A stretch of 36,807 nucleotides of DNA from JBBIPZ01 sp037442505 [NCBI: Deltaproteobacteria bacterium]. Lineage in GTDB: Bacteria > CALINM01. Within the stretch, counting starts at the first letter, position 1. Each line of letters begins with the position of its first letter. The translations under genes were made by a program, and so were the position numbers. The notes beneath the pieces are model-generated. The model made no database searches, had not been told where the DNA came from, and saw only the letters and a program-made list of their open reading frames with translations. The stretch lies in assembly GCA_037442505.1 (NCBI GenBank), contig JBBIPZ010000021.1, positions 1-36,807 of the forward strand. The letters are read 5' to 3'. Below, in pieces: positions 1 through 36,807 of the stretch.

Positions 1-60
1 CGGGTAATTGATAGGGTGTGGGGAGAGTAAGAAAAATAATAACTATGGCAAGATTAATAT

Positions 61-196
61 TAAGAGACCTTTGAAAAAGGTCTCTTACTCTGGAACACAT
101 CCCAAACACCATGTTGGCAAGTTATTAATTTATATAAAAACCTTAAAATCATTTATAATGATTTTAAAGACCTTTGCACGGTTTTACAAAGGTCTT
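61..196. repeat. Structured dispersed repeat, copy A
   Basis: This stretch is almost entirely hairpins. A perfect inverted repeat with 12-bp arms and a 3-base loop spans 61-87 (arm TAAGAGACCTTT). A short CCAA/TTGG pair lies at 102-105 and 114-117. A perfect 11-bp-arm hairpin spans 143-167 (arm TTAAAATCATT), and a 10-bp-arm hairpin spans 167-196 (arm AAGACCTTTG, 10-base loop). A second, diverged copy with the same order of elements lies at 19945-20079, and a fragment at 30288-30310. It sits downstream of argG, so read on the minus strand the 143-167 hairpin followed by GGTTTTTAT could also help end the arg transcript. No open reading frame here looks real. Confidence 0.75.
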
Positions 197-425
197 ATAT
201 CCTCTAATGCCTTATAAAATTTTTGTTCTTTAGTCATATAAATCGCCCGTTAAAATTCGAATTTTTCAATACATTATAAACATTAATACAATTTCCATTT
301 CAGAGCAACATTTCGCCTGATACTCCCATCGCTAATGTTCCCTGAGAATGCAACTAAATGAATATTTATTTCAGCCGTCTCAAAAACTCAATTTATTTAA
401 AAGGAATTTTTAGTTCTCCCTATTA
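197..425. other. Intergenic stretch downstream of argG, no gene seen
   Basis: These bases lie between the repeat and the argG stop codon. I see no convincing open reading frame, RNA gene or classical terminator. The sequence is AT-rich. Confidence 0.5.
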
Positions 426-1619
426 TCACATACCTAACATCGCTCTTATTCTTAATCTAAGGGCGTTAAGTTTTATGAAGCCATCGGCATCCTGCTGGTT
501 GTAAACAGTATCCTTTTCAAATGTAGCCATCTTTTCCATATAGAGACTTTTAGCTGATTTTCTGCCAGCAAGGATTGCGTTTCCTTTGTAGAGCTTTAAT
601 CTAACAACTCCTTCAACATTTTTTGATGCTTCGTCTATAAATGTCTGCATTAGTTGTCTTTCAGGTGAAAACCAGAAACCATAGTAAATCATCTCTGCAT
701 ATTTGGGCATCAGGCTGTCTTTTAATCTAAGCACTTCTCTATCAAGCGTTATTGCCTCTAAAGCCCTTCTTGCTTTGTGAATTATCGTCCCACCGGGCGT
801 CTCGTAAACACCTCTCGATTTCATTCCAACAAACCTGTTTTCGACGATATCGTCTCTGCCAATTCCATGTTTGCCGCCAAGCTTATTTAAGTTGTCAAGC
901 AAGATGTGCGGTTTTAGTTTTTTTCCATTTACAGCAATTGGGTCTCCATTTTTAAACTCAATTTCGATATATTCGGGCTTGTTGGGCGCATTTTCCGGCG
1001 AAACTGTAATTTGAAAGATATCTTCAAGAGGCTCACTCCATAAGTCTTCTAATATCCCCCCCTCATAACTTATATGAAAGAGATTTCTATCGCTACTATA
1101 AGGTTTACTTTTGGTAACTGGAACGGGGATTTTGTGTTTTGTGGCATAATCTATTAAATCAGTGCGTGATTTGAAATTCCAGATACGCCACGGAGCAATA
1201 ATCTCAATCTTTGGATTTAACGCATAAGCGGTTAGCTCAAATCTTACCTGATCATTACCTTTACCAGTTGCACCATGTGCAATTGCATCAGCCTTCTCTT
1301 TTTTTGCTATCTCTATCTGCCTTTTGGCAATCAACGGACGTGCAATGGATGTGCCCAACAGGTAACCTGTCTCGTATATTGCATTGCCCCTTAACATCGG
1401 AAAAACATAATCCTTAACAAACTCTTCTCTTAAATCATCGATGTAAACCTTTGAAGCACCAGTCTTCAAAGCCCTATCTTTGATGGTATCAAGTTCGTCT
1501 CCCTGCCCTAAATCCGCCGCAAAAGCAATTATCTCGGCATTATAAGTCTTTTTCAACCAATGAAGTATTACTGAGGTATCCAGACCTCCAGAGTAAGCAA
1601 GAACAATCTTTTTTGCCAT
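426..1619 (-). CDS. argG: Argininosuccinate synthase
   Basis: Cytoplasmic enzyme that joins citrulline and aspartate with ATP to give argininosuccinate, the penultimate step of arginine synthesis. The 397-residue length is normal for the family. The N-terminal ATP-pyrophosphatase loop AYSGGLDTS is at residues 8-16, and the family stretches [13 protein letters not shown] and [11 protein letters not shown] are present. The ATG is preceded by AGGAGAAAGAT, a good ribosome binding site. It is the last gene of the arg block, 19 bases after argF, and is presumably co-transcribed with it. Identification is secure. Confidence 0.97.
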
Positions 1620-1638
1620 ATCTTTCTCCTATTCTCAA

Positions 1639-2544
1639 TTATTTTATCAAAAACTCCATAAGTGCCTTCTGGGCATGAAGCCTGTTTTCAGCCTGATCAA
1701 ATATTATAGAGTTTTTTGCCTCTATAATGTCCTCTGTAATTTCCTGCCCTCTATATGCGGGCAAACAATGAAGCACAACAGCATCTTTATTGGCAAGCTC
1801 TAAAAGTTTCCTGTTAATCTGAAAACCTTTAAAAGCCTTTTTGCGCTCTTCAGCTTCTGCTTCGTCACCCATACTAACCCAGACATCTGTATTTAGCACA
1901 TCTACGTCCTGTGCGGCTTCATCTGGTTTGTTTGTTAATAAAAAGTTTTTGTTTTTTGATGCTTTTTTAAGGAGCTGTTTGTCAGGCTCGTATCCTCTTG
2001 GACATGCCATCTTTAAATCGAAACCTAACAGTAAATGCGCCTCGAGCCATGCGTTAGCCATGTTGTTTCCATCGCCAATCCATGCTATTGAAAGATCTTT
2101 GTAATCACCAAAGTGTTCGTAAAGTGTAAAAAGGTCACAAAGCACCTGTACAGGATGATTATAATCCGACAAACCATTAATCACTGGAATTGTAGTAAAT
2201 TTAGCTAACTCTTTAAGTATTTCGTGTGAAAAACACCTGTAAACAATACAATGAATATACCTTGATAGCACCCTTGCTGTGTCTTTTATTGGTTCGCCTC
2301 TACCCATCTGTAGATCTTTTGAACTTAAAAACAAGGCATTTCCTCCAAGTTCGGTAACACCAACTTCAAACGACACCCTTGTTCTTGTGGATGATTTTTC
2401 AAAAATTAGCCCAACTGTTTTACCTTTTAAAGGAAGCTTTTTATGACCTTTTGGCCGTTCTTTTTTTAGCTGTAAACTTCTTTTAATCAATAAATCCAGT
2501 TCTATCTCGCTTAAATCGAGTATGCTTAAAAAATCTCTTTTCAT
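1639..2544 (-). CDS. argF: Ornithine carbamoyltransferase
   Basis: Transfers the carbamoyl group from carbamoyl phosphate to ornithine, giving citrulline for ArgG. The carbamoyl-phosphate loop SSTRTRVSFE is near residues 51-60, followed by the family stretch DYNHPVQ and the ornithine-side HCLPAYRG near residue 260. These separate it from aspartate carbamoyltransferase. At 301 residues it is full length. The start has AAGGGGAAA upstream. It follows argD by 11 bases and precedes argG by 19, so the four genes argB, D, F and G read as one unit. Confidence 0.97.
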   Translation of the reverse strand: MKRDFLSILDLSEIELDLLIKRSLQLKKERPKGHKKLPLKGKTVGLIFEKSSTRTRVSFEVGVTELGGNALFLSSKDLQMGRGEPIKDTARVLSRYIHCIVYRCFSHEILKELAKFTTIPVINGLSDYNHPVQVLCDLFTLYEHFGDYKDLSIAWIGDGNNMANAWLEAHLLLGFDLKMACPRGYEPDKQLLKKASKNKNFLLTNKPDEAAQDVDVLNTDVWVSMGDEAEAEERKKAFKGFQINRKLLELANKDAVVLHCLPAYRGQEITEDIIEAKNSIIFDQAENRLHAQKALMEFLIK

Positions 2545-2555
2545 TAAGTTTCCCC

Positions 2556-3737
2556 TTATTTTGCAGATCTTTTAAATTTTTCTATAAACTCATCTATTTC
2601 ATTGTAGTCAATAGTTAATGGTGGCACAAGTCTAACTACATTGCCTGCAGTAACATTAATTAAAAGCCCTTGATTTATCGCATTAGTAACAATATAAGAA
2701 GCATCTTTGACATCCAGCTCGACTCCTATTAACAACCCCTTTCCTCTAACATTTTTTATGGGAAGCTCGTTTTTAAGTTCAGTCAGTCTCGAAATTAAAT
2801 AATTCCCCTTTTTTTCTATTTCAGCTAAAAATTCTGCATCGGTTATTTTTTTTAGAACCTCTAAAGCTACCGCACAAACCAGAGGCGTACCACCAAAGGT
2901 AGATGCGTGGTTACCCGGCACAAATGCATCTGCAACGCTTCTTTTTGCCATCATAATGCCCATCGGCAAACCGCCAGCAACACCTTTTGCTATTGTAAAG
3001 ATATCAGGTTCGATGCCATAATGTTGAAAAGAGAAAAGTTTGCCTGTTCTACCAAGTCCTGTCTGAACCTCATCAAACACGAGTAAGATATTATTCTGTT
3101 TGCAAATTTCGGATATTGCATTTAAAAAATCTTTATTTGCAACGTTAACACCACCTTCTGCCTGAATAGTCTCTAACATTATTGCTGCTGTATTTTCTGT
3201 GATACTTGCACGTAAAACATCAACATCGTTATACGGAAGATATTTAAAACCTTCGAGCATGGGCTCAAATCCTTTATGAAACTTCTCCTGTGCAGTAGCC
3301 GAAAGCGCCCCATAAGTTCTTCCATGAAATGAATTGAAGAATGTTATTATCTCGTAACGTTTCTTATTTGCGTCACTGTGAAACTTTCTTACAAGTTTTA
3401 TCGCTGCCTCGTTTGCCTCTGCACCACTATTACAATAAAAAAGTTTCCACACCTCTTTTCCAAAAAACTTCGTAGATAAAAATTCTGCAAGTTCGATCTG
3501 CGGCACAGTATAAAAAAGATTTGACGTGTGTATCAATTTCTCTGCCTGTTTTTTTAGTGCCTCTAAAATTAAAGCAGGCGCATGTCCCAAACTACAAACC
3601 GCTATGCCAGCAATAAAGTCTAAATATTCATTACCTTTTTCGTCATAAACGTAGCTGCCTTGACCACGAACAAGCGTAAGGGGATACCGCTTGTATGTAT
3701 TCATTATGTATTTTTCTGAAATTTTTTTATAATCCAT
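2556..3737 (-). CDS. argD: Acetylornithine aminotransferase
   Basis: PLP-dependent class III aminotransferase that converts N-acetylglutamate semialdehyde to N-acetylornithine; many family members also serve lysine synthesis as succinyl-DAP aminotransferase. Visible marks are the N-terminal YPLTLVRGQGSYVYDEKG stretch, the cofactor-aspartate region LLVFDEVQTGLGRTG and the Schiff-base lysine in FTIAKGVAGGLPMG. It has 393 residues, which is normal. Its ATG overlaps the argB stop in a TAATG, so translation is probably coupled. Whether it also acts on lysine precursors cannot be told from sequence. Confidence 0.96.
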   Translation of the reverse strand: MDYKKISEKYIMNTYKRYPLTLVRGQGSYVYDEKGNEYLDFIAGIAVCSLGHAPALILEALKKQAEKLIHTSNLFYTVPQIELAEFLSTKFFGKEVWKLFYCNSGAEANEAAIKLVRKFHSDANKKRYEIITFFNSFHGRTYGALSATAQEKFHKGFEPMLEGFKYLPYNDVDVLRASITENTAAIMLETIQAEGGVNVANKDFLNAISEICKQNNILLVFDEVQTGLGRTGKLFSFQHYGIEPDIFTIAKGVAGGLPMGIMMAKRSVADAFVPGNHASTFGGTPLVCAVALEVLKKITDAEFLAEIEKKGNYLISRLTELKNELPIKNVRGKGLLIGVELDVKDASYIVTNAINQGLLINVTAGNVVRLVPPLTIDYNEIDEFIEKFKRSAK

Positions 3738-4624
3738 TAATCTTCTCCCATCGATATCTTTGTCCCTACACCTGCCTGTGTAAATATTTCAAGCAAAACC
3801 GCGTGTTCAAACCTTCCGTCAATTATATGACAAGATGTAACATTGTTTTTTAAAGCATCAACACAGCACTTTATCTTTGGCAACATTCCACCTTTTATCA
3901 CAGTTTGTTCTTCTAACATTGTAACGGCTTCTTCATAATTTATGTAGGATATCAGTTTTCCATCTAAATCGAGTACACCTTCTGTATCCGTCAATAGTAT
4001 TAATTTTTCGGCCTTGACCGCTTCAGCAATTTTACCTGCAACAAAATCTGCATTGATGTTAAGGCTATTACCATCATCATCAGTGCCAAATGGGGCAATT
4101 ACAGGAATAAACCCATTTTGCAAAATCGTATCAAGAAGGTTTGTGTTTACTTCTCTAACTTCTCCTACCAGCCCGATGTCTATATCTTCATAACCTTTAT
4201 CCGTCTTTTTCTTCCCGTAAAGCTTATCAGCCTTTATAAAGTTTGCATCTTTTCCAGAAAGCCCAACCGCATTCCCACCGTGTTTGTTTATCAAGCTTAC
4301 AATATCAGTGTTGATTTTACCACCTAATACCATCTCAACTATTTCCATTGTATCTTTATCGGTAATTCTCATGCCATCTACAAACTTTGCCCTTTTACCC
4401 GTTTTATTCATAATCTCATCAATCTGTGGTCCACCACCATGAACGATTATCGGATTTATTCCAACATATCTTAAAAGCACCATATCCATAGCAAATGCAT
4501 TTTTTAGAGCATCATCAATCATCGCATGTCCACCATACTTGACAACAACAGTCTTGCCATAGAAACTCTTAATAAAAGGTAGGCTTTCTAAAATTATTTT
4601 TACCTTTTCCTGTGCCTTCTTCAT
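3737..4624 (-). CDS. argB: Acetylglutamate kinase
   Basis: Phosphorylates N-acetylglutamate, the usual controlled step of the arginine pathway. The ATP-site stretch VVVKYGGHAM and the substrate-side HGGGPQID are clear. The extra N-terminal helix of about 20 residues before the kinase core is typical of the arginine-inhibited hexameric form, so feedback by arginine is likely (inference). I place the start at the ATG ending at 4624, not two codons earlier at a GTG: the GGGAG ribosome site is correctly spaced only for this ATG. That ATG overlaps the stop of the upstream response regulator in an ATGA. It gives 295 residues. Confidence 0.95.
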   Translation of the reverse strand: MKKAQEKVKIILESLPFIKSFYGKTVVVKYGGHAMIDDALKNAFAMDMVLLRYVGINPIIVHGGGPQIDEIMNKTGKRAKFVDGMRITDKDTMEIVEMVLGGKINTDIVSLINKHGGNAVGLSGKDANFIKADKLYGKKKTDKGYEDIDIGLVGEVREVNTNLLDTILQNGFIPVIAPFGTDDDGNSLNINADFVAGKIAEAVKAEKLILLTDTEGVLDLDGKLISYINYEEAVTMLEEQTVIKGGMLPKIKCCVDALKNNVTSCHIIDGRFEHAVLLEIFTQAGVGTKISMGED

Positions 4625-6102
4625 AAACACTCCCTATTTTTTTTATCTTTGATAGTTAAATCTAATTCTCTATTGGTTTTTACAAGTTCGTCAGCAATTA
4701 TACATAAATTTTTATACAACCAATTGTTTTTGAATGCAACAGAAACAAGGGCAGAAACATCTTCCATAATATTTTCATCTACATACGATACAGTGTAATC
4801 AACTAAAGCAAGAAAGCCTAACGGAAAGTTTTTAAGCCTTATAGGAACAGTATAAAACTTTGTAAATTTTTCGTTCTTCAGAAAAACTTCAAAAAATTTT
4901 ATTACATTTTTATCATCCTCTGCATGATGTCTTAAGAGGAGTGTGTCCAGAGAAGAAACATATGCTACCTTATCTCTTACACTCAAACCGTAATGGCATT
5001 CACATTCAAAAAACTCTTTGTTCTCATCCAAAATAAATAAGAAAACACCCAATGCCTTAAAGTGATTTGCTATTGTTTTTAAAATGCTTTTTAAAATATC
5101 ACCAGTCTCAACAAGATTAGTTATATGCTCTGCAATTTCTTTGTAAATCTTAAGCTGCGTGTTGTTCTTCTCAAGTAATTTAATTAGTAAACTACCATCT
5201 ATAGCATAAGTAGTCTGTGTTAAAAATGTTTTAAACAAAAGAAATTCTTCTTCAGTAAAAGCCTGCCCGTCCTTTTTATCACTAACGCTTAACACCGCAA
5301 CTACATCATCAGAAATAATTATAGGACCACACATAAACGAGTTGCTTTTATACTGTTGTTTAAATGAAGAAGTTTTAAATCTTGGGTCATAATGAATATT
5401 TGTTACATTTATTGGCTCTTTGTTATGTGCTACATATCCAACAATCCCCTCACCAACAGCACGTGGAATAAAATTTTTCACATCCATACTGTGTCCAGCA
5501 CTTGCTACAACTTGATAGTTTTTTTTATCAGAAGACAACCAACTAACAGAAACTTTTTCTGCATCGAGTACCTTTGCTATGGTGTCGAGAATAGATTGAA
5601 CAAGTTTATCTTCAGGAAATGATATTGGAATATCCAGCTTTTTGTTTTTTAATAACCTAAGCATCTTTTCAGAACCATGCACAAAATGCTTTAATCTCCC
5701 AATACGTTTGGTTTCTTCAAGTTTATAGTTGGTAAACTCTTTTGCTTTATTTATCGCCGCAATAAGCTCTTCTTTTATAATTGGTTTGCTGACACAATCA
5801 AAAACACCTGCCCTTACATATCTTACCACAAGTTCTTTTTTTTCAATATCTACAAGGGAAATAATCGGCATTGTGGGAAAACTTTTTCTTATGGCAAGCA
5901 AAAATTCTGTATCTCTGTCTTTTAATTCTGAGACATCAAGCAAAAGCATATCTGGAGAAAACTCATATAACAAACTCCCAAGCGTTTTTAAACTTTCAGC
6001 TACAACGACATCAAAACCCTGCTCCTCTAATATATCGAGGATAAGTGTTCTAAAAAACACTTTTGAATCATACAGAACTATTTTTGTTTTTTCGTACGTC
6101 AT
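4621..6102 (-). CDS. Response regulator with REC and two GAF-like domains
   Basis: A 493-residue cytoplasmic signalling protein. Residues 6-115 form a receiver domain with phospho-acceptor D56 in MLLLDVSE and the conserved lysine K106 in CVSKP; the usual acidic pair is reduced to Y11-D12. A first GAF domain lies at about 165-310 ([39 protein letters not shown]). A second, weaker GAF-like domain lies at about 330-470. There is no DNA-binding, GGDEF, kinase or phosphatase output domain, so its output is unknown. It overlaps hslU and argB by four bases each, placing it in one transcript between proteolysis and arginine synthesis. No cognate histidine kinase is nearby. Confidence 0.85.
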
Positions 6103-7436
6103 AATATATACCTGCTTAGGTCAATATCTTCAGCAATATCTTTTATCTGCTGTCTAACGTACTCACGGGTAATCAACAACTTTGTAGGTGAAACGTCTGG
6201 AGCATTAAAAGAAATATCTTCTAAAAGCTTTTCCATTATTGTATGTAGTCTTCTTGCACCGATATTTTCCGTCTTTTCGTTGACTTCGTAAGCAAAATGA
6301 GCGACTTCCTCAATACCATCGTGGGTAAACTCTATTGTTACCCCTTCTGTTGCTAAAAGTGCTTCATACTGCTTTGTTAGTGCATTTTCAGGCTCTACAA
6401 GGATTTTTACAAAATCATCTTTTGTGAGAGACGAAAGATTAACCCTTATAGGAAAACGCCCTTGTAATTCTGGTATCAAATCAGAAGGTTTTGATATGTG
6501 GAATGCTCCGGAAGCAATAAACAGTATGTAATCCGTCTTAACCTGCCCATGCTTTGTGTTAACTGTACACCCTTCTACAATTGGCAATAAATCACGCTGC
6601 ACACCCTCTCTTGAAACATCTACCCCAGAGACGTTGCTTCTGCTTGCAATCTTATCTATTTCATCAATAAACACAATACCATCGTTTTCTGCCCTTTTTA
6701 TAGCCTCTTTTTTCACTTTATCCATATCAAGCATTTTTTCAGCTTCTTCCTTCACTAATAGGGGGATCGCCTCTTTCACTGTAACTTTTCTCTTTTTACT
6801 CTTAGGGGGGAAAAGTTGTGAAAATGCGTCTTTTATTCCTAAATCAACATCATCGATACTTGGAATACCAACCTCTATTATTGGCAGCGGTGTTTTTTTT
6901 TCTGTAACTTCTATTTCGACAAACTTGTCATCAAGAACGCCAGTCTTTAAAAGTTGCAGCACCTTTTTTCTGTCAATAATTTCTTCTTTTTCAAAAACAT
7001 CAATCCCTCTACGGCTATTGAGAATTGCATCTATAAGGCGATTTTCAGCAAACATCTCTGCTTTATGTTTCAATTTTTCCATTTCTTCAGATTTAACCAT
7101 ATTAATGCTTAATTCTACTAACTCGCGTATTATTGATTCTACGTCTTTACCAACATAGCCTACTTCAGTAAACTTTGAAGCCTCAACTTTTACAAATGGC
7201 GCTTTTGCTAATTTAGCTAATCTTCTTGCTATTTCTGTTTTTCCTACACCTGTTGGGCCAATCATGATTATGTTCTTGGGAATAATCTCCTCACGAAGTG
7301 GTGAACCGACAAGTTTCCTTCTGTATCTGTTTCTTAAAGCAAGTGCTACTGCCTTTTTGGCTTCATTTTGACCAATGATATATTTATCAAGCTCAGCTAC
7401 AATCTGTTGGGGAGTTAATCCTAAAACAGCATTCAT
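6099..7436 (-). CDS. hslU: ATP-dependent protease ATPase subunit HslU
   Basis: AAA+ unfoldase of the HslUV (ClpYQ) protease; it unfolds substrates and feeds them to HslV. The N-terminal [20 protein letters not shown] is the family signature. Walker [10 protein letters not shown] is at residues 60-68, an inserted I-domain follows at about 105-240, and Walker B is VFIDEIDK. The protein ends in LSRYIL, the tail that docks into HslV to activate it. Its 445 residues are normal. It starts one base after the hslV stop and overlaps the next gene by ATGA. Confidence 0.97.
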
Positions 7437-7437
7437 A

Positions 7438-7983
7438 TTACAGCTCCTCCATAATTATTTCTTTGTTCGTGTAAACACATATATCTGAAGCGATTACTAA
7501 TGCATCTTTAGCGATATCTACACAGGATAAATCTGTTCTTTTTAAAAGTGCCCTTGCTGCTGCCAATGCGTAAGGACCTCCAGAACCAACCGCTGCAATC
7601 CCATCGTCAGGTTCTATAACATCTCCGCTACCAGAAATTATGAACAGATTATCCTTATCAGCAACTATCAATAGTGCCTCTAACCTTTGTAAAATTTTAT
7701 TTGTTCTCCAGTCTTTAGCCAATTCAACTGCAGCACGTTTTAACTGACCTCTATACTCTTCAAGTTTGTTTTCAAATCGCTCTAATAATGAGAAGGCATC
7801 TGCAGTACTGCCAGCAAAACCAGCTAATACTGTGTTTTTATATAATTTCTGTATTTTTCTTGCTTTATGCTTTAGCACAATCGTATTTCCCATTGTAACC
7901 TGACCATCGGCTGCCATCGCAACTTTGCCATCTTTTTTTACAGCTACTACTGTTGTGCCTTTGAATAAAGGGTCATTTTTCAT
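7438..7983 (-). CDS. hslV: ATP-dependent protease proteolytic subunit HslV
   Basis: Threonine protease of the HslUV complex, related to the proteasome beta subunit. Residues 1-9 (MKNDPLFKG) look like a short propeptide that is removed to expose the catalytic Thr10 in GTTVVAV. The family stretches [10 protein letters not shown] and [15 protein letters not shown] are present. With 181 residues it is full length. Its start overlaps the xer stop by 11 bases, and hslU follows after one base, the standard hslVU order. Confidence 0.97.
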
Positions 7984-8869
7984 TTACATCCTCCGTACTA
8001 TCCTTTCTTTTGCTTCTTGGGTGACATTTGTCATACACTACTGCCAATTTATCAAAGTTCAAATGAAGATACCGCTGGGTAGTAGACAAACTCTGGTGTC
8101 CAAGAAGCTCTTGAATGCTTCTTAAGTCAGCGCCTCCCTCAAGCAAATGTGTTGCAAAGCTGTGTCTTAAACTATGTGGAGTGATGTCCTTAGGAGAAAA
8201 CTTCTTAATATCCTTCTGAATTGTGCGTTCGGTCAATCGTCTACCTCTTATGTTCAAAAAAATAAAATCATTGTCTCCAAAACCTTTTTTTTCTCTTGCA
8301 TCAAGATATTTTTTAAGATTTTCCATTGCTTTACTGCCTATTGGTATTATCCGTTCTTTCTTGCCCTTTCCCAGAACTCTTATCAAACGTTCTTTAAGGT
8401 CAACCTGCTTCATCTTAAGATTGGCAAGTTCACTAACACGTAATCCTTCAGAATAAAGCAAATCATAAATTGCGCGATTTCTTGCAGAAATAAAATCATC
8501 ACCAGTTATCCCTTCTATCAGTTCAAACGCCTCATCAACTGTCAAAAACTTTGGCAGATATTTTGGTTTTTTGGGCATAACTATTTCATCAAACACATTT
8601 GTTGCTATTAAGCCTTCGCGCACCAGATACTTGCCAAAAACACGCAAAGCAGAAAGTTTTCTGCATATACTTGTTGGGCTATTTTTCTTGTAAAGACTGT
8701 AAACGAAACCTCTAACATCTGATAACGTGATTCCCCTTTCCATATCTTCAGAACCACCCAGAAAATTAGCAAATTCAGTAACATCTCGCATATAAGCCTC
8801 TACACTTTTCGGTAAAAGCCTCTTTTCAATACTTAAGTATCGTTCAAATTTCTCCAATAACGCCACCAT
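7973..8869 (-). CDS. xerC: Tyrosine recombinase of the XerC/XerD type
   Basis: Site-specific recombinase that resolves chromosome dimers at dif during division. N-terminal SAM-like core-binding domain at residues 1-90, catalytic domain at 105-285. Catalytic residues are all visible: R144 (EGLRVSEL), K168, H232 and R235 ([10 protein letters not shown]), H258 (LLGHQS) and Y267 (TQRYLH). A xer gene just before hslVU is also common in Firmicutes (the codV-clpQ-clpY order), which supports a housekeeping role rather than a phage integrase. XerC and XerD cannot be told apart here, so the symbol is tentative. Its ATG shares an A with the cobQ stop (TAATG). Confidence 0.9.
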
Positions 8870-10365
8870 TAAACACCCAACAAAGAAAAAATATAATCAA
8901 GGTTAAGAGAACGTTCAAAATGCGTTGCAAGTTTATTAAATGCCTCTTCTTTATATGAAAAATAGCTAAACGTCTGTTTTTTTGGTTTAATCTTTTTTGC
9001 CGTTCTTATGCGATTTAACAAATCTAATCTAAATTTATCGTTTTCGAAAAGCCCATGAATATACGTGCCAAAAGCCCTACCATCACAAGTTACGCAGCCC
9101 TCCAGATGCGACTTTCCATTATCATCTTTTACGAAAAATAAAGGGTTGCCATCAGCAACTTCTGTCATGCCCATGTGAATCTCGTATCCTGACAGGCCTT
9201 TTATAGAACCATCAATTGTGTCAAAACTAACCTGTTTTAAGCATTTGCTTTGCGTCAAAACTGTTTCTGAATTTATAATGCCTAAACCAGCTACTTCTTT
9301 TATCTTACTTTCCACGCCATAAGGATCTTTAACTACCTTGCCTAACATCTGATAACCACCACAAATACCTACAACAAACCCACCTTTTTCTAAAAATGCT
9401 TTTAAAAAAGTTTCAAAACCTTTTTCTTTTAGAAACAACAAATCTTCAATAGTGTTCTTGCTGCCCGGGATGATAATAAGGTCAGCATCATTTGCCTGTA
9501 AGGGTGATGTTATATAAGAAATGTCAACGTCTTCTTCAAGAAAAAGTGGTTCAAAATCGGTAAAGTTTGATATGCGAGGAAGTTTAACTACTCTAACCTT
9601 TATTTTATCCTGATTATCCTGGAGATAATGTTTAATCTTGGGCTCTTGAAGAGTGACGCCATCCTCATCGCTTATCTGAATATCTGTAAAATATGGAATA
9701 ACACCAACAACAATCTGTTTTGTCTTTTTTTCTATAAACTCGTTTGCCGGAGTTAAGAGTGACTTGTCACCCCTAAATTTGTTAATAACAAAACCTTTAA
9801 CAAGTTTGCGTTCTTTTGGCTTCAATAGACAATAAGTCCCATAAAATGATGCATAAACACCACCTCTGTCAATATCTCCAACGATAAGGACAGGTATATT
9901 ATACATCGTTGCAAATCCCATATTAGCCAGATCGTTTTTTCTAAGATTAATTTCAGCAGGGCTTCCAGCTCCTTCAACAATAACAACATCAAAATTAGAT
10001 TTTAAGGTTTCGTAACTGTTTTGCACAAAGCTTTTTAAATTACCTTTTATATTCTGATATTCAATTGCGCTCAAATTTTTCCATGGTTTTCCGTAAACAA
10101 TGACCTGTGCCTTGCTATCAGTTGTTGGCTTCAAAAGAATAGGATTCATATGAAAAGAAGGCTGTACTTTAGCTGCCTCCGCCTGCATCGCCTGTGCTCT
10201 ACCAATTTCGTAACCATCCAGGGTAACAAAAGAGTTCAAAGCCATATTTTGAGGTTTAAAAGGTGCGCAGCTTATACCTCTGTTCCTCAAAATTCTTAAC
10301 AATGCAGCAACAAAAATAGACTTGCCTGCATGCGAAGAAGTTCCTTGTATCATTAAAGATTTCAT
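8869..10365 (-). CDS. cobQ: Cobyric acid synthase (adenosylcobyric acid, glutamine-hydrolysing)
   Basis: Amidates four side chains of adenosylcobyrinic acid a,c-diamide during B12 synthesis, using glutamine and ATP. The N-terminal dethiobiotin-synthetase-like ATPase domain starts with MIQGTSSHAGKS; the C-terminal triad-type glutaminase has its cysteine in GGFVVGICGGYQML and a histidine in TYIHGLF. At 498 residues it is full length. No other cobalamin gene is in the window. It probably begins a second segment of the long operon: a 53-bp gap separates it from the upstream gene, with a weak promoter-like TTGCTT-17-TATCTT close to the start. The product would be needed by NrdJ (13346-14998). Confidence 0.95.
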   Translation of the reverse strand: MKSLMIQGTSSHAGKSIFVAALLRILRNRGISCAPFKPQNMALNSFVTLDGYEIGRAQAMQAEAAKVQPSFHMNPILLKPTTDSKAQVIVYGKPWKNLSAIEYQNIKGNLKSFVQNSYETLKSNFDVVIVEGAGSPAEINLRKNDLANMGFATMYNIPVLIVGDIDRGGVYASFYGTYCLLKPKERKLVKGFVINKFRGDKSLLTPANEFIEKKTKQIVVGVIPYFTDIQISDEDGVTLQEPKIKHYLQDNQDKIKVRVVKLPRISNFTDFEPLFLEEDVDISYITSPLQANDADLIIIPGSKNTIEDLLFLKEKGFETFLKAFLEKGGFVVGICGGYQMLGKVVKDPYGVESKIKEVAGLGIINSETVLTQSKCLKQVSFDTIDGSIKGLSGYEIHMGMTEVADGNPLFFVKDDNGKSHLEGCVTCDGRAFGTYIHGLFENDKFRLDLLNRIRTAKKIKPKKQTFSYFSYKEEAFNKLATHFERSLNLDYIFSLLGV

Positions 10366-10418
10366 CTTAATAAGATAACAATCTAAGCCTGAAAAAGCAA
10401 GAATAAGTATTTTTTAGC

Positions 10419-11126
10419 CTACTGCTTCTTTCTTCTACCATAAGGACAAACTTTAACACATACTCCGCATACAGTAGCATTCACCCCATCCATCATCTTA
10501 AAATTAAGCAGCTTTTGATAACACTTCTGCAAATCGATAGTTTCCTCCCTCGAAGGATAATAAGTATCGGTATTAACATTTTTTATTGCACCTGCAGGGC
10601 AGTGTTTATAACAAAGAATGCAACCGCCACAACGATTTTTAATTGGTTTATCTGGTTCAAGGGGCATATCTGTCAAAATCGTCACAAGTCTGAAGCGAGG
10701 ACCTATAAAAGGATTAATAATAAGCAGACTCTTGCCCTGCCAACCTATCCCGGCTAACCTTGCTATAGCTTTATGAGAAAGAGTACCAGTAAGATTTTTT
10801 TCATCAACAATCTTTGACGCAGGGATGATAAAAGCCTTAAAACCTGAAGCTAAAATGTGTTTCGCAACTTTATCTGCAACTTCATCTAAACGTTTATTTA
10901 CTTCTCTGTAATGATCTGCATAATCCTTAGTCGGGCAGCTTTCTATCTCATTAATTATTTTGTCATCAAGTCTAATAGCAATTGATAAGGCATAAGGATA
11001 TTTTACATTCTCTTCAAGCCTGGTAAAATCATCCGGCTCAAGAAGTGCCATGTCGGCTATTCCAACAAAGTCTGCCCCAACGCTTAAACAAAACTTTTTT
11101 AAATCCTCAGTTTGTTGCGACATCAT
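10419..11126 (-). CDS. 4Fe-4S protein related to epoxyqueuosine reductase (QueG-like)
   Basis: Resembles the QueG family but is only about 235 residues, shorter than true QueG (about 300 or more). It has the N-terminal region LSVGADFVGIAD, the central GIGWQGKSLLIINPFIGPRFR stretch and two ferredoxin-type clusters near the end: CGGCILCYKHCP and CGVCVKVCP with a more distal cysteine. That supports electron transfer through two 4Fe-4S clusters. I place the start at the ATG ATG at 11126/11123, after a TTGGAG ribosome site, not at the upstream in-frame ATG at 11162, which lies deep in the preceding gene. It overlaps the iron-sulfur flavoprotein gene, so the two are probably partners. The substrate is unknown and a tRNA role is doubtful. 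Confidence 0.75.
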   Translation of the reverse strand: MMSQQTEDLKKFCLSVGADFVGIADMALLEPDDFTRLEENVKYPYALSIAIRLDDKIINEIESCPTKDYADHYREVNKRLDEVADKVAKHILASGFKAFIIPASKIVDEKNLTGTLSHKAIARLAGIGWQGKSLLIINPFIGPRFRLVTILTDMPLEPDKPIKNRCGGCILCYKHCPAGAIKNVNTDTYYPSREETIDLQKCYQKLLNFKMMDGVNATVCGVCVKVCPYGRRKKQ

Positions 11127-11706
11127 TTTTCTCCAAAATTGAAGATAATGAATATCCAACATTTTCAGCAGTTTTCAGATATTCTGGCCTTAAAATAATT
11201 GCGCCTTTCTCCATAATTTCAGGAAAATAATAAGCTTCCTGTAAGATTAGACCGATATGCTTAAAGACGACTTTAAATGTGTTGTAAAGAAGTTTTGTTT
11301 CCTTGGGGTCATTTTTTTGATTCATAGTAACAAGCAAAAAAGCTGTTTTACCTGCTAAACGGTGTTTAGCTAACTTGTGAAAATAAACAAAAAGTCTATC
11401 AAGGAAGGTTTTCATTAAACCAGTCACACCACAGAAATAGTTGGGCGTAGCAAAAAATAATATTTGAGCCTTTTCTATACTGTTATAAATAGCCTGCATA
11501 TCATCTAAAATAAAGCATTTGCCAGTTTTTATGCACTGGTAACAGCCATCGCAATCCTTTATAACAAGTTCTCGAAGTTTTAGTTCTTCACAAACAAAAC
11601 CTGCTTTTTCTGTACCTTTTATTAAATATTGCACCAAAACATCTGTGTTGCCTTCAGGTCTCACAGAACCATTTATAATTAGAACGTTTTTTGCTGAAAT
11701 ACACAT
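11107..11706 (-). CDS. Iron-sulfur flavoprotein / NADPH-dependent FMN reductase family
   Basis: A 199-residue flavodoxin-fold protein. The FMN phosphate loop is INGSVRPEGNT (residues 11-21), and FFATPNYFCGVTGLMKTFLDR is the typical second flavin loop. Four cysteines C52, C55, C58 and C64 (C-x2-C-x2-C-x5-C) match the compact cluster motif of iron-sulfur flavoproteins known from methanogens and other anaerobes, where they carry electrons and may reduce O2 or peroxide. It starts one base after apt and overlaps the QueG-like ferredoxin protein, its likely redox partner (inference). Confidence 0.85.
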   Translation of the reverse strand: MCISAKNVLIINGSVRPEGNTDVLVQYLIKGTEKAGFVCEELKLRELVIKDCDGCYQCIKTGKCFILDDMQAIYNSIEKAQILFFATPNYFCGVTGLMKTFLDRLFVYFHKLAKHRLAGKTAFLLVTMNQKNDPKETKLLYNTFKVVFKHIGLILQEAYYFPEIMEKGAIILRPEYLKTAENVGYSLSSILEKNDVATN

Positions 11707-11707
11707 C

Positions 11708-12223
11708 TTAATACTGCAAAAGGGAATATACTTTGTAACCTTTTAACTTTTCCCTGCCACCAAGTGCTATTAATTCTGCCAAAAAGACACACTCTACTAT
11801 TTCCGCACCCAACTGTTCCAACAATTCAATCGTTGCCTTTACTGTTCCACCTGTGGCAAGGACATCATCGCAGATGACGACACGTTCTCCCTTTTTTACT
11901 GCATCTTTATGTATTTCAAGACTATCCTGTCCGTATTCTAAGTCATAAGTAACTTTTAAAGTATTGGAAGGAAGTTTACCAGGTTTTCTCACCAACACAA
12001 CTCCCTTTGCAAGTTTATATGCAAGTGCAGCCCCCATAACAAATCCTCTTGCCTCAATGCCGACTACATATTTTATATCCTCATCAATATATCTATGGGC
12101 AATGTAGTCCACCGCCTTATGAAATGCCTTTGCATTTTTAAGCAAAGTAGTTATGTCACGGAAAAGTATGCCTTTTTTGGGAAAATCTGGCACTTCCCTG
12201 ATCGCTTTTTTAAGTTCTTCCAT
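11708..12223 (-). CDS. apt: Adenine phosphoribosyltransferase
   Basis: Purine salvage enzyme that makes AMP from adenine and PRPP. The N-terminal [20 protein letters not shown] stretch and the PRPP loop [13 protein letters not shown] are diagnostic. At 171 residues it is full length. A strong TAGGAGGT site that overlaps the stop codon of the upstream sigma gene serves its start, so the two are co-transcribed. Confidence 0.97.
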
Positions 12224-12238
12224 AAATAGCTTTACCTC

Positions 12239-13120
12239 CTAAAGAAAACAATCTTTATCGCCCTCTTCAAGTAATATTTCTTTTAATCTCTCTAAAGCTT
12301 TAAGTTCCAATTGACGTATCCTTTCCCTTGTTACTCCAAAAATTCTACCCACAACCTCCAACGTTTGAGGTGCTGAGCCATCTAAACCATATCTCATTAT
12401 TATGATGTTTCTTTCTTTTTGGTCAAGCTGTTCAAGCCAATGTCTGATTTTCTCCGAACAGGAGATGTTTTGAACAATTTCAAGTGGATCTGGCGATGTT
12501 TCGTCTTTGACGGTCTCTAAAACAGCGTATTCATTGTCTTCGTTTTCATTAAAAGGAGCATCAATGGATGTAGTGCGTTTAACATAACTTAGTATTTTAT
12601 TAATTTCTTCTTCTGACATACCCATTATATTAACAAGCTCATCAATAAAAGGTTCCCTGTTATGAATTTGATAAAAACTATAGATTTCTTTAAGCAATCT
12701 ATTTACATCGTCTGCAATATGAATTGGTATGCGTATTGTGCGAGTTTGGTTTAAAATGGCTCTCTCCACAGCCTGCCTTATCCACCATGTAGCATATGTA
12801 GAAAAACGACAATCCATACCGGGATTGAATTTATCAACTGCACGAATAAGCCCAAAATTACCTTCTTGAATTAAGTCACTTAAAGGCAAACCGCGATTTT
12901 GATATTTTTTTGCTATCTTTATTACTAACCTTAAGTTAGACTCTATAAGCTTATTACGCGCTTTTTTATCACCTTTTTTAATCCTTTCAGTTATCTTTTT
13001 CTCTTCTTCTAATGTCAGTAAGGGATGTTTTCTAACCTCTTTCAGATAACGATTTATAAGGTCATTAGAAGAGTCTTCATTGTGGACTTGCTTAACATTA
13101 TTATTTGTAGTTTTTTTCAT
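12239..13120 (-). CDS. Group 2 (RpoS-like) sigma-70 factor
   Basis: RNA polymerase sigma factor of 293 residues without region 1.1. Region 1.2 begins at NDLINRYLKEVRKHPLLT, region 2 contains LRLVIKIAKKYQNRGLPLSDL and STYATWWIRQAVERAI, region 3 spans IADDVNRLL to RTTSIDAPF, and region 4 ends with the helix-turn-helix around FGVTRERIRQLELKALERL. The size and region 3-4 details resemble RpoS rather than the housekeeping RpoD, but the true stress regulon is unknown. The start is uncertain: an in-frame TTG at 13165 would add 15 cysteine-rich residues unlike any sigma N-terminus, so I prefer the ATG at 13120. Neither has a good ribosome site. It heads the minus-strand gene train and is divergent from nrdJ. 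Confidence 0.88.
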   Translation of the reverse strand: MKKTTNNNVKQVHNEDSSNDLINRYLKEVRKHPLLTLEEEKKITERIKKGDKKARNKLIESNLRLVIKIAKKYQNRGLPLSDLIQEGNFGLIRAVDKFNPGMDCRFSTYATWWIRQAVERAILNQTRTIRIPIHIADDVNRLLKEIYSFYQIHNREPFIDELVNIMGMSEEEINKILSYVKRTTSIDAPFNENEDNEYAVLETVKDETSPDPLEIVQNISCSEKIRHWLEQLDQKERNIIIMRYGLDGSAPQTLEVVGRIFGVTRERIRQLELKALERLKEILLEEGDKDCFL

Positions 13121-13234
13121 AATGTTATAGTTGAAAATGTTACAATATACACAACAATTCATCAAGTTTAATTTGCATTTTTATATAAAATATTTTACTC
13201 TAATAAGGTGAATAGAAATGTACGTTGTACAATA

Positions 13235-13342
13235 ATGTTTATCGTTATAACGATACTTATTGTCGTCACGCTTTTTGTTTCGTATAAAGCTGGAACTTAC
13301 ATAACATCAAAGCCAAATTTTTTAAAACTTCTTAAAAGGTAA
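13235..13342 (+). CDS. Possible small membrane protein upstream of nrdJ
   Basis: A 35-codon reading frame, MFIVITILIVVTLFVSYK and onward, with one strongly hydrophobic N-terminal segment and a basic C-terminus, ending three bases before the nrdJ ATG. An in-frame GTG at 13208 would extend it to 44 residues. No clear ribosome site precedes either start, and the coding stretch contains a perfect 16-bp palindrome that may be an operator, so it may not be translated. I do not recognise a family. Confidence 0.3.
   Translation: MFIVITILIVVTLFVSYKAGTYITSKPNFLKLLKR
13240..13255. promoter_or_regulatory. Perfect palindrome in the sigma/nrdJ divergent region
   Basis: TATCGTTATAACGATA is a perfect 16-bp palindrome, flanked by ACAATAA at 13229-13235 and its complement TTATTGT at 13257-13263. 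It lies about 90 bp upstream of the nrdJ start. A weak promoter on the plus strand (TTGTAC, 15-base spacer, TATAAC) would have its -10 box inside it. This is a plausible operator controlling nrdJ, the sigma gene or both. It does not look like the NrdR box. Confidence 0.5.
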
Positions 13343-13345
13343 AAA

Positions 13346-14998
13346 ATGGAGTTATCCAGAACTTGCTTGGAAGTTCTAAAAAAAAGGTATTTCCTAAAAG
13401 ATGCTGATGGAACTATTATAGAGGATTTTCCATCACTTATGCGGCGTGTGGCTAAAGCTATCGCTAAAGCTGATAGAATATATGGCTCTACTGACAAAGA
13501 TGTGAGAAAGACTGAAGAACTTTTTTATGAAATCTTATCAACGCTAAAATTTTTACCTAACACGCCTACGCTTATGAATGCTGGAACACAACATGGACAG
13601 CTTGCTGCATGTTTCGTTTTACCTATTCAGGATACACTCAAAGACATTTTTGACACATTAACAAAGGCAGCAATCATACACCAAAGTGGTGGTGGAACTG
13701 GCTTTTCTTTTTCACGTTTAAGACCTAAGGGTGACTTAGTAAAATCAACTCAGGGAGTTTCTTCCGGTCCAGTATCTTTTATGAAGATATACGACGTTTC
13801 GACAGAAATCATTAAACAGGGTGGGAAAAGGCGTGGCGCAAATATGGGAGTACTTTCTGCCAATCACCCAGATATAACAGAATTTATAAGTTGTAAATCT
13901 GATTTAAACAGTTTTAAAAACTTTAATTTATCGGTAGCATTTGACAAAGATGCACTTGATGCAATCTCAAATAATGGGTGCATAAGTCTAATCAATCCAC
14001 GCAATAATACAATAATAAAAAAGTTGCCAGCCAAAGAACTGATTGAGCTAATTTCCGAACAGGCATGGCTTACAGGCGACCCCGGCATCATTAATCTATT
14101 TTCTATAAATAATGCTAACCCCACACCACTTTTAGGAAAGATAGAAGCAACCAACCCCTGTGGTGAACAACCTTTGCTCCCTTATGAATCATGCACATTG
14201 GGTTCTATAAACCTTACGAAATTTGTTCATAATAAAAATATTGACTATAGTGAGCTTGAGAAAACCATCAAAATCGCTGTCCATTTCCTTGACAATGTAA
14301 TCGAAGAAAATAACTACCCATTTGCGGAGATTGCTAAGATAAGCAAACGTAATAGAAAAATTGGTTTAGGGGTTATGGGATTTGCAGATATGTTGATTTT
14401 ACTCGACATTCCTTACGCAAGCCTTACTGCTATAACAATTGCTGAAGAAATAATGTCATTTATTAATCATAAGGCTATAGAAGCTTCTCGCGAATTGGCA
14501 AAATCTCGTGGTCCTTTTATCGGGTTTGAACATAGTATTTATGCGGCCAAAGATGAAAAGCCTCGTAGAAATGCTACCGTCACAACAATCGCACCGACTG
14601 GAACTATAAGTATTATAGCTGGTGTATCAAGCGGCATAGAACCCAACTTTGCTTACGTTATGAAAAGAAACGTAATGGATACAACATTTGAAGAGGTGCA
14701 TCCAATATATGCTAAATTTAAAAAGGAAGGCAAAGAGATAAAAAGTGAAGTTTTTACAACAGCATTTGAAGTTCAACCAATAAAACATTTAGAAATTCAG
14801 CTGGCATTTCAAAAACACACAGAAAATGCCGTGTCAAAAACTATCAATCTACCCGAAAACGCTACAATAAGTGATGTGAAAGAAATTTTCTTAACTGCAT
14901 TAGAGATGGGCTTAAAAGGCGTAACTGTTTATAGAAACAATAGCAAGCCTGCCCAGACACTTACATTCTGTAATATTAATCCTGACAAAGAATGCTAA
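13346..14998 (+). CDS. nrdJ: Adenosylcobalamin-dependent (class II) ribonucleotide reductase
   Basis: Reduces ribonucleotides to deoxyribonucleotides using a radical generated from coenzyme B12, with no oxygen requirement. The 550 residues contain the active-site N270, thiyl-radical C272 and E274 (NPCGEQ), the redox cysteine pair C89 (AACFVLPI) and probably C283 (ESCTLGSINL), and the HQSGGGTGFSFSRLRP and TIAPTGTISIIAG stretches typical of NrdJ. There is no N-terminal ATP-cone, so overall allosteric control by dATP is probably absent. The C-terminal cysteines in CNINPDKEC may shuttle electrons. The ATG has AAAGG upstream. It converges on argJ with a 3-base gap and no visible terminator. Confidence 0.95.
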   Translation: MELSRTCLEVLKKRYFLKDADGTIIEDFPSLMRRVAKAIAKADRIYGSTDKDVRKTEELFYEILSTLKFLPNTPTLMNAGTQHGQLAACFVLPIQDTLKDIFDTLTKAAIIHQSGGGTGFSFSRLRPKGDLVKSTQGVSSGPVSFMKIYDVSTEIIKQGGKRRGANMGVLSANHPDITEFISCKSDLNSFKNFNLSVAFDKDALDAISNNGCISLINPRNNTIIKKLPAKELIELISEQAWLTGDPGIINLFSINNANPTPLLGKIEATNPCGEQPLLPYESCTLGSINLTKFVHNKNIDYSELEKTIKIAVHFLDNVIEENNYPFAEIAKISKRNRKIGLGVMGFADMLILLDIPYASLTAITIAEEIMSFINHKAIEASRELAKSRGPFIGFEHSIYAAKDEKPRRNATVTTIAPTGTISIIAGVSSGIEPNFAYVMKRNVMDTTFEEVHPIYAKFKKEGKEIKSEVFTTAFEVQPIKHLEIQLAFQKHTENAVSKTINLPENATISDVKEIFLTALEMGLKGVTVYRNNSKPAQTLTFCNINPDKEC

Positions 14999-15001
14999 AT
15001 T

Positions 15002-16177
15002 TTAAGTTCTGTAAGCAGAGTTAAGTTTTACATAGTCTGTAGTCAAATCTGATGTATAAAAGCAAGTCTTGTACTTTCCAACATTAAGATTAATCTCTAC
15101 AAGAATATCTTTTGCCTTTAAAAGTTCTGCAAGACGTTCTTCTTTAAAATTAAAGTCTTCAAAGCCTTTTTTTACAACACTGTAACCCTGTATCGCAATA
15201 TCTATTTTTGAAGGGTCAATATGCACATAAGCTCTACCTATTGCAGCCATCAACCTGCCCCAATTTGGATCTTCGCCAAAAAAGGCAGTTTTAACCAGTT
15301 GAGAGTTTGCAACCGTTTTAGCAACAATTCTTGCTTCTTTCTCTGTTTTTGCACCTTTCACAACGATTTGTATTAATTTCGTCGCTCCTTCACCGTCTCT
15401 CACAACCATTTTTGCCAGTTCTAAACAAAGTTGAGACAAATTTTCACAGAAAAGTTTATATCCATCACTACCAATTGTTATCTCTTTGTTTTGTGCTAAT
15501 TTACTTGCAAAAATGAGTACCATATCGTTTGTGCTCGTATCTCCATCAACACTGATACTATTGAAACTTTTATCAACAGCTTTTTTAAATGCGTCTTTCA
15601 ATGCCTGTTTTTCTATATTTGCATCTGTAAAGATGAACATAAGCATTGTAGCCATATTTGGGGCTATCATTCCAGCCCCTTTGCCTATACCTAAAATGTT
15701 GACTGTTTTGCCATCAAGTTGAAACGTTTTAAACGACACCTTCTCAAAGGCATCTGTAGTTCTTATTGCTTCGGAAAATTCTTTGTAATCTTTACTTAAA
15801 GAGGCGATTAATTTTTCAATGTTATCCAGCACCCTTTGAGTAGGAAGTTTCACACCAATTACGCCAGTTGTTGCGTGAGCTACTGAATTTTCATCAATTG
15901 ACAATGCCTTTGCCAAGGCATTTGTAACAACAACAGCATCCTCATCCGCATCCTTCACACAAACGCTTGCATTACCACTTATCACAAGAAGCGCCTTAAA
16001 ATCGCCTCGTTGCATCCTCTTTTTAGTTAACTCTACTGAAGGTGCCCTTACGATATTTTTCGTAAAAACTCCAGCTGCAATACATGGCGTTTCGAATAAA
16101 GCAAGAGCTAAATCCTTGCTGCCATTCTTCTTTATTCCACAACTTATGCCAGCAAATTTAAAACCTTTTACATTCAT
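15002..16177 (-). CDS. argJ: Glutamate N-acetyltransferase / amino-acid acetyltransferase
   Basis: Transfers the acetyl group from N-acetylornithine to glutamate, recycling it in the cyclic arginine pathway; some homologues also use acetyl-CoA. It is made as a precursor that cleaves itself at the threonine in HATTGVIGVKLP, giving alpha and beta chains. The family stretch SVDGDTSTNDMV and the EDPNWGR region near the C-terminus are present. I place the start at 16177, where GGAATAG lies just upstream of ATG; the longer frame to 16222 runs into the secA coding end. The result is 391 residues. It follows secA with its ribosome site overlapping the secA stop. Confidence 0.95.
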   Translation of the reverse strand: MNVKGFKFAGISCGIKKNGSKDLALALFETPCIAAGVFTKNIVRAPSVELTKKRMQRGDFKALLVISGNASVCVKDADEDAVVVTNALAKALSIDENSVAHATTGVIGVKLPTQRVLDNIEKLIASLSKDYKEFSEAIRTTDAFEKVSFKTFQLDGKTVNILGIGKGAGMIAPNMATMLMFIFTDANIEKQALKDAFKKAVDKSFNSISVDGDTSTNDMVLIFASKLAQNKEITIGSDGYKLFCENLSQLCLELAKMVVRDGEGATKLIQIVVKGAKTEKEARIVAKTVANSQLVKTAFFGEDPNWGRLMAAIGRAYVHIDPSKIDIAIQGYSVVKKGFEDFNFKEERLAELLKAKDILVEINLNVGKYKTCFYTSDLTTDYVKLNSAYRT

Positions 16178-16181
16178 AGAA

Positions 16182-18809
16182 CTATTCCTTAGCCCCACAA
16201 CATTTTTTGTATTTTTTACCACTTCCGCATGGACAGGGGTCGTTTCTACCTACCTTAGATTTCTTCCTGACAGGCTCTTTTGGAGAATCCCCACCACCAA
16301 ATACAAGCCCTTTAACTTTTTTGTTCTCATCTTCAAGGTCGGGTATTTCTTCGCTCCTTACAATCCTGACATTAAACAACTTTGTGACCATATCCCTCCT
16401 AAAGTTATTTAACATCTCCATAAACAGAATGTGAGCCTCTTTTTTGTATTCTACGAGAGGATCTTTCTGGGCATAGCCTCTAAGACCAATCCCTTCTTTT
16501 AAATGATCTATGGCAAGCAAGTGTTCTTTCCAGTGACTATCAAGAGATGTAAGAAGAAAATACTTTTCCAGCTCCATAAACATCTCTTTACCATACTCCG
16601 CTTCTTTTAACTCCAATTTGTCAAAAACAAGTTTTTCTATGCTTTCATATAGACTCTCATCTGAAGGAAAATGTTTGTCAACTTCTTCAGAGGAAATCTT
16701 TATATCAAAAATAGCGTGAAGATTATCAATAAAGCCTGAGATATTCCATTCTCTTTTCTTTTCTGGGGCCAATATCACATCAAAAAGATAGTCTAAAACT
16801 TCGTATATAATGTCTTTTGTTGTTTCTGAAAGATTTTCGTTTTTCAAAACCTGTTTTCTAAAACTATAGACATACTCCCTTTGTTTGTTCATCACATCGT
16901 CATACTCTAAAAGATGCTTTCTTATCTCAAAATTATGTGCTTCAACACGCTTTTGAGCATTTTCGATAGCCTTTGAAACCATCCTGTGCTCTATAGCTTC
17001 ACCCTCTTCTATGCCTAATTTATCCATTACGACAGCAATTCTTTCCGAACCAAATATACGCATCAAATCATCTTCAAGCGATAAATAAAATCGTGACTTT
17101 CCCGGATCTCCCTGTCTGCCTGCCCTACCTCTTAGCTGATTGTCTATACGACGGCTTTCGTGTCTTTCCGTTCCAATTATGTGGAGTCCACCTACACTCA
17201 GTACCTTCTTTCTATCTTCTTCGCATTTCTGTTTCAACTCTTCTAACACCTGCTGATACTCGGGATTTTCTGTGTCACCACCAAAACGACCCTTTGCAAG
17301 AAGAACTGGATTACCACCAAGAATAATATCAACACCTCTTCCAGCCATATTCGTTGCAACTGTAACGGTTTTTGGCCTTCCCGCCTGAGCTATTATTTCT
17401 GCCTCTTTTTCGTGATGTTTGGCATTTAATACCTGGTGAGGCACACCTTCCCTCTTAAGCAAAGCAGAGATCTTTTCATTTTTTTCTATTGAAGATGTTC
17501 CCACAAGAACCGGCGCACCTGACTCATACAGTTTTTTGATTTCAGCAACTACCGCTTTAAATTTTTCTTTCTCGGTCTTGTATATGACATCCGGCTCATC
17601 TATTCTTATCATCGGTTTGTTGGTAGGAATTACAACTACATCCAGATTATATATTTTCTTAAATTCAGCTGCCTCAGTTTCGGCAGTTCCCGTCATTCCA
17701 GCCAATTTCCTGTACATCCTGAAAAAATTCTGGAAGGTAATTGTAGCAAGAGTCTGGTTTTCTTTTTCAATCTTAACCTTTTCTTTTGCCTCGACAGCCT
17801 GATGTAAACCATCGCTCCATCTTCTGCCAGGCATTAGTCTACCTGTAAATTCATCAACAATTATAACTTCTCCATCCTTTACCACATAATCAACATCTCG
17901 CTTGAACATATGATGTGCCCTTAAAGCCTGATTTACGTGATGAAGAATTTCCATATTCTTGGGGTCATAAAGATTGCCAACATTAAGTAAATTCTCAACC
18001 TTTGTTATCCCCTCTTCTGTAAGGGTAACTGTTTTCGCCTTCTCGTCAATGGTAAAGTCTTTATCATTTTTAAGATATGGTATTATCTTGTCAACCTGAT
18101 AGTAAAGGTCTGTAGATTCCTCTGATGGACCAGAGATTATTAAAGGCGTTCTTGCTTCATCTATCAAAATACTGTCAACTTCGTCCACAATTGCATAATT
18201 GAATTCTCGTTGCACATAATCATTTATTGAAAACTTCATATTATCACGCAGATAGTCAAAGCCAAATTCGTTGTTTGTTCCATAAGTAATATCTGCATTA
18301 TATGCAGCTTTTCTTTCTTCATCATCTAAATCATGTACAATACATCCAACAGAAAGACCAAGAAAACGATAGATAGTTCCCATCCACTCACTATCTCTTT
18401 TTGCAAGATAATCATTTACAGTAACAACATGCACACCTTTGCCGGTAATTGCATTCAAATAAGCGGGTAAAGTTGCAACGAGGGTTTTACCTTCTCCTGT
18501 CTTCATTTCTGCAATCTTGCCTTGATGCAAAACAATACCACCTATTAACTGACAATCAAAATGCCTCATATTCAAGACGCGCTTAGAAGCTTCTCTGACA
18601 ACAGCAAAAGCCTCTGGCAGAATTTCATCTAAACTTTCCCCACGAGAGACCCTTTCTTTAAATTCTAAGGTTTTATTTTTTAATTGCTCATCAGTGAGAC
18701 TTGAGATAGACGCCTCAAGACTGTTAATCCTTTCTACCACAGGACGCAACAGCTTGAGCTCTCTTTCATTTTTTGTACCCATTATCTTTTTTAGAATTAA
18801 CTCAAACAT
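16182..18809 (-). CDS. secA: Preprotein translocase ATPase SecA
   Basis: Motor that pushes unfolded proteins through SecYEG across the inner membrane. Visible: Walker A region [12 protein letters not shown] (residues 101-112), the Walker [16 protein letters not shown], the helicase-type [20 protein letters not shown] and a C-terminal zinc site [13 protein letters not shown] that binds SecB or ribosomes. At 875 residues it is of ordinary length. AGAGG upstream of the ATG supports the start. It follows the M23 peptidase by 61 bases and precedes argJ. Confidence 0.98.
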
Positions 18810-18870
18810 AGTAAGCCTCTTTCAGATTTCATCAAATCCGTAAATTTTCTGATTAATGCTGAATTGTTTG

Positions 18871-19818
18871 TTATCCAAAGAGATATTTGACAGGATTAAC
18901 AGGGATACCATCAATACGCACTTCATAATGGACGTGAGGGCCAGTACTTTTGCCTGAACTGCCGATTGCACCTATCACACCACCCTTTTTAACTTTTTGC
19001 CCCACAACAACATAACTGCGGGAAAGATGGGCATATCTGGTAACTATTCCATAGCCATGATCAATGACCACTACTTTACCATACCCGGCATCATTGCCAG
19101 CCTCGATAACAACTCCTTCTGCTGCTGCTCTTACCTGCCCACCATAAGCACCAGCAATATCAATTCCTTCATGGTATTCTGTAACACCAGTAACGGGATC
19201 TTTACGCCAGCCAAACTCAGAAGTGATAAAGCCTTTTGCGGGCCAAAGAGACGGAGTTGCCACAGAAAGTGAACGTCTGTCCTCCAGATACTCAGCAAGC
19301 TCACTAAGGCTTTTTTCTCTAATCTTAATTTCCTTTTCTAACGCCTCTGCGCGTTCCATCATCTTTTGAGTCGAGTTGTCACTCGAAGTATCTATGCCAC
19401 CAGCAAAGTTAACACCATTGGATTTAACATCTAAATTAACCATCTCCCTGATCTTGATATCAACATTTTGCAGACGTGCAAGCTGTGTCTCAAGAAACTG
19501 AATTTTAGAGTTAAGGTTTTCAAGTTCAACCTTCTGTTTTAAATTAACTTGTTCAACATCAGAAAGATGCGCCACTTTATTTTTCAGACTAAAATAGCTG
19601 AAAAACATAAAAAGTGACGAGAGCCAGAATACAACGGACACTATTATAAAAGACTTAAAAAAGTTAGAAGACAGATTGAGTTTTTTTATGTTTGTCCCAT
19701 CATGGGGCAAGATCATAAGCGTAAAAAATCTGGGATTCTTCCAGTCGTTTTTGTGCTTATTCCACAACTCTTTTATTTTATTTGCTATTTTGTTGAAAAT
19801 ATTATAAATTTTTTCCAT
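18871..19818 (-). CDS. M23 (LytM) family murein peptidase, membrane anchored
   Basis: A 315-residue cell-envelope protein. One membrane segment lies at about residues 50-75, followed by a coiled coil at about 80-180. The LytM zinc peptidase domain fills the C-terminal third, with zinc ligands in EYHEGIDIAG (H-x3-D) and the catalytic HVHYEV; the metal-binding residues are intact, so it is probably active on peptidoglycan cross-links rather than an inactive EnvC-type activator. No ribosome site precedes the ATG, and a strong promoter sits so close that the mRNA may be leaderless. It is divergent from the diguanylate cyclase gene. Confidence 0.9.
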   Translation of the reverse strand: MEKIYNIFNKIANKIKELWNKHKNDWKNPRFFTLMILPHDGTNIKKLNLSSNFFKSFIIVSVVFWLSSLFMFFSYFSLKNKVAHLSDVEQVNLKQKVELENLNSKIQFLETQLARLQNVDIKIREMVNLDVKSNGVNFAGGIDTSSDNSTQKMMERAEALEKEIKIREKSLSELAEYLEDRRSLSVATPSLWPAKGFITSEFGWRKDPVTGVTEYHEGIDIAGAYGGQVRAAAEGVVIEAGNDAGYGKVVVIDHGYGIVTRYAHLSRSYVVVGQKVKKGGVIGAIGSSGKSTGPHVHYEVRIDGIPVNPVKYLFG

Positions 19819-19826
19819 AGGTTTTG

Positions 19827-19855
19827 ATGTTACCCTAAAAAAAACGAAAAGTCAA
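19827..19855 (-). promoter_or_regulatory. Proximal promoter of the M23 peptidase gene
   Basis: On the minus strand TTGACT (19850-19855) is followed after 17 bases by TAACAT (19827-19832). The -10 box ends only eight bases before the ATG, so the transcript would begin within a few bases of the start codon, in agreement with the missing ribosome site. Confidence 0.55.
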
Positions 19856-19913
19856 TTTTTTTTCACATTTTGTAATACGGATTGTGGCGTCATTAGCAAT
19901 AGTAAATAATCTA

Positions 19914-19941
19914 ATCTTATTCCTGGACAGGTATCTGTCAA
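19914..19941 (-). promoter_or_regulatory. Distal promoter of the M23 peptidase gene with overlapping inverted repeat
   Basis: On the minus strand TTGACA (19936-19941) and TAAGAT (19914-19919) are separated by 16 bases. A short inverted repeat GACAG-GTAT-CTGTC covers the -35 box and could be an operator. A transcript from here would have a leader of about 90 bases. Confidence 0.45.
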
Positions 19942-19944
19942 AAA

Positions 19945-20079
19945 TTAGACCTTTGTGAAAAAGGTCTCTTATTCTGGGGCACATCCCCAGCCTTCTGGTG
20001 GTAAATTATTAATTTATAAAAAAATCTAAAATCATTCCCAATGGATTTAAAAACATTTGCAGGTTTCACATAAGTTTTT
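19945..20079. repeat. Structured dispersed repeat, copy B
   Basis: Same order of elements as the copy at 61-196: the AGACCTTT/AAAGGTCT hairpin (19947-19967), a CTGGGG-CACAT-CCCCAG hairpin (19974-19990) where copy A has TCTGGAACACATCCC, a CCAG/CTGG pair where copy A has CCAA/TTGG, the shared ATTATTAATTTATA block, a TAAAATCATT hairpin and a final imperfect hairpin. It fills much of the divergent region between the M23 and diguanylate cyclase genes. Confidence 0.75.
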
Positions 20080-20144
20080 TTGCTTTTTACTTTTACAAAA
20101 AAAACCATTATGATACATTATGATATGAAAATTGAAATATTGCT

Positions 20145-21053
20145 ATGAAACTGCCAAAAGGAATCTATAAGGTTTTACTTGATAACATTGCGGATGCAGT
20201 GTATTTTGTGGACAAAGACAGACGTATCTTATACTGGAATCGCTCCGCAGAAGAACTTACTGGCTTTAAAGCGGCTGAGATCATAGGTAAAAAATGCAGT
20301 GATAATATCTTGCAACATGTAGATGAAAAAGGTAACATTCTCTGTCTTTCTGCATGTCCTCTTACATATGCGATGAAGTATGATGCCCCCACAAAAGCCA
20401 AAGTGTTTTTTCACCACAAGGATGGGCATAGAGTACCGGTAATTGTTATGGCAACTCCAATTAAAAATGTTCAAGGAAATATTGTTGGTGCTGTTGAAGT
20501 TTTTCGCGACAATAGTTACGAAGAAGCTATGAAAGAACGTTTTAAAGATCTTGAAGAACTTTCAATGTTAGATGAACTAACCAAGCTTTCAAATAGACGT
20601 TTTGTTGAAGTCAGTCTACAGGCTAAAATTCTTGAAACGCAACGATACAACAGACTGTATGGAATTCTTTACCTTGATCTGGATAATTTTAAAGAAATAA
20701 ACGACACTTATGGACACATCGTTGGAGATAGGGTTTTAAAGATGGTCGCTGGAACACTCAGGAATAACATCAGATATTTTGACATCGTTGGACGCTTAGG
20801 TGGAGACGAATTTGTTGTGATAGCCGAAATAAAATCAAGAGCAAATCTTATAGAAGTCGGTAACAAATTATTGTCGCTTATAAGCCAATCATACATAGTT
20901 CTAAATGATAAAGTAACAATTAGAATTAATGCTTCTATGGGGGGATACATTATCTCTCCAGATGATACAGTTGAAACAGCCATCAACAAAGCTGATAAAC
21001 TGATGTATGAAAGCAAACGGAAACGAAAAGGTGAGCTTACCATTTTCCCTTAA
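20145..21053 (+). CDS. PAS-GGDEF diguanylate cyclase
   Basis: A 302-residue cytoplasmic enzyme that makes the second messenger cyclic di-GMP from GTP. A PAS sensor domain covers residues 5-125 and carries three cysteines, C51, C67 and C71 (C-x15-C-x3-C, ending SACPL), which could bind a metal or sense redox state. The GGDEF domain covers about 140-300 with an intact active site GGDEF at 219-223 and a product-inhibition I-site RYFD at 210-213, five residues ahead. It is therefore predicted to be active and feedback-limited. It lies nine bases before ktrB in the same direction. No clear ribosome site is seen at the start. Confidence 0.93.
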   Translation: MKLPKGIYKVLLDNIADAVYFVDKDRRILYWNRSAEELTGFKAAEIIGKKCSDNILQHVDEKGNILCLSACPLTYAMKYDAPTKAKVFFHHKDGHRVPVIVMATPIKNVQGNIVGAVEVFRDNSYEEAMKERFKDLEELSMLDELTKLSNRRFVEVSLQAKILETQRYNRLYGILYLDLDNFKEINDTYGHIVGDRVLKMVAGTLRNNIRYFDIVGRLGGDEFVVIAEIKSRANLIEVGNKLLSLISQSYIVLNDKVTIRINASMGGYIISPDDTVETAINKADKLMYESKRKRKGELTIFP

Positions 21054-21062
21054 GAACAATCT

Positions 21063-22421
21063 ATGGCTGACAGGAATCTGAAACTTTATATAAACCACTT
21101 TTTTTCATATCCGCCACGTTTTCTGCTTGTTGCATACATCATAGTTGTAGCGGTTGGTTCTTTAATATTATATCTTCCAATTTCTACTACAAAACATATA
21201 AATTTTGTTGATGCCGTGTTTACCACTACATCCGCTATCACTGACACCGGTTTAATTGTGATTGATACTCAAAAAGATTTCAGTCTCTTTGGCAAGTTTG
21301 TTATTTTGATCCTTATTCAGATTGGTGGTTTAGGTTATATGGGTATGTCCACGTTTTTTATGCTCACTCTTGGTAGAAAGGTCTCATACAGAGATAGATT
21401 AATTCTCGCGGAATCACTTAGTTTTCCCGGTGTTGGCGGACTGATTAAGTTTTTAAAACGCGTATTTACTTTTATAGCAGTTATAGAGATTGCTGGATGT
21501 GTGGTTTTATTCATCTCGATGTATGATGGCAATATTTTAAAAACTCTTTGGAGAAGTATATTTCACTCTATTTCGGCATTCAATAACGCTGGCTTTTCTT
21601 TGTTTTCTGAAAATCTTATTGCATACAGAAGCAATTTTTTAGTTAACTTTACAATCGCTTTACTAATCTTTCTGGGTGGGATTGGGTTTTATGTAATGAA
21701 CGAGTTTTATCTCCTTTATAAAAAAGAACTAAACAGACTCTCTACCCATTCCAGAATGGTGATATATACAAGTTTGTATCTGATTTTTTTTGGTGCAGCA
21801 GCAATTTTGTTATTTGAATACCAGAACACAAGAGGCTTATGGCAGTTTGACTGGTGGGAACGGATATCTGCTGCACTTTTTACAAGCGTCTCGTCAAGGA
21901 CAGCTGGATTCAATACATTCGACCTATCAGGACTCACAGATGCAACACTTACATTAATCTCAGGACTTATGTTTATTGGCGCTTCGCCTGGTTCTACTGG
22001 TGGTGGTATCAGAACTGTAACTTTTACCATTATATTTTTGACAATAATAAACTACATAAACGGTCGCAAAGACGTTAATTTTTATTATAGAAAAATCAAC
22101 AACGAACAGATTCACAGGACACTTGTCATTTTTTCTCTATCATTTACATTCATCACACTTGTAGCACTTTTTTTAAGTAAACTGGAAAAAATAACATTTA
22201 CGCAGTCGTTGTTCGAAACCATATCTGCATTTGCAACCGTCGGTCTGTCAGTTGGCAATGGTGACACTTTAAGTTTGTGTGCAAACTTTACAACACTTGG
22301 TAAAATTATTATTATGTCAACTATGGTGATTGGAAAAATTGGTCTGCTTAGTTTTATGATGGCTATTGTAGCTAAAAAAGAAAGCAGGATAAAAACTCCT
22401 GAAGCGAGGATTTTAATATGA
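21063..22421 (+). CDS. ktrB: Potassium uptake channel subunit KtrB/TrkH
   Basis: Membrane channel subunit for K+ (or Na+-coupled K+) uptake, 452 residues, with four pore repeats. The selectivity-filter glycines are in SAITDTGL, SAFNNAGFS, SSRTAGFN and SAFATVGLS, all intact. Hydrophobic segments alternate through the whole length. The size fits KtrB better than the longer TrkH. It overlaps the regulatory subunit gene by four bases, and follows the diguanylate cyclase by nine. Confidence 0.92.
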   Translation: MADRNLKLYINHFFSYPPRFLLVAYIIVVAVGSLILYLPISTTKHINFVDAVFTTTSAITDTGLIVIDTQKDFSLFGKFVILILIQIGGLGYMGMSTFFMLTLGRKVSYRDRLILAESLSFPGVGGLIKFLKRVFTFIAVIEIAGCVVLFISMYDGNILKTLWRSIFHSISAFNNAGFSLFSENLIAYRSNFLVNFTIALLIFLGGIGFYVMNEFYLLYKKELNRLSTHSRMVIYTSLYLIFFGAAAILLFEYQNTRGLWQFDWWERISAALFTSVSSRTAGFNTFDLSGLTDATLTLISGLMFIGASPGSTGGGIRTVTFTIIFLTIINYINGRKDVNFYYRKINNEQIHRTLVIFSLSFTFITLVALFLSKLEKITFTQSLFETISAFATVGLSVGNGDTLSLCANFTTLGKIIIMSTMVIGKIGLLSFMMAIVAKKESRIKTPEARILI

Positions 22422-23068
22422 AAAAAACATTTGGGGTAATAGGTTTAGGCAAATTTGGATTTCATGTTGCAAAAACACTTACAGAACTTGGTGCTGAAGT
22501 TATTGCCGTTGACAGAGAAGAAGAAAAGGTGAAAGACATTGCAGAGATCGTTACACAAACTTATGCGTTAGACGCTATGGACGAAAAGGCTTTAAAAGAA
22601 GCTGGGCTTGCAAATATTGATGTTGCTATTGTGAGCATAGGGCAAAACGTTGAAGCAAACATTATTGTAGTTATGACGCTCATGGAGTTAGGCGTTAAAA
22701 ATATTGTTGCTAAAGCAGTTAATCCTATTCACGGTAGGTTGTTAGAAAAACTGGGGGTTACTCGCGTAGTCTATCCTGAAAGAGATATGGCTATAAGAGT
22801 TGCTCACTCCCTGCTTATAAGAAACGTATTAGAAGAGATTCCGTTAACCGTAAAACACAGTATTTTTGAGATAAAGGCACCACAAATAACGATAGGCAAA
22901 GCTCTAAAAGACCTTCATCTTCCAAGAAACTATAACATCATTGTGCTTGCAATCAGAAGAAATAATGAACTCTTTGTTAATCCTTCTGGCGATGATATTA
23001 TACAGGAAAATGATGTTTTGTTATTGTTGGGTGAAAATGAAAAGGTAGTCGGATTTTCAAACATATAA
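22418..23068 (+). CDS. ktrA: Potassium uptake regulatory subunit KtrA/TrkA
   Basis: Cytoplasmic ring-forming RCK protein that gates the KtrB channel. The N-terminal Rossmann domain binds ATP/ADP or NAD(H), with GLGKFGFHVA as the glycine-rich loop and an acidic VIAVDREE at the end of the second strand. The C-terminal TrkA-C domain (about 135-216) is the part that binds cyclic di-AMP in some relatives. At 216 residues it is KtrA-like (TrkA is twice as long). ATGA overlap with ktrB indicates translational coupling. It converges on the VWA gene with an 8-base gap. Confidence 0.93.
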   Translation: MKKTFGVIGLGKFGFHVAKTLTELGAEVIAVDREEEKVKDIAEIVTQTYALDAMDEKALKEAGLANIDVAIVSIGQNVEANIIVVMTLMELGVKNIVAKAVNPIHGRLLEKLGVTRVVYPERDMAIRVAHSLLIRNVLEEIPLTVKHSIFEIKAPQITIGKALKDLHLPRNYNIIVLAIRRNNELFVNPSGDDIIQENDVLLLLGENEKVVGFSNI

Positions 23069-23076
23069 TTGCTACA

Positions 23077-24231
23077 CTATTGTTTTAGTAACTGTTTAAT
23101 TGCTTCCTCTATGCCTGAAACTGTTAAAGGAAACATAGGGAATATTTTGCCTATTGCCATAACAGTTTGGTGTTGCCATTGTATATAAGATATTGGATTT
23201 AACCATACAGAACTACGAAAATAGTTTTTCAGCAACCTTAACCATTCTATACCTGTTTTTCCTTTCTTTTCGTAACGATAAATCATCTGCCATGAGTTAT
23301 GAAGCTCGTAAGGAGACATTAGCGCATCGCCTATTAATATAACCTTCCATTCAGCGTTAAAATCCTTAAAAAGCCTTTCTGTTGGTATTTTCCTTTCATT
23401 TTCCATGTCTTCATAAACAAAATCATATAGGCAGTTATGAAAATAATAGTGTTTAAATTCCTTAAAATAGTTAAGTCCTTTCGCTATCGAAAACAGCTTT
23501 TCAACCCTGTCCTGATGAATTTCCATCGAGCCACCATTGTCAATAAGTAACAAAAGTTTTACATTATTTTTTCGTTCTTTTGTGAAAACAATTTCGATTT
23601 CCCCAAAATTCTCGGCTGTTTTTGTTATAGTAGCATCAATATCAACTTCTTCTTCTCGACCAACATTCTGAAAATTTCGTAGTTTTTTTAATGCAATACC
23701 AATATTTCTTGCATCAAGAAACACATCTTCTCTTAAATTTTTAAACTTTCTTTGGGTTGCTACCATAAAAGCCGCATTGTGATGTGAGTCGCCACCAATT
23801 CTTACCCCATCCCTTTTTGCCCCGGCATTACCAAAAGGTGAGTAGCCTTTTTGTCCTATGTGTCTTCCTCCACCACTGTGTCTGTCTTTTTGATTTAAAA
23901 GCCTTTCTGTTAAACGATTTAAAATCTCGTCTATTCCAAGTTTTTCAAAAAAGATTGATTCATTGGATTTCAATCCCTCTTCCATAAATGAAAGTATCTC
24001 TTCCAATCTTTCGTTAAGATCACCCCCAGCCGTCACAAAATCAAGATAGGCTTTATCATAAATATCATAAAGTTTTTCTGATTTGACAAGCACCTTCTTA
24101 CCCTTAAAGTAAAGGTCGTCTAAATTCTTAATCTCACCGATAGCAAGAAGTTTATACAGATCTAACCATTCTTTTGTGGTTACCTTGATTCCATACTGAC
24201 GCAAAAGATAAAAAAAACTTAGTATAGTCAT
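23077..24231 (-). CDS. VWA-domain protein of the CoxE type, partner of MoxR
   Basis: A 384-residue protein whose C-terminal half (about 220-384) is a von Willebrand A domain with the metal site LLLIDNGGSM (a DxGGSM variant of DxSxS). The N-terminal half is helical and contains a glycine/histidine-rich linker near residues 118-140. CoxE-like proteins work with the MoxR AAA+ ATPase encoded just upstream (nine bases), usually to insert metals or cofactors or to remodel complexes. The client here is unknown; no CO dehydrogenase or methanol dehydrogenase genes are nearby. Confidence 0.85.
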   Translation of the reverse strand: MTILSFFYLLRQYGIKVTTKEWLDLYKLLAIGEIKNLDDLYFKGKKVLVKSEKLYDIYDKAYLDFVTAGGDLNERLEEILSFMEEGLKSNESIFFEKLGIDEILNRLTERLLNQKDRHSGGGRHIGQKGYSPFGNAGAKRDGVRIGGDSHHNAAFMVATQRKFKNLREDVFLDARNIGIALKKLRNFQNVGREEEVDIDATITKTAENFGEIEIVFTKERKNNVKLLLLIDNGGSMEIHQDRVEKLFSIAKGLNYFKEFKHYYFHNCLYDFVYEDMENERKIPTERLFKDFNAEWKVILIGDALMSPYELHNSWQMIYRYEKKGKTGIEWLRLLKNYFRSSVWLNPISYIQWQHQTVMAIGKIFPMFPLTVSGIEEAIKQLLKQ

Positions 24232-24240
24232 AATGCTTTG

Positions 24241-25074
24241 TTAAAAATGTGCATAATATTTCTTGATATAATCCAAATCTTGCTCCTTTTTTAATAAAGT
24301 ACCAGGGAAAGGCAGATTTTTGATAGAAAGCTTTTTTCCATCATACGCAGAAATCATAAGTACACGTATCCAGTCCAATAACTCACTTGTGGATGGCTTT
24401 TTCTTCAATTCATCTATCTTCCTTATCTGATAAAAGAGTGTAAGGGCATTCTCAAGCAGTTCTTTATGTATGTCAGGAAAGTGAACTTCAACAATCTCTT
24501 TCATTATCTCGTAATCAGGAAAAGCGATATAGTGAAAAACACAGCGGCGTAAAAAAGCATCTGGCAAGTCTTTCTCCGAATTACTTGTTATAATAACTTG
24601 AGGACGATGTTTAGCCTTTATAGTCTCGTTTGTTTCTGGAATATAAAAAGACATTTCATCCAATTCATTAAGCAGATCATTCGGGAATTCAATATCCGCC
24701 TTATCTATCTCGTCAATCAGCAACACAGCCCTTTTTTCAGACATAAAGGCTAAGGCAAGCTTCCCAAACTTTATATACTGCTTAATATTACTGATATCTC
24801 TATCGTGGAAGCGCGCATCATTAAGCCTTTGAACTGTATCGTAAAAATACAATCCATCTTTAGCCTTCGTTGTTGATTTAATATTCCAAACAAAAAACGG
24901 CATATCCAATGATTTTGCGATACTCTGGGCAAGCATCGTTTTACCGGTACCCGGTTCACCTTTTATAACGAGAGGTTTCTCAAGGGCAAGCGATATGTTA
25001 ACAGATTCAATAAGTTCTGGAGATGCTACGTAATCACTACTTCCTTTAAATTTTGGTTTGCCTTCAAAAATCAT
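24241..25074 (-). CDS. MoxR family AAA+ ATPase
   Basis: A 277-residue ATP-driven chaperone. Walker A GEPGTGKTML (about 38-47), Walker B AVLLIDEIDKAD, sensor ITSNSEKDLPDAFLRRC with the arginine finger, and a C-terminal lid. It is three bases after hemW and nine bases before the VWA partner gene, the usual MoxR-VWA pairing. Which protein it matures cannot be told from its neighbours. Confidence 0.92.
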   Translation of the reverse strand: MIFEGKPKFKGSSDYVASPELIESVNISLALEKPLVIKGEPGTGKTMLAQSIAKSLDMPFFVWNIKSTTKAKDGLYFYDTVQRLNDARFHDRDISNIKQYIKFGKLALAFMSEKRAVLLIDEIDKADIEFPNDLLNELDEMSFYIPETNETIKAKHRPQVIITSNSEKDLPDAFLRRCVFHYIAFPDYEIMKEIVEVHFPDIHKELLENALTLFYQIRKIDELKKKPSTSELLDWIRVLMISAYDGKKLSIKNLPFPGTLLKKEQDLDYIKKYYAHF

Positions 25075-25077
25075 AAA

Positions 25078-26184
25078 TTAGTTCTCCTTTAATAAGTTTA
25101 CAATAATTTCGTTCATCACGATCCAGTGTTGTTCTGATATTGTAATATTGCCATCTTTTTCTACGAGATAACCTGCTTTTTTTAAAATTGCCAACGGTGC
25201 AGTTATCTTTTCAAAAAAACCGGGAAATTCTGTCTTTAAACAGCTCAAATTTATTCCTTTTGCTGTTCTTAATGACAGAAAAATAGTTTCTAAAAATCTA
25301 TCCTGTTCTGTAAGCTGTTCAAGATCGAAGGCATCTGGATTTTGTATATAATATTCTAAATTTGCGCAGTTTTTAAATCTCACTGCTTTATCTTTTAAAA
25401 AAGAAGATGCAGAGGGACCAAAACCAAGATAATCTTCTCCTTCCCAATACAGCATATTGTGATGCGAATAATAGCCCTCTCTACAAAAATTTGATACCTC
25501 GTAATGTTCATAGCCCATTTTTGCTAAAAAGCTTAAGAAGTTTTTGTATTCTAAGCTTTGTGATTCGTCATTTATACTTAAATTGCCAAAAAATTTGGAA
25601 CCTTCTTCGATAGAAAGTAGATAAAACGATATGTGAGGTGGATGGAATTGTTTTATAAAATCAAACTCTCGTTCCCAGTCTCTTTCAACTGACGGAATAC
25701 CGCCAATCAGGTCTATAGAGTAGTTGTCAAAATGTTCTGCAACGTACTCCAACACCTTTAGTGATATATGATTATCGTGCCTTCTACCCAGAAACTTAAG
25801 AACATCATCACAAAAGCTTTGGATACCTAACGACACCCTATTTACTCCAAGGGATTTTAAAAGTTCAAGCTTATCCGTGCTGACATCATCAGGATTCAGT
25901 TCGATAGTTACTTCTTCAAATGAGGGGAAGAGCGTATTAGCTACCAAAAAAAGCCGCTCAAGTTCAGCATTAGTTAGTATTGCTGGATTTCCTCCACCAA
26001 TATAAAGCGTTGCGTTACAACAGCCAGAAAAAAAATCTGCAAACTTTTCTCTTTTGTTCTGAATCTCTTTATTGATTGCCTCGAAAAAGGCTTTTTTCAA
26101 ATCAAGATTAGTGGAAGAGTAAAAGTTACAGTAATTACATTTTGCTTTGCAAAATGGTATATGGATGTATAAACCTTTTTTCAT
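25078..26184 (-). CDS. hemW: Radical SAM heme chaperone HemW
   Basis: Radical SAM protein once annotated as oxygen-independent coproporphyrinogen oxidase, now known to bind and hand over heme. The cluster ligands are C12, C16 and C19 (PFCKAKCNYC), followed by YIGGGNPAIL and VSLGIQSFCDDVLKFLGRRH typical of HemW. The full-length HemN has additional N-terminal and C-terminal parts that this 368-residue protein lacks. It follows the DUF502 gene by two bases. Confidence 0.9.
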   Translation of the reverse strand: MKKGLYIHIPFCKAKCNYCNFYSSTNLDLKKAFFEAINKEIQNKREKFADFFSGCCNATLYIGGGNPAILTNAELERLFLVANTLFPSFEEVTIELNPDDVSTDKLELLKSLGVNRVSLGIQSFCDDVLKFLGRRHDNHISLKVLEYVAEHFDNYSIDLIGGIPSVERDWEREFDFIKQFHPPHISFYLLSIEEGSKFFGNLSINDESQSLEYKNFLSFLAKMGYEHYEVSNFCREGYYSHHNMLYWEGEDYLGFGPSASSFLKDKAVRFKNCANLEYYIQNPDAFDLEQLTEQDRFLETIFLSLRTAKGINLSCLKTEFPGFFEKITAPLAILKKAGYLVEKDGNITISEQHWIVMNEIIVNLLKEN

Positions 26185-26186
26185 AA

Positions 26187-26816
26187 CTATCTGCTTTCTG
26201 AAATTTTAGAAGCTGCCATGCCTCCAGAAAGGATAAGAGAAAACGCATCTTCAACACTTAAATCGCTCTCTAATATCAGACTTTTATCGATACTTATCAA
26301 AAACCCTGATGTAGGATTAATTGCTGTTGGAACGTAAACATAGTAGCTTTTTTTGCCATCAACATTTGAAATTGTCTCCCCTGTCAAAAAACCGATTGCA
26401 TATACATCCCTGTGAGGAAATGGTACTAAAACAACTCTCTTATATTTCTGTTCTTCATTTTTTATAAAAGAGCCTGTCATTTTCTTAACAGACAGGTAAA
26501 CCTGTTTTGAAATAGGAAACAAAGTGAACACCTTTTCTACCACATGCATAAGCGTATTCCCAAAGTATTGACGAGACAAAAAACCTATCAGTATAAGAAA
26601 AACCAAACATAATAGAGCCCCGACACCCGGATATGCAAAGAATTTGCTAACGATTGGTGGCAAATCAAATATTTTCATTATGTCCTTGATGATGTTATCA
26701 AAAAATGTAACTATTTTTAGCAGTACAATTACTGTTATATAAAATGGGACAAAGGTAGCTATACCAAATAAAAGGTACTTCTTAATGTTGTTTTTCAAAA
26801 AATGAAAGAGCTTCAT
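26187..26816 (-). CDS. DUF502 family membrane protein
   Basis: A 209-residue inner-membrane protein with two hydrophobic segments at about residues 13-35 and 56-80, then a soluble domain with YVYVPTAINPTSGFLISI, the hallmark of DUF502. The biochemical function of the family is unknown. Its start lies 35 bases inside the end of the amidohydrolase gene, behind an AAAGGAA ribosome site, so translation is probably coupled. Confidence 0.88.
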   Translation of the reverse strand: MKLFHFLKNNIKKYLLFGIATFVPFYITVIVLLKIVTFFDNIIKDIMKIFDLPPIVSKFFAYPGVGALLCLVFLILIGFLSRQYFGNTLMHVVEKVFTLFPISKQVYLSVKKMTGSFIKNEEQKYKRVVLVPFPHRDVYAIGFLTGETISNVDGKKSYYVYVPTAINPTSGFLISIDKSLILESDLSVEDAFSLILSGGMAASKISESR

Positions 26817-27999
26817 CTTTAAATTCCTTTTGATAAACTATCGGCACAACATCTTCAGTTAAAACAGCTTCTAAAGCGTTTTTGCTATCACATTTTATAG
26901 GAAAAAACAAGAAACTACAAACATCCCCCACCTCAATCCCGACACCCTTGAGCTTAAATAAATCCCTTCCTTTGTATGTGATGGCATCTATTATCTTTGA
27001 CAAAGCTTTTTTGTCTTTTATATTTTTATACATCAGTTTAGCATCTTTAAGTATATCAAAAACTTTATTTGTCCTTTCGCTATCAGTACCCAACATAAAG
27101 TTTACATTTGTCGAAACAACATAATCAAAATTTGGCAGCTTGTTTTTCCAGAACATATTACTGTTCGGACAAAAAACAGCAGTTATTCCTCTTTCTTCGA
27201 CCTTCTGCCAATCTTTCTCTTCTAAATTAACACAATGAACAATGAAAGTGTCTTCTCCCAACTCAAGAAAGTCAATTATATCTGCATAGCTACTAAAATT
27301 AAGCTGTTCAAAATTAATATTGTTAAAAATTTTTTTGAATCCAGTAACGTCATTTTTAAAAAATAAGTTATCTTCGAATTCTGTCTCGGCAAGATGAATC
27401 ATAATAGGCAATCTTTTACTCCGTGCGAACCTGACAACTTCTCTGGCTTTTGAAAACGGCGTTGTATAAAGACTATGAATAGAAATGCCTGAAGTAAAAT
27501 TAGTGTACTTTTTTGAAGAATCTAAAAAACTCTGAAAAGCATCAAGTTTTTGCTGAAAAAGATCCTCTGTATAACCTAAAACTTCAAAAAAAATTATACC
27601 CCTCATAAAATTAAAAAAACTTCCCTCTGGTAGAACGGATCTAACATCTCCAGCGACAGAAACTCCTGATTTATAAAGTAACAATTCTTCTTGAACAAGA
27701 TTGTTTTTAAAGGCGTCCGAAGATAGAGCTTTTTTATATTTAATCGTATCTAAAATCCAATCCCACAGCTCTTTTTTGCTTTCATCGCTATCCTTTGAAC
27801 TCCCAAGCTCAAGATGTGTATGCCCATTAACCAGAGAAGGCAACACCATTCCATCCAACTCATAATATTTGTCGACAATTTCTAAATTACTTTTGTCTGT
27901 ATATATAGCTGACACTATGTCATCTTTAACTTCTAAAAAAACATTTTCCCTTAAACCACTCCTCGTCAAAATAAGACGACATTTAAAAACCTTAATCAC
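26782..27999 (-). CDS. Amidohydrolase, candidate aminodeoxyfutalosine deaminase
   Basis: A 405-residue metal-dependent hydrolase of the ATZ/TRZ (SsnA/MtaD-like) group. The metal ligands are visible: H60 and H62 (NGHTHLELG), a histidine in [11 protein letters not shown], a histidine in FIVHCVN and an aspartate in LGTDSE. The HLAET variant and the context-free size resemble the adenosine-type deaminases used in the futalosine menaquinone pathway, but 5'-methylthioadenosine or S-adenosylhomocysteine deamination are real alternatives. No mqn gene is in the window, so the substrate is not settled. It overlaps panD by four bases. Confidence 0.75.
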
Positions 28000-28352
28000 C
28001 TAACTATTTCCTGATTAGTTTCGTCCATATAGATAGTTTTTGGTTTATATCCTGCCTTCAACTCTTCTTCAGAAAACAATGCATAAGTAGCAATTATAAT
28101 AACATCTCCTTTGTTAGCTTTGTGAACAGCTGCGCCATTAACACAAAAAGTCCTCGAACCACGCCTTCCGGGTATGGCATAAGTAGTAAAGCGATTACCA
28201 TTGGTAACGTTGTAAATATGTACCTGCTCGTATGGAAGAATATCTGCCTTTTCCATATACTCTTCATCAATAGTTATGCTGCCTTCATAATGAAGACTTG
28301 CATCCGTTACTACCGCTCTGTGTATTTTAGACTTGAGCATAGTCTTTAACAT
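27996..28352 (-). CDS. panD: Aspartate 1-decarboxylase
   Basis: Makes beta-alanine from aspartate for pantothenate. The 118-residue proenzyme cuts itself between G24 and S25 ([10 protein letters not shown]), converting the serine to the catalytic pyruvoyl group. The [13 protein letters not shown] stretch is also characteristic. It lies three bases downstream of panC, and its end overlaps the amidohydrolase start by four bases. Confidence 0.97.
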
Positions 28353-28355
28353 AGT

Positions 28356-29207
28356 TTAAACCTCCAAAACACAGTTATCAATAAGTCTTGTATTACCTAC
28401 AAAAACAGCTAAAGCAAGCAAAGCGCTTTTGTTAATTTCACCAGCTTCAATATATTCAAGCGTATTTAAATCACACAATTTTACGTAATCTATCCGTGTT
28501 AAAGGCGTTTGTTCAATAACTTCTTTAACTGCAGTGATTATTTTATCTACACTCTTTTCACCCGTTGCAACAAGCTGCTTTGCAACCTGAATTGATTTAT
28601 AAAGAGATAACGCTGATTCCCTTTCTTCACTATTTAGATATGTATTTCTTGAACTCATGGCGAGTCCATCTGTCTCCCTAACGATAGGCACTCCAATTAT
28701 TTCGATGTCTAAATTTAAGTCTTTTACCATACGACGAATGGTAACAAGTTGCTGGAAATCTTTCTCACCAAAAAACGCCTTATCAGGCTTTGCAGCATTG
28801 AAAAGTTTTAGCACAACGGTCGTCACACCCCTAAAATGTCCGGGACGTGAGGCTCCACAAAGCGTCTTTGTAACTTCTGTAACTTCAACAAATGTTTGAA
28901 AACCATCCGAATACATCTCGCTTGCCTCTGGAGCAAAAACAATATCTGTATTTTCCGCCTTCAACATATTGCAGTCTCTATTAAAATCACGTGGATACTT
29001 TAAAAAATCTTCCTTAGGTCCAAACTGCAAGGGATTTACAAAGATACTAACAATCACAACATCACAGTTCTTCTTTGCCTCTCTTACAAGAGTTAGATGT
29101 CCCTCATGCAAATAACCCATTGTAGGAACAAAACCGACTGTTTTACCTGTCCTTCTTAAAGCATTAACTTTAGTCTGTAAATCCTTAATTCCTTTAACAA
29201 TCTCCAT
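28356..29207 (-). CDS. panC: Pantothenate synthetase
   Basis: Condenses pantoate with beta-alanine using ATP. The HIGH-type motif HEGH is at residues 34-37 (PTMGYLHEGHLTLV), and the nucleotide-binding stretches FGEKDFQQL and MSSRNTYLN are present. It has 283 residues, a normal length. It lies between panB (nine bases) and panD (three bases). Confidence 0.97.
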   Translation of the reverse strand: MEIVKGIKDLQTKVNALRRTGKTVGFVPTMGYLHEGHLTLVREAKKNCDVVIVSIFVNPLQFGPKEDFLKYPRDFNRDCNMLKAENTDIVFAPEASEMYSDGFQTFVEVTEVTKTLCGASRPGHFRGVTTVVLKLFNAAKPDKAFFGEKDFQQLVTIRRMVKDLNLDIEIIGVPIVRETDGLAMSSRNTYLNSEERESALSLYKSIQVAKQLVATGEKSVDKIITAVKEVIEQTPLTRIDYVKLCDLNTLEYIEAGEINKSALLALAVFVGNTRLIDNCVLEV

Positions 29208-29216
29208 AACTTACCC

Positions 29217-30011
29217 TTATTTATAAATGTGATTTTCCGCAGGAAATTTACCTGTTTTTACCTCATTAATATAGTCCCTTGCGGCACGATCAATCAACGA
29301 TGCAAGATCGAAGTATCTTTTGACAAATTTTGGGCGATGACCTTCAAAAAGCCCTATAATATCATTAATTACGAGCACCTGACCGTCGCAAAATCTTCCT
29401 GCACCAATGCCAATTGTAGGAACATTAACAGATTCTGTAATCTCTCTGGCAACATCCTCTGGCACACATTCCAAAACCATAGAGAAAGCGCCTGCCTTTT
29501 CAAGTGCCTTTGCACTCTCAATCAGTTTTCTTTTCGGTTCATCACCCTTGCCCTGAACTTTATATCCACCCAAAATGTTAACAAACTGTGGAGTAAGCCC
29601 AATATGCCCCATAACAGGAATGCCCATTTTAGTCAATGCATTTACAGTTTCTGCAATCTCTATTCCACCTTCAAGTTTGACTGCTTCTGCACCTGCCTTC
29701 AACATTAAACCACAATTTTTTATAGCATCTTCCTTTGAAGTCTGGTAAGACAAAAAAGGCATATCTGAGACTACAAGGGCGTTTTTTCTTGCCCTTACCA
29801 CAGCCTTTGTGTGATATAAAATTTCTTCAACAGTAACAGGAAGGGTATTCTCATATCCCGAAAATATTGGACCAACAGAATCCCCAACAAGCAAGATATC
29901 AATACCACTTCTATCAAGTAACAATGCCATAGAATAGTCATAAGCAGTTAGCATTGTTATCTTTTCGTTATTTTTCTTTTTTTCTAACAAAACAGGCACC
30001 GTTATCTTCAT
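29217..30011 (-). CDS. panB: Ketopantoate hydroxymethyltransferase
   Basis: First committed step of pantothenate synthesis: adds a hydroxymethyl group from methylene-tetrahydrofolate to ketoisovalerate. Metal and substrate residues are in LLVGDSVG, the catalytic-side stretches are VKLEGG and VMGHIGLTPQ, and GIGAGRFCDGQVLV is a further signature. At 264 residues it is full length. A strong TAGGAGGGAG ribosome site precedes the ATG, directly after a terminator-like hairpin. It is the first gene of the pan operon. Confidence 0.97.
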   Translation of the reverse strand: MKITVPVLLEKKKNNEKITMLTAYDYSMALLLDRSGIDILLVGDSVGPIFSGYENTLPVTVEEILYHTKAVVRARKNALVVSDMPFLSYQTSKEDAIKNCGLMLKAGAEAVKLEGGIEIAETVNALTKMGIPVMGHIGLTPQFVNILGGYKVQGKGDEPKRKLIESAKALEKAGAFSMVLECVPEDVAREITESVNVPTIGIGAGRFCDGQVLVINDIIGLFEGHRPKFVKRYFDLASLIDRAARDYINEVKTGKFPAENHIYK

Positions 30012-30027
30012 AGCTCCCTCCTAAAGA

Positions 30028-30064
30028 AAAAGCCTTCAAGACGAAAAGAGTCCTGAAGGCTTTT
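30028..30064 (-). terminator. Terminator hairpin in the panB leader
   Basis: On the minus strand a stem with 11 paired bases (AAAAGCCTTCA with TGAAGGCTTTT) plus three further pairs after a mismatch encloses a short loop and is followed by TTTTTCTTT. It ends just before the panB ribosome binding site, so it would stop or reduce panB transcription unless disrupted. Confidence 0.7.
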
Positions 30065-30083
30065 AATATATCAACAAAAACTA

Positions 30084-30100
30084 CCCTTCACTCTTCCGTC
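30084..30100 (-). promoter_or_regulatory. Candidate antiterminator segment of the panB leader
   Basis: On the minus strand this 17-base segment (GACGGAAGAGTGAAGGG) can pair with the 5' arm and loop of the downstream terminator: CCTTCA, CTCTT and CGTC all match, with bulges of three and about one base. About 15 pairs could form, which would break the terminator. Just upstream, CTTGG and CCGAG could form a small hairpin (around 30101-30117). This is the layout of an attenuator; the signal is unknown. Confidence 0.55.
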
Positions 30101-30134
30101 TCGGTCTATATCCAAGATCCAAGCGGCTAATAAA

Positions 30135-30163
30135 ATGTTAACTCTTTAAATCTGATCTGTCAA
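30135..30163 (-). promoter_or_regulatory. Promoter of the pan operon
   Basis: On the minus strand TTGACA (30158-30163), a 17-base spacer, then TAACAT (30135-30140). This is close to the sigma-70 consensus. Transcription would begin near 30128, giving a leader of about 115 bases before panB. Confidence 0.7.
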
Positions 30164-30187
30164 ATAAAAAAACATTGTTTTACTCAC

Positions 30188-30203
30188 ATATGCATGGGCA
30201 TAT
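30188..30203. promoter_or_regulatory. Palindrome upstream of the pan promoter
   Basis: ATATGC-ATGG-GCATAT is an inverted repeat with 6-bp arms, centred about 35 bp upstream of the pan -35 box. It could be an activator site or, alternatively, part of the end of the CoA-transferase transcript. I cannot assign a protein. Confidence 0.35.
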
Positions 30204-30245
30204 TGAAAGTGTGACAAAAGCATACAAGAATTTCAGGAATAGAGT

Positions 30246-30310
30246 GTCATTCTGAGCGAAAGCAAAGAATCATAGAATTATACCCTCGAGACCTTTGAAA
30301 AAGTCTCTTA
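30246..30310. repeat. Fragments of both dispersed repeat families side by side
   Basis: Bases 30246-30271 (TCATTCTGAGCGAAAGC and onward to AAGAATC) match the units at 35780-35928. Bases 30288-30310 match the first hairpin of the structured repeat (GAGACCTTTGAAAAAG), with one G deleted. The second hairpin lies just after the CoA-transferase stop on the minus strand and could weakly end that transcript. Confidence 0.6.
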
Positions 30311-30319
30311 GACACCATA

Positions 30320-32209
30320 TCATTGAAAAGAAAGTTTTAGTTCGTAGATTTCTGCCTCTCGCCTCTTTTCAATTATAAAACCTTTCTTTTCAAATAAATG
30401 AAGCATGGGTTTATTGCCTATAAGAACCTGTGCAGTAAAACCAAGTAACCCCTTCTTTCTGGCTAAAAATGTGATATAACTTAAAAGCTCCCACCCTACA
30501 CCTTTGTTTTGATAATCATCCCTGACAACAAACGCCACTTCAGCTGTATGAGAATTTTCATCGATAAAGTACTGGGCTATGCCCAAAACTACCTCTAAAC
30601 CATCAATTTGGGTAGTTGCAAGTATGACAAGTTCCTTAGTGTAATCTACAACGCAATATTTCTGTAGCTCTTCGTGGTGCATTTCTCTTCTCATATTGAC
30701 AAATCGCGAATACACAGTATCGTCTGATAGTGAGTAGAAAAAGTCTTTTAAGATATGTTCATCCGTTATCTTTACCGGTCTTAACAGTATTTGCAAGCCT
30801 GTTTTTGTGGTTCTATATGTTTCCAACGAAGCTGGATATTCTCCTTTATCTCCAGATAAAAACGCCTGATCTTTATAAATTAAACTTGAAGCCTTTGCCT
30901 GATCAATCAGCCATTGTCTAAATTTCGGATGAGCAATTGATATCAGTTCTATAGCCCTTTCTCTTATATTTTTCCCGTGTAGATATGCGATGCCATATTC
31001 AGTTACAACATAATGAATATCACTCCTTGTTAGCGTGATACCAGCACCCTCTTTTAAAAACGGAACAATTCTCGAAATAGTGCCATTTTTAGCAGTTGAT
31101 TGCATGGCAAGAATTGTCCTTCCTCCAGTAGAAAGAACTGCCCCTCGCATAAAGTCGGCTTGTCCACCAACACCACTATAAAAAATCTTTCCCAACGATT
31201 CGGCAGTCGCCTGCCCAGTCAAATCAATCTCAAGAGCGCTATTGATTGCCACCATATTACGATTTCTTGCTATATTTAATGGATTGTTTGTATAATTAAT
31301 GGGTCTAAACTCAAATGCAGGATTGTCATGAAGATACTCATAAACTTCTCTGTGAGCCATACAGAACGATGCAACAGTTTTTCCTCTATTTAAATCCTTC
31401 CTGCTGTTATTAACAACACCTAACTTCATCAGATTCACAACACCTTCTGTTAACAGCTCAGTGTGAATCCCGAGGTCATTTTTCTCCTTCAAATGAGCAA
31501 GGACCGCATTAGGCACAGCACCATATCCTACCTGTAATGTGTCACCATCTTTAATAATCTTGCTAACATTATTACCAATTCGTTCTGCAATATCGTCTGA
31601 GACCGTCAAACCATACTCTAACAAAGGTTCGTCAAAGTAAACTAAATAGTCAATTTGGTCAATATGGAGAAAAGTTTCTCCATGAACACGCGGCATATTG
31701 GCATTGACCTGTGCAATAACAATAGAAGCCTTTTCAACAGCAGCCTTGACAATATCTACACTGATCCCCAGACTAAAAAATCCATGCGCATCAGGCATAG
31801 AAACCTGTATTAGCGCTACATCAATAGGTATTAGTTTGCGGGCTATCAAATCAGGCGCCTGAGATAGAAAAATCGGCGTATAGTCAGCCAAACCACTGTT
31901 TATTGCCTCCCTCGAACTTTTACCAATAAAAAAGGCGTTATGTCTAAAGTTATCCTTAAACTTTTCGTCTGAATAAGGTGCTACCCCTAATGTTACTACC
32001 TGTAGCACCTCTGCATCAAAAAAAGCCTTTGGATTTTCCTGAACGTACTTAATTAGAGATTGCACCAAAAAAACTGGTTCTGCACAGGCAGTGCCAACAA
32101 AAATATGGCATCCCGGTTGAATCTTTTTGAAGATAGATTTAAGCGAAACAAATTTATCAGGGTATCTTGCTTGATACTCATGAAGCCTTTCTCTTGCACA
32201 TTTGTCCAT
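30320..32209 (-). CDS. Acetyl-CoA hydrolase/CoA-transferase fused to a GNAT domain
   Basis: A 629-residue cytoplasmic fusion. Residues 1-460 are a CoA-transferase of the acetyl-CoA hydrolase/4-hydroxybutyrate CoA-transferase group; the likely catalytic glutamate is in SALEIDLTGQATAES and the glycine-rich YSGVGGQADF follows. Residues about 475-629 form a GNAT acetyltransferase with the acetyl-CoA loop VRDDYQNKGVGWELL. The reaction probably moves CoA between acetate or another short acid and a second acyl-CoA; the GNAT part may acetylate the enzyme or a partner (inference). No ribosome site is seen at the start. It follows tupC by 45 bases and may be read from the tup transcript or from its own weak promoter. 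Confidence 0.88.
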   Translation of the reverse strand: MDKCARERLHEYQARYPDKFVSLKSIFKKIQPGCHIFVGTACAEPVFLVQSLIKYVQENPKAFFDAEVLQVVTLGVAPYSDEKFKDNFRHNAFFIGKSSREAINSGLADYTPIFLSQAPDLIARKLIPIDVALIQVSMPDAHGFFSLGISVDIVKAAVEKASIVIAQVNANMPRVHGETFLHIDQIDYLVYFDEPLLEYGLTVSDDIAERIGNNVSKIIKDGDTLQVGYGAVPNAVLAHLKEKNDLGIHTELLTEGVVNLMKLGVVNNSRKDLNRGKTVASFCMAHREVYEYLHDNPAFEFRPINYTNNPLNIARNRNMVAINSALEIDLTGQATAESLGKIFYSGVGGQADFMRGAVLSTGGRTILAMQSTAKNGTISRIVPFLKEGAGITLTRSDIHYVVTEYGIAYLHGKNIRERAIELISIAHPKFRQWLIDQAKASSLIYKDQAFLSGDKGEYPASLETYRTTKTGLQILLRPVKITDEHILKDFFYSLSDDTVYSRFVNMRREMHHEELQKYCVVDYTKELVILATTQIDGLEVVLGIAQYFIDENSHTAEVAFVVRDDYQNKGVGWELLSYITFLARKKGLLGFTAQVLIGNKPMLHLFEKKGFIIEKRREAEIYELKLSFQ

Positions 32210-32254
32210 GCTATATATTTTATCATTAGATTCAAAACATACAATGGACTAATT

Positions 32255-33340
32255 TCAAATCTTCTCTATAATATGAACAGATGTAGCCTTGAATCCAGCT
32301 ACTACTTCATCTCCAATTTTAAGTGAAAGCTCGTTAAAGGATGTTTTTGTTATGTAAGATACCAGGTTAAAATTGCAGTTAATAGCAATTCTATAAAAAT
32401 GCCCCATATTTGTTATATCCCTAACCTTTCCCTTAAAATGATTTCTTACGCTTGTCTTTATGTTGTTGCCATCACGAGTTATAAAGACATTTTCAGGTCG
32501 TATAAAAAGATAAATTTTTGAGCCTTCTTCAAAACTACCCATGACATTGACAAGTCTACCCTGAACTTCAATGATATTTTCCCCATCTCTTTTCTCCAAT
32601 ACGCTGCCTTCTAATATATTTTCTACACCTGCAAAGGAAGCTACAAAATTATTTTTTGGATGATGAATAACTTCATCTTTAGGTCCATCCTGTATAATCT
32701 TGCCATTTTCCATAACTATTATACGTTCTGGAAGCCGTAATGCCTCATATTTATCGTGAGTTATCATTATTGTAGTGATTTGGTTATCTTTTATTATTTT
32801 CCCCATATCGGAAAGTATCTCTTCCTTTGACGCAGAATCTATATTCGTAAAAGGCTCATCAAGAAAAAGGATTTCTGGTTCTATTATTAATGCCCTTGCT
32901 ATGCACACCCTTTTTGCCTCGCCACCTGACAAATTTTTTGCCCTTCTATCCCTAAGTTCAAAAATTTTCAACAGTTTAAGTGTATTTTCGACTTTATCTT
33001 CTAAGACTTCTCTCGGCAATTTTCTAAATTTAAGACCAATAGCAACGTTTTCAAAGACTGTGGTTTCTAAAAAAAGGTTTTCCTGAAAAAGTATGGCAAT
33101 TTTTTTTCTGTAATCTTTATCTTTTATATTTCTTTCTATCTCCATATTTCGATAATAGATAACACCCATAGAAGGCTTGACAAGAGATGCAAGAATAAGC
33201 ATTAGTGTTGTTTTCCCTGCTCCATTTTCTCCGATGATAGAGACTATCTCACCCTGATTGATTTGTAAATTCTCAATATTAACAATTTCTCTGTTTTTAA
33301 CCCTATGAATGATGTTTCTGGCTTCTAAAATTTTATTCAT
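32255..33340 (-). CDS. tupC: Tungstate/molybdate ABC transporter ATP-binding protein with TOBE domain
   Basis: Energises oxyanion import. The ATPase domain (about 1-235) has Walker A GENGAGKTT, signature LSGGEAKRV, Walker B ILFLDEPF and the switch histidine in IMITHDK. The C-terminal 120 residues resemble a TOBE oxyanion-binding domain, which in molybdate transporters shuts down import when the cell is replete. It overlaps tupB by eight bases. Molybdate cannot be excluded as substrate. Confidence 0.88.
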   Translation of the reverse strand: MNKILEARNIIHRVKNREIVNIENLQINQGEIVSIIGENGAGKTTLMLILASLVKPSMGVIYYRNMEIERNIKDKDYRKKIAILFQENLFLETTVFENVAIGLKFRKLPREVLEDKVENTLKLLKIFELRDRRAKNLSGGEAKRVCIARALIIEPEILFLDEPFTNIDSASKEEILSDMGKIIKDNQITTIMITHDKYEALRLPERIIVMENGKIIQDGPKDEVIHHPKNNFVASFAGVENILEGSVLEKRDGENIIEVQGRLVNVMGSFEEGSKIYLFIRPENVFITRDGNNIKTSVRNHFKGKVRDITNMGHFYRIAINCNFNLVSYITKTSFNELSLKIGDEVVAGFKATSVHIIEKI

Positions 33341-34037
33341 GCCTGGAAATACTTGATTGTTGAATTTTTGTAAGGATCATATTTATTGAAAAGCTTAGTA
33401 AAAGCAACACAATACCATAAGCGAGTGCAAAATCAAAATTTCCTTTACCTGTTTCTGTAACTATCGCCGTTGTTAAAACCCTTGTGTATCCTTTAATGTT
33501 TCCACCTACCATCATAGATGCACCAACCTCTGAAATGATCCCACCAAAACCAGCCATTATGGCTGATAAAATTGGCAACTTAAGTTCTCTAATCATTATA
33601 AGATAAAGCTGTAACCTGCTTGCACCAAGACCTAACATTTGAAGCTTAAATTTCTCAGAAAAACCCTGAAATGCAGAAAGGCTTATCCCCAAGATGATAG
33701 GGGTGGCTAAAATGATCTGGGCAATTATTATTGCGGCTGGTGTGTATAATAAATCTAACTTACCTAAAATACCATTACGCCATAAAAGAATTGTTATAAA
33801 AAGACCTACCAAAACGGGTGGCATGGCCATGCCAGTGTTTATGAACGTGATTAATGTATTTTTAAATCTAAACTCCTTTGATGATATGTATAAAGCCGTG
33901 GTAATACCAACGATACTACTTGCCAATATTGCTATGGTGGATATTTTTAGTGATAGCCATAAAATCTGGTAGGTTTCTCTATCGAGATTACATATCAGTT
34001 CTAAGGCTTTTGTTATTGAATCAATTAAAAGTTCCAT
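33333..34037 (-). CDS. tupB: Tungstate/molybdate ABC transporter permease
   Basis: A 234-residue inner-membrane protein with about five or six membrane segments. The cytoplasmic coupling loop is around GLGASRLQLYLIMIRELKLP, followed by GFGGIISEVGASMMVGGNI, typical of TupB. It follows tupA by one base and overlaps tupC. Confidence 0.9.
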   Translation of the reverse strand: MELLIDSITKALELICNLDRETYQILWLSLKISTIAILASSIVGITTALYISSKEFRFKNTLITFINTGMAMPPVLVGLFITILLWRNGILGKLDLLYTPAAIIIAQIILATPIILGISLSAFQGFSEKFKLQMLGLGASRLQLYLIMIRELKLPILSAIMAGFGGIISEVGASMMVGGNIKGYTRVLTTAIVTETGKGNFDFALAYGIVLLLLSFSINMILTKIQQSSISRHE

Positions 34038-34038
34038 A

Positions 34039-34869
34039 TTACTTTATTGTGTCAACCGCATCAGGGAAAAAAAGTGGTGAGCCAAATCTATCCACACCAA
34101 AAGTTTTTATAATCTTCTGAACTTCTTTTGATACAAAAAAATCTGCCAATGCCCTTGCACCGACATGGTTTATGTTTGAAAACCTCTCTGGATTAATTTC
34201 TATTACGTGGTAGATATTTTTCAGTTCTTCGTCTCCTTCCTTCAAAATCTGTAAGATTAAATTTCTTTTTAATGCAAGATAGGTGCCTCTGTCTGAAAGC
34301 GTGTATCCATTTTTTTCATTTGCCACACTAAGAGTTTGTCCCATTCCACTACCTGTTTGCTGATACCACCTTTCCTTATCTGGATATTTCCCTATGATTT
34401 TCCAGATGTTCAGCTCCTTTACATGAGTACCAGAGTTATCTCCACGGGATATAAAAAGCGCTCTTTGTTCAGCCACTCTTTTGAACGCTTCTTTAATAGA
34501 ACGGGAGTTTTTTACATTTGCGGGGTCTTCTTTAGGACCCAACAAAACAAAATCGTTATGCATAACCCTTCTTCTGTTAATACCATAACCAGAGTTAATG
34601 AATTTTATTTCCGCTTCTGGAGAATGCACCAATAAGATATCGGCTTCTCCACGTTTTCCAAGCATAAGCGCCTGTCCAGAACCTACGGCTATTGTTTTTA
34701 CAAAGTACCCTGTTTTCTTTTCAAATAAAGGGATTAAAACATCAAGGAGCCCTGAATCTTGAGTACTTGTTGTTGTAGCAAGTATTATGGTGTTTTTCGT
34801 TGCATATAACTCTTTGATAGCAAAAATATAAAGCAAAAAAATTAAGAAAACATTAGCAAACCTTTTCAT
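34039..34869 (-). CDS. tupA: Tungstate-binding periplasmic protein
   Basis: Captures the oxyanion in the periplasm for TupBC. A signal peptide covers residues 1-23 (basic MKR, hydrophobic core, cleavage after LYA). The mature start contains the TTTSTQDSGLL motif (32-42) that is the signature of TupA and separates it from ModA and WtpA. Further family stretches are SRGDNSGTHVKE and YTLSDRGTYL. The family is known for preferring tungstate over molybdate. It overlaps the modE-like gene by four bases (ATGA). Confidence 0.92.
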   Translation of the reverse strand: MKRFANVFLIFLLYIFAIKELYATKNTIILATTTSTQDSGLLDVLIPLFEKKTGYFVKTIAVGSGQALMLGKRGEADILLVHSPEAEIKFINSGYGINRRRVMHNDFVLLGPKEDPANVKNSRSIKEAFKRVAEQRALFISRGDNSGTHVKELNIWKIIGKYPDKERWYQQTGSGMGQTLSVANEKNGYTLSDRGTYLALKRNLILQILKEGDEELKNIYHVIEINPERFSNINHVGARALADFFVSKEVQKIIKTFGVDRFGSPLFFPDAVDTIK

Positions 34870-35651
34870 AAAATCTTACCCACAATTACATCTGATGCCT
34901 TAAAAATCGCAAAAACTTTTGACCCTATTTTTAACACCATATCTTCACAGCTATCTTTCGTTATAACAGCGGTTAGTATATTTCCCCCTTTCAATGTTAC
35001 AATGACTTCATTGTTTACAGCACCAGTATTAATTTTTAAAATCTCTCCCTCAAGTTTGTTGGATGCACCAATCTTTATACAATCTAACATAGGCATCAAG
35101 ATTACCGATGAAGCCTTTACTAATGCGATTAAATCATCACCTAATTTGATGTTTAGTCTTTTTAAGCTATCCTTTGTTATAACTGCAGATATTCTATCCT
35201 CACCTTTTATACCCATTATAATTTCAGAATTGACTGCTCCCTTTTTTATCTCTAAAACTTTACCACCAAACTGGTTTCTTGCACTTGTCTGCAATGAAAA
35301 TCGTCTTATAAGCTTTATGTTATCCTGTATCAAATCTGGATTTTCAAAAATTGAGCTTAAGTTTTGTTCTAAATTTTTATAAAAATTTATCAGTTCTTTT
35401 CCTTTCTCTGTAACTCTCGAGCCACCGCCCTTTTCTCCACCTGCTATACTCTCCACGAGTGGCACATCGGATAAATTGTTCATATCTTTTATAGCATCCC
35501 ACGCTGCTTTATAACTCATCTTAAGTGATTTAGCTGCCTTAGAAATAGAGCCATATTCATCAATCTTTTCCAGCAGTTTGATTCTGCCAAGACCGATAAA
35601 ATGCTTGTTTTGTGTTTCTATCCAGACCTTACTTTTAATTTTGTAATCCAT
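34866..35651 (-). CDS. modE: ModE-like oxyanion-responsive regulator with two TOBE domains
   Basis: A 261-residue transcription regulator. Residues 1-105 are the winged-helix DNA-binding domain (IDEYGSISKAAKSLKMSYK), followed by the ModE signature TSARNQFGGKV at 122-132. Two TOBE/Mop repeats at about 125-187 and 195-260, each with an AVITKDS stretch, would bind molybdate or tungstate. It is the first gene of the tup operon, so it probably represses that operon when the metal is plentiful. The symbol is by homology; with TupA next door, tungstate sensing is possible. No ribosome site precedes the ATG. Confidence 0.9.
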   Translation of the reverse strand: MDYKIKSKVWIETQNKHFIGLGRIKLLEKIDEYGSISKAAKSLKMSYKAAWDAIKDMNNLSDVPLVESIAGGEKGGGSRVTEKGKELINFYKNLEQNLSSIFENPDLIQDNIKLIRRFSLQTSARNQFGGKVLEIKKGAVNSEIIMGIKGEDRISAVITKDSLKRLNIKLGDDLIALVKASSVILMPMLDCIKIGASNKLEGEILKINTGAVNNEVIVTLKGGNILTAVITKDSCEDMVLKIGSKVFAIFKASDVIVGKIL

Positions 35652-35657
35652 ACGAAT

Positions 35658-35681
35658 CGTTATATGCTAAAATATATAACG
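35658..35681. promoter_or_regulatory. ModE-type operator
   Basis: CGTTATAT, eight bases, ATATAACG: a perfect inverted repeat with 8-bp arms that matches the known ModE box form (CGTTATAT with an AT-rich spacer and ATAACG). It lies seven bases upstream of the modE-like start codon and covers the -10 box of its promoter, which predicts repression of modE-tupABC by its own product. Confidence 0.8.
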
Positions 35682-35699
35682 GTAAGGGATATTTGTCAA
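35671..35699 (-). promoter_or_regulatory. Promoter of the modE-tup operon
   Basis: On the minus strand TTGACA (35694-35699), a 17-base spacer and TATATT (35671-35676). The -10 box is inside the ModE-type palindrome. Transcription would begin about 13 bases before the ATG, so the leader is very short and lacks a ribosome site. Confidence 0.7.
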
Positions 35700-35779
35700 G
35701 AAATAAGTATAAGGTTAAAATTTAAAATTCTTTTGCTGTATTTCGGAAAGAGTTTAAGCGACTTTAGATATTAAGACGT

Positions 35780-35928
35780 GAGATTCTTCACTTCGTTCAG
35801 AACGACAAAAAAGAGATTCTTAGCTTTGCTCAGAATAACACGCTGCTATCATTCTGAGGCAGCTAAAGCAATTAAAGAATCGCAATCCTCTCAGGCATTC
35901 TGAGGAAATAAGATGCCCGAAGAATCTT
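35780..35928. repeat. Cluster of short dispersed repeats
   Basis: Four related units: two direct (35780-35806 and 35813-35839, both starting GAGATTCTT and containing a CAGAA core) and two inverted (35849-35881 and 35895-35928, starting CATTCTGAGG and ending AGAATC). Similar TCATTCTGAGCG-AAGAATC repeats are widespread in low-GC genomes. A further unit is at 30246-30271. No gene is seen between the modE promoter and the decayed mscL. Confidence 0.7.
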
Positions 35929-35957
35929 AATTATCACAATATTGCTTTGTTTTAATT

Positions 35958-36340
35958 TTAATTTTTCTTTCTCAGCTCTTCGAGGATTTCTCTAAGCAGT
36001 TTAACATCTTCAGGAGGGACTGGTGGTTCAACTGGTTTTTTCTGCATCTTGTTTTATCATTAAATCCTGTTTTCATGGGTTTGATAAGATAATACCAAAA
36101 AATACAACGGCAGAAACTATCACAAAATCAAGCGTTGCATTTATAAATTTACCAATGTTAATTGGCCCCAGTTTAATAGCAGAAAAGTCCGGTGCATTTC
36201 CTAATCAAACCTATTAGAGGTGTGACAACATCTGCTACAACTGATGTTACAATTTTATTAAAAGCAGCACCAACTATAACAGCAACAGCTAAATCTACTA
36301 CATTACCCCTCAATAAAAATTTTTTGAATTCATCCCACAT
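35958..36340 (-). pseudogene. mscL: Decayed large-conductance mechanosensitive channel gene
   Basis: The first 33 residues from the ATG at 36340, after AGGAGG, are typical MscL ([20 protein letters not shown] and onward). After TPLIGLI the frame changes (near 36202) and continues as [14 protein letters not shown] to LDFVIVSAVVFFGII. It then meets an in-frame TGA (36074-36076), and the tail PVEPPVPPEDVKLL to ELRKKN is in yet another frame, ending at 35958. At least two frameshifts and a stop, or four to five single-base losses, separate it from a working gene. A longer in-frame start at 36364 lies in the upstream terminator and is not used. Confidence 0.85.
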
Positions 36341-36350
36341 ACATCCTCCT

Positions 36351-36388
36351 AAAAAAAGGACCATACCTGAATTAGATATGGTTCCTTT
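36351..36388 (-). terminator. Terminator of the ompA-family gene
   Basis: On the minus strand an 11-base stem with one bulge (AAAGGA-ACCATA with TATGGT-CCTTT) is followed by TTTTTTT. It begins 20 bases after the ompA stop and ends directly before the mscL ribosome site. Confidence 0.75.
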
Positions 36389-36408
36389 AAATTATTACTG
36401 AGCTATTT

Positions 36409-36807
36409 TTACTTAACTATTACCGCTTCTACCCTTCTATTGTTAGCCCTACCAGCCTCTGTATCGTTAGTATCGACTGGTTTATCAGGGCCATAACCCT
36501 TAGCATCCACTCTTGATTTTTCGATTCCATACTTGGTAGTCAAGATTTCCATCACAGCATTAGCCCTTTCCTGAGAAAGTTTTATATTTTTGTCTCTACT
36601 ACCCATTCTATCTGTATGACCTTCTATTACAATTTTTATTTCGGGATGTGCTTTTAGATAATTAGCTACTTTTTCAATTTCACTTAAGTATTCATCCTTA
36701 ACAATAGCTTTATTTACATCAAAGTTTATAAGTAATTTTATAGATATTTCGCAGCCATCTTTATCAACTTTAGAACCTTTTGGTGTATCAGGACATTTGT
36801 CTAAGTA
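36409..36807 (-). CDS. OmpA-family outer membrane protein, C-terminal part (cut by window edge)
   Basis: The 132 visible residues are the end of a larger protein whose start lies beyond the window. The first part, CPDTPKGSKVDKDGCE, is a thrombospondin type 3-like calcium-binding linker; the rest is the peptidoglycan-binding OmpA domain with IEGHTDRMGSRDKNIKLS, the GYGPDKPVDTN loop and NNRRVEAVI, including the aspartate and arginine that hold diaminopimelate. It anchors the outer membrane to the cell wall. The reading frame stays open to the window end. Confidence 0.93.
   Translation of the reverse strand, partial: YLDKCPDTPKGSKVDKDGCEISIKLLINFDVNKAIVKDEYLSEIEKVANYLKAHPEIKIVIEGHTDRMGSRDKNIKLSQERANAVMEILTTKYGIEKSRVDAKGYGPDKPVDTNDTEAGRANNRRVEAVIVK

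What the first reader, a model, noticed from the sequence alone, without database searches (positions are those of the whole stretch)
30012..30163. panB leader looks like a transcription attenuator or riboswitch
Seen: a near-consensus promoter, a leader of about 115 bases, a strong terminator hairpin ending directly before the panB ribosome site, and an upstream 17-base segment that can pair with about 15 bases of the terminator's 5' arm and loop. The two pairings exclude each other. A small upstream hairpin (CTTGG/CCGAG) could be part of a sensor. Known: a pan RNA motif exists upstream of pantothenate genes in other bacteria; I cannot tell whether this is a distant member. No leader peptide rich in valine or leucine codons is visible. 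Inference: pantothenate, CoA or a precursor may control the whole eight-gene operon through this RNA.
Basis: partly seen in the sequence, partly recalled or inferred. Interest (0 to 1): 0.66.

Follow-up and report, generated by a model that had tools for sequence, protein, structure and literature searches.

The report
Vitamin B5 operon RNA off-switch
The start of this vitamin B5 operon's messenger RNA is a one-hairpin member of the known "pan" RNA family, and comparisons suggest that when its hairpin is held shut a stop signal forms before the genes; what it senses is still unknown.

Summary
In detail: before panB lie a promoter, a leader of about 117 nt, a strong intrinsic terminator and a competing pairing. 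The "small upstream hairpin" is a pan motif RNA (Rfam RF01749). Rfam's two-hairpin model gives it 35.2 bits, just under its 36.2 cut-off; a one-hairpin model built from 26 Bacillota-type pans finds it at 40.4 bits, E 1.2e-10. Three related genomes share the layout: one pan hairpin 8-11 nt after the -10 box, terminator, panB.

The pan 3' arm and flank are complementary to the terminator, so a full antiterminator must open the hairpin. At the decision point the two forced folds differ by at most 1.1 kcal/mol in all four leaders. Across 90 pan RNAs the arm pairs better with its own terminator than with others' (p 1.1e-6; control p 0.38). I infer an OFF switch: whatever stabilises the hairpin terminates transcription of the eight-gene operon.

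The effector, metabolite or protein, is not shown. Rfam's model overlooks many pans: it matches 40 of 345 genomes of one phylum, mine 137 of 345; 22 extra loci inspected lack a convincing first hairpin. A new member of a known, still orphan, class.

The parts
30158..30163 (-). -35 box TTGACA
   Evidence: 10 of 12 promoter match; same box and 17-nt spacing in three relatives
30135..30140 (-). -10 box TAACAT; transcription inferred to start near 30128
   Evidence: start site inferred, not measured
30096..30126 (-). pan hairpin CCGCTTGGATC-ttggatata-GACCGAGACGG: 10 pairs and two bulged A's (sensor element)
   Evidence: RF01749 35.2 bits; one-hairpin model R2, built without the window's clade, 40.4 bits, E 1.2e-10; arms identical in three relatives
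30085..30103 (-). antiterminator 5' strand: pan 3' arm plus 3' flank
   Evidence: 19 pairs with 30059-30037; swap and shuffle tests
30037..30059 (-). antiterminator 3' strand: terminator 5' arm, loop and start of its 3' arm
30028..30064 (-). intrinsic terminator hairpin, 15 pairs, running into the T tract
   Evidence: two pairs changed on both sides in relatives (within that call's shuffles, 218 of 500)
30017..30022 (-). ribosome binding site AGGAGG of panB
   Evidence: sequence
29217..30011 (-). panB
   Evidence: TIGR00222
28356..29207 (-). panC
   Evidence: TIGR00018
27996..28352 (-). panD
   Evidence: TIGR00223
26782..27999 (-). amidohydrolase (aminofutalosine deaminase-like, below that model's cut-off)
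   Evidence: PF01979; NF006269 135 bits, cut-off 320
26187..26816 (-). DUF502 membrane protein
   Evidence: PF04367
25078..26184 (-). HemW-like radical SAM protein
   Evidence: TIGR00539 215.8 bits, cut-off 205.4
24241..25074 (-). AAA ATPase, MoxR/MadB-like
   Evidence: PF07728; NF047784 107 bits under a cut-off of 475
23077..24231 (-). last gene of the operon, VWA-like (label from reading; only a weak domain match)
   Evidence: NF041121 44 bits under a cut-off of 200; no Pfam match

Best explanation
It is a pan-class cis-regulatory RNA of the one-hairpin type that works by transcription attenuation. The hairpin lies 8-11 nt downstream of the -10 box, so the RNA should begin almost at it. When RNA polymerase has made the terminator's loop and part of its 3' arm, the leader can fold in two ways of nearly equal energy. 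In one, the pan hairpin stays closed and the terminator can complete. In the other, the pan 3' arm and flank pair with the terminator, which opens the hairpin, and polymerase reads on. An effector that binds and stabilises the pan hairpin (a product such as pantothenate or CoA, or an RNA-binding protein that senses it) would favour termination and lower expression of the eight-gene operon; without it, read-through. Shown by computation: pan membership, promoter position, terminator, competing pairing, conservation. Inferred: that the pairing switches in the cell, the OFF direction, and the effector.
For: RF01749 hit of 35.2 bits on the window, and 46.7, 45.7 and 39.4 bits in three relatives, 3 of the 3 held genomes of that small phylum. 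R2, built from Bacillota-type pans only, finds the window at E 1.2e-10, third of 11 matches in 34 sources of 332 kb. Promoter 8, 11, 11 and 10 nt before the hairpin in the four leaders. Decision-point energies, antiterminator forced / pan forced / unconstrained: window -22.5/-23.6/-23.6; L070 -21.8/-21.1/-24.3; L071 -21.6/-20.7/-23.2; L072 -24.7/-24.2/-26.1 (L070 and L071 are the DNA of L001 and L002). Prefix folding shows the antiterminator displacing the pan hairpin in 3 of 4 leaders. Terminators follow 90 of 93 distinct pans (shuffled 65 of 279) and 53 of 53 in a second set (shuffled 21 of 106). Own-terminator pairing beats swaps: n 90, p 1.1e-6, upstream control p 0.38; second set n 53, p 0.011, control p 0.37. 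Linked changes: where a terminator word could be read (35 of 90 loci), arm A goes with T in 10 of 10, arm G with C in 19 and T in 6 of 25, Fisher p 4.4e-5. Altered basal triplets in L169/L170, L172 and L186 are matched in both the pan 5' arm and the terminator.
Against: Among the four close leaders alone the antiterminator shows no covariation beyond shuffles (270 of 500 as high), its inner five pairs hold in only 50% of cells, and partners slid by +1 to +3 columns give higher covariation scores. The first test of the second set was not significant (n 19, p 0.08; its control p 0.057). Over the full 110 nt downstream only 10.8% of 93 loci are in the best 5% of swaps. The Fisher test leaves out 55 of 90 loci without a readable word. 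In the window itself the unconstrained fold keeps the pan hairpin and forms only the flank part of the antiterminator. Energies are equilibrium values for a kinetic process. The loci are related, so p-values are rough. No RNA-seq or binding data.
Confidence: 0.82

Rival explanations
1. A pan RNA whose effector is an RNA-binding protein rather than a small molecule; the protein (possibly an enzyme or sensor of the CoA pathway) clamps the hairpin and causes termination. This is a version of the best explanation, not an alternative to attenuation.
For: Weinberg 2010 suggested a dimeric protein-binding motif from the simple structure and tandem arrangement (passage). The element is tiny (31 nt here) with two bulged A's.
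Against: One hairpin is all there is here and apparently in many other genomes, which weakens the dimer argument. No candidate protein was found; co-occurrence was not searched.
Confidence: 0.55
2. A pan RNA that binds pantothenate, CoA or a precursor directly, that is, a true riboswitch. Also a version of the best explanation.
For: Many downstream genes are pantothenate synthesis genes or possible uptake genes. The two forced folds differ by at most 1.1 kcal/mol, which a modest binding energy could tip.
Against: Very small conserved core. Still an orphan: 'switch ?' in the 2010 table, and a 2022 review names CoA as lacking a known riboswitch (passages).
Confidence: 0.3
3. A constitutive attenuator or plain terminator that only sets expression level; the pan hairpin is a passive 5' stabiliser.
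For: Pan hairpin plus terminator is the minimum-energy fold at full length in all four leaders.
Against: The arm-to-own-terminator match across 90 and 53 loci and the conservation of the hairpin's bulges are not needed for a passive element.
Confidence: 0.08
4. Leader-peptide attenuation (valine or leucine codons).
For: None found; panB draws on the valine pathway (general knowledge).
Against: The only leader frames I saw by eye are two to six codons, not rich in Val or Leu and not shared with relatives (read; no frame scan was run on the leaders).
Confidence: 0.01

Closest known systems
pan motif RNA, Rfam RF01749 (Weinberg et al. 2010, PMC2864571; passages seen)
   Same: Stem with two conserved bulged A's and a GAUC/GAC core, before panB-panC-panD; the window's 22 arm letters are identical to those of other pans, e.g. 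L112, L119, L125.
   Different: One transcribed hairpin at the very 5' end of the RNA instead of the usual tandem pair; score just under Rfam's cut-off; a terminator/antiterminator, which the passages of the 2010 paper that I saw do not describe for pan.
OFF-type transcriptional riboswitches and protein-controlled attenuators (e.g. PyrR/pyr leaders; recalled)
   Same: A sensor stem (anti-antiterminator) excludes an antiterminator and so favours an intrinsic terminator.
   Different: The sensor's own 3' arm is part of the antiterminator strand; effector unknown; RF00515 PyrR scores 19.7 bits against a cut-off of 54 here.

Membership tests
pan motif RF01749 | Score at or above the gathering cut-off of 36.2 bits | tested here: not met
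   35.2 bits, E 2.3e-4. Three relatives with identical arms score 46.7, 45.7 and 39.4, over the cut-off. Rfam's first stem is poorly matched here.
pan motif RF01749 | Stem interrupted by two conserved bulged A residues | tested here: met
   10 of 10 pairs, both A's; R2 40.4 bits, E 1.2e-10
pan motif RF01749 | Upstream of panB, panC or panD | tested here: met
   panB, panC, panD follow
pan motif RF01749 | Tandem arrangement ('most', not all, members) | tested here: not met
   No first hairpin in the 110-120 nt upstream; the promoter occupies the place where Rfam's first stem was aligned. The source says 'most', so this does not exclude membership.
Transcription attenuator | Intrinsic terminator before the first gene | tested here: met
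Transcription attenuator | Mutually exclusive antiterminator, conserved | tested here: met
   not supported by covariation among the four closest leaders alone
Transcription attenuator | Read-through that changes with a signal | not testable with these tools
   no expression data
Riboswitch | Direct binding of a small molecule | not testable with these tools
   no binding data; orphan class

The most novel reading that the evidence does not exclude
The pan class is a metabolite-sensing OFF switch for pantothenate or CoA, a major cofactor without a known riboswitch, and the one-hairpin form found here is its minimal unit: a hairpin of about 31 nt whose own 3' arm doubles as part of the antiterminator.
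Probability: 0.28. Interest if true: 0.8.

Novelty: new member of a known kind. Interest (0 to 1): 0.5.

Why it matters
Pan RNAs were described in 2010 and my searches found no effector for them since. The comparisons give the class a concrete mechanism and direction (hairpin closed = termination), a minimal one-hairpin form convenient for assays, and a ready read-out (truncated against full transcript) for finding the effector. They also suggest that Rfam's two-hairpin model overlooks many one-hairpin pans.

Tried and rejected
Considered and rejected: trpB, PyrR or Phe leaders (all far under their cut-offs) and T-box (no match listed); leader peptide (no shared frame seen by eye); terminator of the upstream gene (a promoter lies between).

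Led nowhere: the window's own genome is not held; the relatives' phylum holds only three searchable genomes. The pair count on four leaders was too thin to test the antiterminator. The lineage could not be named: the nearest titled record is 'Proteobacteria bacterium isolate SKW176'.

Errors and limits of mine: model R1 had brackets shifted by one column and was not used; R2 replaces it. In some searches and 65 locus L166 was read at the wrong offset because its contig ends early; I took it for a false hit (note 3) and dropped it, but it is a real pan. The 113 loci include that misplaced stretch. L129, a duplicate of L128, was dropped, leaving 93 of 94 loci. The automatic terminator finder sometimes took another hairpin than the obvious one (e.g. 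L085, L099, L159). The first-hairpin scan has a false-positive rate of 58 of 470 at its loose setting and misses variant first hairpins that I see by eye in L164, L173, L176, L180 and L181, so 'single' counts in other groups are upper bounds.

Full report
WHAT IS THERE. On the minus strand before panB there is a promoter (30163-30135), a hairpin (30126-30096), an intrinsic terminator (30064-30028), a ribosome site (30022-30017) and the panB start at 30011. Eight genes follow with tiny gaps or overlaps: panB, panC, panD, an amidohydrolase, a DUF502 protein, a HemW-like protein, an AAA ATPase and a last, VWA-like protein. In the relative L001, panB, panC, panD, the amidohydrolase and the DUF502 gene follow in the same order; its hemW-like match lies upstream, reversed.

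WHICH RNA. A gathering-threshold Rfam search of the window finds nothing. With permissive filters the only match better than E 1 is pan, RF01749, 35.2 bits against a cut-off of 36.2, E 2.3e-4. The nearest relatives by PanB among the 69 loci returned (78% and 76% identity) score 46.7 and 45.7 at the same place, and a third genome of that small phylum scores 39.4. All 22 arm letters of the hairpin are identical in the four and identical to those of other pans such as L112, L119 and L125. To test membership without Rfam's two-hairpin layout I built model R2 from 26 hairpins of a Bacillota-type sample only. Those rows were chosen by a pairing scan, so the 97.6% paired cells are biased upward; the 18 cells with both sides changed exceeded all 500 shuffles. 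R2 finds the window at 40.4 bits, E 1.2e-10 in 332 kb.

ONE HAIRPIN AT THE TIP OF THE TRANSCRIPT. Most described pans are tandem (Weinberg 2010, passages). Here the promoter boxes lie where Rfam's first stem was aligned, and the -10 box ends 8, 11, 11 and 10 nt before the hairpin in the window, L070, L071 and L072 (L070 and L071 are the DNA of L001 and L002). The RNA should therefore begin at the hairpin. No first hairpin was found upstream in these four.

THE SWITCH. The pan 3' arm and flank, CGAGACGGAAGAGUGAAGG, pairs with the terminator's 5' arm, loop and start of its 3' arm (19 pairs, -21.7 kcal/mol; terminator alone -21.4). Because the pairing uses the hairpin's own 3' arm, a closed pan hairpin and a full antiterminator exclude each other. 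In this clade the arm itself meets mostly the terminator's loop and 3' arm: its best duplex overlaps the 5' arm by only 2 to 6 nt. Folding growing transcripts, the antiterminator displaces the pan hairpin in L070, L071 and L072 before the terminator is complete; in the window the best fold keeps the hairpin with the flank part of the antiterminator. At the decision point the forced antiterminator and forced pan states differ by 0.5 to 1.1 kcal/mol in the four, and the unconstrained fold lies at most 2.5 below the forced antiterminator and at most 3.2 below the forced pan state. At full length pan plus terminator wins in all four. So stabilising the hairpin should mean OFF. This direction is an inference.

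IS IT GENERAL? I examined 94 pan loci: the window, its three relatives, and 90 from a sample of the phylum of an Eubacteriales genome in which 151 of 398 genomes matched RF01749. The 90 were the 30 fetched with that call, the best-scoring genomes, and 60 others that I picked from the listed places. Ninety of 93 distinct loci have a terminator within about 160 nt, against 65 of 279 shuffled stretches. The pan arm pairs better with its own terminator than with those of the other loci: n 90 (the three without a terminator dropped), mean gain 1.9 kcal/mol, p 1.1e-6; without the window's clade n 86, p 8.6e-6; an upstream control stretch p 0.38. For the full 110-nt downstream stretch only 10.8% of 93 loci are in the best 5% of swaps and 31% in the best 5% of shuffles, so the signal is broad rather than strong at each locus; the duplex met the terminator's 5' arm by 4 nt or more in 68 of 90. 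A letter test used only the 35 of 90 loci with a readable terminator word: arm A with T 10 of 10, arm G with C 19 and T 6 of 25, p 4.4e-5. In a second set, a first 19 loci from the phylum of a Syntrophales genome gave p 0.08 with control 0.057, inconclusive. A larger set of 60 loci (that phylum plus 11 from the genomes), of which 53 were kept as distinct and with enough downstream DNA, gave p 0.011 with control 0.37, and 53 of 53 had terminators against 21 of 106 shuffled. Telling cases: L172 has basal triplets UGG/CCA in place of CCG/CGG and a terminator reading UUCUGGUC; L169/L170 and L186 show the same three-way matching. In the window's own clade alone the antiterminator count shows no covariation beyond controls; the terminator has two pairs changed on both sides, also within shuffles (218 of 500).

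RFAM'S MODEL OVERLOOKS MANY PANS. In a 345-genome sample of the phylum of a Syntrophales genome, RF01749 matches 40 genomes and R2 matches 137 at E 0.001; both runs used stricter filters. Of 35 genomes with relatives of this PanB, RF01749 matches none; with the three close relatives added, R2 matches 17 of 38, of which G028, G029 and G037 have weak E-values (2e-4 to 5e-4) and are probably chance. I inspected 22 loci that R2 found and RF01749 did not: 21 show no first hairpin and one (L186) a weak match; 21 of 22 have TTGAC within the 75 nt upstream (read). The other extra matches were not inspected. R2 is calibrated on little sequence, so weak matches are uncertain.

WHAT IT MIGHT SENSE. The first recognised match after the RNA in 113 loci: DUF2520-like Rossmann protein 52, panB 36, panC 12, BASS-type transporter 4, ECF S component 3 (one of these, L087, over 1.1 kb away), none of these 6 (Pfam on one representative of each non-pan group). 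One of the six, L121, is a BioY-family protein; the B. [quoted passage not shown] The common denominator seems to be pantothenate supply. A 2022 review (PMC9971707, passages) names CoA as lacking a riboswitch. The 2010 table gives pan as 'switch ?' in Chloroflexi, Firmicutes and delta-Proteobacteria.

IN PRINT? Searches for pan motif with riboswitch, panBCD, orphan riboswitch, RF01749, attenuation, Term-seq and antiterminator (two searches listed only part of their hits) found pan named in Weinberg 2010 and in RNA-seq papers (passages of PMC4342826, PMC4634765, PMC5670726). I found no description of its terminator mechanism or effector. Naville and Gautheret 2010 and the 2020 orphan riboswitch review PMC7266159 do not hold the word pan in their main text. 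Supplements were not read and subscription papers are not held, so this is not proof of absence.

VERDICT. It is a pan RNA, one-hairpin type. The mechanism is well supported by comparison; the effector is open.

Noticed in passing
L081, L105, L117, L134, L139 and others (gene after pan): A Rossmann plus DUF2520 protein is the commonest first match after pan RNAs (52 of 113; Pfam on L081 only). By position beside panB/panC it may be a ketopantoate reductase-like enzyme; the one literature search made (12 of 85 listed) showed no paper on this in its titles.
   Followed up: partly
L108, L110, L114, L152: Pan RNA before BASS-family (SBF) transporters (Pfam on L114), possibly ketopantoate or pantoate transporters of PanS type (name recalled).
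   Followed up: partly
L121, L153, L157: Pan RNA before a BioY-family gene (L121) and ECF S-component genes (Pfam on L153), candidates for pantothenate uptake.
   Followed up: partly
L132, L144: Pan RNA before genes like OPT oligopeptide transporters (Pfam on L132 only): an odd regulon member that might point to uptake of a CoA-related compound such as a pantetheine conjugate.
   Followed up: no
window 30320-32209 minus: Gene upstream of the operon fuses an acetyl-CoA hydrolase/transferase with a GNAT acetyltransferase domain.
   Followed up: no
window 34866-35651 minus and 32255-34869 minus: ModE-type regulator with Mop domains beside what looks like a tungstate/molybdate ABC transporter set (transporter genes read from the ORF translations only).
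   Followed up: no
window 26782-27999 minus: Aminofutalosine-deaminase-like amidohydrolase inside the pan operon, below that model's cut-off; a menaquinone-pathway link is possible.
   Followed up: no
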